Source: Flavobacteriaceae bacterium
Lineage (GTDB): Bacteria; Bacteroidota; Bacteroidia; Flavobacteriales; Flavobacteriaceae
Assembly (NCBI GenBank): GCA_024644725.1
Contig: JAHEHE010000002.1
Location: forward strand, 26,072 to 90,071
Direction of reading: 5' to 3'
Length of the DNA stretch: 64,000 nucleotides
Shown: positions 1-64,000 of the stretch, one piece after another
Layout of the letters: every line of letters starts with the position of its first letter
How positions within the stretch are numbered: position 1 is the stretch's first letter
Translations under genes and position numbers: made by a program
The notes under the pieces: model-generated
The model's input: the letters and a program-made list of their open reading frames with translations, nothing else
Databases searched by the model: none
What the model was told of the DNA's origin: nothing

Positions 1-19
1 ATTAAATTCGATTTATAGC

Positions 20-49
20 AAAAAAAATCGCCCCGATTTCTCGGGGCGA
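20..49 (-). terminator. Candidate intrinsic terminator for a minus-strand transcript
   Basis: Perfect 9-bp stem TCGCCCCGA-TTTC-TCGGGGCGA (28-49). Read on the minus strand it is followed by a 7-nt T run (A run at 21-27 on +). Confidence 0.65.
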
Positions 50-594
50 AATCTGGTTGAAATAAATCAACCAAAATCAACTAACCAAACCTTATCTTTA
101 ACCTTGCGGTATATTTTTTTCCTTTATCCTTACAACGACTTCACATATGATTTGTTGTGTCGTAAACAGAAAAGAAATGTCTTTTCTAAATCTTCGTTCT
201 AAACTGCTCTGGAAATTTTTCTGGGGATTCTCCTTCCGTCATGCAATCACGATTGCAAATTAACATCATTATTCAGGAAAACCTTCATAATCTATTGTTA
301 AAATTTCCACTGTGAAATATTTGCCTTAAAGAACTTGTGTCGACTTTCGACGTTATTTTTAAAAACAACATTCGTGCCAAAAATTCGACTTAAAATCTAA
401 AATAATGTTAATGTTATTTTTATTACACAGAGCTTTTGCGGCTCAGATATGCTCTTAGACGCTGAAAAGAACAGCTCCTTTCAAAACATTTCAAATGGCC
501 CTGGGAAACAGATGAAATTTTTCACTCTTTTGCCATACGAATCCGGTGGTTGAATTCGTTATACAATAGAGTTTACTTCTTTTAAACTTGTGCT

Positions 595-1023
595 ATGAAA
601 AAATTATTTACAACCGTACTGGTATTGTCGGCATTCGCCACTTTGAATGCCCAGTCTTATGAGGGAAAAGGTGACAGCAAGTTGAATGTGGGCTATGAGA
701 TCTATGGCATCGGACCTGGGATCAAAGCGAGTTATGATTATGGTCTGAGTGATATGTGGTCTGTAGGTGCTGGCGCCAGCTACTACTTTGACAATGAAGA
801 ACAGGACTATTTCATCTATGCCCGAACCAATCTTCACCTCGGCATTGTTTGGGATCTTCCCAGGCGGCTCGATCTCTATCCGGGAGTGGAGCTGGGATTC
901 AAGTCAAGCAGTGAAGTCGGGTTCACAGGATACCTGGGGGTTCGATATTGCATTACCAAAAAGATGAGCCTATTCGCAGAAATAGGCAATCACGGTGCGG
1001 CCGGAATCAGTTTCGATGTTTGA
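595..1023 (+). CDS. Secreted/outer-membrane small beta-barrel-like protein
   Basis: ORF with signal peptide (MKKLFTTVLVLSAFATLNAQ) and alternating aromatic/glycine-rich strands. Confidence 0.7.
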   Translation: MKKLFTTVLVLSAFATLNAQSYEGKGDSKLNVGYEIYGIGPGIKASYDYGLSDMWSVGAGASYYFDNEEQDYFIYARTNLHLGIVWDLPRRLDLYPGVELGFKSSSEVGFTGYLGVRYCITKKMSLFAEIGNHGAAGISFDV

Positions 1024-1518
1024 TCAGGGTCGGTACTGGGTTTCCAGTTTCTTTATACCCGTAACCTTGACGTAAGACTCAGCACCACTGACCGCATACA
1101 TGATCACAGCTTCGTCTTTTTCGAGCTCAAAAGGTATGTTCTTTCCCGTCTTGGGGGGTGCATTGCCATACTCATCCAGCGGGTTGCTGCTCATGACCTT
1201 GTCCGGGGGAATGAATTCAGAAAATGTGGCCTCCAAAACAAAATCGTTCCCGCTGAATTGAGGAACTACTTCAAACTCCTTGTTCTGAAAGTAAATCTTT
1301 GAAAACGAAAGGTTCAGGGACGTTGTGAAACCCGTTATTCTAATTGTAGTGCCACGTGTTCCCTGTTTGCCTCCCACCCATTGAAAATAGGTTTTTTCGT
1401 CAATTGAGAACGGTACTTTCTTCTGCACGACACTTGTCTTGCATCCGGAACTCATAACCAATAGAAAAAAAGCGAAAAGTAGACTGGAAATCTTTAAAGA
1501 TCTTTTGAGGTTTGACAT
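1024..1518 (-). CDS. Hypothetical lipoprotein
   Basis: MSNLKRSLKISSLLFAFFLLVMSSGC lipobox; internal ATG preferred over the 1557 start, which overlaps the purF-like gene. Confidence 0.65.
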   Translation of the reverse strand: MSNLKRSLKISSLLFAFFLLVMSSGCKTSVVQKKVPFSIDEKTYFQWVGGKQGTRGTTIRITGFTTSLNLSFSKIYFQNKEFEVVPQFSGNDFVLEATFSEFIPPDKVMSSNPLDEYGNAPPKTGKNIPFELEKDEAVIMYAVSGAESYVKVTGIKKLETQYRP

Positions 1519-1528
1519 GTCTGGTGGT

Positions 1529-3421
1529 TTAATAAGCCCTTTCCTTCTTGCCTTCATAGAAATTGATAAAGGCTCTGTTCACAACACGCATTCCTCCCGG
1601 GGTCGGAAAATTCCCTGTGAAATACCAGTCTCCTGTGTTTCCGGGACAAGCTTTGTGCAAATTCTCAATGGATTGAAAAATGATGTCTACTTCCGAGCTG
1701 ATTTCATCGGTTTTCAGCATATCAGCAATCTTGTCGGATATCTGATCTGCAGTGAAAGGCGCATAGAATTCTTTGACATAGTTTTCCGGTGACGGATTGT
1801 CTTCATTCGCTTTGCACTTCTCATAAACATCATCGATCACATTGGATTGTCCCGTCTCCTTCAAAAGTTCAAGAGTGGCTTTAAAGGCAATAAACTCCTC
1901 AATTCGAGCCATGTCAATTCCGTAGCAGTCCGGGTAACGGATCTGGGGCGCAGAAGAGACCACTATGATTTTTTTAGGCCCCAAACGGTCGAGAATCTTA
2001 ATGATGCTCTTCTTCAAGGTGGTCCCTCTGACAATGCTGTCGTCGATGATGACAAGATTGTCTGTTGATTTTACAACCCCATAGGTTACGTCATACACGT
2101 GAGCCACCAGGTCATCCCTGCTTTGGTCGTCAGCTATGAACGTTCTCAATTTCGCATCTTTGATGGCAATCTTTTCGATCCTCGGGCGTACAGACAAAAT
2201 TTCATTGACCCGCTCAGCCGAAATGTTTCGGTTCCCTGTCAGTATGGTGCTGACTTTATGCTGATTCAGGTACTCCTCCGCTGCTTCCGTAATGCCGAAA
2301 AAAGACGTTTCGGCCGTATTTGGGATGTAAGAGAACACTGTGTTTTTGATGTCATGATCAATATGTTCCAAAACCTTCGGGAAAATGTACTTCCCGAGCA
2401 TTTTTCTTTCGTGGTAGATCGAAGCGTCACTGCCACGTGAGAAATAAATTCTTTCGAAGGAACAGGCTTTCAAGGGCAATTGGTCCATGACCTGCTCCAT
2501 GGATACCTTGCCGTCCTTCTTGATGATCAAGGCATGTGCCCGCTCAATCTCTTGAATTTTATCGATGTCCACGTTGAATACCGTCTGGATCACAGGTCTT
2601 TCGGAAGCCACCACGACCACTTCGTCATCCTGATAGTAAAAAGCCGGTCTTATGCCAGACGGGTCACGAAGTACAAATGCGTCCCCGTGTCCAATGAGTC
2701 CGGCCATGGCATAACCTCCATCCCAGTTTTTGGAAGCTCTTCGCAATATCTTCTGGATATTGAGCTCCTTGGCGATCAGAGGCGATGCCTCTTTCTTGGT
2801 AATGCCTTTCTGCTTGAACTTGTAGTAAAGATCCAGTACTTCGTCATCGAGAAAATGACCAATTTTCTCCATAACAGTTACCGTATCGGTGTTTTCCTTC
2901 GGATGCTGGCCCAATTCGATGAGCTCCTTGAGAAGGTCTCCGGAATTGGTCATGTTGAAGTTCCCGGCCACGATCAGGTTCTTGTGCTTCCAGTTGTTTT
3001 GTCGCAAAAAAGGGTGTACGCTCTCCAGGCTGTTCTTGCCAAATGTGCCGTATCGCACGTGACCCAGATAAACGTTGCCCAGGTAGGGCAAATTCTCCTG
3101 TTGCCAAACGAGATCTTCTTTACGGTCGGGATTATTCTTTATCACGCCCCGGATCCTTTTATTGATTTTCGCAAAAATGTCCTGGATCGGTTGTTGGTTG
3201 TTTGACCTGACTCGGCTGATATATCGGGTTCCCGGTTTGGTATCAAACTTGATGCTCGCGAATCCCGCTCCATCTTGCCCGCGGTTATGCTGCTTTTCCA
3301 TGAGCAGGTACATCTTATTGATGCCGTAGAATGCCGTGCCGTACTTTTCCTTGTAGAATTCCAAAGGCTTGAGCAGCCTCACCATGGCTATTCCACATTC
3401 ATGTTTGATTGCATCACTCAT
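1529..3421 (-). CDS. Amidophosphoribosyltransferase-like protein (PurF family, 630 aa)
   Basis: HECGIAMVRL N-terminal Ntn nucleophile region, RGQDGAGFAS, GHVRYGTFG, and PRPP-binding VIIDDSIVRGTT. Confidence 0.85.
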   Translation of the reverse strand: MSDAIKHECGIAMVRLLKPLEFYKEKYGTAFYGINKMYLLMEKQHNRGQDGAGFASIKFDTKPGTRYISRVRSNNQQPIQDIFAKINKRIRGVIKNNPDRKEDLVWQQENLPYLGNVYLGHVRYGTFGKNSLESVHPFLRQNNWKHKNLIVAGNFNMTNSGDLLKELIELGQHPKENTDTVTVMEKIGHFLDDEVLDLYYKFKQKGITKKEASPLIAKELNIQKILRRASKNWDGGYAMAGLIGHGDAFVLRDPSGIRPAFYYQDDEVVVVASERPVIQTVFNVDIDKIQEIERAHALIIKKDGKVSMEQVMDQLPLKACSFERIYFSRGSDASIYHERKMLGKYIFPKVLEHIDHDIKNTVFSYIPNTAETSFFGITEAAEEYLNQHKVSTILTGNRNISAERVNEILSVRPRIEKIAIKDAKLRTFIADDQSRDDLVAHVYDVTYGVVKSTDNLVIIDDSIVRGTTLKKSIIKILDRLGPKKIIVVSSAPQIRYPDCYGIDMARIEEFIAFKATLELLKETGQSNVIDDVYEKCKANEDNPSPENYVKEFYAPFTADQISDKIADMLKTDEISSEVDIIFQSIENLHKACPGNTGDWYFTGNFPTPGGMRVVNRAFINFYEGKKERAY

Positions 3422-3435
3422 CGCCCTTGTACTTG

Positions 3436-4365
3436 TTATTGGGTTAGTTCGATTTCAAACTGAGTCAGCTGTTTGAACTGCTTCAGCCGTTTCCTTACTT
3501 CTTCCCGGCTCAGGTTGAGCATTCGCTCCACTCCGAATCTCTCTACGCAGAAAGAGGCAAAATTGGAGCCGTAAATTACGGCTCTTTTCATATTGTCAAA
3601 CGAAATGTCATTTGTGCTGGCAAGATAGCCTATGAATCCCCCTGCAAAGGTGTCTCCTGCACCCGTTGGATCGAAAACCTCCTCGAGGGGCAGTGCCGGG
3701 GCAAAGAAAACGTCTCCGTTATTGAAAAGCAGAGCTCCGTGCTCTCCTTTTTTGATTACCACGTACTTCGGCCCCATCTGGTGAATCTTTTCAGCGGCTT
3801 TCAAGAGGGAATACTCTCCACTCAGCTGCCTCGCCTCTTCATCGTTGATCGTGATGACGTCTACTTTTCCTACGACCTTGGCCAACTGTTCAGGAGTATT
3901 GTCCATCCAAAAATTCATGGTATCCAGAACAACCAGCTTCGGGCGCTCCGGAATCTGTTCGATCACGGCCATCTGAACATCGGGATGTAGATTTCCCAGC
4001 ATCAGGAAATCACAATCGATGAATTTTTCAGGGACCATAGGATTGAAGTCTGCCAATACGTTAAGGTCGGTGACAAGAGTTTCCCGGTCATTGAGGTTGT
4101 AATCGTACTTTCCCTTCCAGTAAAATGTCTTGCCTTCTTCCTGGATGTCAATCCCGGAGATGTCGATATTTCTCTCTTTGAAAATGTCCAGGTAAGCTTT
4201 CGGAAAATCTCCTCCGATCACCGAAATGATCCCCGATTCGGTGTTGAAATGTGAGGCCGACAAGCCGATGAAAGTTGCGGCTCCCCCAAGAATGCGGTCT
4301 GATTTCCCAAAGGGGGTTTCGATGTCGTCAAAAGCAACGGTTCCAACGATCAAAAGATTTCCCAT
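3436..4365 (-). CDS. PfkB-family carbohydrate kinase
   Basis: C-terminal DPTGAGDTFAGGFIGYL signature; N-terminal ILGGAATFIGLSASHF. Confidence 0.88.
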   Translation of the reverse strand: MGNLLIVGTVAFDDIETPFGKSDRILGGAATFIGLSASHFNTESGIISVIGGDFPKAYLDIFKERNIDISGIDIQEEGKTFYWKGKYDYNLNDRETLVTDLNVLADFNPMVPEKFIDCDFLMLGNLHPDVQMAVIEQIPERPKLVVLDTMNFWMDNTPEQLAKVVGKVDVITINDEEARQLSGEYSLLKAAEKIHQMGPKYVVIKKGEHGALLFNNGDVFFAPALPLEEVFDPTGAGDTFAGGFIGYLASTNDISFDNMKRAVIYGSNFASFCVERFGVERMLNLSREEVRKRLKQFKQLTQFEIELTQ

Positions 4366-4409
4366 GAGGTCACATTTATTGGTTATTTTTGCAAAAATAA
4401 GTTTAAAAA

Positions 4410-4832
4410 ATGAGTATTAAGGATATACAGGAAGAAATTATCGAGGAGTTCGACATGTTCGAAGACTGGATGCAACGGTACGAATACATCATAGAATCAG
4501 GGAAATCACTTCAACAAATCGATCCAAAATTCAAGACAGACGACGCCCTGATCAAGGGCTGCCAATCCCAGGTATGGCTCCATGGAGATTTCGAGGATGG
4601 AAAACTTTCATTCACCGCCGACAGCGACGCCATACTGACCAAAGGGATCATTTCACTTTTGCTGCGCGTCTATTCGGGTCAAAACCCCAAAGACATATTG
4701 GAGGCCGAACCGTTTTTTATCGACGAGATCGGATTGAAAGAACATCTTTCTCCAACCCGGGCCAACGGATTGTTGTCTATGGTCAAGCAGATCAAGTTAC
4801 TGGCTCTGGCCCACCAGGCAAAGGCAGGCTGA
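4410..4832 (+). CDS. sufE: SufE family Fe-S cluster assembly protein
   Basis: KGCQSQVWLHG active-site cysteine motif; C-terminal SPTRANGLLSM. Confidence 0.88.
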   Translation: MSIKDIQEEIIEEFDMFEDWMQRYEYIIESGKSLQQIDPKFKTDDALIKGCQSQVWLHGDFEDGKLSFTADSDAILTKGIISLLLRVYSGQNPKDILEAEPFFIDEIGLKEHLSPTRANGLLSMVKQIKLLALAHQAKAG

Positions 4833-4922
4833 GAATTATGTTGATTAAGGGGATTCTGATGCATTTTGACAGTACGATCGATTCACTTATCTTTGCTCTT
4901 ATTTAGAATCATTTTAAAAAAG

Positions 4923-5243
4923 ATGGACGAAAAAATAAAGGAAGATTTGGGCGAGAAGATCGTGGAGATCATCAAGACGATTTACGATCCGGAAATTCCT
5001 GTCGACATATATGAGCTGGGACTGATTTACGACGTTTTTGTCAATGAAAACATGGACGTTAAGATTCTCATGACTCTTACTTCCCCTAACTGCCCGGTTG
5101 CTGAAACTTTACCCATGGAAGTTGAAGAGAAGATACGATCCATTGAAGAGGTGAAAAGTGCAGAGGTGGAGATCACCTTTGATCCTTCGTGGTCGCAGGA
5201 TATGATGAGCGAAGAAGCCAAACTCGAACTGGGCTTTCTGTAA
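4923..5243 (+). CDS. SUF-associated DUF59/MIP18-like protein
   Basis: IYDPEIPVDIYELGLIYDV and LTSPNCPVAETLP motifs; ATG at 4923 preferred over 4866. Confidence 0.85.
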   Translation: MDEKIKEDLGEKIVEIIKTIYDPEIPVDIYELGLIYDVFVNENMDVKILMTLTSPNCPVAETLPMEVEEKIRSIEEVKSAEVEITFDPSWSQDMMSEEAKLELGFL

Positions 5244-5254
5244 AACATTCAAAC

Positions 5255-5770
5255 ATGGCTGGAGAAATTGTGAACAGAGTGGCAGCCAGCAAGCTGATTA
5301 CCATTGACCTTGAAGACTTCTACCCTCCCGGAGAACGGGTTGCGATTGATCTCAAAGACTGGTTGCACGAGGGTCTTGTCCTCAGGGAAAAGGACTTCAG
5401 AAATGCGGTACAAGCCCATGACTGGTCGGCCTATCAAGGAAAATATGCTGCCGTTCTTTGTTCGACTGATGCCATTATTCCATCCTGGGCCTATTTGCTC
5501 GTAACGATTTCGCTTGCTCCCTATGCCAAGAAGGTAGTAATTGGTTCGCTCGAACTATTGGAATCCCATCTCTACGAAGCGATCATAGATTCTCTTCCGC
5601 TGGACCCATACAAAGATCGCCCCGTAATCATCAAGGGATGCTCAGAAAAAAACATTCCCGAAACTGCTTATGCCTCGCTCGTCTCACGTCTGTTGCCCGT
5701 AGTGGGCTCCCTGATGTACGGTGAAGCTTGCTCAAGCGTTCCTCTGCACAAGAAAAAGAAGTCACAATAG
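5255..5770 (+). CDS. DUF2480 family protein
   Basis: MAGEIVNRVAASKLITIDLEDFYPPGERVAIDLKDWL start typical of this Bacteroidota family. Confidence 0.75.
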   Translation: MAGEIVNRVAASKLITIDLEDFYPPGERVAIDLKDWLHEGLVLREKDFRNAVQAHDWSAYQGKYAAVLCSTDAIIPSWAYLLVTISLAPYAKKVVIGSLELLESHLYEAIIDSLPLDPYKDRPVIIKGCSEKNIPETAYASLVSRLLPVVGSLMYGEACSSVPLHKKKKSQ

Positions 5771-5832
5771 AGTTCACTTAATTTACTGAATTGCTTATTT
5801 TTGCGGCTCTAACATTCAATACTTAATCCCCT

Positions 5833-6756
5833 ATGAAACGTATTTTGTTATTTATGCTCCTGATCCTTGGCACCTCATTGTCGGAGGCGCAGACCAAAGA
5901 GGAGCTCGAAGCACTTAAAGCGGAAAAACAAGACTCTATAGATGCTCTGACATCCAAAGTTGACGCCTTGCAAGCTGAAATCGACGCCCTGCCCGGTTGG
6001 AGACTTCGGGCCACCGGAACAATCGGAGGAAGTGTATCTGGATTCAATAACTGGTATGCAAAAGACAAACCCAATGCATCGGTAGGCAACTTCGGAGTCA
6101 ACGTCTTTGGTTTTGCCGATCTGATTGAGGACAAGTTCTTTTGGAAGAATGCCATGAACATCAACATCGGTTGGGTTAAATTCGATGACAGGGATGACGA
6201 TACTGACAGCGACAACTATGAGGTGGCCAATGACATCTTCAACCTCTCGTCTCTTTACGGGCGGAAGTTGAGTGATAAATTCGCGATTTCAGGTTTGATG
6301 GAATATCGATCGACCCTGGTCAACAACTTCAACAATCCGGGCTTTCTCGATCTCGGTGTCGGTGGTACCTGGACCCCGTTGAGCGAACTTGTCGTGGTGA
6401 TTCATCCGGCGAACTACAACTTTGTTTTCAGTGACGGAGATTCCCAATATGACTCCTCCTTTGGTGCAAAGGTCGTAGCAGACTACACGAAAAAATTTGG
6501 GGGCCTCAACGTCAAGTCAAACCTATCGGTTTTCTTAAGCTATGAGGGGTCTGAGCTGTCCAATTACACCTGGACCAACTCTTTTAGCTACACAATATGG
6601 AAATCCTTGGGAATCGGATTTGATTTTGGTTTGAGAAAGAACCACCAGGAAGCGCTTAATTTTGCGCTGACCGATGATCCGGATGCGACATTTGACACGG
6701 TTGACAACGACCTGCAGTCCTTTTGGCTCCTGGGTCTGAACATCAACCTCGATTAA
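5833..6756 (+). CDS. DUF3078-like outer-membrane protein
   Basis: Signal peptide, short coiled-coil, then beta-barrel-like sequence (WRLRATGTIGGSVSGFNNW). Confidence 0.65.
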   Translation: MKRILLFMLLILGTSLSEAQTKEELEALKAEKQDSIDALTSKVDALQAEIDALPGWRLRATGTIGGSVSGFNNWYAKDKPNASVGNFGVNVFGFADLIEDKFFWKNAMNINIGWVKFDDRDDDTDSDNYEVANDIFNLSSLYGRKLSDKFAISGLMEYRSTLVNNFNNPGFLDLGVGGTWTPLSELVVVIHPANYNFVFSDGDSQYDSSFGAKVVADYTKKFGGLNVKSNLSVFLSYEGSELSNYTWTNSFSYTIWKSLGIGFDFGLRKNHQEALNFALTDDPDATFDTVDNDLQSFWLLGLNINLD

Positions 6757-6832
6757 GTCCTTTCGGAAACGGACTTCGCACCATAGCCCGAAAAAGGAAT
6801 ATTTTTGATACTTTAGCCCTAACACAGTGCCT

Positions 6833-7918
6833 ATGACACTTTTGATCATTTACGGGGTATTATCAATCATGTTCTCCTTCCTGTGTTCGATTCTGGAAGC
6901 TGTTCTGCTCAGTGTGACTCCCACCTTCATAACCGTTAAGAGCAATGAGGGAAAGGGCTTTGCTGAAGATCTGAAAAAACTCAAAGAGAATATAGATCAG
7001 CCGCTGATCACCATCCTTACTGTCAACACGGTTGCTCATACCGTCGGGGCCATACTTGTCGGTGTGCAGGCCGAAAAAACTTTTGGGTCCGGGAACAATG
7101 CTGTAGGAATCGTATCTGCGGTCATGACGCTTTTGATTCTCGTCCTTTCTGAGATCATACCGAAGTCTATCGGAGCCAATTACTGGCGCCAGCTGGCAAA
7201 TTTTGCATCAAAAGCCATCCTGATTCTCATGTTTCCCCTCAAGGTAACGGGAATTCTCTGGCTCCTTCAACAAACTACAAGGCTCATTGGAAAGGGCTCC
7301 CATCACAAGAATTTGAGCCGAGAAGACTTTCACGCCATGACGGATCTGGCCCAGGAGGAAGGCGTTTTCCAGGAATCTGAGAGTGTGGTCATCAAGAATA
7401 TCATTGATTTCAAAAAAATGGTCGCCAAAGACATCATGACACCCCGGACTGTCATTAAAATGGCTCATGAACAAACGACTATTCGTCAGTTTTACGATCG
7501 CAATCCCAAGCTCAAGTTTTCAAGGATCCCAATCTACAAGGATTCCCCGGATGACATCTCGGGCTATTTTTTGAAAGACCAGCTCTTCGAATCGATCATC
7601 AACGGTCTGGGCAACCAGTCACTCAGCACGATTTCCCGGGAAATTTATGTCGCTGAGCGGATGACACCGATTAAAACCCTTTTCGAAAACCTGATAGATC
7701 GACAGGAGCACATTGCCCTGGTTGTCGATGAATACGGTTCGGTCAGTGGTATCGTCACCCAGGAAGACATTATCGAAACGCTTCTTGGCCTCGAAATCGT
7801 TGATGAGAGTGACAGCCATGAGGATCTGCAGGTTCTGGCCAGAAAATTATGGAAAATTAGAGCGAAAAGGCATGGCATACTCGACAACGACGCATCAGAG
7901 GATCAACCTTCCTCCTGA
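6833..7918 (+). CDS. CNNM/DUF21 + CBS domain hemolysin-family transporter
   Basis: N-terminal TM DUF21 segment, then DIMTPRTVI and VVDEYGSVSGIVTQEDIIETLLG CBS motifs; ATG at 6833. Confidence 0.85.
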   Translation: MTLLIIYGVLSIMFSFLCSILEAVLLSVTPTFITVKSNEGKGFAEDLKKLKENIDQPLITILTVNTVAHTVGAILVGVQAEKTFGSGNNAVGIVSAVMTLLILVLSEIIPKSIGANYWRQLANFASKAILILMFPLKVTGILWLLQQTTRLIGKGSHHKNLSREDFHAMTDLAQEEGVFQESESVVIKNIIDFKKMVAKDIMTPRTVIKMAHEQTTIRQFYDRNPKLKFSRIPIYKDSPDDISGYFLKDQLFESIINGLGNQSLSTISREIYVAERMTPIKTLFENLIDRQEHIALVVDEYGSVSGIVTQEDIIETLLGLEIVDESDSHEDLQVLARKLWKIRAKRHGILDNDASEDQPSS

Positions 7919-9126
7919 TATTCCTCGTAGAGAAAATCGTTGTAGGGAAAACGGGTTACATGGATTTTCTTGACCTCTTCGAAGACCAGTGACTTGAAAT
8001 CATCGAGGTTCTCTTTTTTCAGGGCTGAGATAAACACACACTTCTGATTCATTTTGGCATACCATGTTTTCTTCCAGTCTTCAAGGGTATAGTGGTCCTT
8101 AGTCCTCTCTGTGGTCAGGTCATCCTCATCGATCTTCTCGTGAGTGTACTGGTCGATCTTGTTGAAAACCATGATGGTAGGTTTCTGTTTCTTTTCGCCT
8201 TTCGGGGTGATCTCCTCGATGATGCTGTTGACCGAATCGATGTGATCCTCAAAATTCGAATGTGAAATATCTACCACGTGAAGCAAGAGATCGGCTTCTC
8301 GAACCTCGTCCAGGGTAGACTTGAAAGATTCCACAAGCTGAGTCGGAAGTTTCCTTATAAAACCCACTGTATCGGTTAGCAAAAAAGGAATGTTTTTTAC
8401 AACGACCTTTCTCACCGTGGTATCCAGGGTTGCGAACAACTTGTTCTCAGCAAAAACATCGCTCTTGCTTATGACATTCATCAAAGTCGATTTCCCGACG
8501 TTGGTGTATCCTACCAGAGCAACGCGAACCATTTTGCCTCGATTCTTTCGCTGAACGGACATCTGACGGTCGATTTTGGCCAGCTTTTTCTTTAAAAGGG
8601 TAATCTTGTCCCGGATGATTCGCCTGTCAGTTTCGATCTCTGTTTCACCGGGTCCCCTTAGTCCGATACCTCCTTTTTGACGCTCGAGGTGGGTCCACAT
8701 CCGGGTCAGCCTAGGAAGGAGGTACTGGCACTGAGCGAGCTCAACCTGGGTCCGGGCATAAGAAGTCTGTGCCCTTTGGGCAAAAATATCCAGGATGAGA
8801 TTGGTTCGATCCAGCACTTTGCAATCCAGGAACTTCTCTATGTTCCTCAACTGGGCAGGGTTCAATTCATCGTCAAAGATAACGGTGTCGATTTTATGGT
8901 CACGGATGAATCCCTTGACCTCTTCCAACTTACCGCTTCCTATGAAGGTCTTGGGATTCGGATATTCGAGCTTCTGAGTGAACCTTTTTTCCACCTCGCC
9001 ACCTGCCGTATAAGTCAAAAATTCCAACTCATCGAGATACTCCCGGCTCTTTTCCTCATTTTGCTCTTTGGTTATCACGCCCACGAGAACAACCTTTTCG
9101 ATACTCGAATCTCTTTTTTCGATCAT
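7903..9126 (-). CDS. hflX: GTPase HflX
   Basis: GGIGLRGPGETEIETDRR, VALVGYTNVGKSTLMN, LTDTVGFIRKLPTQLVESFKSTL. Confidence 0.95.
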   Translation of the reverse strand: MIEKRDSSIEKVVLVGVITKEQNEEKSREYLDELEFLTYTAGGEVEKRFTQKLEYPNPKTFIGSGKLEEVKGFIRDHKIDTVIFDDELNPAQLRNIEKFLDCKVLDRTNLILDIFAQRAQTSYARTQVELAQCQYLLPRLTRMWTHLERQKGGIGLRGPGETEIETDRRIIRDKITLLKKKLAKIDRQMSVQRKNRGKMVRVALVGYTNVGKSTLMNVISKSDVFAENKLFATLDTTVRKVVVKNIPFLLTDTVGFIRKLPTQLVESFKSTLDEVREADLLLHVVDISHSNFEDHIDSVNSIIEEITPKGEKKQKPTIMVFNKIDQYTHEKIDEDDLTTERTKDHYTLEDWKKTWYAKMNQKCVFISALKKENLDDFKSLVFEEVKKIHVTRFPYNDFLYEEYQEEG

Positions 9127-9194
9127 GGGACAAATTTACGATCCTTTTTTACATTTCGAGATTCCTTTGTTATTTTTGAATCTGCAACTCCGAT

Positions 9195-10124
9195 ATGAAT
9201 TCCAAGCATACAATTGCTTTCTACAATCTCGAAAACCTCTTTGACCCCGAAGAGGGAAAACATACCCTGGACGCCAATTTCACTCCTACAGGGATATACC
9301 GCTGGAATCAAGGCAAGTATCGGCGAAAAATTGACAATCTGGGGAAAGTAATTTCCGAAATTGGTCCCAAAAATTCTGAAAATCCACCGGTTTTCCTCGG
9401 TGTATGCGAAGTTGAGAACCAAACCTGCCTTCAGGATCTGATAAATTGCGACTCACTCTCAGAATACCAATACAGTTTCGTCCACTTTGAATCCAACGAC
9501 AGAAGAGGACTCGACACCGCCTTTCTCTACCGTTCAAAACATTTCAACCTTCTGAATTCCAAAACCTTCAGCATCGAGGTTGAGGGCCGAATGGGAAAGG
9601 AACCGACTCGCGATATTTTGTATGTCGAAGGTGATCTTTTTGATGAGCATTTACATGTACTGATCAATCACTGGCCCTCCCGGCTTGAGGGCTCCAGATC
9701 GACTCGTAAAAAGCGTCAGGCGTTGGCCAGGGAACTCGACAAAATTGTCGGTTCGATCTATCAAAAGGATCCGAAATCTAAAATTCTGATTGTAGGAGAC
9801 TTCAATGATCAACCCAAAGACTACAGTTTACGCGTGGACTTTACCCACGATTTTTTTAACGCCTCCGAACAGAATGATTTTGGGCCCGGAACGGCACGTT
9901 TCAAAAATAAATGGGTAATCTTTGACCAAATCCTGCTCGATCATAATCTTTTGAACAACGAAAGTTTGAACTACGTAACTGCCGGAGTTTACAGCCCTCC
10001 CTATCTGATCGAAACCAGGGGCAGGCACAAAGGAAGTCCGAAAAGAAGCTTTCGAGGCAAGCGTTATCAAAATGGATACAGTGACCATTTTCCCGTTTAC
10101 GCCGTATTCGATTTAAGTCACTGA
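9195..10124 (+). CDS. Endonuclease/exonuclease/phosphatase family protein (no signal peptide)
   Basis: AFYNLENLFDPEE, INHWPSR, ILIVGDFNDQPKD, YSDHFPVYA motifs. Confidence 0.85.
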   Translation: MNSKHTIAFYNLENLFDPEEGKHTLDANFTPTGIYRWNQGKYRRKIDNLGKVISEIGPKNSENPPVFLGVCEVENQTCLQDLINCDSLSEYQYSFVHFESNDRRGLDTAFLYRSKHFNLLNSKTFSIEVEGRMGKEPTRDILYVEGDLFDEHLHVLINHWPSRLEGSRSTRKKRQALARELDKIVGSIYQKDPKSKILIVGDFNDQPKDYSLRVDFTHDFFNASEQNDFGPGTARFKNKWVIFDQILLDHNLLNNESLNYVTAGVYSPPYLIETRGRHKGSPKRSFRGKRYQNGYSDHFPVYAVFDLSH

Positions 10125-11566
10125 AATCTACCCCGAATCAGAATATTGTCAAGGTCATAGTTGGTTGAGGGCCCAGGATCTCCACCGAGATATCGAAACG
10201 CGATTCGCGCTTTGCCATTGACGCAATCAAGGCTGATTCCTTCTGAGGAAATGAACTTCTCATTGGAGCCATCAGAGCTACCCTCCGAAACTTTCGCTGC
10301 GAGTCTGTACCAAGTCGCCTCTCCGGGATCGTCCTTATCTGTATCTCCGTCATAATCCGTGCTTATCCATACACTCAACAGCCGTCCTTCATTGAAGGTT
10401 GCCCGACTGTCGAAAAACAGATACTCCTGTTGGGTCAGATCCAGGTCAATTTCCGGACTGATCAACCATGCTTCCATCACGCTCTCAGAAGTCCCATAGG
10501 CCGATACGCGAACAAACGTATTGTCATTCTCACTTCTTTTCACAAATCTGCCATTGCTGAAGTTCGAGTTGAGATTGCTCCATCCTATCTTTTCGAGGTC
10601 TCTTGTGTATTGAATGCCCTCAAAATTCTCATAGTAAAGGGTCTGTTCATCATAGAATTTCTCATCATCTGAATTCTTATGATTCACTTGAATCCCGCTT
10701 TTATCGGGAGGTTCACATTCCAAAAATTCATCATCACATCGGGACTCGCTTTCCATCTTAAGATCATCCGGATCATTGAGAACCAAGGCCATCTGATTGT
10801 CGTATTCACGAATGAGAAGCCCTTCCAGTTCGAAAGTTGACTCAGGAAGCCTTTCGAACTTGAAATCCGCGTATACGCTCGTGCTCAGAAACAGGGGCGC
10901 CGGGTCACTACATATTTTTAAGGGCCTCAAGGCATTATAGGCATCATGGGGTTCAGCCGCATAGGTTTGCCCGAGGTCCTCCCTTTCAAACTGCAACCCC
11001 TTCAACCGGACCCGGGTATTTATATTCTTCTCACTGAGTTTCGACGCTTGTATAATTTCTGTTTGGGGATGCGCTTGTATGCCTGTTCGCACCAGGAAAC
11101 GATCCAGGAGCGACTCCGGTATGGCCTCTACCCGGTCCCGGTTTCGAAAACCCAGCGTAAAGGATCCGTTTTCTCCAAAAAGGCTCAAACCCTCTACATT
11201 GATGTACAACATGGAACCAAAGGGGTATTTCGCATAGGAGGATCGCAGGTCAATCAAAATTGACAGGCCCCTGATATCAGGGCCTTCAACATCCTGCACG
11301 ATTAAACGCTTGTAAAAATTTCCCGCCTCGTCACTTGATACCACAATTGCCTGCGCCCATATTTCTTCAGCTTCTGAAAAGGTATGGATTTCTTCTCCTC
11401 CTTGCAGGTAATTGTTGATCAGGACGTAAAGACGAGTGTCGGCCTCTATTTCTATGCGAGGGTTCTCTATTTGCGGAGCCTCGAAATCCATTTCCGGGAC
11501 ACAGGCAGGCACAAATATCATATAGACGAGGAGCAAATTTTTGAGCTTGATAAAATACGATTCCAT
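10118..11566 (-). CDS. DUF5689-like lipoprotein with C-terminal choice-of-anchor/cleaved-adhesin-like region
   Basis: Lipobox FVPAC; DTRLYVLINNYLQGGEEIHTF...IWAQAIVVSSDEAGNFYKRLIVQD; C-terminal EGIQYTRDLEKIGWSN...LDNILIRG. Confidence 0.7.
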   Translation of the reverse strand: MESYFIKLKNLLLVYMIFVPACVPEMDFEAPQIENPRIEIEADTRLYVLINNYLQGGEEIHTFSEAEEIWAQAIVVSSDEAGNFYKRLIVQDVEGPDIRGLSILIDLRSSYAKYPFGSMLYINVEGLSLFGENGSFTLGFRNRDRVEAIPESLLDRFLVRTGIQAHPQTEIIQASKLSEKNINTRVRLKGLQFEREDLGQTYAAEPHDAYNALRPLKICSDPAPLFLSTSVYADFKFERLPESTFELEGLLIREYDNQMALVLNDPDDLKMESESRCDDEFLECEPPDKSGIQVNHKNSDDEKFYDEQTLYYENFEGIQYTRDLEKIGWSNLNSNFSNGRFVKRSENDNTFVRVSAYGTSESVMEAWLISPEIDLDLTQQEYLFFDSRATFNEGRLLSVWISTDYDGDTDKDDPGEATWYRLAAKVSEGSSDGSNEKFISSEGISLDCVNGKARIAFRYLGGDPGPSTNYDLDNILIRGRFQ

Positions 11567-11586
11567 AGTTAGATTAAGTTGTTCCA

Positions 11587-14109
11587 CTATTGAGTTCTCA
11601 CGTATATAGAGGTAAAAAAGGTAGTTCCGTATCCGAACCAATACTTCGGGGCAAATAAAGGGAGCTCACGGGACCTATCTTCCAAAAGCGTCTCGTAGTT
11701 GGCATTTCGGGATTGTTCATACCCTCCCGTTTTGTGGATTGTGTTCAAGATATTTCCGACTGAGATAAAAAATCCCAGGTACGACTTTTTGATTTTCCAG
11801 GACTTTCCACCGACCAGGTTGACTATGTTGAAATCCGGCAATTGCTCCTGTTCCAATAATTCACGGGCGACAGATTGGTCGTAGCCGTTTATCGTGAATC
11901 CCCCTGAATCGGTGTAAAAGTTTTTAGTCCTGGTTACCGGTGCTACCTGAATGAACGACTTTTTAAAGCTGTTAAATGATATTCCCAGCCACCAATAATC
12001 AGGATCCGAATACTCCAACCCTATTGAAAAAGCTTCCTGGGGTCCATGAGGAATTCGATATCCACTCAGGGAAGCTCGGCCGTAAAACAAAGGTTCATCC
12101 AGGTCATCTGAGGTCAGGTACAGTTCCGGGTTCGCTGTAAAATGGGCGGCACCTACAGCGGCGACCCCTTTGAGCTTCAATCCATCTGTGATCGTGAACT
12201 GGAATCCCAATTCTGAGCCCAGGCTCCTGCTTGCTATTCCAGTCTTCACCTCCTGAACAAATGCGCTCGTTCCTGAATCTTCCAGTCCGGTTAGACCATC
12301 TGCATAGTAGAAATTCACGCTGCTCGACCGAGTTATTTCTGAGAGATAGGCACCGAGACTCATTTGAATTCTCGGCATTCTCATTCGGTAGATGAATTCC
12401 GTACCAAACGAGCTGTTCGACTTCAAACCGATCACAGGGTCGTGGTTTTCACGGAGGTTCGAATATGCGTCTTTTATAACCGGGGGATACTTGAGAAAAG
12501 CTCCTGTTACCTGAACCATATGCCTTCCGCTGAACTTGTAGGTAAATCCGGCTTTCAGATTGAAAGAATTGAAATTCAGGGTTGGTCCGGTTCCATAGGA
12601 GCCTCTTCCGGGGAAGGACCCATTTTCAAACAAGCCCGTTCGTCGATATTTTCGAACTCCCAGGCCTAAAGCCAGAAAGGACTCCTCTTTTCTTCCCAAA
12701 TGATCCAATCTCAGAAACGATGAGAAGTCTGATGCATCGATCCGAAAATTGTACTTGAATCGATCGCTCTCGGATACGATTCTGTTTGGGTTCCTCAGGT
12801 CGTTCTGCGCTTCAAAGCTGTCGTTGTCAAAAGGATCGATATCAAGATATCCACTTCCTCCCAAAAGGTCGAGCATATAGGCATAGCGTCTTGAACTGAG
12901 GATACTGCCTCTGATCGATCCTCTGAGGTGAATTCCGGCGCCCAGCCGTCGGAAGATTTCGCCCTGAAAGGACATGGAGGTATCCTCGATTCGATCCTCG
13001 TACTGGGCATAAATCGAGTTCCCACCAGACTCCAGGCTCATATTGGATCGATACAATTCACCCCAGTTGATCTGGCCACTTTCCAAAAAATGCTGTTCTG
13101 CAAGGAACGCTCCCGCATAGTCCGGGTTGTTGTCGTTTCTGAGATAATAGGATGGGAGATTCTGATAATAGGAAGGGTCGGGATTCACGCCGCCACCGAC
13201 GAAAATACCGGTGTCCTTGAGCCGTCTCGAACCTCCATATTCAATACGGCTCTTTCCGTAACTTCCCCATTGGTACGTCAAATGCGCACCCAAGGTCATG
13301 TCTTTATCCACATCCCACTTGTAGTTGAACTGAAGAATAGGCTCGAATGACCTTCGAACCCTCGCGCTTCTTTTCGAACCCTGCTGGTATCCCCAATTTG
13401 AATTGTACCTGACACCTTTTAGCAAGAAGACCTCTTCGGTTATGGCTGAAGAGGTGCCTCTTCGGTTATGTGCCATGATTGCCGTAACATTGACAAAATG
13501 CTTCCCTGAAAACTGCTTGTCCGCAGAACAGAGAAAGGAGTAGGCCTCATAGGGAGTTCCGTACCGGTACCCTTGCTCGGCAAAACGCGTGGAGGCCGAA
13601 GCATTTAATTTCCAATTCCCTTTCAGCCAGGGACTTCCATAGGTAATCATCCATCGGTTCCGGTAGGTTCTGTTGGATGCGGCAACCGACATTTTGAGTC
13701 CTCGATTGTAAAGACGCGCCAGGCTATTTATATTCACAATACCTCCCAATTTGCCCATATAAAAATCTGAAGGCAGAAAGCCCTGTTCAATCTCCTGGTT
13801 TCTCAAAGCATCGTTTAGTCCTCCCCAATTTGACCAGTTGGCTCGTCCGTTGTCCATCCTGTTCATCAAGACTCCATTGAGAAGCACCGATCTTTGCTCC
13901 GGCCCCAAACTCCTTCGCTTAAAGAATACCTGGCTGAAATCGTAGGCAACCGTTCGGGAAAACACATCCCGCGAAGCGTCCAGCACCCCAGTTACCATAT
14001 TCGACCTCATGTTTTCTTCGAGCTCCTTGTCATAGATGACATTTTGCTCCTGGGATACTGCCGAAAGGCAGCTTATCCACGCCAAACCCTGAATCAATCT
14101 AAGCCCCAT
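11587..14109 (-). CDS. TonB-dependent receptor (plug + barrel)
   Basis: Signal peptide, plug-like LLNGVLMNRMDNGRANWSNWGGLNDALR, barrel with typical Bacteroidota TBDT sequence. Confidence 0.8.
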   Translation of the reverse strand: MGLRLIQGLAWISCLSAVSQEQNVIYDKELEENMRSNMVTGVLDASRDVFSRTVAYDFSQVFFKRRSLGPEQRSVLLNGVLMNRMDNGRANWSNWGGLNDALRNQEIEQGFLPSDFYMGKLGGIVNINSLARLYNRGLKMSVAASNRTYRNRWMITYGSPWLKGNWKLNASASTRFAEQGYRYGTPYEAYSFLCSADKQFSGKHFVNVTAIMAHNRRGTSSAITEEVFLLKGVRYNSNWGYQQGSKRSARVRRSFEPILQFNYKWDVDKDMTLGAHLTYQWGSYGKSRIEYGGSRRLKDTGIFVGGGVNPDPSYYQNLPSYYLRNDNNPDYAGAFLAEQHFLESGQINWGELYRSNMSLESGGNSIYAQYEDRIEDTSMSFQGEIFRRLGAGIHLRGSIRGSILSSRRYAYMLDLLGGSGYLDIDPFDNDSFEAQNDLRNPNRIVSESDRFKYNFRIDASDFSSFLRLDHLGRKEESFLALGLGVRKYRRTGLFENGSFPGRGSYGTGPTLNFNSFNLKAGFTYKFSGRHMVQVTGAFLKYPPVIKDAYSNLRENHDPVIGLKSNSSFGTEFIYRMRMPRIQMSLGAYLSEITRSSSVNFYYADGLTGLEDSGTSAFVQEVKTGIASRSLGSELGFQFTITDGLKLKGVAAVGAAHFTANPELYLTSDDLDEPLFYGRASLSGYRIPHGPQEAFSIGLEYSDPDYWWLGISFNSFKKSFIQVAPVTRTKNFYTDSGGFTINGYDQSVARELLEQEQLPDFNIVNLVGGKSWKIKKSYLGFFISVGNILNTIHKTGGYEQSRNANYETLLEDRSRELPLFAPKYWFGYGTTFFTSIYVRTQ

Positions 14110-14248
14110 CCCTATAAGCTTTGTATCTCTTTCTTTATATATCTCATTTATGGTGGGTAAATCGCGAAGTCAACACCCGATAGATAGGTTCGCGGTTTAT
14201 GTTTACCTCAGGTCAAATCGTCCACATATTCTAAAAGAGAAAGATGAA

Positions 14249-15277
14249 ATGAAGTGGTTTCTTTTAAGTCTGATCCTATTCTCTCTAAGTCTTTTTTCAC
14301 AAGACTCCGGACCCATTCGCAGAATCGTTGCATTTTACAACCTGGAAAATCTTTTTGATACAATCGATCATCCGGACACCTATGATGAAGATTACACTCC
14401 TTCGGGAAAACTGAACTACACGTCAAATGACTACTGGAGGAAGCTCAGAGGATTGTCCTCCGTCATCACCGACATTGGCTGGAGAGGAGATAGTTCAGGG
14501 CCTCATATCCTGGGTGTTTCAGAGGTTGAGAACAGGCAGGTCCTCGAAGATCTTATATCGCAGCCTGGGCTTGATTCGCTGCCTTTTGCCATAGCCCATA
14601 TGGACTCTCCGGACCTGAGGGGTATTGATGTGGCTCTAATCTACCGGGAAGACCTGTTTTTCCCACTTTCCTATGAAGCATTTGAAGTTCCTCTGTGGGA
14701 CGAGTCCGGTCAAAGAATTTACACAAGAGATGTGCTTTGGGTGTACGGCATTATGGATTTCGAGGAGATCCATCTGCTCGTGAATCATTGGCCTTCAAGG
14801 AGAGGAGGCGCCTCACGATCTTCTCCCAAGCGAATGAAAGCGGCTTATGTGAACAAAAAAATCGTCCACCGAATACGGAGTGAAAACCCCAATCCCAAAA
14901 TTCTGATTATGGGGGATTTCAACGATGATCCCACCGATAAAAGTCTTGTTCAAGGGCTTGGATGTCAATCCGGAAAGCGACTGGATTCTTCCGGCATTTT
15001 CAGTCCAATGATCAGCCTGTACAAAAGAGGGTACAATACTCTGGTGTATCGTGACCAAATCCATCTTTTCGATCAAATCTTGCTCAGTGGCAATTTTGTC
15101 GATTCAGACACCGATGATGGATTCAAGTTTGCCGGGGCATTCGTCTACAACCCTCCCAGGTTACATGTCAGAGAAGGAAAATACGAAGGCTATCCGAATC
15201 GGAGTTTTCAAAATGGTAAATTCGCTGGCGGATTCAGTGACCATTTTCCGGTCTTTGTAGAACTCATTAAAGATTGA
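14249..15277 (+). CDS. Secreted endonuclease/exonuclease/phosphatase family protein
   Basis: Signal peptide MKWFLLSLILFSLSLFSQ; IVAFYNLENLFDT, VNHWPSRRGG, ILIMGDFNDDPTD, SDHFPVFVEL. Confidence 0.85.
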   Translation: MKWFLLSLILFSLSLFSQDSGPIRRIVAFYNLENLFDTIDHPDTYDEDYTPSGKLNYTSNDYWRKLRGLSSVITDIGWRGDSSGPHILGVSEVENRQVLEDLISQPGLDSLPFAIAHMDSPDLRGIDVALIYREDLFFPLSYEAFEVPLWDESGQRIYTRDVLWVYGIMDFEEIHLLVNHWPSRRGGASRSSPKRMKAAYVNKKIVHRIRSENPNPKILIMGDFNDDPTDKSLVQGLGCQSGKRLDSSGIFSPMISLYKRGYNTLVYRDQIHLFDQILLSGNFVDSDTDDGFKFAGAFVYNPPRLHVREGKYEGYPNRSFQNGKFAGGFSDHFPVFVELIKD

Positions 15278-15616
15278 TCATTCCAGAGGAATGTCCTCTA
15301 TTTCTATGATTTTGTTGTTGTCATAGACCACCTTAGTCCTTTTGTCAAAATAATAGTAAAACCAGGTTCCAACCTTGACCCCGTTGTCATAAGTGGCGAT
15401 GCATTTGCGGTTTCCATTCTCGTAGTAACTCTCCCAGGAAGCATGTAGCTGATTTTCTTGATTAAGAAATCCGTGTTGCATGATCTGCCCGTTGTCGTAA
15501 TACACCGTAACCTCAAAAAGGTCTCCTACGGGCTCGATTTTTTGATTCTTTTTCTCCTGTGCTGAAAGTGACAGACAGAGAGCAAATGTGGCGATGAGGA
15601 CAGTCAGTTGCTTCAT
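15278..15616 (-). CDS. Secreted MORN-repeat/YwqK-like protein
   Basis: YYDNGQIMQHGFLN, WESYYENGNRKCIATYDNGVKVGTWFYY repeats; signal peptide. Confidence 0.6.
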   Translation of the reverse strand: MKQLTVLIATFALCLSLSAQEKKNQKIEPVGDLFEVTVYYDNGQIMQHGFLNQENQLHASWESYYENGNRKCIATYDNGVKVGTWFYYYFDKRTKVVYDNNKIIEIEDIPLE

Positions 15617-15695
15617 GATTTCAGGATTTAGGTTTTTCTACGTGAATTCCTTAGCTTGTAGGTTTCAAATGTAAACGGTTTTCAACTGAAAAAGA

Positions 15696-16535
15696 ATGAT
15701 TTCGGTCACTTTGAGCCTTTTTAAAGCACCATTCAGGCAAATTTCACTTGCTTTTTTGATTTTTATTACCTCTTTATCGATGCACGCTCAGGATGAATGG
15801 ATCGACTTTGTTGTCGCCAAAGACACAGGGGTGCTTTCCGTTTCCATGGACCTGAAGTACTACGTGCAAAAACCAAACTACAAGAATTTGCTAATCGTCG
15901 GAACCCAATTCAGACCCTGCATGAAGAACGGATTCCCGGAGCCCGATTCATTGGACGGTCTTTTCTCCTTTTCCGATTCAACTGCGGCCGTGATCAACAG
16001 AATCACAAGAAATGAACTGGTGGGTATCCTGACCTACAGGTGTCTGGCTTTTGACGTCTATTATGTTAAAGATACTTTGGGAATAAGAGAAAACCTGGGA
16101 ACCCTGATGCAGCATGGTTTTGAAAACTCGGAATTATACCTGACCCTGAAACAGGACAGGAATTGGGATTACTATTTTACGAACCTTCTGCCGGTGAACC
16201 TGTCTGAGGAATTTTTGATCGACCACGAATACCTCAATAATCTGGTCCTGCTGGGAGATGACCTGCAGGGATTGAGAAAGGTCCGGCACTGGATCTATTT
16301 CAAAAATCTCAAACAACGGATCAAAATGTCGGAAAAGCTCGAATCCTTGAAATTTTCTCTAGATTCGATCAAGTACAATCGGGAAAGGCAGTTCCCCTAC
16401 GAGCTACAAGTTTCCCGCATGGATTCCATCACACCAACAAAAGTCTCGGAATTGACCACGCTTATGAAAGTTTTGAGCCAGGTTTATCAGGCGAGGTACG
16501 ATGGCTGGGGAACAGAAGTCATTCCCAAAGAATGA
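15696..16535 (+). CDS. Hypothetical secreted protein
   Basis: Long ORF with N-terminal hydrophobic signal; no recognised domain. Confidence 0.6.
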   Translation: MISVTLSLFKAPFRQISLAFLIFITSLSMHAQDEWIDFVVAKDTGVLSVSMDLKYYVQKPNYKNLLIVGTQFRPCMKNGFPEPDSLDGLFSFSDSTAAVINRITRNELVGILTYRCLAFDVYYVKDTLGIRENLGTLMQHGFENSELYLTLKQDRNWDYYFTNLLPVNLSEEFLIDHEYLNNLVLLGDDLQGLRKVRHWIYFKNLKQRIKMSEKLESLKFSLDSIKYNRERQFPYELQVSRMDSITPTKVSELTTLMKVLSQVYQARYDGWGTEVIPKE

Positions 16536-16558
16536 AGAAATTCAATTGTTGAAAGAAT

Positions 16559-17920
16559 TCAATCCGAGAAAAGCTGAAAAACAATTTGTTCAATTTTCGA
16601 AACGCGAATAATCTCAATCTCGAAATCAGTCCTCGCGATCTTGTTGAATTTTGAGAGTATAATTTTCTTGAACCCGAGTTTCTCTGCCTCGATGATCCTC
16701 TGTTCAATTCGGCTTACAGCTCGAATCTCCCCTGATAGTCCCATTTCCGCTGCAAAACAGACATCCTGGGGTATGGCTTCTTCACGCGTGGAGGAGAGAA
16801 CTGCACAGACCACGGCAAGATCAATCGCAGGGTCCTCAACTTTCAACCCTCCGGCTATGTTCAGAAAAACGTCTTTGGCTCCCAGTCGAAAGCCCGCTTT
16901 TTTCTCGAGAACCGCAAGAAGCATGTTCAATCGTTTGATATTAAAGCCCGTAGATGATCTTTGGGGAGTGCCATAAACCGCTGTGCTGACCAAGGCCTGT
17001 ACTTCGATCATAAGTGGTCTCATACCTTCAAGGGTCGCTGAGATCGCAATGCCGGTGAGGCCCTCATCCTTGTCAGAGATCAGAATCTCCGACGGATTGC
17101 TCACTTCTCTCAATCCGTTGTTCTGCATCTCGTAGATTCCAAGCTCAGCGGTTGATCCGAACCTGTTTTTCTGGGCTCTCAGGATCCTGTAGGTGTGGTT
17201 TCGATCTCCTTCAAACTGTAGTACGACATCCACCATATGCTCGAGGATCTTGGGCCCGGCAATGGCGCCCTCCTTGGTAATGTGCCCGACAAGAACGACT
17301 GGGGTGTTGGTTTCCTTGGCATATTTGATCAGTTCAGCGGCAGACTCCCGGATCTGTGAAATGCTTCCAGGAGAGGCTTCAATGGTCTCGGTATGCAGGG
17401 TTTGAACGGAATCAATGATGACTACCTCCGGTTCGATCTCAGTGATCAGAGAGAAAATATTTTGGGTTTTTGTTTCGGTCAAGACCAGGCAGTTCTCATT
17501 GGTCTGATCGATGCGAGAGGCCCTCATTTTAATTTGGGACTGGCTCTCCTCCCCAGAAACGTAAAGAACCCTGTGATTCATACCCAGGGCAATCTGCAGG
17601 AGCAGCGTGGATTTACCTATTCCCGGTTCTCCACCTAGAAGAACTACTGACCCTTTGACCAATCCCCCTCCAAGAACACGGTTCAACTCCTGGTTGATGG
17701 TGTTCAGTCGCTCCTCATTGCCCGCTTCAATATCCTTGATTGCCAAGGCCTTGGCCGCTTTTCTTGGGCTTGCAGGTTTGTCCCATTGACGTTTCTCCTC
17801 CTTCTGAATGACCTCTTCGACAATGGTGTTCCACTGATTACAGGAGGTGCATTTGCCGGTCCACTTGGGAAATTGGGCTCCGCAATTCTGACAAAAAAAT
17901 GTTGTTTTGGCCTTGGCCAT
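16559..17920 (-). CDS. radA: DNA repair protein RadA
   Basis: Zn finger CQNCGAQFPKWTGKCTSCNQW, GGEPGIGKSTLLLQ, KNRFGSTAELGIYEM. Confidence 0.96.
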   Translation of the reverse strand: MAKAKTTFFCQNCGAQFPKWTGKCTSCNQWNTIVEEVIQKEEKRQWDKPASPRKAAKALAIKDIEAGNEERLNTINQELNRVLGGGLVKGSVVLLGGEPGIGKSTLLLQIALGMNHRVLYVSGEESQSQIKMRASRIDQTNENCLVLTETKTQNIFSLITEIEPEVVIIDSVQTLHTETIEASPGSISQIRESAAELIKYAKETNTPVVLVGHITKEGAIAGPKILEHMVDVVLQFEGDRNHTYRILRAQKNRFGSTAELGIYEMQNNGLREVSNPSEILISDKDEGLTGIAISATLEGMRPLMIEVQALVSTAVYGTPQRSSTGFNIKRLNMLLAVLEKKAGFRLGAKDVFLNIAGGLKVEDPAIDLAVVCAVLSSTREEAIPQDVCFAAEMGLSGEIRAVSRIEQRIIEAEKLGFKKIILSKFNKIARTDFEIEIIRVSKIEQIVFQLFSD

Positions 17921-17932
17921 TCTGTTGTATTT

Positions 17933-18694
17933 CTAGGATTTCTCGGGTTCGTATTTGCGCAGACTCAGGTCTTTTCCGTCAAAGACCGCGTAGGTAAAAT
18001 GCGTGATCCAGTCGCCCGTGTTGATATAGGTGCTGTTCTCTCCTACCTTGATCTCCATGGGCAGGTGCCTGTGGCCAAAAAGAAAATAGTCATAGTGCCT
18101 GGTTTCCAGCTTCCTTCTGGAATATTGAACCAGCCATTCCTTGTCTTCTCCAAGGAAGATCACGTCTTCCTGTCCGCTGATCAGCTTGTTTTTTGTCGAG
18201 AGGTATTGTGCGAACCTGACCCCGATATCCGGATGAAGCCAACGGTATAACCATTTGGAAAAAGGATGTGCAAATACTTTTTTCATCCTCTTGTACCCCT
18301 TGTCGCCCGGTCCCAATCCGTCACCATGACCAATAAGAAAGCGCTTTCCACCAAACTCGAATTCTTTGGGCCGGTCAAAAACCGGAATGTCCAACTCCTT
18401 TTGGAAATAATCACTCATCCACAGGTCATGATTGCCCAGAAAGAAATAAATGGGTATCCCCGAATCTCTCAGCTCGGCTATTTTTCCCAACACGCGCACA
18501 AAGCCACGGGGAACCACTTTTTTGTATTCAAACCAGAAATCAAAAAGGTCTCCGAGCAAAAAGATGCATTCAGCGTCTTCCTTGATTTCATCCAGCCAGG
18601 AAACGAATTTCATTTCCCGGATTCGGCTGCTTTCCGGATCCGGAATGCCGAAATGCTGGTCAGAGGCAAAATATATTTTAGTTTTTTTGGTCAT
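17933..18694 (-). CDS. lpxH: UDP-2,3-diacylglucosamine diphosphatase
   Basis: FASDQHFG, LLGDLFDFWFEY, FLGNHDLWM, IGHGDGLGPGD metallophosphatase motifs. Confidence 0.85.
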   Translation of the reverse strand: MTKKTKIYFASDQHFGIPDPESSRIREMKFVSWLDEIKEDAECIFLLGDLFDFWFEYKKVVPRGFVRVLGKIAELRDSGIPIYFFLGNHDLWMSDYFQKELDIPVFDRPKEFEFGGKRFLIGHGDGLGPGDKGYKRMKKVFAHPFSKWLYRWLHPDIGVRFAQYLSTKNKLISGQEDVIFLGEDKEWLVQYSRRKLETRHYDYFLFGHRHLPMEIKVGENSTYINTGDWITHFTYAVFDGKDLSLRKYEPEKS

Positions 18695-19133
18695 CGGCGA
18701 ACCATTCCGCATAGGAATTGGCAGTTTCGTAGAGTTTCAAGGAATGAAGCATTACATTTTCAGGAATTCTCTTTCCGATGCGTTCTGCAAAATCGAAAAG
18801 CATCTTTTCACTGGTGGGCTGATAGGGAACCAGGACGATTTTATGCGAATGATCCTCAATCGTTTTGGCGAGCTCCCGATGTGGGGAATTCGAATTGAGC
18901 ACCACTGCGTGATCAAACTTGACCACAATTTCTTCCTTCACAATCCTTTTGAGGTCTCCAAAGTCCATGACCATTCCATTCTTCGGATGATCTGGATCCT
19001 CAATGGGTGTGCCAATAACAGTCACGTGGAGATGATAGCTGTGCCCGTGGATGTTTTTGCATTTCCCGTCATAGCCGTAAAGTGCGTGGGCCGTTTCGAA
19101 GTCAAAATGCTTTGTGATTCTTATCCTGTTCAT
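18678..19133 (-). CDS. 6-pyruvoyl-tetrahydropterin synthase / QueD family protein
   Basis: FDFETAHALYGYDGKCKNIHGHSYHLHVTV, MVMDFGDLK, FDHAVVLN. Confidence 0.88.
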   Translation of the reverse strand: MNRIRITKHFDFETAHALYGYDGKCKNIHGHSYHLHVTVIGTPIEDPDHPKNGMVMDFGDLKRIVKEEIVVKFDHAVVLNSNSPHRELAKTIEDHSHKIVLVPYQPTSEKMLFDFAERIGKRIPENVMLHSLKLYETANSYAEWFADDQKN

Positions 19134-19145
19134 GATTTTCAAATG

Positions 19146-20339
19146 CTAAATGACTTCCAGTTCTCTTCCCACCTTAATGAAGGCGCTAATGGCTTTGTCA
19201 ATGTGCTCCTTTGTATGAGCTGCGCTGAGTTGAACCCGAATTCGGGCCTTGCCCCTCGGGACCACGGGGAAAAAGAATCCGATGACATAGATCCCTTCTT
19301 TCAGCAAGGCATCCGCCATGTCCTGGGACAGTTTTGCATCGTACAACATCACCGGAACAATGGCTGCATCCGCACCGACAAGATCAAATCCGGCTTCCTC
19401 CATTTTTGCCCTGAAATAATTGGTATTGGCCTCAAGCTTGTCTCTGAGGCTGGTGTCATTCTCAATCATGTCGAACACCTTGATCGACGCTCCGACAATG
19501 GCCGGTGCCAGCGAGTTCGAAAACAGATAGGGGCGCGAACGCTGTCTCAGAATCTCGATGATCTCCTTCTTGCCCGTTGTATAGCCTCCCATGGCTCCAC
19601 CCAGGGCTTTGCCCAGGGTTCCGGTGACGATGTCGACACGCTCCATCACGTTCTTGAGCTCAACGGTTCCACGTCCGGTACGTCCAATAAAACCGGCGGC
19701 ATGACACTCATCTACCATGACCATGGCGTCATATTTGTCAGCCAGGTCGCAAATTTTATCAAGTTGGGCTACAATGCCATCCATAGAGAAAACCCCGTCT
19801 GTCACAATGATCTTGAATCTATGCTGTTCTTCGTTTGCTTTTCTCAATTGCTTTTCCAGGTCCTCCATGTCATTGTTCTCATAACGGTACCTGGCCGCCT
19901 TGCACAACCTGACCCCGTCAATGATCGAGGCATGATTCAGCGAATCAGAGATTATCGCGTCTTCCTTGGTCAGCAACGGTTCGAACACTCCGCCATTGGC
20001 ATCAAAGGCCGCTGCGTACAAAATCGTGTCTTCCGTTTTGTAGAACGACGCGATTCGCTGTTCCAGCTCCTTGTGAATGTCCTGGGTTCCACAAATGAAT
20101 CGCACCGATGACATGCCAAAACCATGGGAATCCAAAGTGTCTTTAGCTGCCTGGATCACCTCGGGATGATTGGACAGGCCCAGGTAGTTGTTTGCACAAA
20201 AATTGATCACCTCTTCCCCGGTCGAAATTTTGATCACAGCATCCTGGGAGCTGGTGATTATCCTTTCGGTCTTGTACAATCCCGCTTCGCGGATCTCCTG
20301 AAGTTCCTTTTCCAAATTGTCTTTTATCCCTCCGTACAT
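19146..20339 (-). CDS. kbl: Glycine C-acetyltransferase (2-amino-3-ketobutyrate CoA ligase)
   Basis: [50 protein letters not shown]; internal ATG (MYGGIKD) preferred. Confidence 0.9.
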
Positions 20340-20467
20340 GTGATTGCTGAAATTATATGAAACGCTTCCAAACTCGGGTGCAAGAACCCCATTCGGCACC
20401 TAGCAAAAGTAAGAAAATATAGAGATTAATAGCTTGTTTTGCTATTTTTGCTCCTTAATTGCCGCAT

Positions 20468-20833
20468 ATGTCAAGAGACGAAAACCTTAAATTGAAATGG
20501 GAGGATATCCAGCGTGATGTTTCTCACAAATTCGGTGGAGGAGAAACCCTTGACCTGGATTCAATCATTTTTCTCATCGGGGTTCAGGAATTGGGTAAAG
20601 GTTTCAGGAAGTTTACCAAAGATGAAAAGGTGAATGTCATGCACATTGCCGTTTGCAGGCTTCTTGAGCCCTTCGGCTATTACGAGTTTGATTTCTTTGA
20701 TGACGACGGATGGCCCCATTACAAGACCGTCGATCAACTGCCGAATCTGAAACCCGGAGAGCAGACCGTTTTGATGAAGGAGGCCATCGTCATGTATTTC
20801 GAGAAGAAGGATCAGAATCACACAATTTCATAG
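20468..20833 (+). CDS. Conserved hypothetical protein
   Basis: ATG at 20468 downstream of a TATTTTTG element (20443-20450); acidic C-terminal half. Confidence 0.65.
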   Translation: MSRDENLKLKWEDIQRDVSHKFGGGETLDLDSIIFLIGVQELGKGFRKFTKDEKVNVMHIAVCRLLEPFGYYEFDFFDDDGWPHYKTVDQLPNLKPGEQTVLMKEAIVMYFEKKDQNHTIS

Positions 20834-21912
20834 TATTTTCCTGGAAGTTCTCGAATCCGGCCGTACAACTCGAGACGCAACAAGATGGACAGGACCTCCT
20901 GGATCGGGAGCCGGCACTTTTGAGACAACTGATCCGCCTGTATCTTTCCATGCTTTAGAATGGTCTCGAACAACTGCTTTTCCGCGGGATCCAATGAAAC
21001 TGCTTCTTCGTGGTTGCTGCATTTTCGAATCGGTTCCCAGTTCAACATATAAGCGAGATCTCTGGCATCGGTCAGCATGGATGCCCGATGCGTTTTGATG
21101 AGGTGATTGCAACCCACACTGAAGGGGTCAGAAGTTCTTCCGGGTACGGCAAAGACCTCGCGGTGATAGGAAGACGCGAGATCAGCGGTGATCAGGGACC
21201 CCCCTTTCTCAGATGACTCGATCACCAGAGTGGACTCAGACATCCCGGCAATGATCCGATTTCTCTTTACGAAGTTCTCCCTTTCAGGTGGAGTTCCCGT
21301 CCAAAACTCCGTGAGCAGCGCACCTTCCTCCATCATGCTCAGGGCTGTCCTATAATGTGCCCTGGGGTATATCCTGTCCAGGCCATGGGCAAGTACGCCA
21401 ATCGTTTGCAACCCGTGCTGCATTGCGAGGCGATGTGCAAGGATATCGACACCATAGGCGAGTCCGCTTATGATCACAGGGTCGTAAGGCTCCAGCTCCG
21501 AAAACATTCGCTTCATGAATGCCGAGCCCTGGGAGGTCATCTTTCGGGTACCGACGATACTGATGACATTGCGTTTCGCCAGGTCGATTTTTCCTTTGTA
21601 GAAAAGAAGCAAGGGTGCGTCCTCACAGTGTCTCAGATGCTCCGGGTAGTCCGAGTCAAAAAAGGATACCGCCTGAAGTCCGTATTTCTCCATGACTTCC
21701 ATCTCCGCTTTCGCTTTGCTGTAAATTCTCCTGACCTTGAGATTTTGGACGAGTTTCGGTCCGATTCCTTCTACCTCCAGCCATAGCTTTTCTCCTGCCT
21801 CTAGTGACTCTTTCGCCGAACCAAAATGCTCAATCAGCTTGCGAGCCCCTTTGCATCCTATCCCATCAACTGATAGCAAAGCCAATGAGTAAAAAATCGT
21901 ATCTGTCTCCAT
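20818..21912 (-). CDS. dprA: DNA processing protein DprA
   Basis: ISIVGTRKMTSQG, VIISGLAYGVDILAHRLA, LVIESSEKGGSLITADLA Rossmann motifs. Confidence 0.94.
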   Translation of the reverse strand: METDTIFYSLALLSVDGIGCKGARKLIEHFGSAKESLEAGEKLWLEVEGIGPKLVQNLKVRRIYSKAKAEMEVMEKYGLQAVSFFDSDYPEHLRHCEDAPLLLFYKGKIDLAKRNVISIVGTRKMTSQGSAFMKRMFSELEPYDPVIISGLAYGVDILAHRLAMQHGLQTIGVLAHGLDRIYPRAHYRTALSMMEEGALLTEFWTGTPPERENFVKRNRIIAGMSESTLVIESSEKGGSLITADLASSYHREVFAVPGRTSDPFSVGCNHLIKTHRASMLTDARDLAYMLNWEPIRKCSNHEEAVSLDPAEKQLFETILKHGKIQADQLSQKCRLPIQEVLSILLRLELYGRIRELPGKYYEIV

Positions 21913-21965
21913 TCCAGTGACTCAAAAAATTGTGCATTCTATTGTTAATAATTTAGAAACCGCAC

Positions 21966-21997
21966 TTGTAAACACACTTCAAATTTTTTTAGATTTG
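21966..21997 (+). promoter_or_regulatory. Bacteroidota-type promoter candidate
   Basis: TTG (21966-21968), 21-nt spacer, TAGATTTG (21990-21997), matching TTG-N17-23-TAnnTTTG; 26 nt upstream of the SPOR-protein gene. Confidence 0.5.
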
Positions 21998-22023
21998 TTC
22001 AGGTAAAACCAAACTCCCTTAGC

Positions 22024-22944
22024 TTGAATCTCGCCAATTACATCTGTGATCTGCTGTATCGTTACGAATGCGTTATTGTGCCTCATTTTGGAGGTTTTGT
22101 GACCAACGAGAAGTCTGCACGGCTGGATAAAAGCAAGGAGACCCTGTATCCTCCTTACAAACAAATCACGTTCAACGGCCACTTGAAGAACAACGATGGA
22201 CTGCTTGCCAATTACATTGCCTCGGTTGACAAGATCTCATACGAATGCGCTTTGAATTACATCAAGTTCGAGATCGAGTCCTGGATGGATAAGCTGCGCG
22301 ATGAGGACTTGAATCTGAATGGTTTGGGGACCTTCAGCTGGACCGATGGAAAGCTGCACTTTGAGCCTCAAAACAAGACGAACTACCTGCTTTCTTCATT
22401 CGGTCTTTCAAGTGTTCTGGCCCGTGACCTTCATGGGGCTGAAGAAAAAGACTCCCCGGAAGAAAAAGTGCTTCCTCCTGTTATTCCGCTACAAGAGAAA
22501 AAAGCTCCCAATTATCTCAAGTATGCGGCTGTTTTCGTGATTGGACTTTCGGCCATTGGCTTTGGAGCCAAAATGTACAACGATTACAGAACAGATCAGT
22601 GGGTTGCGGAAGCTCAAAAACAACAAGAACAGATCGAACAGAAAATTGAGAATGCCACTTTCGTGATTTCAAAGCCGCTTCCTGCCTTAAAGCTTGAGCT
22701 AAAAACGGAGAAAAAGAGCTTTCACGTAATTGCAGGGGCCTTCCGGGTTCCGGAGAATGCAGAGCGCAAAGTAGGGCAACTCCTGCAGCAGGGTTACGAG
22801 GCTCGAATCCTGGGCGTGAATCGCTGGAATCTCACCGTAGTTTCTTATGGAAGCTATAAGACCCGCAACGAAGCCCTGGGAGCGCTGGACTCCATTCAAA
22901 AAAATGTTGCTGAGGATTCCTGGTTGCTGATTCAGGAGTTTTAA
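22024..22944 (+). CDS. HU-CCDC81-like and SPOR domain protein (TTG start)
   Basis: YICDLLYRYECVIVPHFGGFVTN N-terminus, TM segment, C-terminal SPOR-like FHVIAGAFRVPENAERKVGQLLQQGYEARILGVN. Confidence 0.78.
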   Translation: MNLANYICDLLYRYECVIVPHFGGFVTNEKSARLDKSKETLYPPYKQITFNGHLKNNDGLLANYIASVDKISYECALNYIKFEIESWMDKLRDEDLNLNGLGTFSWTDGKLHFEPQNKTNYLLSSFGLSSVLARDLHGAEEKDSPEEKVLPPVIPLQEKKAPNYLKYAAVFVIGLSAIGFGAKMYNDYRTDQWVAEAQKQQEQIEQKIENATFVISKPLPALKLELKTEKKSFHVIAGAFRVPENAERKVGQLLQQGYEARILGVNRWNLTVVSYGSYKTRNEALGALDSIQKNVAEDSWLLIQEF

Positions 22945-22999
22945 TATCCCGCTTTTGTTTATTTGGCGTATTTTTGAGGCTTAAACATACGCTTTTCCC

Positions 23000-23509
23000 A
23001 TGCAGAGCAAACATCCCATTGACTCGATAACGACCCTGACGGATCTGGTTCTTCCAGGTGAGACCAATCCCCTGGACAACCTGTTTGGCGGTGAGCTGCT
23101 TGCCAGGATGGATAGGGCTTCCAGCATAGCTGCCAGAAGGCACTGCAATCGAATCGTTGTTACGGCATCCGTCAATCACGTGGTATTCTCAAAAGCTGTT
23201 CCGGTGGGTAGCGTACTTACCATTGAGGCGAAGGTCTCAAGAGCTTTTAAATCTTCAATGGAGATCTTTGTGGATGTTTGGATGGAAGACCGCGAATCGG
23301 GAGAACGAACCAAAGTGAATGAAGGGATTTACACTTTTGTGGCTGTTGATCGTACAGGAGCCCCGGTGCGAGTGCCGGAACTTATTCCCCAGACCGATCT
23401 CGAAAAAGAGCGCTACGCAGGAGCACTTAGAAGAAAACAGCTCAGTCTTGTGCTCTCCAAGAAAATGGATCCCCATGACGCAACCGAGCTCAAGGCTCTT
23501 TTCACATGA
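23000..23509 (+). CDS. Acyl-CoA thioesterase (hotdog fold)
   Basis: LPGETNPLDNLFGGELLARMDRASSIAARRHCNRIVVTASVNHVVF. Confidence 0.88.
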   Translation: MQSKHPIDSITTLTDLVLPGETNPLDNLFGGELLARMDRASSIAARRHCNRIVVTASVNHVVFSKAVPVGSVLTIEAKVSRAFKSSMEIFVDVWMEDRESGERTKVNEGIYTFVAVDRTGAPVRVPELIPQTDLEKERYAGALRRKQLSLVLSKKMDPHDATELKALFT

Positions 23510-23515
23510 TCCCTA

Positions 23516-24370
23516 TTAAGCGAATCGCCTGAGGGTGCGCTCAATTCCCGACAGATAGGAGCTCCCAAAAAGAACCAGATGGACCAGAGTCGGATACAGA
23601 TTGTGCAGCTCTATCCTCTCCTCCCATCCTTTTTCAAGAGGCCGGATCTCGTTATAAGTGACCAAAAAACTTTCGTTGAAACCCCCGAACATCCGAGTCA
23701 TCGCAATGTCGACTTCCCTGTGTCCGAAGTAAATTGCAGGATCAATAAAAACAGGCTCACCCAATTTGTCGAACATGAGGTTTCCCGACCATAGATCTCC
23801 ATGCAAGAGGGAAGGTACTTCCTGCGGAATCAGTTCAGGCAGACGGGAGAAAAGTGATTCAAACGCTTCCAAATGCTTGCCCTCGAGCAAATTTCTTCCT
23901 TTGGCCTTTCGAATCAAGGGTTCCAGCCGGTTCGAAATGAAAAATTCGATCCAATTCTCCATTTTGCCGTTCATTTGATCCAGCGAACCAATATAATTGT
24001 TGTGGTCGAGTCCGAAAGCATCATTTGTTTGCAGATGAAGTGTTGCGAGCTGACGTCCGAAAAGCTCCCAAGAAATGCCTTTAGGCCTTCCTTCTTCCAT
24101 ATACTCCAGGATCAGAAATTGATGGGCCCCTTCCTCAAAGGTCAATTCAACTCCAGGTACCCGGCATCCCGCCGACCTGAGCAACCGAAGTCCGGCAGAC
24201 TCTTTTTCAAACATTCCGGGATAGCGGTCTTTCGAATTGAGTTTTAGAACAAATTCTTTTGAATTGGCCAGGCGAAGCCTGAACACCTGGTTGATATCCC
24301 CACCAGACAAGGGCCTGACTTCAAGCAACGGTGCTTCGAGCCATTTTTCAATGACGTCTTCAAACTCCAT
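23516..24370 (-). CDS. Fructosamine kinase family protein
   Basis: PLSGGDINQVFRL, SLLHGDLWSGNLMFD, VFIDPAIYFGHREVDIAMTRMFGGF. Confidence 0.88.
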   Translation of the reverse strand: MEFEDVIEKWLEAPLLEVRPLSGGDINQVFRLRLANSKEFVLKLNSKDRYPGMFEKESAGLRLLRSAGCRVPGVELTFEEGAHQFLILEYMEEGRPKGISWELFGRQLATLHLQTNDAFGLDHNNYIGSLDQMNGKMENWIEFFISNRLEPLIRKAKGRNLLEGKHLEAFESLFSRLPELIPQEVPSLLHGDLWSGNLMFDKLGEPVFIDPAIYFGHREVDIAMTRMFGGFNESFLVTYNEIRPLEKGWEERIELHNLYPTLVHLVLFGSSYLSGIERTLRRFA

Positions 24371-24384
24371 AGAAATTCAAGTAA

Positions 24385-25644
24385 TTAAATCTTGTAAACC
24401 CATTCTTCGGGGTTCTGCCTGTGAACCTCTTTGAAGAGGACAAAGGCAAGGATGGTTTTTCCCGTCGTTTTATCGGTATGGATCCGGCCAAGCTCCTGCT
24501 TGGTTCTCACCTGGTCCCCTTTCTTGACTGTTACATTGTCCAGGTTCTTGTAAACAGAGATGTAGTTCCCGTGCTGAACCAGTACCGCTTTCTTATTTCC
24601 TGGAAGAACCTGTATGGCAAGCACGCGACCATCGAAAATCACCCGGGCGTTGGCGTCCTTTTCCGTTGCATAGAACACCCCATTGCTTTCAATCGTGATC
24701 CCTTTCAGGGTTGGGTGGGATTGTTTGCCATACCTCCTGACGATTACCCCTCTTTCAACAGGAGAGGGCAGTTTGCCTTTGTTCGAGATAAAATCTTTTT
24801 CCAATTCTTTGGCCTCGGGAGTCAAAGCGAAGCCTGAGCTTTTCACCGAAGTGCTTTTTTTCGAGCTCGCGATTGCCTCTGCGATCAACTTCTCGATCCT
24901 GCGGTCGATTTCTTTTTCGGCCTTCTGCTTTTTCTCTATCTGCGCAATGTATTTTTTCTCCTTGTTCTTCACAGCCTTGACCATCGACTCCCTTGAGGCT
25001 TTTTCCCGGGCGATGCTGTCTTTTTCTTTCTGGTTCTCAACCAGCAACATCTCCTTCGCCGTTCGGGTCTGGATCAAATAATCATTCAGATTGTTGAGCT
25101 TGACGGTTTCAATTTTGATCTCTTCTCCCTGCCTGACCCTGTAATCGGCATATTGCCTGATATAATCCAGGCGTTTATATGCCTGTAAAAAGTTATCCGA
25201 TGAAAGCACGAACATCAATCGGCTGTTCTTCGCTTTGCTCTTGTAGGATTTAACGACCATGTTCGCATAGTCCTTCTTCAAAACTTCGAGCCGGTCATGC
25301 AACATAGCCACCTGCTTCTCATTTTCTTCAATCTCAAAAGTCAGCTGCCTGGTCTCCTCGTCAATCGTGTTGATCAATTCGGTACGGACCCCAATTCTCT
25401 TGACGAGGTCGGATAGATCCGATAACAGGGTTTTTTCTTTCTTTTGGGATTTAAAAAGCAGGGTGTTAATTTCCTTGATCTCTTTCTGCAGCTGAAGTCG
25501 CTGCTTTTCCAATTCCTGCCTGCTTTGAGAGTAAGAGGTCAAAGGAAGAACGAGCAGAAACGGCAATAGAAAGAGAGTGCGTCGAAGAGCCTGCTCCGCA
25601 AAGGACTTTGAGAATTTGGACATCATTTCCCTAAAAACTTTCAT
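24385..25644 (-). CDS. Murein hydrolase activator EnvC-like (coiled-coil + M23/LytM)
   Basis: Long N-terminal coiled coil; C-terminal LytM-like VRRYGKQSHPTLKGITIESNG...VLVQHGNYISVYKNL. Confidence 0.85.
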   Translation of the reverse strand: MKVFREMMSKFSKSFAEQALRRTLFLLPFLLVLPLTSYSQSRQELEKQRLQLQKEIKEINTLLFKSQKKEKTLLSDLSDLVKRIGVRTELINTIDEETRQLTFEIEENEKQVAMLHDRLEVLKKDYANMVVKSYKSKAKNSRLMFVLSSDNFLQAYKRLDYIRQYADYRVRQGEEIKIETVKLNNLNDYLIQTRTAKEMLLVENQKEKDSIAREKASRESMVKAVKNKEKKYIAQIEKKQKAEKEIDRRIEKLIAEAIASSKKSTSVKSSGFALTPEAKELEKDFISNKGKLPSPVERGVIVRRYGKQSHPTLKGITIESNGVFYATEKDANARVIFDGRVLAIQVLPGNKKAVLVQHGNYISVYKNLDNVTVKKGDQVRTKQELGRIHTDKTTGKTILAFVLFKEVHRQNPEEWVYKI

Positions 25645-26408
25645 TCCAATTCAATATTTCTATAGCCCTCAGGCATTTGAAAGGGGAATTTCAACGGGAC
25701 GTCAAATTGAACGCTCTTGTAAATCACGTCGATTACGGTTCTCTTTTGTTCACCCACAGCTGTGATCAGGAACCCTTTGGGAAACAAAGATTCACTAATT
25801 TTATCAAATTCCCGGTACAAAATTGTTAAATTTTGATCCTTTTCCGGTTGACGAAGCTCCTCCTTTGAGATTTTAAACGTTGACGGATCCAGATAAAAAT
25901 AGATGTCAAACATGGGGTTTCTCCTCTTGGGCTGCAGCTCGTATTGATTGTTGACCACAGAAGAAACATACTTGTCTCTTTCCAAATTTAGCAAAGACTC
26001 ACCTAAAAATAAACTTTGCACTTTCATAAAGTCAAAATCCGTTCCGAGCCACTGGCTTATCAATTCGAAATTTCCCTTAAACGAAGTTTTAGAAATCTTC
26101 TCGTAGAACTCCACCTCTTTGTTGGTAATCCTGAGTTTCGCTATCGGGAATCCCAGCTTGGAGAAATTGATCCAGATAATGGAATCCCTTACCATCCGCA
26201 GGGAAGCGCTGATATTGGGCAACTCCTGGGAACCCCGGTACTTGATCGACATGGTGGCTTTGATCCGCTCTTGCGAAAGGGCGGCCTGCCTGTTCTTTTT
26301 CACAATGGCGCGGGCCGGCAAATAACTCACCTCGCTGTCGTCCACCTTAGCACTTTTACAGGAGAAAAGAACTGACAACACCAAAGTCAAAACCCAAGCT
26401 TTCTTCAT
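25641..26408 (-). CDS. DUF4292-like lipoprotein
   Basis: Lipobox VLFSCKSAK; SMKYRGSQELPNISASLRMVRDSIIWINFSKLGFPIAKLRIT. Confidence 0.75.
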   Translation of the reverse strand: MKKAWVLTLVLSVLFSCKSAKVDDSEVSYLPARAIVKKNRQAALSQERIKATMSIKYRGSQELPNISASLRMVRDSIIWINFSKLGFPIAKLRITNKEVEFYEKISKTSFKGNFELISQWLGTDFDFMKVQSLFLGESLLNLERDKYVSSVVNNQYELQPKRRNPMFDIYFYLDPSTFKISKEELRQPEKDQNLTILYREFDKISESLFPKGFLITAVGEQKRTVIDVIYKSVQFDVPLKFPFQMPEGYRNIELE

Positions 26409-27430
26409 GATCCTTCCTTGATTTCCTGGGCTTTATTGAAGTATTCTGTTGCTTTTTTGTTTTCGCCCATGGCCTTGAATGCCAAGCTCAACTGCTCCAG
26501 GAACCTGTATTCCATTTCGGGATCATCGATGAGATAGTCCAATCCTTCCAGCAGTGTTTCGGCTGCCTCACTGTTTTTTCTAAGTTGAATGAGGGCCGTT
26601 CCCTTCATCAGGTAAACAAAAGGCTGGGCCGGGAACAGCGACAGTCCCTCCTCACTGTGCTTTAACAGATCCAGAAACTGTTTCGTCTTCAATTCACGCT
26701 CCAACAAGGGAACGAGATTCTTATACGATCTATCTCTCTCGAATGCCTCAAGCAGCGTCTCGCTTTTTGATGCCGGGCTCGCCATAAGTTGACTGTCAAT
26801 TTCTTCATTTGGACTGATTGATTCGGATGGGTTCATAGTGGGTGCAGAACCCATTGATCCTGCTTCTCCCTGCTGCAGGAGAGATTCCTTCAGGGCAATC
26901 AGACCCTCGGGGACTTTATTCTCTGCATCGAGCTTCCTGAGCAGGCTCACGGCCTGATCGATCTCTCCCGATTTGATGTAAAGGATAACGAGATCGGCCT
27001 CTTCCTCCGGATTCAGGGCAATAATCCGATTCTGGACACCAATGGCTCCCTTGAAGTCATTTTGTTTCGTCTTGATTTCTTTCAGATGACGAAGCATGTA
27101 AATGTTTTCGGGCTCCAGTTCCAGCGCCATCCGGGCGTAGTATTCGGCTTCGGTGTACTTGAATTGAAAACTGTAATTCTTGGAAAGTTCAAACAAAACC
27201 GCACGATCCTTCTTGTCGATGTCATGACAGGCCTCAAGGGCGTAAATCGCCTTGTCATAGTTGCCGATCGCCTTCTGGGCCAGGGCTTCAAAAAAGAAGG
27301 TCTGAAAATTGATGTTCTGCTGCTCAACGAGCATTTCTTCCGTTGAAACAACGTCCTCCTGTGCCCATAGAGCAAAGCCTCCTTGAAGGAGAAAGGCCCA
27401 TAGTAGTATGTTTCTCAAGACGAAGGGCAA
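26405..27430 (-). CDS. Tetratricopeptide repeat protein
   Basis: Repeated TPR-like helices (AIGNYDKAIYALEAC, YTEAEYYARMALELEPEN, KATEYFNKAQEI); non-ATG start in the track. Confidence 0.78.
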   Translation of the reverse strand: MPFVLRNILLWAFLLQGGFALWAQEDVVSTEEMLVEQQNINFQTFFFEALAQKAIGNYDKAIYALEACHDIDKKDRAVLFELSKNYSFQFKYTEAEYYARMALELEPENIYMLRHLKEIKTKQNDFKGAIGVQNRIIALNPEEEADLVILYIKSGEIDQAVSLLRKLDAENKVPEGLIALKESLLQQGEAGSMGSAPTMNPSESISPNEEIDSQLMASPASKSETLLEAFERDRSYKNLVPLLERELKTKQFLDLLKHSEEGLSLFPAQPFVYLMKGTALIQLRKNSEAAETLLEGLDYLIDDPEMEYRFLEQLSLAFKAMGENKKATEYFNKAQEIKEGS

Positions 27431-27448
27431 AGCATGTAATTCAATTCA

Positions 27449-28456
27449 TTATTTCAGTTGCGAATAGTCCCCTATGCTGACCGATTTGAAATTTCCATCG
27501 AAATGAGCATGGTTTCCTATCATGGCGCCTTTCAGGTCGGCATTTTCAATTTTCGTGTGGCTCTGGATCAGGGAATCGACGAGAGTCGAATTCTCCACTG
27601 TGCTATTGTCCCCAATGGAAACCCCAGGTCCAACCGTAGAGTTTTTCAGAACCACATTCTCTCCTATGTAACAAGGCTCTAAAATAGAGGAATTCTCCAA
27701 AGATACCGTTTTTGAAACTAAGTCCTGCCCGGCCTCCAGAGCAAACCGGAGAATCTTCGAATTTGTATCGACCGTGATTTCTTTGTTACCGCAATCCATC
27801 CATTCGCTGACTTCTCCGGGAACGAAACGCAATCCCTTTTCCTTCATGTTCTCAAGAGCGTTGGTCAGCTGATACTCTCCTTTTTCTTTGATGTCGTTGT
27901 CCAAAAGGTACTGGATCTCATCCCGAAGTACCTCTCCCTGCTTGAAATAATAGATTCCTATGATGGCAAGATCAGAAACATAAGTTGCAGGCTTTTCCAC
28001 GAAATTCGTAATGACACCGTCATTGAGCTCCACAACTCCGTAAGCGCTAGGCTCCTCGACTTGCTTGACCCAGATGGCACCATCCGCATTTGGATTCAGT
28101 TCAAAATCAGCCTTGAATAGAGTGTCTGCAAATGCCACTACACAGGGGCCTTCAAGCGAGGACTTGGCACACTGTATCGCGTGGGCGGTTCCGAGAGCCG
28201 TTTCCTGAACAGAAACCTTTCCTTTGGCACCCATTCCCTCGGCGATATCCATCAGTCTTTGCTCGGTATCCGCCGGAAAAGTCGGACCGATGACAAAGGC
28301 AATTTCCTCGACTTTCTGATGGACCACTTCGACAATGTCTTCTACCAATCGCTGAACAATGGGTTTGCCGGCGATCAGGGTCAAGGGTTTGGGTATGGTG
28401 AGTGTGTGCGGCCGCAATCGTGAGCCGATGCCTGCCATAGGTACGATAATCTTCAT
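27449..28456 (-). CDS. Sugar nucleotidyltransferase
   Basis: MKIIVPMAGIGSRLRPHTLTIPKPLTLIAGKPIVQRLVEDI; C-terminal hexapeptide-type repeats. Confidence 0.88.
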   Translation of the reverse strand: MKIIVPMAGIGSRLRPHTLTIPKPLTLIAGKPIVQRLVEDIVEVVHQKVEEIAFVIGPTFPADTEQRLMDIAEGMGAKGKVSVQETALGTAHAIQCAKSSLEGPCVVAFADTLFKADFELNPNADGAIWVKQVEEPSAYGVVELNDGVITNFVEKPATYVSDLAIIGIYYFKQGEVLRDEIQYLLDNDIKEKGEYQLTNALENMKEKGLRFVPGEVSEWMDCGNKEITVDTNSKILRFALEAGQDLVSKTVSLENSSILEPCYIGENVVLKNSTVGPGVSIGDNSTVENSTLVDSLIQSHTKIENADLKGAMIGNHAHFDGNFKSVSIGDYSQLK

Positions 28457-28513
28457 ATGAGATTTTTATTTTTTTAACGAGCAAATATACATAAAATTGC
28501 AGGAGACCGCTTT

Positions 28514-30585
28514 TCATTTGGGATAGAGAAAGGCTCCTTTTTCAAGGGTTAGGTGAAATTCTATCCCGAGCGCCTGGCACGTTGACCTGCAGCGTTGGAC
28601 GAATCCTTTGTGATTAGAGCCGTCTGCAACCACGATCTTGGGACGAATCTCTCCTAAGAGTCGCTCGAGATTGAGCCTGGGAGCGTTTGAGAAAATGACA
28701 ATGTCGGGGTCCAGCGTAAGCGAACCAAGAGCCGCTTGCGAGACCATGTCAATTTTCTCGTTTATCAAACAAACAAGAGCCTTACGCACATAAAAAACCT
28801 GCATCGGGGCCGTGGTCTCTCGTTGGTTTCTTTGCATCAAAAAATCTCCCGGAAGTTGGCTCGAATAATCTTCCAAGAGTTTTTTCATGTCGTCTGGGAG
28901 CTCCTTCTTGTTCTTCAATTTCAAAACGGTGCCTTTTCTGCTTACCACAAGCGACTCCCCTCTTCGATGAAATACGATGAGCTTTTCATCTCTGATTAAA
29001 ACGACTCTTTGGTGGATCCAGACAAGTTGCATACAAATCAGACAAATGCCCGATGCATAGATGAATATCGATTTTCGTTTCAAGAATCCCATACTTACAA
29101 GAAACAGGCTCAAACTCAATAAAATCCAGAAAGAAAATGGAAAATAGATACCCTTTAGGATTAGAGCGTCGATGCTTCCGAGCCACTCTATGGCGGTCTT
29201 GATCAATTTTAACCAGGCCTGAAATACTTCTTTAACATACTCAGGGAGATTAAAAATCAGGGCGCCGCCAAGCGTGGAATAGCCGAAAACCAGGGTAATG
29301 CCCAGTAAGGGCAGAATAAGGATGCTGCTAAATAGAAATAGCCCTGAAAATTGGTTGAAATAATACAGACTGAGCGGCATTACCCCCAATTGTGCCGAAC
29401 AGGATACAACGATCAGTCCCAAAAAATACTTTTGAATCTTTAAAAACCGTTTTTTTTGTTTTTTCTTCCTTCCCATCAAAATTGCTCCGACAGCAATTCC
29501 GGTCAGGGCCGAATAACTCAGCTGGAAGCCTACATCAAAAAGAAGCATTGGTTTCAGAATCAGCAATACAAATGCGGAGTTTACCAAATTATTCAGCAGG
29601 CTGATCTTCCTGTTCACAGCTTGTCCTAGGGTGAACAAGGTGAACATGCTCACCGATCGAGTCGCTGAAACCGCCATTCCGGTTAACAATGCATAGCTCC
29701 AAAGACCCAATAAAATGAATATCACCCGGAGAACTCTTCCATTTTTCAATAGCGTCAGAGGGCGAGTCAAAAACAAAAAAATCAGGTGAATAATCCCAAC
29801 ATGAAGTCCGGAAATCGCCAAAATATGCATGGCCCCCGCCCCTTTGAAACTGTCCAAAAGATCGACAGGTATCTCATTTCTGTCTCCCAGGAGCAGGGCC
29901 TTTGCGACAGACAGTTCATCGGGCTCCTTCAAAACTTTTTCCAGCGCTTCTTGAAGATTACGGTTAAGCCCAATTGAGCTTCTGATCAAACCCTTCTTCT
30001 TCCCCCGTTTCAGAATGAAATCGTCCTGCTTCAGGTACAATTGATGGAAAATATTCTTCCTTGCCGCGTATTGCCGGAAATCAAATGCCCCGGGGTTGAA
30101 AGGGGTTCTTATACTCTGTAGAGAATTTCTTGTCCGTAAAGTGTCGCCATACATCACCCTGCTCTCTGAAGTTTCGACTTCGATGCTCACATAGATTTTG
30201 CCATCGCAGGTCTTGTTGTTCAAAGAGATCACACGGGCTTGAAATCTCTGGCGTCCTTCCTTTTTGCTGATTCTTTTTTGAAGAAGAATAGTGACCAGAT
30301 CACCCGAACTGTAAAATTGACTGAAATGGTTTTTATCATTTCCGACACTGATTTTTGTCGTCATATGGGCCCCCAACAGAATGAAGAATACCCCTGTCAG
30401 CAAAAAATAGCCCGGGGAAAAGGCAAAGCTTTTGTTTTGAATCCTGCGCTCCCGGGCAAGTAAAAAGAAAATACAAACGAGTAAAACCAACAATGCACTA
30501 GTGGAGAGGTCAAAAAAAAACCGGTCCCTATGCCCGCAGCCAGAAAAAAGGTAAAATGAAATGGAATATACCTGGGGTTCGACAC
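28514..30585 (-). CDS. comEC: ComEC/Rec2 family competence protein, apparently frameshifted near its 5' end
   Basis: AKALLLGDRNEIPVDLLDSFKGAGAMHILAISGLHVGI is the ComEC core. The track ORF begins at an internal TTG (30493). Plausible N-terminal residues (SNPRYIPFHFTFFLAAGIGTGFF) lie in another frame (30397-30585), with a T9 tract between. Confidence 0.8.
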
Positions 30586-30647
30586 GACGACACTTTACCG
30601 TTTAATTGTTTTATTTTCGCTCCCGTAAACATGGAGATCATTTAAAC

Positions 30648-31985
30648 ATGGGGGTCTTGTCCACAAAAAAAATCTCTTTCCGACGGATCAACAAGCTAGC
30701 CATTCCGGCCATCGTTTCCGGAATCGCCGAACCTCTGCTGTCAATTACCGACACCGCCATTGTCGGTAATGTTGAGGTCAACCCGACCGAGGCCCTCGCA
30801 GCGGTGGGAATAGCGGGTTCTTTTATCTCGGCTATTGTTTGGATCTTGGCACAGACCCGATCCGCCATTTCAGCAATCGTCGCTCAGTACCTGGGCGCGA
30901 AGAAGCTCGATCAGATTCACAACCTGCCGGCACAGATCATTTTTATAAATCTCCTGCTTAGCCTGTCGATTTATTTGGTCACTGTTCTGCTCACCCGGCA
31001 AATCTTTGAATTGTACAACGCCTCGGGTCTCATACTCGATCAGTCGGTTTCTTACTATCGAATTCGTGCCCTGGGTCTTCCTCTGACCCTTTTTGTGTTC
31101 TCCATATTCGGTGTTTTCAGGGGCCTTCAGAATACGTTTTGGCCCATGGTGATCAGCATTATGGGGGCCACATTGAACATCATACTTGATTTTGTGCTTG
31201 TTTTTGGCGTCGAGGGACTGGTCGAACCCATGCATGTGGCGGGGGCTGCATGGGCCAGCGTGATCGCTCAGGCTTTAATGGCTGTTATGGCACTCGTGCT
31301 GTTTCTGAAAAAAACGCCTTTCAACCTTTCACTCAGCCTGCCTTTTAATCACGAGATCAAGCGACTCCTTTCCCTCAGCCTGAATTTGATCATACGAGCT
31401 CTTTCCTTGAACATAGCCCTTTACATGGCCAATGCCTATGCTACAAGCTATGGTGCAAATTCGATTGCCGCCCAGACAATTGCTTTTCAGATCTGGCTCT
31501 TTTTCGCCTTCTTTATCGACGGATATTCCAGCGTCGGCAATATTATGTCGGGAAAGTTTCTGGGAGAAGGAAATTATAAAATGATCGATCGCCTGAGCAA
31601 ACAGCTCATTGCTTATACGCTGGTCATCGCTTTGATCCTGGGATTAGTATGTCTGGCCTTCTACAACCCTTTGGGCCGTCTCTTCTCACAGGATCCGGAC
31701 GTGCTTCAACTTTTTTCAAGCATTTTTTGGATCGTATTGCTGATGCAACCCATCAATGCCGTTGCCTTCGTGTTTGATGGCATTTTCAAGGGAATGGCCG
31801 AAGCCGTGGCTCTCAGGGATACACTTCTTGCGGCCACATTCCTGGGTTTCGTGCCTGCCTTGCTCATCGGGGACTATTTCGATCTCGGCCTGTATGCCAT
31901 CTGGATCGCTTTCACCGTTTGGATGATTTTAAGAGGGGGGATCTTAGTCTATCTTTTTCGATATCGGATCATGGCAGGGCGTTAA
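30648..31985 (+). CDS. MATE family efflux transporter
   Basis: Multi-TM; LAIPAIVSGIAEPLLSITDTAIVGN, ALGLPLTLFVFSIFGVFRGLQNT; ATG at 30648. Confidence 0.9.
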   Translation: MGVLSTKKISFRRINKLAIPAIVSGIAEPLLSITDTAIVGNVEVNPTEALAAVGIAGSFISAIVWILAQTRSAISAIVAQYLGAKKLDQIHNLPAQIIFINLLLSLSIYLVTVLLTRQIFELYNASGLILDQSVSYYRIRALGLPLTLFVFSIFGVFRGLQNTFWPMVISIMGATLNIILDFVLVFGVEGLVEPMHVAGAAWASVIAQALMAVMALVLFLKKTPFNLSLSLPFNHEIKRLLSLSLNLIIRALSLNIALYMANAYATSYGANSIAAQTIAFQIWLFFAFFIDGYSSVGNIMSGKFLGEGNYKMIDRLSKQLIAYTLVIALILGLVCLAFYNPLGRLFSQDPDVLQLFSSIFWIVLLMQPINAVAFVFDGIFKGMAEAVALRDTLLAATFLGFVPALLIGDYFDLGLYAIWIAFTVWMILRGGILVYLFRYRIMAGR

Positions 31986-32004
31986 ACCTGGACGAACTTC
32001 TTCA

Positions 32005-32076
32005 CATGACAATTGTTAGCATTTTTATTGGGATTAGGGTGTAATTTTATCCCCAAATAAAAATCAATTTGTCATG
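32005..32076 (+). promoter_or_regulatory. Long imperfect hairpin spanning the start codon of the downstream gene
   Basis: CATGACAATTG (32005-32015) pairs with CAATTTGTCATG (32065-32076, including ATG 32074-32076). The inner arm ATTTTTATT pairs with AATAAAAAT. Confidence 0.55.
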
Positions 32077-32964
32077 AAATCAATGCCGTATATACTATTC
32101 TCAATGTTCTTCGCTCTTTTCTTGAATCTGGAGGCTCAGACGCTTTCACCTTATGTTATGGTCGGTGAGTCCGAGATGGACCTGGGAGCTGCTGAGCAAA
32201 AAGTGACTTCCGTTTTGCAGGAAAAAGGATTCGATGTCATCGGAAGCTATCACGTGGAGGGAAATCAAACCCTCAAGGTAATCGTCTATACCCGACAGGA
32301 CCTGAAAGACATCACGATCCAGGTCAAGGACCGGGGAGCCCTTGCGGCTGCACTCAAAGTCGGTCTCAAGTCGGATGGGCCCGGGACCCATATCAGTTAT
32401 CTCAACCCGGAATACCTTTTCCAGGCTTATCTCATGGACGAATACGACAAACACGCTTCGGGTCTGGCAAAGGTCGCTGCGGATGTGAAGAGCGCCCTTT
32501 CTCCATTGGGCTCAGAGAATACAGGTTTTGGAGGAGGAATGACGGCCGAAGAGCTCAGGGAATATCACTACAAGGTTTTCATGCCCTATTTCACCGACCC
32601 GGTGGATTTGGAGGAGTTCTCTAGTTTTGAAGAAGCAGTCACAGTGATCGAAAAGAATCTCAAGGCCAAAAAAGGCGAGACGATTTGGGTGTATAGCCTT
32701 AAGTTTCCAAACGAAGAGGTCGCCGTCTACGGAGTAGGGCTCATGAACGAAGAAGAAGGTGAAAAGCATTTTCTTCCCATTATCGGCGAAGATCATTTGG
32801 CCGCCATGCCTTACGAGATTATTATTCAGGGGAAGGAAGCCACTATGTTGCACGGACGCTACAGGATCGCCCTTCATTGGCCCGACCTTACCATGGGAAC
32901 CTTTACAAAGATTATGAGTACACCGGGGGACATCAAAAAAGTCATGAAAGATCTCTGCAATTGA
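32074..32964 (+). CDS. Secreted protein, possibly DUF302-like N-terminal region
   Basis: Signal peptide MKSMPYILFSMFFALFLNLEAQ; MDLGAAEQKVTSVLQEKGFDVIGSYHV resembles DUF302-type sequence. Confidence 0.65.
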   Translation: MKSMPYILFSMFFALFLNLEAQTLSPYVMVGESEMDLGAAEQKVTSVLQEKGFDVIGSYHVEGNQTLKVIVYTRQDLKDITIQVKDRGALAAALKVGLKSDGPGTHISYLNPEYLFQAYLMDEYDKHASGLAKVAADVKSALSPLGSENTGFGGGMTAEELREYHYKVFMPYFTDPVDLEEFSSFEEAVTVIEKNLKAKKGETIWVYSLKFPNEEVAVYGVGLMNEEEGEKHFLPIIGEDHLAAMPYEIIIQGKEATMLHGRYRIALHWPDLTMGTFTKIMSTPGDIKKVMKDLCN

Positions 32965-32979
32965 CAGTTCAGAAAAGGA

Positions 32980-34089
32980 TCAGCTGTTCTTAATGATCAG
33001 TTTGGCTGTCTTTTCGCTTGCCCCTTTGCCCCCGAGCTTCTTTTCAAGCTCATAATAATCATCAAAGAGCTTTTCACGGTGCTTGTGATCGAGCACTTTG
33101 AAGAGCTCATCCTCCAGGTTTTCTTCATTGAACTCATCCTGGATCAGCTCCCGAACCGCCTCGCGGTCCAGAATGAGATTGACCAGCGAGATGTATTTGA
33201 CATTGACGAGTCGTTTGCCAATTTGATAGGAGATCTCACCGCCCCGGTAGCAGACGACTTCGGGCACCTTGAAGAGAGCGGTCTCAAGAGTTGCGGTTCC
33301 GGAGGTTACCAGAGCAGCACTTGACACCGAGAGAAGATCATAGGTTCTGTTGTGAACCAGCGCCACATTGTCCTTTTTCAGAAAGGTCTCGTAAAATGAT
33401 GGCTCCTGGCCCGGAGCGCCCCCAATGACAAACTGGTGGTCCGGAAAGCGATCCACCATCTTGAGCATGATCCCGAGCATCTTGGTGATCTCCTGCTTTC
33501 TGCTCCCTGGCAACAAAGCGACAATCGGCTTGTCATTCAATCCATGCTCTTCTGAAAAAGCTTCCAGATCGACAGGCCTGCGGTTTGCGATGGCGTCGAG
33601 CAAAGGATGACCTACAAAGTGAACCGGGTAGTTGTGCTTATCCTCATAGAATTCCTTTTCAAAGGGCAGAATAACGTACATGTGATCAACATCCCGCTTG
33701 ATCTTTTTTATGCGATTTTCTTTCCAGGCCCAGATTTGGGGAGAAATATAATAGTGGACCGTTATCCCATTTTTATGGGCAAATTCTGCAATACGAAGAT
33801 TGAAACCCGGATAGTCGACCAGGATCACGGCGCTAGGTTGGTATTCCAGGATGTCTTTTTTACAAAATTTGATGTTGTTGAGAATGGTGCGAAGGTTCAT
33901 GATCACCTCGGTGAACCCCATAAAGGCCAGATCCCTGTAATGCTTGACCAGGGTTCCACCAACCTCCTGCATCAGGTCTCCTCCCCAGAACCTGAATTCA
34001 GCATGGGCTTCCTCCCGTCTCAAGGCCTTCATCAGATTCGAAGCATGTAAGTCTCCGGATGCCTCTCCGGCGATGATGTAATATTTCAA
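32980..34089 (-). CDS. lpxB: Lipid-A-disaccharide synthase
   Basis: YIIAGEASGDLHASNLM, YYISPQIWAWKENRIKKIK, FVGHPLLDAI, VALLPGSRKQEI. Confidence 0.95.
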   Translation of the reverse strand: MKYYIIAGEASGDLHASNLMKALRREEAHAEFRFWGGDLMQEVGGTLVKHYRDLAFMGFTEVIMNLRTILNNIKFCKKDILEYQPSAVILVDYPGFNLRIAEFAHKNGITVHYYISPQIWAWKENRIKKIKRDVDHMYVILPFEKEFYEDKHNYPVHFVGHPLLDAIANRRPVDLEAFSEEHGLNDKPIVALLPGSRKQEITKMLGIMLKMVDRFPDHQFVIGGAPGQEPSFYETFLKKDNVALVHNRTYDLLSVSSAALVTSGTATLETALFKVPEVVCYRGGEISYQIGKRLVNVKYISLVNLILDREAVRELIQDEFNEENLEDELFKVLDHKHREKLFDDYYELEKKLGGKGASEKTAKLIIKNS

Positions 34090-34107
34090 ATCTTTTTCAT
34101 TTTAAGA

Positions 34108-34398
34108 TTACAGAAATTGACTGATCAGAATCGCAAAGGCGACACAAAAACAGGCGAGCAATACTCCCCTGGCACGGAGGTCCTGCTTTTTCCTCAGAAA
34201 AACAAAAAACACGAATAGATTCGGCAAGGCGGCAAGACCTAGGACCTTTCCGTAAAGACCTCCCTCGCTCATTATTTTTAGGGTTTCATCAAATCCGTAA
34301 GGAGATACGAATTCGACGTAAATGAAAAACCCAAAAAACGTCGCCAATAAGCCTACCAGAAATCCGATGATCACTTCTTTCTTATTCAATTTTGCCAT
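34108..34398 (-). CDS. Small membrane protein
   Basis: About 96 aa with multiple hydrophobic segments, between lpxB and surE on the same strand. Confidence 0.65.
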   Translation of the reverse strand: MAKLNKKEVIIGFLVGLLATFFGFFIYVEFVSPYGFDETLKIMSEGGLYGKVLGLAALPNLFVFFVFLRKKQDLRARGVLLACFCVAFAILISQFL

Positions 34399-34407
34399 TG
34401 CACTCAA

Positions 34408-35178
34408 TTAGAATTCCCAAGAGTTTAAAGTCTGGATGAAATGATGGGCAGTCAGGTCAATATGAACCGGCACCACAGAAACGTAGCCATTCTCCAGGGC
34501 CCAAACATCCGTGTCCTCACCGTTGTCCATCTTGACAAACTTACCGGTTAGCCAGTAATACGGCTTGCCCTGGGGATTCGTCCGCTTGTCGAATTCTTCC
34601 ACCCAATTGGCCCTGGCCTGTCTGCATATTTTGATTCCCTTAAAGGGTTCGTCATCCAAATTGGGGAAATTCACATTGAGCACCACGCCATCGGGCAAGC
34701 CTCTCTCAAGCACGTTGAGGGCAATTTTCCGCACATCCTCTTTTACAGGTTCAAAGTTGGCGTTCCAGCTGTAGTCCAGCAAGGAGAATCCTATGGCAGG
34801 TATGCCCTCAATGCCTGCCTCGATGGCAGCACTCATCGTTCCGGAGTAGATCACATTGATCGAGCTGTTGGAGCCGTGATTGATTCCCGAAACTACCAGG
34901 TCGGGTCTCCTGTCGAGAACCTCACTGATGGCCATTTTAACGCAATCGGCTGGCGTTCCTGAACATCGGTATTCCACTTGTTTCCCTTCTTCGAGAGTCA
35001 CTTTGTCACAATAAATCGTGGAATCTAAAGTTATAGCATGACCCATCCCGCTTTGCGGGCTGTCGGGTGCAAGGACAACCACTTCGCCGATTTCATTCAT
35101 AACCGAAATCAAGGTGCGAATTCCGGGAGCAGTGATCCCGTCATCATTGGTGACCAGGATGAGTGGTTTTTCTGGCAT
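34408..35178 (-). CDS. surE: 5'/3'-nucleotidase SurE
   Basis: LILVTNDDGITAPGIRTL, VVLAPDSPQSGMGHAIT, VSGINHGSNSSINVIYSGTMSAAIEA. Confidence 0.96.
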   Translation of the reverse strand: MPEKPLILVTNDDGITAPGIRTLISVMNEIGEVVVLAPDSPQSGMGHAITLDSTIYCDKVTLEEGKQVEYRCSGTPADCVKMAISEVLDRRPDLVVSGINHGSNSSINVIYSGTMSAAIEAGIEGIPAIGFSLLDYSWNANFEPVKEDVRKIALNVLERGLPDGVVLNVNFPNLDDEPFKGIKICRQARANWVEEFDKRTNPQGKPYYWLTGKFVKMDNGEDTDVWALENGYVSVVPVHIDLTAHHFIQTLNSWEF

Positions 35179-35397
35179 TTTTTTTGATTGGATAACAAAA
35201 ATATGACATTTTATCTCAACAGTTACGTTTTAACGTTTAACAATTTATTGTGAAGGAACCACACGTTAAATGACTACTATTGTAGTTCTAATTGCTGATT
35301 TTTACAGACATTTGTGGTTTATGTTGTGTGATGATATCCATTTGATGCCCGATTTTGCTATCTTGCTCGGGCTGATATGACAAGCTGAATACGTATT

Positions 35398-37590
35398 ATG
35401 AAAAATATTTCCCTCTTCTCAAATAGCAAAGTCAAGTTTATTTTACCCCTCCTGATCGTGGCGGGGATGCTTTTCGGGTTTAAAATGGCCAATGAGCCTG
35501 ATCCTGAAAAAGACAAGATCCTCATCGGTTTGGTGCGCTATGCCCTCAAACAGGGGCATTATGAGCCCCATCAGATCAATGATGAGTTCTCTGAAAAGGT
35601 CTTTGCAGACTTTATCGATCAGTTGGACCCCTACAAACGATTTTTTCTTCAAAGCGACATTGAGGAAATGGAGGCCTACAAGCACATGATCGATGATCAG
35701 ATCAAAAGCGAGGATCTGTCTTTCTATAATGTCGCAGTAGACCGGTTCCTTCAAAGAGTTGAAGAGTCCAAGTCTATCTATAAAGAAATTCTTGCCAGTC
35801 CGTTCGATTTTACGAAAGAAGGTAGCTTTGACGTGGACTATGACAAAAAGCCCTTTGCGAAGAACAGGGCCGAATTGATCAAATACTGGCAAATGCAATT
35901 GAAATGGAGCACTTTGTCAAGGCTTCATGAGAAAATCGAACTGCAGGAGCAGATGGCGAACAATCCTGATGAGGAGGGTTCCGAATCCGAGGGTGCAGGT
36001 GAAGATACAAGTGAAGATGCCGACGTTGAGCCGATTGAGATCAAAACCTTCGAAGAGCTCGAAAAAGAGTCCAGGGAAATGACCGAAAGCAGCCTGGATG
36101 ACATCTATGAGATGATGGGTGACCTGGACGATTCGGATTGGTTTTCCATTTTCTTGAATACCATGACGATGCAATTCGATCCCCATACGAACTACTATGC
36201 TCCCAAGGAGAAAAAACGCTTTGACCAGATCATGGCGGGAAAACTGGAAGGTATAGGGGCACGTTTGCAGAAAAAAGACGATTACACGCGGGTGGCGGAG
36301 CTGATTTCCGGAGGTCCTGCCTGGAGAGGTGGAGAGCTCGAAGTTGGAGATCTCATTCTCAAGGTAGCGCAAGGAGACGAGGAGCCTGTTGATATCGTGG
36401 GTATGCGACTCGACGACGCCATTGAGTACATCAAGGGTCAAAAAGGCACTGAGGTCAGACTTACCGTAAAGAAGATTGACGGATCCATTGAGGTGATCTC
36501 CATCATTCGCGATATCATCGAATTAGAGGAGACATTTGTCAAATCCAGCGTGGTTGATATTGACAACAGGAAATTCGGAGTGATCAACCTGCCGAAATTC
36601 TACATTGACTTCAATGAAAGAAACTTCAGGAACTCAGCGACCGACATGGAGCAGGAGATCGAGCGACTCAAAGCTGAGAATGTTGAGGGTCTTTTGATTG
36701 ACCTGAGAAACAACGGTGGAGGATCCTTGAAGACGGCCATCGAGATTTCAGGTTTGTTCATCAATGATGGGCCGGTGGTACAGGTTAAGTATCGCGGAGA
36801 AAAACCCAATATCCGATCCGACAAGAATAAGAAAATACAATGGGAAGGACCTCTTGTGGTGCTTGTCAATGAATTGAGTGCCTCTGCTTCAGAGATTTTT
36901 GCAGCAGCCATGCAGGACTATAATCGCGCCGTGATTATCGGAAGCAAGCAGTCGTTTGGAAAAGGCACGGTGCAGAATGTTTTGCCGCTGAACAATTATT
37001 TCAAATATCCCAAGGATCTTGGAGCCTTGAAAATGACCATCCAAAAGTTTTACCGCATTAACGGTGGCTCTACCCAGCTTGAAGGAGTAGTCAGTGACAT
37101 TGCCATGCCAGACAAATACACTTATTTCGAAATCGGTGAGCGTGACGAGAAGAATCCATTGGATTGGGATAAGATAGAACCTGCAGAATACACGCCTGTT
37201 GACGTTTATGAGAATTTCCATTCGGTGGTCAACAATAGCAAGAAGCGTATTCAGGACAACCCGCATTTTATCATCATCGATGAGAATGCTCGTTGGTTGA
37301 AAAAGGGTCGCGACGACTCGACAGTTCAACTCAATTACGAAAAATACAAAGCCGAACTGGATAAGAGAGAAGAGGAAAGCAAGGCATTTGACGACATCAG
37401 TCTGTATGAAAACAACCTCGAGTTCAGGTCTCCCAAATACGAAATTGCATTGGTCGAGCAGGACTCTATTCTGGCCAAAAAAAGAGAGATCTGGCACAGT
37501 AACCTCAAGAAAGACATCTATATGGAGGAGGCGCTGAACGTACTCTCCGAATTGAAGATGAACAACAAGAACCTTCTGGTCAAGAATTGA
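35398..37590 (+). CDS. Carboxy-terminal processing protease (Prc/Tsp, S41)
   Basis: PDZ plus S41 core: IDLRNNGGGSLKTAIEISGLFI, VVLVNELSASASEIFAAAMQDY, GSKQSFGKGTVQNV. Confidence 0.94.
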   Translation: MKNISLFSNSKVKFILPLLIVAGMLFGFKMANEPDPEKDKILIGLVRYALKQGHYEPHQINDEFSEKVFADFIDQLDPYKRFFLQSDIEEMEAYKHMIDDQIKSEDLSFYNVAVDRFLQRVEESKSIYKEILASPFDFTKEGSFDVDYDKKPFAKNRAELIKYWQMQLKWSTLSRLHEKIELQEQMANNPDEEGSESEGAGEDTSEDADVEPIEIKTFEELEKESREMTESSLDDIYEMMGDLDDSDWFSIFLNTMTMQFDPHTNYYAPKEKKRFDQIMAGKLEGIGARLQKKDDYTRVAELISGGPAWRGGELEVGDLILKVAQGDEEPVDIVGMRLDDAIEYIKGQKGTEVRLTVKKIDGSIEVISIIRDIIELEETFVKSSVVDIDNRKFGVINLPKFYIDFNERNFRNSATDMEQEIERLKAENVEGLLIDLRNNGGGSLKTAIEISGLFINDGPVVQVKYRGEKPNIRSDKNKKIQWEGPLVVLVNELSASASEIFAAAMQDYNRAVIIGSKQSFGKGTVQNVLPLNNYFKYPKDLGALKMTIQKFYRINGGSTQLEGVVSDIAMPDKYTYFEIGERDEKNPLDWDKIEPAEYTPVDVYENFHSVVNNSKKRIQDNPHFIIIDENARWLKKGRDDSTVQLNYEKYKAELDKREEESKAFDDISLYENNLEFRSPKYEIALVEQDSILAKKREIWHSNLKKDIYMEEALNVLSELKMNNKNLLVKN

Positions 37591-37612
37591 TTTGAAGAGC
37601 TTCCGAAAAAGC

Positions 37613-37644
37613 CCCCGGCAACAGCGATGTTCCCGGGGTTTTTT
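37613..37644 (+). terminator. Intrinsic terminator after the S41 protease gene
   Basis: CCCCGGCAAC-AGCGAT-GTTCCCGGGG (10-bp stem with one mismatch) followed by TTTTTT. Confidence 0.82.
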
Positions 37645-37687
37645 ATTGCACTTCCAATCTGTTACCTTTGACGAATAATGACTCGAT

Positions 37688-39025
37688 ATGGGCTCGCTGA
37701 GTGCTGTTTTCAAAAGACATTTGACCCTGAATTTTCCGGAACTCCTTGAGGGTCGTTCGGTTCTGGCTCTGTCAGGGGGAATCGACAGCATGGTACTCTG
37801 CGAGCTGTTGCTGGACGCTGAAGTCGATTTCTCTGTCGCTCATTGCAATTTTCAACTTCGTGGCAGCGACTCGGATGAGGATGAGACGTTTGTAGAAGAG
37901 AAGGCCCGGAATCTAAACATGGAGGTTCACTTAAAAAAATTCGAAACTCAAGATTATGCTCATGAGCATGGGTTGTCCCTGCAACTCGCTGCGCGCGAGC
38001 TTCGCTATCAGTGGTTTGATAAAATTCTTGACAAAACCCGTTCGAACTACCTGATCACGGCTCACCATGCTGATGACAACCTCGAAACCTTCCTGATGAA
38101 CCTCTCGCGCGGAAGCGGTTTGAAAGGACTGACGGGAATTCCCGAACGAAATGGGCGAATCCGTCGCCCCTTATTGCCTTTTCAAAGAGAGCAGATCGAA
38201 GCCTGTGCCAAACAAAATAATATTGCATGGCGAGAAGACAGCAGCAATGCGAAGAGCAAGTACCTGAGAAATCGCATACGAAACGAATTGGTGCCTCTGA
38301 TGAAGGAAACAATTCCCAACCTGTCAACCGGATTCGGAAGCACTTTGCAGCATCTGAAGGAGGCTCAATTCATTTTGGAGGATAGACTCGTTGAAATCTG
38401 GAAAGATATTAGTTCGACCAAAGGAGACCTGATTGAAATCGATATTGCCGAGCTCAAGTCGCTCAGTCATCCGAAAGCATATTTGTATGGGTTGTTTGCG
38501 GAATTTGGCTTTACCCAATGGGCCGACATGGAGGAGCTCCTGTCGGGGCAATCCGGCAAAATGGTTTATTCATCAACTCACAGGCTTTTGAAGGACAGAG
38601 ATAACCTTTTGCTGCAAAAAATCGATTCTCTTCCGGATGCTGAACAGAGTCGGATCATCCACAAAGGCCAGGATTCAGTCGAGCTGAGCTCGGGAACCCT
38701 TCAACTGAAATTGAAAGCAGCAGTGAAAAAGGAGGTTGTCAAAACGACTCATGCCGCGTCCTTCGATGCCGAAAAGCTGATATTCCCGCTTACTGTAAGA
38801 AAGTGGCAAAAAGGCGACTACTTTTATCCTAAAGGGATGCGAGGCAGAAAAAAGCTGAGCAAGTTTTTCAAGGATGAAAAGCTATCGATCCCTGAAAAGG
38901 AAAATATTTGGTTACTTTGCGCCGAAAACAAGATTGCATGGGTCGTCGGATTGCGGTCGGACGAACGTTTCAAAGTGACTGATGAAACCAAAAGTGTATT
39001 GCACGTTGAATGGATTCCAAAATGA
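37688..39025 (+). CDS. tilS: tRNA(Ile)-lysidine synthase
   Basis: VLALSGGIDSMVLCELLL PP-loop, ITAHHADDNLETFLMNLSRGSGLKGLTGI. Confidence 0.94.
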   Translation: MGSLSAVFKRHLTLNFPELLEGRSVLALSGGIDSMVLCELLLDAEVDFSVAHCNFQLRGSDSDEDETFVEEKARNLNMEVHLKKFETQDYAHEHGLSLQLAARELRYQWFDKILDKTRSNYLITAHHADDNLETFLMNLSRGSGLKGLTGIPERNGRIRRPLLPFQREQIEACAKQNNIAWREDSSNAKSKYLRNRIRNELVPLMKETIPNLSTGFGSTLQHLKEAQFILEDRLVEIWKDISSTKGDLIEIDIAELKSLSHPKAYLYGLFAEFGFTQWADMEELLSGQSGKMVYSSTHRLLKDRDNLLLQKIDSLPDAEQSRIIHKGQDSVELSSGTLQLKLKAAVKKEVVKTTHAASFDAEKLIFPLTVRKWQKGDYFYPKGMRGRKKLSKFFKDEKLSIPEKENIWLLCAENKIAWVVGLRSDERFKVTDETKSVLHVEWIPK

Positions 39026-41058
39026 TGAAAAGAAAATTCCTATTTGTTTTACTCCTGCTATCTGCCTTCGCGCAGTCTCAAATTCTGAAGCCGGTAACCT
39101 GGACCACTAGTACCGAGAAAGTTAATGCCTCTGAATTTGACCTGGTGATAACCGCAGAAATTGATCCGGGATGGCACCTGTATTCACAGAATGTTCCGGA
39201 TGGCGGACCGATTCCCACGACAATTTCCTTTTCGGAACCTGGTGAGTCTTATCAGCTCATAGGAGGCCCTACGGAAGGCGAAGGTCATGAGGAATTTGAC
39301 AACGTGTTTGAAATGGACATCAAATACTTTGAGAATCAGGCGGTCTTCAAGCAGCGAATCCGGGTGCTGACCGATGACAAAATCACCCTCAACGGAGTTG
39401 TCGAGTTCATGGTGTGTGACGACGCAAACTGCCTCCCTCCCACCGAAATTGACTTGGCGTTTGAAGTTCAGGGCAAAGCAGGCCAGAAAGAACTGGTTTC
39501 GGAATCTGAGTTGGTTCCTGAAGCCTCATCCGTTCTTCAGAGTGCAACTTCGACTCCAGAGGTAAAAGGTCAAGGGGACCAACCTGAAAGTGAAAAGGGG
39601 CCGACAGGCATGAGCGACAAAAAGCAAAAGACCAAGAGCCTTTGGACCCTGTTTATCCTGAGTTTTCTGGCAGGTTTTGCTGCCTTGCTCACGCCTTGTG
39701 TGTTTCCTATGATCCCCATGACGGTGAGCTTTTTCACCAAACAGAGTAAGAACAAGGCTGTAGGCATTCGTAATGCCATCCTGTTTGGGATTTCAATTGT
39801 CGTCCTGTATGTGCTGCTCGGAACAGTGGTAACATCCGTTTTTGGTGCGGATTCGCTGAATGCCCTTTCCACAAATGTGTGGTTCAACCTTATCTTTTTT
39901 GCCTTGCTCGTGATCTTTGCCATCTCCTTTCTGGGAGCCTTCGAGATTACCCTGCCCAGTTCCTGGGGTACAAAAGTGGATTCCCAGGCAGACCGTGGAG
40001 GACTGATTGGCATTTTCTTTATGGCTTTGGCCTTGGCTATTGTCTCTTTTTCTTGTACGGGGCCCATTGTAGGCACGGCACTGGTAGCCGCTGCAGCCCA
40101 GGGAGGGATCGCCCCTGTAGTCAGCATGTTCGGTTTTTCACTGGCGATTGCCCTGCCCTTTTCTCTGTTTGCTGCTTTTCCCGGGTGGCTCAACTCTCTG
40201 CCAAAATCAGGAGGCTGGCTTAACACGGTTAAAGTATTTCTGGGCTTCCTCGAGCTCGCACTGGCATTTAAATTTTTATCGAATGCAGATCTTGTGCTTC
40301 AGGCGCACTTGCTGGAAAGGGAGGTGTTCGTCGCAATCTGGATCACTATATTCGGAGCTTTGGCCCTGTACTTGTTTGGAAAGATCAAACTGCCGCATGA
40401 CTCAGAATTGAGTCACATCTCTGTCGGAAGGCTGAGCCTGGGCTTGTTGGTTGCAGCGTTTACCATCTATTTGGTGCCAGGCATGTGGGGGGCTCCCCTG
40501 AAACTCATCAGTGGCTTTCCACCTCCTATGCACTACAGCGAATCTTCTTACGGCGTGGGTTACACCAAACTCAGCGACTCGGGAAATATTACCGAAGCTG
40601 CGCTTCCGGAAGGCGCGCATTTGGGGCCACATGACATCGTTGCCTTCCTGGATTACAAAGTTGGCATGGAATATGCAAGAAAGGTCAACAAACCCGTCAT
40701 GCTCGATTTTACGGGACATGCCTGCGTCAATTGTCGCAAAATGGAGGAAAGGGTCTGGTCAGACACTCGAATCCTTCAGATTCTCAAGAATGAGGTCGTA
40801 TTGATCTCTCTCTATGTGGATGACAAGCGACAATTGCGGGAAGACGAACAGTATACGTCGAAGATCGATGGAAAAAAAGTCACCACCATCGGCAAGAAAT
40901 GGAGTGAGTTCCAGATCGAAAAATACGAAGCGAATGCGCAGCCCTATTATGTGCTGCTCGATCACGAAGGGAACAATCTCAATCCGTATTCTGCCTATAC
41001 CCCTGACGCAGATGAGTACCTGAGCTGGCTAAAAGAGGGCATTGCCAATTTCGAGTAA
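39010..41058 (+). CDS. dsbD: Thiol:disulfide interchange protein DsbD
   Basis: FLAGFAALLTPCVFPMIPMTVSFFTK; C-terminal thioredoxin-like DFTGHACVNCRKMEERVW. Start may be 39010 or 39022. Confidence 0.9.
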   Translation: MDSKMMKRKFLFVLLLLSAFAQSQILKPVTWTTSTEKVNASEFDLVITAEIDPGWHLYSQNVPDGGPIPTTISFSEPGESYQLIGGPTEGEGHEEFDNVFEMDIKYFENQAVFKQRIRVLTDDKITLNGVVEFMVCDDANCLPPTEIDLAFEVQGKAGQKELVSESELVPEASSVLQSATSTPEVKGQGDQPESEKGPTGMSDKKQKTKSLWTLFILSFLAGFAALLTPCVFPMIPMTVSFFTKQSKNKAVGIRNAILFGISIVVLYVLLGTVVTSVFGADSLNALSTNVWFNLIFFALLVIFAISFLGAFEITLPSSWGTKVDSQADRGGLIGIFFMALALAIVSFSCTGPIVGTALVAAAAQGGIAPVVSMFGFSLAIALPFSLFAAFPGWLNSLPKSGGWLNTVKVFLGFLELALAFKFLSNADLVLQAHLLEREVFVAIWITIFGALALYLFGKIKLPHDSELSHISVGRLSLGLLVAAFTIYLVPGMWGAPLKLISGFPPPMHYSESSYGVGYTKLSDSGNITEAALPEGAHLGPHDIVAFLDYKVGMEYARKVNKPVMLDFTGHACVNCRKMEERVWSDTRILQILKNEVVLISLYVDDKRQLREDEQYTSKIDGKKVTTIGKKWSEFQIEKYEANAQPYYVLLDHEGNNLNPYSAYTPDADEYLSWLKEGIANFE

Positions 41059-41098
41059 TCGAAACGCTGCAATCTCATAGGGTCTTTAATCGTTACAC

Positions 41099-41899
41099 AT
41101 GAGCGAAATCATCATTGAGAAAAGGGTATTGGCATTGAAAAGAGTGTTGACATTGTTTCTTCTTCTGGGGTCATTTGTTCTTTGGGCGCAGAACGGTTCT
41201 TCTTCTTTTAAAAAAGGAGAATATCTAAAATACAAGATCCGTTATGGGCTCATCAATGCAGGATTCACCAGCCTTGAAGTGAGAGAAACCAAAGATGAGA
41301 ACATATTGCACGCGATAGGAAAAGGGTGGACCACGGGAATGGTGGGCATGGTCTTCAAGGTCGATGACAACTACCAGACTTTTTTCGACAAAAACACCCA
41401 TCGCCCGAAACACTTTATCCGCAAAGTCTACGAAGGAGGCTATACCAAAGACAAGGAGGTTTTCTTCGATTTTAAAAAGCACCGGGCTCGCGTCGTCAAT
41501 CACAAAAGAGAAACTGACAGCACCTATTTCATTCAAAACGATGTGAAAGACTTACTCCAGTCATTCTATTTTGTGCGCTCCATTGATTTTGACGGGTACA
41601 AAGAAAACGACGCCGTCAATGTCAGGATGTTTTTCGACGAACAGATGTATATGGTCAAGGTTCTGGTTCTGGGCAGGGAACGCCTGAAGACAAAATTCGG
41701 TGAGATCGACTGTATCAAAATCCGACCCCTTGTTCTTGAGGGGCGGGTTTTCAAGGATGAAGAAAACGTTACCTTGTGGGTCTCGGATGACCAGAACAAA
41801 ATTCCCATCAAAATCAAGGCGTCGATCCTCGTGGGATCTGTCAATGCCGAACTCATCGAGGCAACAGGTCTGGCCCATCCGTTTGAGCTAAAGATTTAA
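41099..41899 (+). CDS. DUF3108 family protein
   Basis: FKKGEYLKYKIRYGLINAGFTSLEV, GEIDCIKIRPLV, VTLWVSDDQNKIPIKIKASILVGSVNAEL. Confidence 0.82.
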   Translation: MSEIIIEKRVLALKRVLTLFLLLGSFVLWAQNGSSSFKKGEYLKYKIRYGLINAGFTSLEVRETKDENILHAIGKGWTTGMVGMVFKVDDNYQTFFDKNTHRPKHFIRKVYEGGYTKDKEVFFDFKKHRARVVNHKRETDSTYFIQNDVKDLLQSFYFVRSIDFDGYKENDAVNVRMFFDEQMYMVKVLVLGRERLKTKFGEIDCIKIRPLVLEGRVFKDEENVTLWVSDDQNKIPIKIKASILVGSVNAELIEATGLAHPFELKI

Positions 41900-41906
41900 C
41901 GTTAAC

Positions 41907-41940
41907 TTGGCTCGCATTTTTCACAAATTCAATAAATTTG
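41907..41940 (+). promoter_or_regulatory. Bacteroidota-type promoter candidate
   Basis: TTG (41907-41909), 23-nt spacer, TAAATTTG (41933-41940), 25 nt upstream of the M23 gene. Confidence 0.5.
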
Positions 41941-41965
41941 CACATCCAAAAAAATCAATCCGTCC

Positions 41966-43225
41966 ATGGCAAGGAGCTCATTGGTCATTTTTTTTAGCAT
42001 TTTTCTTTTGATTTCTTGCGGATCAAAGGAAGAAAAGGAAGAAATAGCGGAAATCGTTGAAGAGGTGAAGCCCCAAATCATTGAAGAGTTTGGGTACGTT
42101 CTGAACGACTACAAGGTTGTCAAAGACACCATTCAGAGCGGTGAGAGCTTTGGGGAGATTCTGGACAGGCATCACATAGATTACCCCACCATTTACAAAA
42201 TCGCTGAGGCGGCCAAAGACACTTTTGACATTCGCAGGTTAAGAGCCGGCAAACCCTACACGATTCTCGCAACCCGGGATTCGCTTGAAAAGGCCCAGGT
42301 CTTCATCTATCAACCGAACAAGGTGGAATACCTCATCGTCGACTTTAGAGATTCGATCCAGACCAAATTCGGAAGAAAGGAAGTACGTGTAGTTGAAAAA
42401 ACAGCAACAGGCGTCATTGAGAGCTCACTCTCGGAAGCCATCGAAGGACAGAACCTGAACTACATTCTGGCCCATGAGATGAGTGACATCTACGCCTGGA
42501 CCATTGACTTTTTTCACCTTCAAAAAGGAGACAGCTTCAAACTTATCTACGAGGAAAAGTTCATCAACGATACGATCCCTGTGGGTATCGGCAATATCAA
42601 AGCGGCCTATTTTGTGCACAAGGACAAACCCATGTACGCTTTTAACTTTGTTACGGATTCAACAAAGAACCTGAATGACTATTACGACGAGAATGCCAAA
42701 ACCTTGCGCCGGCAGTTTTTAAAAGCCCCTCTCAAGTTCAGCCGAATTTCTTCTCGCTACAACTTGAGGCGACGCATCAAACTCTATGGAAACCGGGTAA
42801 GGGCGCACAAAGGAACGGATTTCGCGGCCAGCGTGGGGACGCCCATCATGAGCACAGCCAACGGAACGGTTATCGAGTCTCGCTACCGTGGGGGAAATGG
42901 CAACTATGTCAAGATCCGTCACAACTCCGTTTACACAACCCAGTACCTGCACATGAAAAAAAGAGCGGTCAGAAAAGGCGACTATGTCAAACAAGGAGAC
43001 GTCATCGGTTATGTAGGCATGACCGGAAACACCTCGGGGCCTCATGTGTGCTACCGGTTTTGGAAAAATGGAAAGCAGGTGGATCCTTTCAGGCAGAAAT
43101 TACCCGAAGCGGATCCAATCCGAGAAGATCTGAAATCAGACTATTTTCTGCACATTGCCTCGATCAAGGAACAACTCGATGCGATTCCTTCTCAGTACCT
43201 GGAAACTGCAATCGCAAAAAACTAA
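41966..43225 (+). CDS. M23 family metallopeptidase (lipoprotein)
   Basis: Lipobox LLISCGSK; RAHKGTDFAASVGTPIMSTANGTV, YLHMKKRAVRKGDYVKQGDVIGYVGMTGNTSGPHVCYRFW. Confidence 0.92.
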   Translation: MARSSLVIFFSIFLLISCGSKEEKEEIAEIVEEVKPQIIEEFGYVLNDYKVVKDTIQSGESFGEILDRHHIDYPTIYKIAEAAKDTFDIRRLRAGKPYTILATRDSLEKAQVFIYQPNKVEYLIVDFRDSIQTKFGRKEVRVVEKTATGVIESSLSEAIEGQNLNYILAHEMSDIYAWTIDFFHLQKGDSFKLIYEEKFINDTIPVGIGNIKAAYFVHKDKPMYAFNFVTDSTKNLNDYYDENAKTLRRQFLKAPLKFSRISSRYNLRRRIKLYGNRVRAHKGTDFAASVGTPIMSTANGTVIESRYRGGNGNYVKIRHNSVYTTQYLHMKKRAVRKGDYVKQGDVIGYVGMTGNTSGPHVCYRFWKNGKQVDPFRQKLPEADPIREDLKSDYFLHIASIKEQLDAIPSQYLETAIAKN

Positions 43226-43235
43226 ATCCCTGACT

Positions 43236-44804
43236 ATGCCACTCAAATCCATAAATCCAACCCAAACAGAATCCTGGTCAAAGCTCACTCAGCATTTCAA
43301 TGAGATCAAAGACGCACAGATGAAGAGCCTGTTTCTCAAGGATTCAAATCGAAAGAAAAATTTGTCCCTGGAATTTGAGGATCTCAAACTGGACTATTCC
43401 AAGAACAGAGTTACCCGGGAAACACTCGACTTGCTCGTGCAACTTGCTGAGGAGTGCGACCTCAAGGATGGCATCGAAAAATATTTAAGTGGCGACAAGA
43501 TCAATGCAACGGAAAAGCGGGCGGTCCTTCATACAGCGCTGAGGAACAATTCGGATGATTCCATCGAGGTGGATGGAGCAAACGTTCTTCCTGAGGTGCA
43601 TGAAACCCTTAAAAAGATGGAAACCTTCAGCGACAAGGTCATTTCCGGAGAGTTTAAGGGTTATACGGGTAAAGAGATAACTGATGTAGTGAATATCGGC
43701 ATTGGAGGATCGGACCTGGGACCAAACATGGTTGTGGAGGCTTTGCACTACTACTCGAACCACTTAAAAACTCACTTTATCTCGAATATCGACGGCGATC
43801 ACGTTTACGAAGTGATTCAGAACCTCAATCGGGAAACCACCTTGTTTGTCATTGTTTCCAAGACCTTTACAACTCAGGAGACCTTGACCAATGCCACCAC
43901 GGTGAAGAACTGGTTCCTGGAGGATGCAGAAGAAAGTGACATACAGCACAATTTTGTTGCCGTATCCACTAATATGGATATGGTAAAGAGCTTTGGAATC
44001 GCTTCAGACAATGTTTTCACGATGTGGGACTGGGTCGGAGGGCGCTATTCGCTCTGGAGTGCAGTCGGTCTGTCGATCAGTCTCTCGATCGGTTTCAAGA
44101 ACTTCAGGCAGTTCCTCGACGGGGCCAACGCCTTGGATACTCACTTTAGACAGGCCTCTTATGATAAGAACATACCAGTCGTACTGGCCTTGCTGAGCGT
44201 CTGGTACAACAACTTCTTTGGGTCTGAGTCTGAGGTTGTGATTCCTTATACACAATACCTTCAGAAATTACCGCCGTTTCTACAGCAATTGTCGATGGAG
44301 AGCAACGGAAAATCTGTCGACCGCGACGGAAACCCGGTAGATTACCAAACAGGAAATATCATTTGGGGAAACACGGGTACCAATGTGCAGCATGCTTTCA
44401 TGCAGCTCGTGCACCAGGGAACAAAGTTGATCCCGGTTGATTTCATTGGCTTTGAAGAGCCATTGCACGGAAATATGAATCATCACGAGAAGCTCATGGC
44501 GAATTTCTTCGCACAGGCTGAGGCCCTTTACGCAGGCAAAACAGCCGATGAGGTGCATCTCGACATGAAAACCAAAGGCCAGGAAGCCGATATCTCGCGT
44601 CTGCTGCCATTCAAGGTCTTTGAAGGAAACAAGCCGTCCAACGCATTACTTTTCAACAAACTAACCCCGAGAAACCTGGGAATCCTGATCGCCATGTACG
44701 AGCACAAGACCTTTGTGCAAGGCATGATCTGGAATATCTACAGCTTTGATCAATTCGGTGTCGAGCTCGGAAAAGAGCTCGCCAACAAATTGCTGGTTAA
44801 ATAA
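43236..44804 (+). CDS. pgi: Glucose-6-phosphate isomerase
   Basis: VNIGIGGSDLGPNMV, WDWVGGRYSLWSAVGLSI, FDQFGVELGKELA; ATG at 43236. Confidence 0.96.
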   Translation: MPLKSINPTQTESWSKLTQHFNEIKDAQMKSLFLKDSNRKKNLSLEFEDLKLDYSKNRVTRETLDLLVQLAEECDLKDGIEKYLSGDKINATEKRAVLHTALRNNSDDSIEVDGANVLPEVHETLKKMETFSDKVISGEFKGYTGKEITDVVNIGIGGSDLGPNMVVEALHYYSNHLKTHFISNIDGDHVYEVIQNLNRETTLFVIVSKTFTTQETLTNATTVKNWFLEDAEESDIQHNFVAVSTNMDMVKSFGIASDNVFTMWDWVGGRYSLWSAVGLSISLSIGFKNFRQFLDGANALDTHFRQASYDKNIPVVLALLSVWYNNFFGSESEVVIPYTQYLQKLPPFLQQLSMESNGKSVDRDGNPVDYQTGNIIWGNTGTNVQHAFMQLVHQGTKLIPVDFIGFEEPLHGNMNHHEKLMANFFAQAEALYAGKTADEVHLDMKTKGQEADISRLLPFKVFEGNKPSNALLFNKLTPRNLGILIAMYEHKTFVQGMIWNIYSFDQFGVELGKELANKLLVK

Positions 44805-44900
44805 CTGTTAAATTGTGTTAAAAAAAATAGCGATTTCTTAATCGCATTACCAGCTTTTTATACTAATTTTGCGGCATTATTAACTCAAATTAAACTAGTT

Positions 44901-47660
44901 ATGAACGCGTTTAAGTACTGTGTATTGGTGTTGGCCTTCCTGGTCACTTCCGGTATCTATTCACAAACGACAATTACAGGAACAGTTGTAGACGAGGTGG
45001 GGGCCCTACCCGGAGCAGGTGTTCTGGAAAAAGGGACCAACAATGGTACCACAACAGATTTCGAAGGATCTTTCAGTCTGACAGTTGAGTCAAGCGAAGG
45101 TGAACTCGAAATTTCTTTTTTAGGTTATGACGATTATACAATTTCCTACAACGGAAGTAGCGATCTGGGTGTGATTACACTGACAGAAAGTGCAAATGCT
45201 TTGGAGGAAGTTGTCATCACGGGTACGATTGACATCGCGAAAGACAGGCAAACGCCAGTCGCGGTATCAACCGTTCGAGCGGTTGACATTCAAAAAAACC
45301 TGGGTACCCAGGAACTTCCTGAAATCCTCAACCTGACTCCATCCGTATACGCTACCAAGCAAGGGGGTGGTTTTGGTGATTCTCGAATCAACATTCGTGG
45401 TTTCGACCAAAGAAACACAGCGGTCATGATCAACGGTCAACCTGTCAACGACATGGAGAACGGATGGGTTTACTGGTCCAACTGGGCAGGTCTTTCAGAC
45501 GTGACCACCGCTATGCAGGTTCAACGTGGACTCGGTTCGTCAAAACTGGCCATTTCTTCTGTCGGGGGTACCATCAACGTGATTACCCGAACATCTGAGG
45601 CCAGAGAAGGTGGTACGGTAGCCTCTACCTTTGGAAATGACAATTACATAAAGGTTTTGGGATCTTACAACACAGGACTGCTGGAGAATGGTTTTTCAGC
45701 CAGTGTTTTGGTGAGCCATACCCAAGGTGATGGATACAACTATGGAACCCGTTTCAACGGAGATAACTATTTCATCGGACTTGGCTACAAGATCAATGAA
45801 AAGCACGACCTTCAGTTCATCTTTACCGGTGCGCCTCAATGGCACCACCAAAAAAGCCGTGCGCCTTCCATTGCCAACCACATTCGCTATCAACCCGGGG
45901 GGTCAGATCCGGATGCGACTGAACCGAACAGAAAATACAACGAGGACTGGGGATATCTCGATGGAAAGGAATACGCCTTCAGACGTAACTTCTATCACAA
46001 GCCCGTAATGTCACTGAACTGGGAATGGGTGATCAATGCCAAGTCTCGACTCTCTACTGTAGTTTACGGCTCCTGGGGTCGCGGTGGAGGAACCGGAGAA
46101 ATTGGTGAGATCAATGGAGATCGTCAGTTTCAACTTCCGAGAGATAACTTTGGTTTGATTCGCGTAGATGACATCAATACTTGGAACTCGGGTCAATCCG
46201 TGCCGGACTTCGGTGTCAACAGAAACCTGTTTGACGGAAAATTCTCCAATACGGGTAACAATGGACACCCTGAGGAGTTTGGAGGTGAAGGACGAAATGG
46301 TTCTGACAACGGTATCACCCGCAGGGCTTCCATGAATTCACATGACTGGTACGGAACCATCATCAATTTCCACAATGACATAGACGAAAACTGGAGTTTT
46401 GATGTAGGTGCGGACCTTAGAACGTACGAAGGTTTCCACTACAGGGTAGTAAATGACGTACTCGGTGCTGATAATTACATCGATTATGACAATAGAAATG
46501 ATCGTCCGAACGTCATCGAACCGGAAGACTTTGTTTCGGCCTCTCCAAGTTTCAACCCCTGGCAAAACATCAAGGACCAGGAGAAAATCGACTACAACAA
46601 CGATGGTTTGGTAAACTGGGCAGGAATCTTCGGCCAGGTGGAATACACCAATGGGACCATCTCAGCCTTTCTTCAGGGTGCTGCTTCCAACCAAAGTTTT
46701 CAGCGTGTTGAATACTTCAATGAATTACCTGAAAACCAAAAGTCTGATAAAAAGAACCTTACCGGAGGAAATATCAAAGGAGGGTTGAATTACAATATCA
46801 ATGAAAATCACAATGTGTTCTTCAACACAGGATATTATTCAAAACAGCCTTTGTTTGATGCAGTTTTCATCAATTTCAGCAATACGATCAACCCGGACCT
46901 TAGAAACGAACAGATCTTTGGTCTGGAATTCGGCTACGGTTACAGAAGCTCTGCCTTCTCAGCCAATGTGAATTTCTACCGAACTTCTTGGGCCGACCGT
47001 TTCCTCTCCAGAGGTGGTGACTTCGATGTACCTGATGGATCTGGTGGGACTACTGTCGTTCAGGGTACGGCAAACTACTATGGAATCGAGCAGGTTCACA
47101 TGGGCTTGGAAATCGACTTCATCTGGAGAATTCTTGACAACCTGAGGCTGAATGGTTTCGGATCTGTAGCCAACTGGGAGTACCAGGATGATGTTGTAGC
47201 CGATGTTTTCAACGATGACCAGGAACTGATCGGTTCTGACATTCTTTATCTTAAAGGGGTGAAAGTAGGAGATGCCGCTCAAACCACGTTTGGTCTGGGT
47301 CTGGACTATACCTTCCTAGGTGGCTTCAATGCAGGTCTGAACTGGAGATATGCCGGTCAATTGTATGCAGATTTTGATCCAATCGGATTTAGGGATGAAG
47401 ACAATCAAGGTGCAGTTGAATTACCTAGCTACAATCTTGTAGACGCGAGGCTTTCTTACAACTGGAGAATGCAATCGGGAACGTCTCTGGAATTTGCCGT
47501 CATGGCGAATAACATCTTTGATGAGCTTTATATTTCGGAGTCGGACACCAACGTTCATTTGAATCCTGGTGATGATGCCTGGAACGGTATCAATACGCGT
47601 AACAGGGTTTTCTTCGGCTTTGGAACAACTTGGAACACTTCGATTAGATTCCGATTCTAA
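44901..47660 (+). CDS. TonB-dependent receptor with N-terminal carboxypeptidase-regulatory-like domain
   Basis: ITGTVVDEVGALPGAGVLEKGTNNGTTTDFEGSFSL, plug INIRGFDQRNTAVMINGQPVNDMENGWVYWSNW, C-terminal aromatic end FRF. Confidence 0.92.
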   Translation: MNAFKYCVLVLAFLVTSGIYSQTTITGTVVDEVGALPGAGVLEKGTNNGTTTDFEGSFSLTVESSEGELEISFLGYDDYTISYNGSSDLGVITLTESANALEEVVITGTIDIAKDRQTPVAVSTVRAVDIQKNLGTQELPEILNLTPSVYATKQGGGFGDSRINIRGFDQRNTAVMINGQPVNDMENGWVYWSNWAGLSDVTTAMQVQRGLGSSKLAISSVGGTINVITRTSEAREGGTVASTFGNDNYIKVLGSYNTGLLENGFSASVLVSHTQGDGYNYGTRFNGDNYFIGLGYKINEKHDLQFIFTGAPQWHHQKSRAPSIANHIRYQPGGSDPDATEPNRKYNEDWGYLDGKEYAFRRNFYHKPVMSLNWEWVINAKSRLSTVVYGSWGRGGGTGEIGEINGDRQFQLPRDNFGLIRVDDINTWNSGQSVPDFGVNRNLFDGKFSNTGNNGHPEEFGGEGRNGSDNGITRRASMNSHDWYGTIINFHNDIDENWSFDVGADLRTYEGFHYRVVNDVLGADNYIDYDNRNDRPNVIEPEDFVSASPSFNPWQNIKDQEKIDYNNDGLVNWAGIFGQVEYTNGTISAFLQGAASNQSFQRVEYFNELPENQKSDKKNLTGGNIKGGLNYNINENHNVFFNTGYYSKQPLFDAVFINFSNTINPDLRNEQIFGLEFGYGYRSSAFSANVNFYRTSWADRFLSRGGDFDVPDGSGGTTVVQGTANYYGIEQVHMGLEIDFIWRILDNLRLNGFGSVANWEYQDDVVADVFNDDQELIGSDILYLKGVKVGDAAQTTFGLGLDYTFLGGFNAGLNWRYAGQLYADFDPIGFRDEDNQGAVELPSYNLVDARLSYNWRMQSGTSLEFAVMANNIFDELYISESDTNVHLNPGDDAWNGINTRNRVFFGFGTTWNTSIRFRF

Positions 47661-47681
47661 AAGTCGTTTGACCAACATTTT

Positions 47682-47724
47682 AAACCTGCACTTCTATCTT
47701 TTAGGGGTGCAGGTTTGTTTTTTT
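47682..47724 (+). terminator. Intrinsic terminator after the TBDT gene
   Basis: AAACCTGCAC ... GTGCAGGTTT (10-bp perfect stem) followed by GTTTTTTT. Confidence 0.85.
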
Positions 47725-47747
47725 GACTATTTTTGTCCTTCAAATCA

Positions 47748-48197
47748 ATGCTTCACATCATGATCAAAATGCTTCACTCCGGATGGGCCTATGTCACATT
47801 GCTCATTCTCATATTTGCTGTTTTCAATGCCTTCTCCGGACTGGCTTCGAAAAGGGAATTCAAAGATAGAGACCTGAGAATCTCTCTTTTTACCCTGATC
47901 GTGGCGCACTTTCAGCTGTTGATAGGCTTTCTTGCGTATTTCTTCTCGGCCCAATTCCAGTACCTGAGGGAGAATGGGATGGGAGCTGCCATGCAGGAAC
48001 GTTCAATTCGTTATTTTATCATCGAGCATCCACTGATGATGATACTGGCCATTGTGCTGATCACCATGGGTTTTTCTAAGCACAAAAGAAAAACCACCGA
48101 TACCGAAAAGTTCAAGACGCTGGCCATTTATTACGGAATTGCGCTGCTTTTTGTTTTGAGCCGCATTCCGTGGAACCAGTGGTTCTCCTTTTTATAG
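47748..48197 (+). CDS. Small multi-TM membrane protein
   Basis: Hydrophobic ORF with about four TM segments (AYVTLLILIFAVFNAFSGLASKREF); TATTTTTG element at 47728-47735. Confidence 0.7.
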   Translation: MLHIMIKMLHSGWAYVTLLILIFAVFNAFSGLASKREFKDRDLRISLFTLIVAHFQLLIGFLAYFFSAQFQYLRENGMGAAMQERSIRYFIIEHPLMMILAIVLITMGFSKHKRKTTDTEKFKTLAIYYGIALLFVLSRIPWNQWFSFL

Positions 48198-48202
48198 TCT
48201 GA

Positions 48203-48958
48203 ATGAATGCAATTCGGAACATCCTGGCTTATCCGTTGACGGTGCTGCACTATATCGTCTTTGGAGTTATTTTGCTGTTCTTTCATCCCGTCCAGGTTAT
48301 TGCCTTCAACGTCTTTGGAAAGAAAGCCCACCGGAAAACCGTGATCTGGCTCAATATGTGCCTGACTTACAGCCTTTACTTTCTGTTCTCCAGGGTCAAG
48401 TTTATCAACAAGCACCAAATCCCCGAGAATGTTCCGCTTATCATTGTAGCGAATCACCAGGGAACCTATGACATCCCTCCCATCTTTTGGTACCTCCGAA
48501 AGACCTACCCCAACTTTGTCTCAAAAATTGAGCTTGGAAAGGGCATTCCAAGTGTATCCTACAATCTCAGAAAGGGCGATTCGGTTTTGATCAATCGAAA
48601 GGACTCGAGGCAGGCTCTTCAGACCCTGATGGCGTTTGGAGACCGGGTGGAAAAAAACAAGCTCACTGCGGTCATCTTTCCGGAGGGTACCCGGAGCAGA
48701 ACAGGCATCCCGAAGCCTTTCCGTGAAAACGGATTAAAAATGATGGTGAAAAAGACACCCTCCTCCTACATCATTCCTTTGTCAATCAATAATTCCTGGA
48801 AACTAGTCCGAAAAGGAGCTTTTCCATTGGGTGTTGGCATAAAAGTGATCATGGAGGTTCACGAGCCGATTAAATCCAGCTCAATGCCCTTTGATGAGCT
48901 TATGAAGCTCACAGAAGATACCATTAGGGATGCCGTCATGGCGAACAGGCCTCATTGA
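48203..48958 (+). CDS. 1-acyl-sn-glycerol-3-phosphate acyltransferase (PlsC family)
   Basis: IIVANHQGTYDIPP (NHX4D-type) and VIFPEGTRSRTG. Confidence 0.92.
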   Translation: MNAIRNILAYPLTVLHYIVFGVILLFFHPVQVIAFNVFGKKAHRKTVIWLNMCLTYSLYFLFSRVKFINKHQIPENVPLIIVANHQGTYDIPPIFWYLRKTYPNFVSKIELGKGIPSVSYNLRKGDSVLINRKDSRQALQTLMAFGDRVEKNKLTAVIFPEGTRSRTGIPKPFRENGLKMMVKKTPSSYIIPLSINNSWKLVRKGAFPLGVGIKVIMEVHEPIKSSSMPFDELMKLTEDTIRDAVMANRPH

Positions 48959-49731
48959 ATCACAAAACTGTCCCTGTCATCGAGAAACCTGTAAGTCCGG
49001 CGCACTTTTTCAATATGGGTCCTGTTGATGGTAATTGAATCGATGCCTTCCTCGGCTTCTCTGAAATTCAGTACATTTTCCCCCATCGGGTCCACAACCG
49101 TCGAATGACCCACATAATTGAGTTTGTTTTTGTCGATTCCGACTCGGTTCACAGCAGCAACGTAGCACATGTTCTCAATGGCCCTGGCCTTTAAAAGGAT
49201 GTCCCAGGCCATCATGCGAGCATCAGGCCAATTGGCAACATAGAGCAGCAGGTCAAAGTTCTCAGTGTTTCTTGACCAGACCGGGAAACGCAGGTCATAA
49301 CAGATTTGTGGGCATATGCGAAAGCCCCTGAACTCAAATACCAGCCTTTCGGTTCCCTGTTCGAAAACCTCGTCCTCTCCGGCAAATGAAAAGAGGTGTC
49401 TCTTGTCGGAATGCTTCAGCTCCCCGCTGGGAAAGGCAGCCACAAATCTATTGTAAAGTTTTCCTTTTTCTTCGATCAGCACGCTCCCTGTGACGAGGCA
49501 GTCTTTTTTACTCGCCCAATCTCTCATCCATCTGATGGTTTTCCCATCCATGGATTCTCCGAGGTTAACCCCTGTCATGGTGAAACCTGTTGTGAAAAGT
49601 TCCGGAAGCAGCAAAATATCCATCTCCTCCTGGATCCCATAGATCTTGTTGGAGAGCATCTCCAGGTTATCATCAATTTTCTCCCAGTGGTTGTCGGTCT
49701 GTACCAGCGTGATTGTCAATTCGTTTTTCAT
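48952..49731 (-). CDS. Nitrilase-family amidohydrolase (omega-amidase-like)
   Basis: ILLLPELFTTGF (Glu), FRICPQICYDLRFPVWSRN (Cys), KDCLVTGSVLIEEKGKLYNRF. Confidence 0.87.
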   Translation of the reverse strand: MKNELTITLVQTDNHWEKIDDNLEMLSNKIYGIQEEMDILLLPELFTTGFTMTGVNLGESMDGKTIRWMRDWASKKDCLVTGSVLIEEKGKLYNRFVAAFPSGELKHSDKRHLFSFAGEDEVFEQGTERLVFEFRGFRICPQICYDLRFPVWSRNTENFDLLLYVANWPDARMMAWDILLKARAIENMCYVAAVNRVGIDKNKLNYVGHSTVVDPMGENVLNFREAEEGIDSITINRTHIEKVRRTYRFLDDRDSFVIQ

Positions 49732-49755
49732 CCTTCAGTTCTAAAAAAGTTATCC

Positions 49756-50913
49756 TCAAAGCGTTCTTAGGATCTCGGCCCCACGAAGCAATGTCTCTTC
49801 ACTTTTGGCAAAGCAGAAGCGAAGAATCCTGTTATCGGTCTTATTTTGGTAAAATGCCGAAACCGGAATCGAGGCCACTTTGTGCTCACGAGTCATGCGG
49901 CTTGCGATCTCCATGTCTCCTTCTTCACTGATTTTGCCGTATCCCAGCAGCTGAAAATAAGTACCCGTTGAAGGGAGAAAGGAGAATCTCGACCCCTCAA
50001 GCGCTTCCAGAAAAAGGTTTCGCTTCGCTTCAAAAAACCCGGGCAGGTATTCGTAGTTTTCTGGGTCCTTCAAATAGGTCGCAATGGCTTTCTGCATGGG
50101 GTGATTGACACTGAAGACATTGAACTGGTGAATCTTCCTGAATTCGTCCATGAGCTCTCTGGGTCCTGCGCAATAACCCATCTTCCAACCCGTGTTGTGA
50201 AAAGTCTTTCCGAAAGAAGCCACCAGAAAGCTCCGGTCTGCCAGATCCGGATATCGCGCCACGCTGTTATGCCTTTTGCCATCGTAGATCATGTGCTCAT
50301 ATACTTCATCACTCAAGATCATGATGTTGCTGTTGGCGGTCAGTTCAACCAGCTGCTTCATGTCCTGATCGGTCAATACCGAGCCTGTAGGGTTGTGGGG
50401 CGTATTGATGATGATCATGCGGGTTCTTTCGCTGATGGACTTCTTTACTTTCTGCCAGTCAATTGTAAAGGCGGGCAGATCCATCTCAATCTCCACGGGA
50501 ATTCCACCATTGGCCTCGATGGAGGGGGCATAGGAATCGTAGGCAGGAGCAAAAAGAATCACCTCATCGTTCTTTTGAATTACAGCGGCGATTGCTGTAA
50601 AAATGGCCTGGGTAGCCCCGGCGGTTATCGTGATCTCCGTATCCGGATCGTAGCGGGTACCATAGAGTCGCTCGATCTTCTCAGCTATGGCCTCTCTCAG
50701 GCTAAAAATTCCGGGCATCGGAGCGTACTGGTTGTAGCCCTTCTTCATGGCATCGTGGACGAGTTCTATCAACCGGGGTGAAGTCGGGAAATCAGGATAG
50801 CCCTGAGACAGATTGATGGCTCCGTTTTCATGGGCAAGTTTGCTCATCACAGCAAAAATGCTCGTTCCCGCATGGGGAAGCTTGGAGTCTAATCTGGCTT
50901 TATATGTGGGCAT
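49756..50913 (-). CDS. PLP-dependent aminotransferase (methionine aminotransferase-like)
   Basis: NLSQGYPDFPTSPRL, NTPHNPTGSVLTDQDM, LVASFGKTFHNTGWKMGYC (Lys). Confidence 0.88.
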   Translation of the reverse strand: MPTYKARLDSKLPHAGTSIFAVMSKLAHENGAINLSQGYPDFPTSPRLIELVHDAMKKGYNQYAPMPGIFSLREAIAEKIERLYGTRYDPDTEITITAGATQAIFTAIAAVIQKNDEVILFAPAYDSYAPSIEANGGIPVEIEMDLPAFTIDWQKVKKSISERTRMIIINTPHNPTGSVLTDQDMKQLVELTANSNIMILSDEVYEHMIYDGKRHNSVARYPDLADRSFLVASFGKTFHNTGWKMGYCAGPRELMDEFRKIHQFNVFSVNHPMQKAIATYLKDPENYEYLPGFFEAKRNLFLEALEGSRFSFLPSTGTYFQLLGYGKISEEGDMEIASRMTREHKVASIPVSAFYQNKTDNRILRFCFAKSEETLLRGAEILRTL

Positions 50914-50923
50914 CTCGGGTTTC

Positions 50924-51664
50924 TCAAATGCTGGCCTTCAGGTACTCGCGATTCATTCTTGCGATATTGGTCAGGGAGATGCTTTTTGGGCATTCTACTT
51001 CACAGGCGCCGGTATTGGTGCAATTGCCGAATCCTTCAAGGTCCATCTGCCTGACCATGTTCAAAACGCGATCCTTGGCCTCGATGCGTCCTTGAGGAAG
51101 CAGCGCGAATTGAGACACTTTCGCTCCGACAAAAAGCATCGCAGAGGAATTCTTGCAGGCTGCTACACAGGCCCCGCATCCGATGCAGGTAGCCGCATCC
51201 ATCGATAAGTCGGCGTCCAACTTGGGAATAGGAATCGCATTGGCGTCCTGGGTGTTTCCTGAGGTGTTCACCGAGATATATCCTCCTGCCTGCTGGATTC
51301 GGTCAAATGCCGAGCGATCGACGATCAGGTCCTTGATCACAGGAAACGCTTTCGCTCTCCAAGGCTCGATATAGATCGTATCCCCGTCTTTGAACGAGCG
51401 CATGTGCAACTGACATGCCGTAATGGCCTTGTCGGGTCCATGGGGCTCTCCATTGATCTGCAGAGAACAGGTTCCGCAAATTCCTTCACGACAATCGTGA
51501 TCAAAAGCCACCGGCTCCTCCCCTTTCGCGATGAGACCTTCATTCAACACATCCATCATTTCAAGAAATGACATATGCTCCGAAATATCGGGTACTTTAT
51601 ACTCGACCATGCCGCCTTTATCCTGCGGCCCTTTCTGTCTCCAGATTTTTAAAGTTAAATTCAT
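50924..51664 (-). CDS. sdhB: Succinate dehydrogenase/fumarate reductase iron-sulfur subunit
   Basis: [56 protein letters not shown]. Confidence 0.95.
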
Positions 51665-51673
51665 AGTGTCTTC

Positions 51674-53677
51674 TTATTTGTATGAACGTGTTTTCAATTC
51701 GATGTCCTTGAACTCAAGGGGTTCCTTGTGCAGTTTCGCCTTGCTCGGCTCTCCGGTGTACTCCCAGGCGGCCACATAGGCGTAATTTTTGTCATCCCTG
51801 AGCGCTTCACCTTCGGGTGTCTGGTACTCCTCGCGGAAATGACCTCCACACGACTCGTTTCTCTCCAGGGCATCCTTGGCAAACAATTCACCGAGTTCGA
51901 GGAAGTCGGCCACTCGGCCTGCTTTTTCAAGTTCGGGGTTCAGCTCATCCAGGGATCCCGGCACCATGACATTCTTCCAGAAGTCCTCGCGGATGGCCCG
52001 GATTTCTTCAATGGCTTCTTTGAGATGTTTTTCATTTCTCGACATGCCGACCTTGTCCCACATGACCTTGCCCAGCTTCTTGTGAAAGTAGTCAACCGAA
52101 TGAGTTCCTTTGTTGTTGATGAAGAAATCGAGTCTTTCTTTTACATTCTTTTCGACGGCTTCAAACTCCGGGCTGTCGGTAGGAATCTTACCTGTTTGTA
52201 TATCATCGGACAGATAGTCGCCTATCGTGTAAGGCAAAACAAAATAGCCATCTGCCAGACCCTGCATCAGGGCGGAAGCACCGAGCCTGTTGGCTCCATG
52301 ATCTGAGAAGTTCGCCTCTCCTATGGCATAGAGTCCCGGAATGGTCGTCATTAGGTTATAGTCGACCCAGATACCTCCCATAGTGTAATGTGTCGCCGGG
52401 TAGATCATCATCGGGGTCTTGTACGGATTCTCAGCCTGGATCTTTTCATACATCTGAAAGAGGTTACCGTATTTTGCCTCTACAATGGCCTCACCGAGTT
52501 CCGTGATCTGCTGCTTGGTCGGGTTATTCATGCCCTTGATCTTGGCCTGCTCCTTCCCGTATCGCTCAATGGCACTAGAAAAATCCAGGTAAACGGCTTC
52601 TCCTGTGGCATTGACCCCGTATCCGGCGTCACAACGCTCCTTTGCGGCCCTTGATGCCACATCCCTTGGAACGAGGTTACCGAATGCCGGGTACCTTCTT
52701 TCGAGATAGTAATCCCGATCTTCTTCCTTGATCTCAGTCGGTTTGAGTTTGCCCTGTTGAATGGCTTTGGCGTCATCCAGGTTCTTTGGAACCCAAATAC
52801 GACCGTCATTACGCAGGGACTCAGACATAAGAGTCAATTTCGACTGATAGTCTCCTGAACGGGGTATACAAGTTGGGTGAATCTGTGTGAAACAAGGATT
52901 CGCAAAGTAGGCGCCCTGCTTGTGTACCTTCCAGGCTGCAGTCGCATTGGCTCCCATCGCCATGGTTGACAGGAAATAGACGTTTCCGTAACCCCCTGTG
53001 GCAATGACCACGGCATGAGCACTGTGTCTCTCGATCTCTCCGGTCACGAGGTCACGGGCAATAATGCCACGGGCCTTGCCGTCTACCTTTACAACGTCAA
53101 GCATTTCGTGACGATTGTGCATTTCGATCTTGCCCCTTGCAATCTGGCGGTTCATCGCCGAATAGGCCCCCAGGAGCAACTGTTGCCCGGTCTGACCTTT
53201 GGCGTAGAAGGTTCGTGAGACCAGAACCCCTCCAAAAGAGCGGTTGTCCAGAAGACCACCGTAATCACGCGCGAAAGGAACACCCTGGGCCACACACTGG
53301 TCAATGATATTGACCGACACCTCGGCGAGGCGATGCACATTGGATTCCCGGGAACGATAATCCCCTCCTTTCACCGTATCGTAAAACAACCTGTAAACCG
53401 AGTCCCCATCACCCATGTAGTTCTTTGCCGCATTGATTCCTCCCTGGGCTGCGATGGAGTGAGCGCGACGCGGGGAATCTTGGTAACAGAAGGCCTTGAC
53501 GTTGTATCCCAAGCCCGCCAGGGTTGCAGATGCTGATCCGCCAGCTAGACCGGTTCCTACGACAATAATGTCTATATTCCTCTTATTGGCGGGATTGACA
53601 AGGTCAATATGATCTTTGTGCGAGGTCCATTTATCCTTGATCGGACCCTTGGGTACTTTAGAATCTAGTTTTGCCAT
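51674..53677 (-). CDS. sdhA: Succinate dehydrogenase/fumarate reductase flavoprotein subunit
   Basis: [76 protein letters not shown]. Confidence 0.96.
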
Positions 53678-53688
53678 GAAAGAAGATA

Positions 53689-54348
53689 TTAATGATTAAA
53701 GTGGTGGTATAATGCAATGATGATGAATCCCAGAGGCACGACAAAGGAATAGAACTTGCCGAACGATTTGATAAACGGGGTGTATTTGTTGTTGAATCCC
53801 ATAGACTGAAACGCCGACTGGAAACCGTGAAGCAAATGAAGGGCCAGCAACACGAATGCAACAACGTAGGCCCCTACCCTGAGCGGACTCATGAACTTGT
53901 GCTGCAACTCCCCAAAGTATCGATTGGGATCCTCGGGAAGAAACTCTATGTATTTGTGCTTCATTTCAGGCACCCAGAAATCGATGAAGTGCAACACCAG
54001 AAAAGCGAGAATCACAACTCCTGACAGGATCATGTTTCTCGAGGCCCAGCTCGCGCCGGCTGCTCCGTTGTATTTGGCATAAGGAACTCCCCTGGACTTC
54101 TTGTTCTTCCACTCCAAAATAAAGCCCATCACGAAATGGAATACGACACCCAGGATGAGCACCGGTTGGAGAGCAAACTGAATCAATGGGTTGGTTCCCA
54201 TGAAATGAGACAATTCGTTGAAGAGTTTCTCGCTGAAGAGGGATGTGATGTTTACCGAAAGATGAATGATCAGAAAAATGATCAGAAAGAGTGCTGAAAG
54301 CGCCATTGCCACTTTACGGGCGATGGAAGAAGATAGAAATCCGCTCAT
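53689..54348 (-). CDS. sdhC: Succinate dehydrogenase cytochrome b subunit
   Basis: Five-TM-type sequence starting [34 protein letters not shown], directly upstream of sdhA. Confidence 0.9.
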
Positions 54349-54470
54349 TTTACGTGGTTTAGAAATGGAATACAAATATACGTAAACCATCTATTTTTCT
54401 TAAGTCAGGCGGCATTATTTTCCGTTCAGGAATTCCTATATTTACGTCATTGAAAACTCAAACAAAGCTT

Positions 54471-55040
54471 ATGTCAGATGCCAAAACGCATGTGTTAGAA
54501 CCTGAAAAATGGGTTGCAAAATATGCGGATTATCTGTTTAACTACGCCATCACCCGGGTCGATAACCATGAAATCGCCAAGGACCTGGTCCAGGAGACGT
54601 TCTTTTCAGGTGTCAAGGGCAAAGACAGTTTCAGGGGCCAGGCTGCTGAAAGGACCTGGCTGATTTCCATCCTCAAAAGAAAGATCATCGATTACTATCG
54701 CAAGATCAATTCGGCCAAAGGTCAGAAGGAAGTGAGGATGAACTTCTATGAAGACGGGGAACAGAAAGGAAGCTGGATCGAGGAACGGGCGCCCCAAACC
54801 TGGGGAAACGACGCAGATCGCGGCATTGAAAACTCCGAGCTCAAGGATGCTTTGGATCGCTGCATTGACAACCTTCCGGAGAAATATCGTATCGTATTCA
54901 TGCTCAAAACAGTACAGAGGTATGAAACCGAGGAAATCTGTAATGAACTCGGTATCACATCGTCCAATCTTTGGGTAATCATCCACAGGGCCCGGACGCA
55001 GTTAAGGAAGTGCATGGAGGAAAAATGGTTCAAAAACTAA
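54471..55040 (+). CDS. Sigma-70 family (ECF-like) RNA polymerase sigma factor
   Basis: NYAITRVDNHEIAKDLVQETFFSGVKG...FRGQAAERTWLISILKRKIIDYYRK and region-4 LPEKYRIVFMLKTVQRYETEEICNELGITSSNLWVIIHRARTQLRKCM. Confidence 0.9.
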   Translation: MSDAKTHVLEPEKWVAKYADYLFNYAITRVDNHEIAKDLVQETFFSGVKGKDSFRGQAAERTWLISILKRKIIDYYRKINSAKGQKEVRMNFYEDGEQKGSWIEERAPQTWGNDADRGIENSELKDALDRCIDNLPEKYRIVFMLKTVQRYETEEICNELGITSSNLWVIIHRARTQLRKCMEEKWFKN

Positions 55041-55044
55041 GGGA

Positions 55045-55311
55045 ATGGGAATGAAACTATCAATCAATTGTGACGAGGCGACCACAATTTGTGACAAAAG
55101 CCAGTACGGAGAAGCCTCATTGATGGAAAGGATCCGATTGTCGCTTCACCTGGCGTTATGCAGGCACTGTAAGAAATACACCAAACAGAACAGCCTCATG
55201 ACCGATGTGTATAGTAGGTTTGCCACGCCATGCCAGGGTTCTGAGAAGATGCCCGACGAAGAGAAGAAGGATCTGGAAGCGAAACTCCAGGAGGAGCTCA
55301 AGAAGAATTGA
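55045..55311 (+). CDS. Small zf-HC2-like putative anti-sigma protein
   Basis: INCDEATTICDKSQYGEASLMERIRLSLHLALCRHCKKY has an H-x3-C-x2-C ZAS-type motif; adjacent to the sigma gene. Confidence 0.7.
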   Translation: MGMKLSINCDEATTICDKSQYGEASLMERIRLSLHLALCRHCKKYTKQNSLMTDVYSRFATPCQGSEKMPDEEKKDLEAKLQEELKKN

Positions 55312-55335
55312 CGATTCCAAATGAGGCTTTGAATT

Positions 55336-56772
55336 ATGGAGTTTATCGAAACCATCAAGCCCTTTACTTTAATAGCATACTACATTTTTGTCAGTTTCGT
55401 CGTCCTGCTGATCATCCTGGACAACAAAAAACCGGAAAAGGCATTTGCATTCATTTTTTTGATCCTATTGTTCCCGATCGCGGGAATTGTAATTTATCTC
55501 TTGTTCGGGGCTCAGTATCAGAAAAAAAAGCTCTTTACCAAAAAAAGGTATTTTGACAATGTCTATCTCAACAAAATCAATGAAGAGCAGAAAGATTATG
55601 CCGAAACCCTCGTCGACAGCAGCTTCGCAAAACTTCCCACTTTATTCTACAACATAGAACAGGTCAACTTTACCCTGAACAACCAGATCACCTTACTGAA
55701 CAACGGGGAGGGAAAGTTTCCCGTTTTCATCCGGGAGTTGGAGCGGGCCAAGGAGAGCATTCACCTGGACTATTATATCATCAGGGAGAGTGAGATTGCG
55801 CGGCAAGTGATTGACATTCTGTGCCAAAAAGCTAAAGAAGGGGTCAAGGTGAGGGTGATCTATGATGATGTGGGCAGCTCTCTGAGTCGGTCAACACTGG
55901 CAAGAATGCGAGAAAGTGGTGTCGCCAGCTATCCGTACATGCCTGTTGTCTTCTCGAGACTGGCCCATAAGGCCAACTACAGGAATCACCGAAAGATAGC
56001 CGTGATGGACAACGAAGTCGGTTTTGTCGGTGGCATCAACATCAATGACAAATACATCAATCCCAACAAGAGTGGACTCTATTGGAGAGATACCCATATC
56101 CTGATCAAAGGAGAGGCTGTGATCGACCTCCAGTATTTATTCATCAGCGACTGGTATTTTGTGAGTGGTCAGAAGATCGGTCTTGACGAGGTTCGCTATC
56201 GAAACCTGAGCATGATCAAGGGCACAGTGCCCACCAGCATCCTGGGAAGTGACTATGGAAGGAACAACCAGACCATCAAGGAGGCCTTCTTTAGAATGAT
56301 CACCAGTGCTCAGGAAGAAGTACTGGTTACAACGCCGTATTTCGTCCCGGATGATTCCATATTGAATGCCCTGAAGATAACTGCCAAAAGCGGGGTGAAA
56401 GTTACTCTGCTTTTGCCCGAAAAACCAGACAGCAGAACCGCTTATTATGCCTCACAAACCTATTTCAAAGACCTGTTAAAAAGCGGGGTGGAAATCAATT
56501 ATTACACCCGGGGCATGATGCACTCCAAAACCATGATCATCGACGAGGCGATCTCCACCGTGGGCAGCACCAACATGGATCAGCGCAGCTTCAACCTCAA
56601 TGCCGAAGTCAATGCCTTCATGCTGAGCAAGAAAATCGCAAAGGACCTTAAATCGAACTTTGTGTACGATCTTAAAGACAGCTATCCCCTTACCCTTGAA
56701 ATGTTAAGGCGCAGGAAATGGTATGTAAAGGTTATTTGTTCGATCGCCCGCCTGCTTGCGCCAATTTTGTAG
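55336..56772 (+). CDS. Cardiolipin synthase (phospholipase D family)
   Basis: Two HKD motifs (NHRKIAVMDNEVGFVGGIN; MHSKTMIIDEAISTVGSTNMD) and N-terminal TM segments. Confidence 0.93.
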   Translation: MEFIETIKPFTLIAYYIFVSFVVLLIILDNKKPEKAFAFIFLILLFPIAGIVIYLLFGAQYQKKKLFTKKRYFDNVYLNKINEEQKDYAETLVDSSFAKLPTLFYNIEQVNFTLNNQITLLNNGEGKFPVFIRELERAKESIHLDYYIIRESEIARQVIDILCQKAKEGVKVRVIYDDVGSSLSRSTLARMRESGVASYPYMPVVFSRLAHKANYRNHRKIAVMDNEVGFVGGININDKYINPNKSGLYWRDTHILIKGEAVIDLQYLFISDWYFVSGQKIGLDEVRYRNLSMIKGTVPTSILGSDYGRNNQTIKEAFFRMITSAQEEVLVTTPYFVPDDSILNALKITAKSGVKVTLLLPEKPDSRTAYYASQTYFKDLLKSGVEINYYTRGMMHSKTMIIDEAISTVGSTNMDQRSFNLNAEVNAFMLSKKIAKDLKSNFVYDLKDSYPLTLEMLRRRKWYVKVICSIARLLAPIL

Positions 56773-56780
56773 ATTTGAGC

Positions 56781-57422
56781 ATGGATTTTTTACCCGAACA
56801 CATCGTCAACTATGCGACAGAACACAGTCAGAAGGAACCCGAGCTGCTGCAGGAGCTTTTCAGGGAGACCTGGCAGAAAGCCCTTGTTCCGCGCATGATC
56901 AGTGGCCATTTCCAGGGGCGTGTTCTATCGATGATCTCGAAACTCACCCGCCCGAAAACCATTTTGGAGATAGGAACGTATACCGGGTACTCGGCCCTGT
57001 GCCTGGCTGAAGGTATGCAGGAAGGTGGAATATTGCACACGATCGATCACAATGAAGAGCTCCATGACTTCCAGAAGAAGTACTTCGACCGATCCCCCTT
57101 CAAAGGCCGGATCCGGCAACACATCGGGGAGGCGCTACAGATCATTCCAACCCTCAGCGGTCCTTTTGATCTGGTTTTTATCGATGCCGACAAAGCCAAT
57201 TATTCCAATTATTTCAATCTGGTGATTGATAAAATCAATCCCGGCGGAATTCTTCTGTCTGACAATGTGCTGTGGAGCGGAAAAGTCACCTCCACTCCTG
57301 ATGAAAAAGATCTCGATACAAAAGAGCTGATCATCTACAACAAGCTTCTCAACGAGGACCCACGAATCGAAACCGTTCTGCTGCCCATTCGTGATGGCCT
57401 GACCCTTAGCCGGGTAAAGTAG
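56781..57422 (+). CDS. O-methyltransferase (class I SAM, COMT-like)
   Basis: TILEIGTYTGYSALCLAEGM, DLVFIDADKANYSNYFN, GGILLSDNVLWSGKV. Confidence 0.92.
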   Translation: MDFLPEHIVNYATEHSQKEPELLQELFRETWQKALVPRMISGHFQGRVLSMISKLTRPKTILEIGTYTGYSALCLAEGMQEGGILHTIDHNEELHDFQKKYFDRSPFKGRIRQHIGEALQIIPTLSGPFDLVFIDADKANYSNYFNLVIDKINPGGILLSDNVLWSGKVTSTPDEKDLDTKELIIYNKLLNEDPRIETVLLPIRDGLTLSRVK

Positions 57423-57466
57423 CATAAATCCTTACCTTTTGAAGGGCAGTAAAAGGGTGCTGTCAA

Positions 57467-58252
57467 ATGAATTCTTTTGATTATTGCCGTAATCAAAAGA
57501 GACTCATGAAATCAATTCTCACACAAGGTTCTGCAGAACACAACTATGTCATTCATCGACATGAAAACCGGAACAAAAGCAGCCTTCTTTATTTGATCCT
57601 CCTGATCGCCATCATTTTGTCACTCCTGGCATTGCCCTGGATTCAAATTGACTCGGTTACCACTTCCCCGGGGGTGATCGCACCTCCCGTCGAGCCCATT
57701 GAGATCAGGGCGAGATCAACCGGTGAAATCAATTTTTTCGATCTGGAGGAAAATCGTTTTGTAGTTCAGGGGGACACCCTCTTCTCGATCCGGCAAAGAG
57801 GTATAAAATCAGAGCAATTCCATCGTGCCCCCATGGATGGATATGTTCGCAGCCTGAGGATTGAAGCTCACAAGTCTATTGTCTCTGCGGGTGAAAGCAT
57901 ACTTGAAATCCAGTCCGACAGCGATCTTGTCGTGAAATGCTACCTGTCGGGCGATAAAATTGCATCCTTGCAACCGGAACAGAATGTGGACTTTTTGGTT
58001 CGCTCCACGCGAAAAGAAAGAGACAAAAGCTTTTCCGGAAAGATCACAAACATCCTGCCCGATCTCAGCAGGAAGGATAAGGCTTCTGTTTTTGAAGTCC
58101 GGTGTTCGATTGACAAGACCGCTGAAAATGATCCCAAAGCTTCCGGGTTGAAACCAGGAATGACCCTTCTCACCCGTTTTCGACTGGCGAGAAGATCTGC
58201 TTTTGACATTATCTCAAAAGATGCTGAAGACATCAATCAAAACCCGTCATGA
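57467..58252 (+). CDS. Short HlyD-family periplasmic adaptor
   Basis: N-terminal TM (SLLYLILLIAIILSLLALPWI), TTSPGVIAPPVEPIEIRARSTGEI, lipoyl-like APMDGYVRSLRI..SIVSAGESILEI. Overlaps the transporter gene by 4 nt (ATGA). Confidence 0.82.
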   Translation: MNSFDYCRNQKRLMKSILTQGSAEHNYVIHRHENRNKSSLLYLILLIAIILSLLALPWIQIDSVTTSPGVIAPPVEPIEIRARSTGEINFFDLEENRFVVQGDTLFSIRQRGIKSEQFHRAPMDGYVRSLRIEAHKSIVSAGESILEIQSDSDLVVKCYLSGDKIASLQPEQNVDFLVRSTRKERDKSFSGKITNILPDLSRKDKASVFEVRCSIDKTAENDPKASGLKPGMTLLTRFRLARRSAFDIISKDAEDINQNPS

Positions 58253-60369
58253 ATTCAGCAGTTTCCTTCATCAAAGCCAGAAAGCTCAAAACCCGCCAGC
58301 AGGATTTCACGGATTGTGGAGCAGCTTGCTTGGTTTCCATTAGCAGGTACTACGGATTGCGCGTTGCGATCAGTCAGGTCAGGTCCTGGGCAGGAACGGA
58401 CCAGCAAGGCACGAGCATCATGGGACTCCTGGAGGCATCAAAAAAGCTCGGATTCGATGCCCGGGGAGTCCGGGGAGATCGAAAGAGCCTCTTTAAAATT
58501 CCCAAACCCGCTATCGCGCATGTTGTGCTCAACAACGGACGTCATCACTATATTGTCATCTATCAGGTCAAGAGAAAGTTTATCCAGATCATGGATCCTG
58601 CAAGCGGGAAATTACGGCGCATGAACTGGCATGAGTTCTCAGAGATTTGGAAAGGCATTCTTTTGATTCTTATGCCGTCAGAGTCCTTCGAGCCAGGAAC
58701 AAAAAAGGCGAAAGTCCTGCCTTGGTTTTGGAGACTGCTCAAACCTCACTATGCGATTCTCGTTCAGGCCATTGCCGGGTCGCTGCTCTATACCTTGCTG
58801 GGCTTCTCAACTTCCGTCTTCATTAGAAACATCACGGATAAGGTTTTGGTTTTCGGTGATTTATGGCTTTTAAAGACCATGGGGACAGCCATGATTGTCA
58901 TTCTGATTCTGCAACTCTGCCTTAGCGTATTCAAAGATGTGTTCATTGTGCGTATTGGGCAGGAAATCGATGCCCGCCTGGTTCTTGGCTATCAGAACCA
59001 CCTTTTCCGTCTTCCGCAGAGATTCTTCGATACGATGAAAATTGGTGAAATTATCTCAAGGGTGGGAGATGCCATCAAAATAAGAATGTTTATCAGCCAC
59101 ACGGTGATGTCACTCACAGTGAATGTGTTCATAGTGATCCTATCCTATCTTTTAATCCTTTATTACAACTGGAAGATTGGTCTGTTTCTGTTCGCGATGA
59201 TCCCACTCTATGTTGCGGTTTTTCTTCTGACTGATATGTTCAATAGAAAAACGGAAAGGAAAGTGATGGAGGCGTCGGCTCAACTCGAGAGTCATCTGGT
59301 GGAGTCCCTGCAAGGCATACGTACCCTGAAGTTCTTTGGTGCCGAATCCTATGTTCTGGAAAAAACAGAAGTGAAGTTCCTGTCCCTTTTGAAGGCCGGT
59401 TATCGTTCTTCTCTGAACCAGGTTTTCGCCCGGAGCAGCTCTTTCGGCATTCAAAATATTTTTACAATCGGCCTTCTTTGGATCGGGTCCTTTTACGTTC
59501 TTGAATCCCGGCTTACGACAGGTGAGCTCTTGTCGGTATATGCCATACTCGGCTATCTCACCGGGCCAATTGCCGCCATCGTAGCTTCCAACAATAGCAT
59601 TCAAAATGCCCTTATCGCGGCTGACAGGCTTTTCGAAATCACTCACCTCGATGCGGAACAGACCAGGCAAGGTGTTTCACTGAACGAATACCAGCCTGGT
59701 GACATCGTTTTCGATAGAATCGAATTCAATTATAAACCCGGCGTGAAAGTGCTCAACCGATTCAGTGCAACCATCCGGGCGGGCGAGATAACCGCGATCA
59801 AAGGTGAGAGCGGTTCTGGAAAATCAACCCTTTTAAACCTTCTGCAGCGAAGCTATCAAATTGAAAAGGGCACGATCAAAATCAGTGGAGTCGATCTGCG
59901 CTACATCAGCGACGACAGTTTGAAAAAAGCAATTTCAGTGGTTCCACAAAGTGTCGAGCTCTTCTCCGGAACAATTGCCGAAAATATTGCTTTGGGTGAT
60001 TCTTCTTTCGATCTCAAAAGGGTATTGGATATCATCTCCCTCCTGGAAATGGAAGGTTTTATATCAAAACTCGAACACGGCTGTCACACCTTCATCGGAG
60101 AGAGCGGAGTCAATCTTTCAGGGGGCCAACGACAACGCATCGCTATTGCCCGGGCGCTCTATCGAAAACCACAGATTCTGCTTCTCGACGAGCCTTCCAC
60201 TTCCCTGGACACTCAATCCGAAAAGTCAATGATTCGTGCCATGCACAATTTGAAAAGTCAAGGAAAAACGGTGATCCTCGTATCCCATCGTCAAAGCACC
60301 CTCGCAGAGGCAGATCGTATTTTGGTCCTGGAAAAGGGAAAACTAGCTCAAGAAACCCAACTCAACTAA
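58249..60369 (+). CDS. Peptidase C39-containing ABC transporter (PCAT-type, double-glycine peptide exporter)
   Basis: C39 Cys DFTDCGAACLVSISRYYG, His HHYIVIYQV, Asp IMDPASG; TM domain; Walker A GESGSGKST, signature LSGGQRQRIAIARAL, Walker B ILLLDEPSTSLD. Confidence 0.95.
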   Translation: MNSAVSFIKARKLKTRQQDFTDCGAACLVSISRYYGLRVAISQVRSWAGTDQQGTSIMGLLEASKKLGFDARGVRGDRKSLFKIPKPAIAHVVLNNGRHHYIVIYQVKRKFIQIMDPASGKLRRMNWHEFSEIWKGILLILMPSESFEPGTKKAKVLPWFWRLLKPHYAILVQAIAGSLLYTLLGFSTSVFIRNITDKVLVFGDLWLLKTMGTAMIVILILQLCLSVFKDVFIVRIGQEIDARLVLGYQNHLFRLPQRFFDTMKIGEIISRVGDAIKIRMFISHTVMSLTVNVFIVILSYLLILYYNWKIGLFLFAMIPLYVAVFLLTDMFNRKTERKVMEASAQLESHLVESLQGIRTLKFFGAESYVLEKTEVKFLSLLKAGYRSSLNQVFARSSSFGIQNIFTIGLLWIGSFYVLESRLTTGELLSVYAILGYLTGPIAAIVASNNSIQNALIAADRLFEITHLDAEQTRQGVSLNEYQPGDIVFDRIEFNYKPGVKVLNRFSATIRAGEITAIKGESGSGKSTLLNLLQRSYQIEKGTIKISGVDLRYISDDSLKKAISVVPQSVELFSGTIAENIALGDSSFDLKRVLDIISLLEMEGFISKLEHGCHTFIGESGVNLSGGQRQRIAIARALYRKPQILLLDEPSTSLDTQSEKSMIRAMHNLKSQGKTVILVSHRQSTLAEADRILVLEKGKLAQETQLN

Positions 60370-60381
60370 TCCCAGTGATTC

Positions 60382-60738
60382 ATGAATAACTTGAAACAAA
60401 TCGAACAACTCAGAAAATTGCACGGCATGATCAAACTGGAGAATACCGGGAGTCCAAAAATGATGGCAAAAAAGATGCATGTCAGCGAAAGACAGCTCTA
60501 CAACCTGATCGACCAACTTCGGACCATGGACGCTCCTATTCAGTTCAACAGGCGTGCAAATACCTATTTCTACACCTGTGATTTTGAACTCCTCGTAAAT
60601 ATTTCGGTAAAGGTGATTCAGGGTAATCAGGTTCTTCAGATCTACGCCGGAGAAAAAGTGAAGCCTGTTTCTCGCTCCCTGCATGGTTTGTGCAGGCGCG
60701 AAAACTATCTTGGTCAAGTCATGACATTTATACGTTAA
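60382..60738 (+). CDS. Small HTH-containing putative regulator
   Basis: 118 aa; GSPKMMAKKMHVSERQLYNLIDQLRTMDAPIQFNRRANTYFY looks like a winged-HTH; 12 nt after the ABC gene. Confidence 0.7.
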   Translation: MNNLKQIEQLRKLHGMIKLENTGSPKMMAKKMHVSERQLYNLIDQLRTMDAPIQFNRRANTYFYTCDFELLVNISVKVIQGNQVLQIYAGEKVKPVSRSLHGLCRRENYLGQVMTFIR

Positions 60739-60772
60739 ACCAGATCTTTTTTAAGATCATAAATCTCGAACT

Positions 60773-60949
60773 ATGAAACAAATTGAATTATTGGAAATGA
60801 AAGAACTTAACAGACTTGAGCTTTTGGAAACCAAAGGTGGAAATCCCATCCTGGTGGGATTGGGCGTGCTCACAACCATGATCAGCCTTGGCAAGGCCAC
60901 AGATCAGGCCGGCGAATGGTTCATGCAGGGATGGAACAACCCCAAATAA
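60773..60949 (+). CDS. Double-glycine leader peptide 1 (58 aa)
   Basis: Read manually: MKQIELLEMKELNRLELLETKGG|NPILVGLGVLTTMISLGKATDQAGEWFMQGWNNPK. Below the track cutoff; directly downstream of C39 exporter genes. Confidence 0.8.
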   Translation: MKQIELLEMKELNRLELLETKGGNPILVGLGVLTTMISLGKATDQAGEWFMQGWNNPK

Positions 60950-60964
60950 AGCCTTGCGAAAATC

Positions 60965-61141
60965 ATGGAAACAGTTGTATTGAAAAAAAACGGATTCGCT
61001 GCTTTGTCAAAAACCGAGCTTGTCGAGATCCAGGGAGGCGGAGGGCCAATCGGTGAAGCTCTCGAGTGGTACTATAAGACAATGGGCAGCTTTTACAGGG
61101 GGTTGTGGGATGGACTCACAGGAGCCGAACCAAAACTTTGA
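60965..61141 (+). CDS. Double-glycine leader peptide 2 (58 aa)
   Basis: Read manually: METVVLKKNGFAALSKTELVEIQGG|GGPIGEALEWYYKTMGSFYRGLWDGLTGAEPKL. LSxxELxxIxGG leader match. Confidence 0.85.
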   Translation: METVVLKKNGFAALSKTELVEIQGGGGPIGEALEWYYKTMGSFYRGLWDGLTGAEPKL

Positions 61142-61389
61142 TGACTATGAAATTTGTGAATACGAAATTCTGGGTCTATCTGTTTTTGCTCGTGGGAATC
61201 GGTAATTTTTTGATGATGATTGACACCCTCTTATCGTCCGGGGATCAGGCGTTTTCAATTTTCTCTATTCCAACGAGCAAAGGGATTAATGTCGCCTTTT
61301 TCGCGGCTATTGCTTTTTTTCTGATCTATTCTGGGGTCTATCAAAACAAGAAAATGAATGAAAATCAAAACAAAGATGTTGTTGACTGA
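61141..61389 (+). CDS. Small two-TM protein, candidate immunity protein
   Basis: TGATG overlap with peptide 2 stop; MTMKFVNTKFWVYLFLLVGIGNFLMMIDTLLSSGD...GINVAFFAAIAFFLIYSGVYQNKK. Confidence 0.65.
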   Translation: MTMKFVNTKFWVYLFLLVGIGNFLMMIDTLLSSGDQAFSIFSIPTSKGINVAFFAAIAFFLIYSGVYQNKKMNENQNKDVVD

Positions 61390-61552
61390 AAACAAGGGTT
61401 TGAGCTCGCTTGAATGGGAGGAGCTCATTCAAATTACGGGAGGGGCGGAACCTGCTGAGGGTTCATATGCTACCGGATATGCCATAGGAAAGTGGTTCAA
61501 TCAAATGTTCCAAATTTGGCACTACGGACTTACGCATTTGAGCGACCGATGA
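61358..61552 (+). CDS. Double-glycine leader peptide 3 (64 aa, or 58 aa from ATG 61376)
   Basis: ...MLLTENKGLSSLEWEELIQITGG|AEPAEGSYATGYAIGKWFNQMFQIWHYGLTHLSDR; overlaps the 3' end of the two-TM gene. Confidence 0.82.
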   Translation: MKIKTKMLLTENKGLSSLEWEELIQITGGAEPAEGSYATGYAIGKWFNQMFQIWHYGLTHLSDR

Positions 61553-61559
61553 GGTTCCA

Positions 61560-61592
61560 AAAACTGCCGGATCAAATGAATCCGGCAGTTTT
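61560..61592 (+). terminator. Strong intrinsic terminator closing the peptide locus
   Basis: 13-bp perfect stem AAAACTGCCGGAT-CAAATGA-ATCCGGCAGTTTT, 7-nt loop, between peptide 3 and convergent tyrS; A/T-rich ends on both sides suggest it may act bidirectionally. Confidence 0.82.
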
Positions 61593-61626
61593 CATTTGTC
61601 GGAAGCATCTGTGCTAAAATATTTTT

Positions 61627-62922
61627 CTAGGATACTTTGAGAAGGAAGTAGTTCCTCTTGCCTCTTTGCATAAGGATGAACTGATTGGCGATCAAGTCAT
61701 TCTCTGAAAGGGCAAAATCTTCTTTTACCTTTTCTTTGTTGATCGAGATCGAATTTTCCTTTAAAGCACGCCTGGCTTCTCCATTTGATTTCAGGAAACC
61801 GGATTTTTCGTTGAGGGCATCTACAATATCGATACCGTTTTTAAGATCTGCCCTGGACAAATCTGCCTGGGGGACTCCCTCAAAAATATCTAAAAAGGTT
61901 TGCTCATCAATGGATTTCAAATCCTCAGCCGTTGATTTTCCAAATAGAATGCTCGAAGCCCTGACAGCATTCTCCCAGGCTTCTCTGCCATGAGTCATGA
62001 CTGTCACTTCCTCTCCGATTCGCTTCTGAAGCAATCGCATGTGAGGTGCCTTATTATGTTCCTCGATCAAACCGTCAATTGTGTTTTTATCCAAAAAAGT
62101 AAAAATCTTGATATAATTCTCTGCGTCCTCATCAGAGGCATTCAACCAGTACTGGTAAAATTTGTAGGGAGAAGTCCTTTTGGGGTCCAGCCAAATGTTC
62201 CCCCCTTCGGTTTTGCCGAATTTCGTGCCATCGGCTTTGGTGACCAGTGGACTGGTCAGTGCATAGGCCTTACCCTGTACTTTTCTGCGAATCAACTCGG
62301 TTCCGGTCGTAATATTGCCCCATTGGTCGCTCCCTCCAATTTGCAGTTTGCAATTATAATGGGTGTATAGGTGGAGAAAGTCGTAACCCTGTACAAGCTG
62401 ATAGGTGAATTCGGTGAAGCTCATCCCTTCTTTTGATTCGGAGCTGATCCGGTTTTTAACCGAATCCTTTGCCATCATATAGTTCACCGTGATATGCTTT
62501 CCGATGTCCCTGGCGAATTCAAGGAACGAGAGGTTCTTCATCCAATCGTAATTGTTGACCATCTCAGCTGCGTTGTCAGCATCGGATGAGAAATCGAGAA
62601 ATCGTTCAAGGGTTTTCTTGACACCCTTAATATTCTTGTCAAGGGTTTGCTCATCCAGCAGATTGCGTTCATTGGACTTGCCCGATGGATCCCCGATCAT
62701 TCCGGTAGCGCCTCCAACAAGGGCTATGGGCTTGTGTCCCGCCTTTTGCAGGTGCATCAAGAGAACAATCTGAACCAAACTTCCGATATGCAGAGAATCT
62801 GCCGTGGGATCAAAACCGATGTAGGCGGATGTCGACTCCTTTTGAAGTTGCTCCTCGGTACCGGGCATAATATTGTGCAAAAGCCCCCTCCACCTCAACT
62901 CTTCAACGAAATTGTCTGTCAT
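61627..62922 (-). CDS. tyrS: Tyrosyl-tRNA synthetase
   Basis: [62 protein letters not shown] (KMSKS-type). Confidence 0.96.
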
Positions 62923-63017
62923 TTCTCGAAAATTTCAGCAAATATAAAAAAGATCGTCTCAAGTACTCCGAATCGGTGGGTTTATTCTGGTACCTCATTA
63001 TTGACTATTTTTGAATC

Positions 63018-64000
63018 ATGATTCTAGTCACGGGCGGTACGGGTTTGGTCGGATCTCATTTGCTTTACTTCCTTTCGAGAGAGCACAGTGAATTACGGGC
63101 GATTTTCAGAAGGTCGAGCGACCTCAATGGCGTTAAAAAGGTGTTTGGCTTCTACGGCGAGGACAGTGAGGGCTTCTTCGAAAGAATCCGTTGGGTTGAG
63201 GCCGATCTTTTGGATCTTTCTGCGCTGGATGATGCTTTTCACAACGTTACACACGTATACCATTGCGCTGCCCTTGTTTCTTTTATCACCTCGGATTATC
63301 AGAAGATGCGCCGTGTCAATATAGAGGGTACGACAAATATTGTCAACCTCTGCATATCCCATCGGGTGGAAAAACTCTGTTATGTGAGCTCTGTTGCTGC
63401 CATTGAAAACCGCGCAGAGGGAGAGGTGACTGACGAATCGGACCATTGGACCAACACTGGGGGCAAAAGTGGCTATGCCATTACCAAATACGGCGCTGAG
63501 ATGGAGGTATGGCGAGCTTCTCAGGAAGAAATTCCTGTCGTTATCGTGAACCCAGGAGTTATTTTGGGTTCGGGGCCCTGGCACAAGGGTAGCGGCACCC
63601 TGTTCAAACGCGTTGACGCAGGCTTGCCTTTCTATACAACAGGTGTAACCGGATTTGTAGATGTTCAGGACGTTGTAAAAATTATGATTTCTTTGATGGA
63701 TGGAAGCATTCAAAATGAACGTTTTATCGTCGTGTCGGAGAACCTGACCTATGGGGATGTACTTTTCAAGATCGCAGACGGCCTGAAAAAACGAAAACCG
63801 AGCATCAAAATTAATAGATGGATGACCGAATTCATTTGGAGATTTGAATTGGTGAGGAGTAAAATTACGCTAACTCCTCCCCTGCTTACCAAGCATACAG
63901 CTCGATCCTCGGTATCGAACCACCCTTTCTCTTCCCAAAAAATAATGGATGCACTGGACTATTCATTCACAAAAATGGACGATTGCATCGATCGGGTAGT
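63018..64000 (+). CDS. NAD-dependent epimerase/dehydratase (extended SDR), truncated by the window end
   Basis: Read manually: MILVTGGTGLVGSHLLYFLSR, YHCAALVSF, VNIEGTTNIVNLC, YAITKYGAE (YxxxK). Open to the window edge, so absent from the ORF track. Confidence 0.9.
   Translation, partial: MILVTGGTGLVGSHLLYFLSREHSELRAIFRRSSDLNGVKKVFGFYGEDSEGFFERIRWVEADLLDLSALDDAFHNVTHVYHCAALVSFITSDYQKMRRVNIEGTTNIVNLCISHRVEKLCYVSSVAAIENRAEGEVTDESDHWTNTGGKSGYAITKYGAEMEVWRASQEEIPVVIVNPGVILGSGPWHKGSGTLFKRVDAGLPFYTTGVTGFVDVQDVVKIMISLMDGSIQNERFIVVSENLTYGDVLFKIADGLKKRKPSIKINRWMTEFIWRFELVRSKITLTPPLLTKHTARSSVSNHPFSSQKIMDALDYSFTKMDDCIDRV

What the first reader, a model, noticed from the sequence alone, without database searches (positions are those of the whole stretch)
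60773..61552. Three precursors share a leader signature and a core motif
Aligned on GG, all three leaders have Leu at -12, Glu at -8, Leu at -7 and Gly at -2/-1; peptide 2 has the full LSxxELxxIxGG form. The cores are 35, 33 and 35 aa. They share a tryptophan-centred motif: AGEWFMQGW (1), ALEWYYKTM (2), IGKWFNQMF (3). Small-xxx-small motifs also occur: AxxxA in 1 (ATDQA), GxxxG in 2 (GLWDG) and in 3 (GYAIG). GxxxG-like motifs are known helix-packing elements in two-peptide bacteriocins, so the cores may form a multi-peptide complex.
Basis: partly seen in the sequence, partly recalled or inferred. Interest (0 to 1): 0.75.

Follow-up and report, generated by a model that had tools for sequence, protein, structure and literature searches.

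The report
Conserved three-peptide bacteriocin-like secretion cassette
A marine-type Bacteroidota bacterium carries three small exported peptides whose mature parts, order and partner genes are kept together across its genus and in other genera, which makes them look like one three-part antibacterial weapon of a kind otherwise known mainly as two-part weapons of Gram-positive bacteria.

Summary
The three double-glycine precursors are real and far beyond chance. They lie behind a HlyD-like adaptor, a C39 peptidase/ABC exporter (the only C39 in this genome) and a small HTH protein, with an 80-aa two-TM protein between peptides 2 and 3. The cassette P1-P2-TM-P3 recurs in the same order in nine genomes of the genus (Lutimonas-like Flavobacteriaceae), beside tyrS wherever checked. 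The mature cores are 65/74/82% identical while the leaders are 25/29/34% identical, so selection acts on the cores.

Four genomes from three other genera carry recognisable P1-, P2- and P3-like peptides in the same order, each directly followed by a CPBP/Abi membrane protease (EExxFR, H, HxxxN intact). That is the family of PlnI and PlnL, the immunity proteins of two-peptide plantaricins.

GxxxG in peptides 2 and 3 is invariant in the genus and recurs in distant sets. The AxxxA of peptide 1 is not conserved. The W motif is genus-specific.

Best reading: a three-peptide, class IIb-like secreted bacteriocin (about 0.62). Activity, synergy and stoichiometry are untested. The cores are neutral to acidic, unlike known class IIb peptides. 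New variant of a known kind.

The parts
57467..58252 (+). HlyD-like membrane-fusion/adaptor protein, 261 aa, shorter than the ~380-aa version of several relatives
   Evidence: Pfam HlyD_3 5.6e-17; length comparison
58249..60369 (+). Peptidase C39-containing ABC exporter (PCAT), 706 aa, predicted to cut after GG and export
   Evidence: PF03412 1.8e-33, ABC_membrane 1e-43, ABC_tran 1.8e-32; only C39 match in the genome
60382..60738 (+). Small HTH protein, 118 aa, putative regulator of the operon
   Evidence: Weak HTH_11 (below cut-off) and WYL-like matches; homologues in 29 of 201 family genomes, many next to GG-leader peptides
60773..60949 (+). Peptide 1 precursor, 58 aa: leader 60773-60841, core 60842-60946 (35 aa)
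60965..61141 (+). Peptide 2 precursor, 58 aa: leader 60965-61039, core 61040-61138 (33 aa)
61088..61114 (+). SFYRGLWDG: SxxxGxxxG motif of peptide 2, small residues invariant in the genus; GxxDG also in other genera
61147..61389 (+). 80-aa protein with two hydrophobic segments, candidate immunity protein; an alternative ATG at 61141 overlaps the peptide 2 stop
   Evidence: Conserved between P2 and P3 in the genus; hydropathy; role inferred
61376..61552 (+). Peptide 3 precursor, 58 aa (64 aa if started at 61358): leader 61376-61444, core 61445-61549 (35 aa); start overlaps the end of the two-TM gene
61463..61489 (+). SYATGYAIG: SxxxGxxxG motif of peptide 3, small residues S, G, G invariant in the genus; YxxGYxxG-type core in other genera
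61627..62922 (-). Tyrosyl-tRNA synthetase, the conserved chromosomal neighbour that marks the site
   Evidence: Present beside the cassette in the genus loci checked

Best explanation
The locus makes a secreted three-component bacteriocin that works like a class IIb bacteriocin of lactic acid bacteria. The C39 domain of the ABC exporter cuts each precursor after GG. The exporter and the HlyD-like adaptor carry the cores out of the Gram-negative cell. Outside, the three cores fold as amphiphilic helices, pack partly through the GxxxG faces of peptides 2 and 3, and disrupt the inner membrane of related bacteria, probably through a receptor. The two-TM protein between P2 and P3 protects the producer, in the role that a CPBP/Abi protein is proposed to take in the sister systems of other genera. 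Shown: gene order, leader and exporter, strong core conservation, CPBP neighbours in the relatives. Inferred: cleavage, joint action, killing, immunity, and whether all three peptides are required.
For: Intact GG leaders beside a PCAT and a HlyD protein, the only C39 of the genome. The same four-gene cassette occurs in nine genomes. Cores are more conserved than leaders (65/74/82% against 25/29/34% identity; nonsynonymous differences per site 0.12-0.22 against 0.47-0.52, with synonymous sites near saturation), so each core is under purifying selection. Similar triplets in the same order occur in four genomes of three other genera, and P2 and P3 profiles hit the same genomes. In all four, PF02517 (CPBP/Abi) above the Pfam cut-off lies directly downstream with the catalytic motifs intact; PlnI and PlnL of plantaricins EF and JK are of that family (PMC8538875). 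GxxxG motifs are a feature of all characterised class IIb bacteriocins (PMC6382864). Predicted core helices span residues 28-55 of P3 and 28-52 of P2. The P2 profile scores PlnJ above all but 2 of 4000 shuffles, and the P3 profile scores PlnE above all but 4 of 4000.
Against: Net charge of the cores is +1 to -2 in the genus and down to -6 elsewhere, unlike the cationic class IIb peptides known to me. No profile match to a solved bacteriocin, and family models are reached only weakly and mostly through the leader. The resemblance to PlnJ and PlnE is weak and was picked from 12 comparisons. No CPBP protein in the window's own cassette; immunity by the two-TM protein is inferred. No activity data. 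High core conservation between species is unusual for a weapon under diversifying selection.
Confidence: 0.62

Rival explanations
1. A two-peptide bacteriocin (P2+P3, the two with conserved GxxxG) plus an accessory or independent peptide P1.
For: Only P2 and P3 keep GxxxG in the genus; L066 has P2-like and P3-like peptides without a clear P1; P1 is the least conserved core.
Against: P1 is present and first in all nine cassettes and in the other-genus triplets, and its core is under purifying selection.
Confidence: 0.17
2. A set of exported signalling peptides (pheromones) that act on kin, with the HTH protein as part of the response.
For: GG leader plus PCAT is also used for peptide pheromones (general knowledge); an HTH gene is part of the gene run; cores are conserved between species and are not cationic.
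Against: No sensor kinase or receptor gene among the neighbouring genes examined; three different helical cores of 33-35 aa are more than a signal needs; CPBP immunity-type neighbours in the relatives.
Confidence: 0.12
3. Three independent single-peptide bacteriocins that share one exporter.
For: GG bacteriocins often sit in groups; other loci with the same HTH family carry varied numbers of unrelated GG peptides.
Against: Constant order and co-occurrence across four genera, and one membrane immunity candidate for three peptides.
Confidence: 0.07

Closest known systems
Class IIb two-peptide bacteriocins of the plantaricin JK / EF type
   Same: GG-leader precursors in one gene run, PCAT export, short helical cores with GxxxG motifs, membrane immunity candidate; sister systems have a CPBP/Abi protein as PlnI and PlnL are. 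P2 of relatives has RGxYDGxxG where PlnJ has KGFYDGEAG; P3 has GYAIG, as does PlnK.
   Different: Three peptides, not two; Gram-negative host with a HlyD adaptor; cores neutral to acidic; no significant sequence match to known members.
Multi-peptide leaderless bacteriocins (garvicin KS, aureocin A70)
   Same: More than two peptides act together.
   Different: Those lack leaders and are not exported by a C39 transporter (general knowledge); here each peptide has a 23-25-aa GG leader.
Bacteroidetocins
   Same: GG-leader peptides of Bacteroidota exported by a C39 ABC transporter (PMC6671954).
   Different: Peptides with four cysteines, 15-16-aa leaders and no evident immunity protein; the window cores have no cysteine.
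Class II microcins (colicin V type) of Enterobacteria
   Same: GG leader, C39 exporter plus HlyD-type adaptor in a Gram-negative cell (general knowledge).
   Different: Single, larger peptides; three short cores here.

Membership tests
Class IIb (two-peptide) bacteriocins | GG-leader precursors adjacent in one operon with a C39 exporter | tested here: met
   (co-transcription itself not tested)
Class IIb (two-peptide) bacteriocins | GxxxG or GxxxG-like motifs in the peptides | tested here: met
   Invariant in P2 and P3 in the genus, not in P1; P1-like peptides of other genera contain them
Class IIb (two-peptide) bacteriocins | Exactly two peptides | tested here: not met
   Three conserved precursors in the same order in nine genomes and in four of other genera
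Class IIb (two-peptide) bacteriocins | Dedicated membrane immunity protein in the operon | tested here: inconclusive
   Two-TM protein present with unknown function; CPBP/Abi protein in the sister loci
Class IIb (two-peptide) bacteriocins | Cationic amphiphilic cores | tested here: not met
   Net charge +1 to -2 in the genus; amphiphilic stretches are present
Class IIb (two-peptide) bacteriocins | Sequence match to a curated class IIb model or known member | tested here: not met
   P2 reaches 21.0 bits against a 21.5 cut-off of TIGR03949, over the leader and first core residues; no PDB profile hit
Class IIb (two-peptide) bacteriocins | Both peptides needed for full activity | not testable with these tools
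   Needs synthetic peptides
Bacteroidetocins | Four cysteines and a 15-16-aa leader | tested here: not met
   No cysteine in the cores, leaders 23-25 aa
Leaderless multi-peptide bacteriocins | No leader peptide | tested here: not met
   GG leaders with the C39 signature

The most novel reading that the evidence does not exclude
An obligate three-peptide, GG-leader bacteriocin of Gram-negative bacteria, old enough to be shared between genera of Flavobacteriaceae, in which three different helices build one membrane complex and the immunity protein was exchanged between lineages (CPBP protease in some, small two-TM protein in Lutimonas).
Probability: 0.4. Interest if true: 0.78.

Novelty: new variant of a known kind. 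Interest (0 to 1): 0.6.

Why it matters
Class IIb bacteriocins are described as two-peptide systems of Gram-positive bacteria, and I found no report of such a system in Flavobacteriaceae in the searched library. A conserved three-peptide set with class IIb-type partners would extend the type to a Gram-negative phylum and to three components. It offers a clean test of GxxxG-driven assembly, because nature supplies aligned variants with invariant and variable positions. It might also offer narrow-spectrum agents against Flavobacteriaceae.

Tried and rejected
PDB profile searches with the three core alignments gave only chance matches. The mere presence of small-xxx-small motifs was rejected as evidence, because 84-96% of shuffled cores have one. 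The randomised-placement test of conserved i,i+4 small pairs is not significant for P2 (0.34) or P3 (0.14), so the GxxxG case rests on conservation across genera and on precedent. PlnJ and PlnE resemblance was tested against shuffles: suggestive only. The P3 profile in an order-wide sample found nothing outside the family. Plasmid search for P3: no match. The viral contig scan gave no answer. P1's AxxxA was rejected as unconserved. L028/L086 at first looked like a cassette separated from its exporter; both are cut by 100-N joins of a scaffolded MAG, so this is probably an assembly effect.

Full report
Locus. The window lies in a 2.83-Mb draft genome. Named relatives with the same cassette include Lutimonas saemankumensis and L. 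halocynthiae, Flavobacteriaceae. The gene run is HlyD-like adaptor, C39 ABC exporter, 118-aa HTH protein, P1, P2, 80-aa two-TM protein, P3, then tyrS on the other strand. The genes are tightly packed: 34 bases between HTH and P1, 15 between P1 and P2, an ATG overlapping the P2 stop, and the P3 start inside the end of the two-TM gene. This is what one would expect of an operon, though transcription was not tested.

Observation. A mechanical scan of the whole window scored just these three ORFs clearly. Relatives favour ATG 61376 as the start of P3.

Conservation. Of 22 genomes in the genus set, 14 have an exporter match. Eight, window included, carry P1-P2-TM-P3 in the same order in the loci fetched. 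A ninth copy, L086, is cut by N gaps of a scaffolded MAG. tyrS flanks the cassette in every copy for which the flank was read. In L087 the rest of the locus is gone between the O-methyltransferase and tyrS; only a stub of the TM gene and an intact P3 remain. Three genus members (L021, L023, L029) have related exporters with other GG peptides. Mean core identity is 65, 74 and 82% for P1, P2 and P3; leaders without GG are 25, 29 and 34% identical. Synonymous sites are near saturation in both parts, so the core conservation reflects purifying selection over long divergence and not recent transfer.

Other genera. The P3 and P2 profiles find, among 400 family genomes, the same distant genomes: G184 and G363 (one genus), G188 and G326; P3 also finds G144. 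Some of these distant sequences are in the profiles themselves, so the wide-profile E-values for them are not independent; G188, G144, G363 and G326 were first found with the genus-only P3 profile at E 3.2e-7, 6.9e-5, 3.6e-4 and 1.7e-3, and the G184 locus first through the HTH protein. Their loci carry P1-like, P2-like and P3-like precursors in the same order. The alignments share YxxGYxxG (P3), GxxDG (P2) and a weaker C-terminal pattern in P1; the P1 correspondence rests largely on position and is the least secure. Directly downstream of each triplet lies a 232-259-aa multi-TM protein that passes the Pfam cut-off for PF02517, with invariant EExxFR, H and HxxxN. PlnI and PlnL, the immunity proteins of plantaricins EF and JK, belong to this Abi family (PMC8538875). 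An order-wide sample found no P3 outside the family.

Motifs. GxxxG by itself is no evidence, since most shuffled cores have a small-xxx-small pair. SxxxGxxxG is invariant in P2 and P3 of the genus and GxxxG recurs in the distant P2-like and P3-like peptides. P1 has no conserved i,i+4 small pair in the genus. The W[FY] pair is invariant in the genus at different places in each core and nearly absent elsewhere, so it is a genus trait, perhaps an interface anchor (inference). Profile scores against plantaricin sequences verified in the PDB single out P2-PlnJ (2 of 4000 shuffles as good) and P3-PlnE (4 of 4000) among 12 comparisons: suggestive, not proof of descent.

Structure. AlphaFold gives P3 one helix over residues 28-55 (pLDDT 74-92 in its blocks) and P2 one helix over 28-52 (block pLDDT 65-70). 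Complexes could not be modelled.

Mechanism. The anatomy is that of an exported, apparently unmodified peptide system: cut after GG, exported by PCAT plus adaptor. The joint conservation of three cores and the Abi-type neighbours point to a multi-component bacteriocin. Cores of charge +1 to -2 differ from cationic class IIb peptides; this may reflect a Gram-negative, saline setting or a receptor-led action (inference), and it keeps the signalling rival alive. No sensor gene was seen among the neighbouring genes examined.

Verdict. A new variant of a known kind: class IIb-like in parts and partners, with three peptides and a Gram-negative host. It is not filed as a class IIb member, because the two-peptide and cationic features were tested and not met.

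Noticed in passing
57467-58252; L019, L026, L027, L028: The HlyD-like adaptor is 261 aa here, 247 in L019 and 212 in L026-L028, against about 380 aa in L020, L022, L025 and other loci: the middle part (expected coiled-coil hairpin) is missing in two groups, yet the cassette is kept.
   Followed up: partly
L087:6980-7156: An intact orphan P3 remains beside tyrS after the exporter, HTH, P1, P2 and most of the TM gene were lost.
   Followed up: partly
60382-60738; L060-L079: The small HTH protein belongs to a family found in 29 of 201 family genomes, often next to HlyD and varied GG-leader peptides, sometimes next to unrelated genes; a possible marker for peptide clusters in Flavobacteriaceae.
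   Followed up: partly
L063:5541-6587: Three tandem GG precursors with strongly repetitive Gly/Val/Leu cores, an unrelated peptide type behind the same HTH family.
   Followed up: no
L066:5676-6181: The CPBP protein behind the P2-like/P3-like pair seems broken into pieces.
   Followed up: no
L028, L086: Single-contig MAG records (CP070731-like) contain 100-N joins that separate exporter and cassette; gene order across the joins is unreliable.
   Followed up: yes
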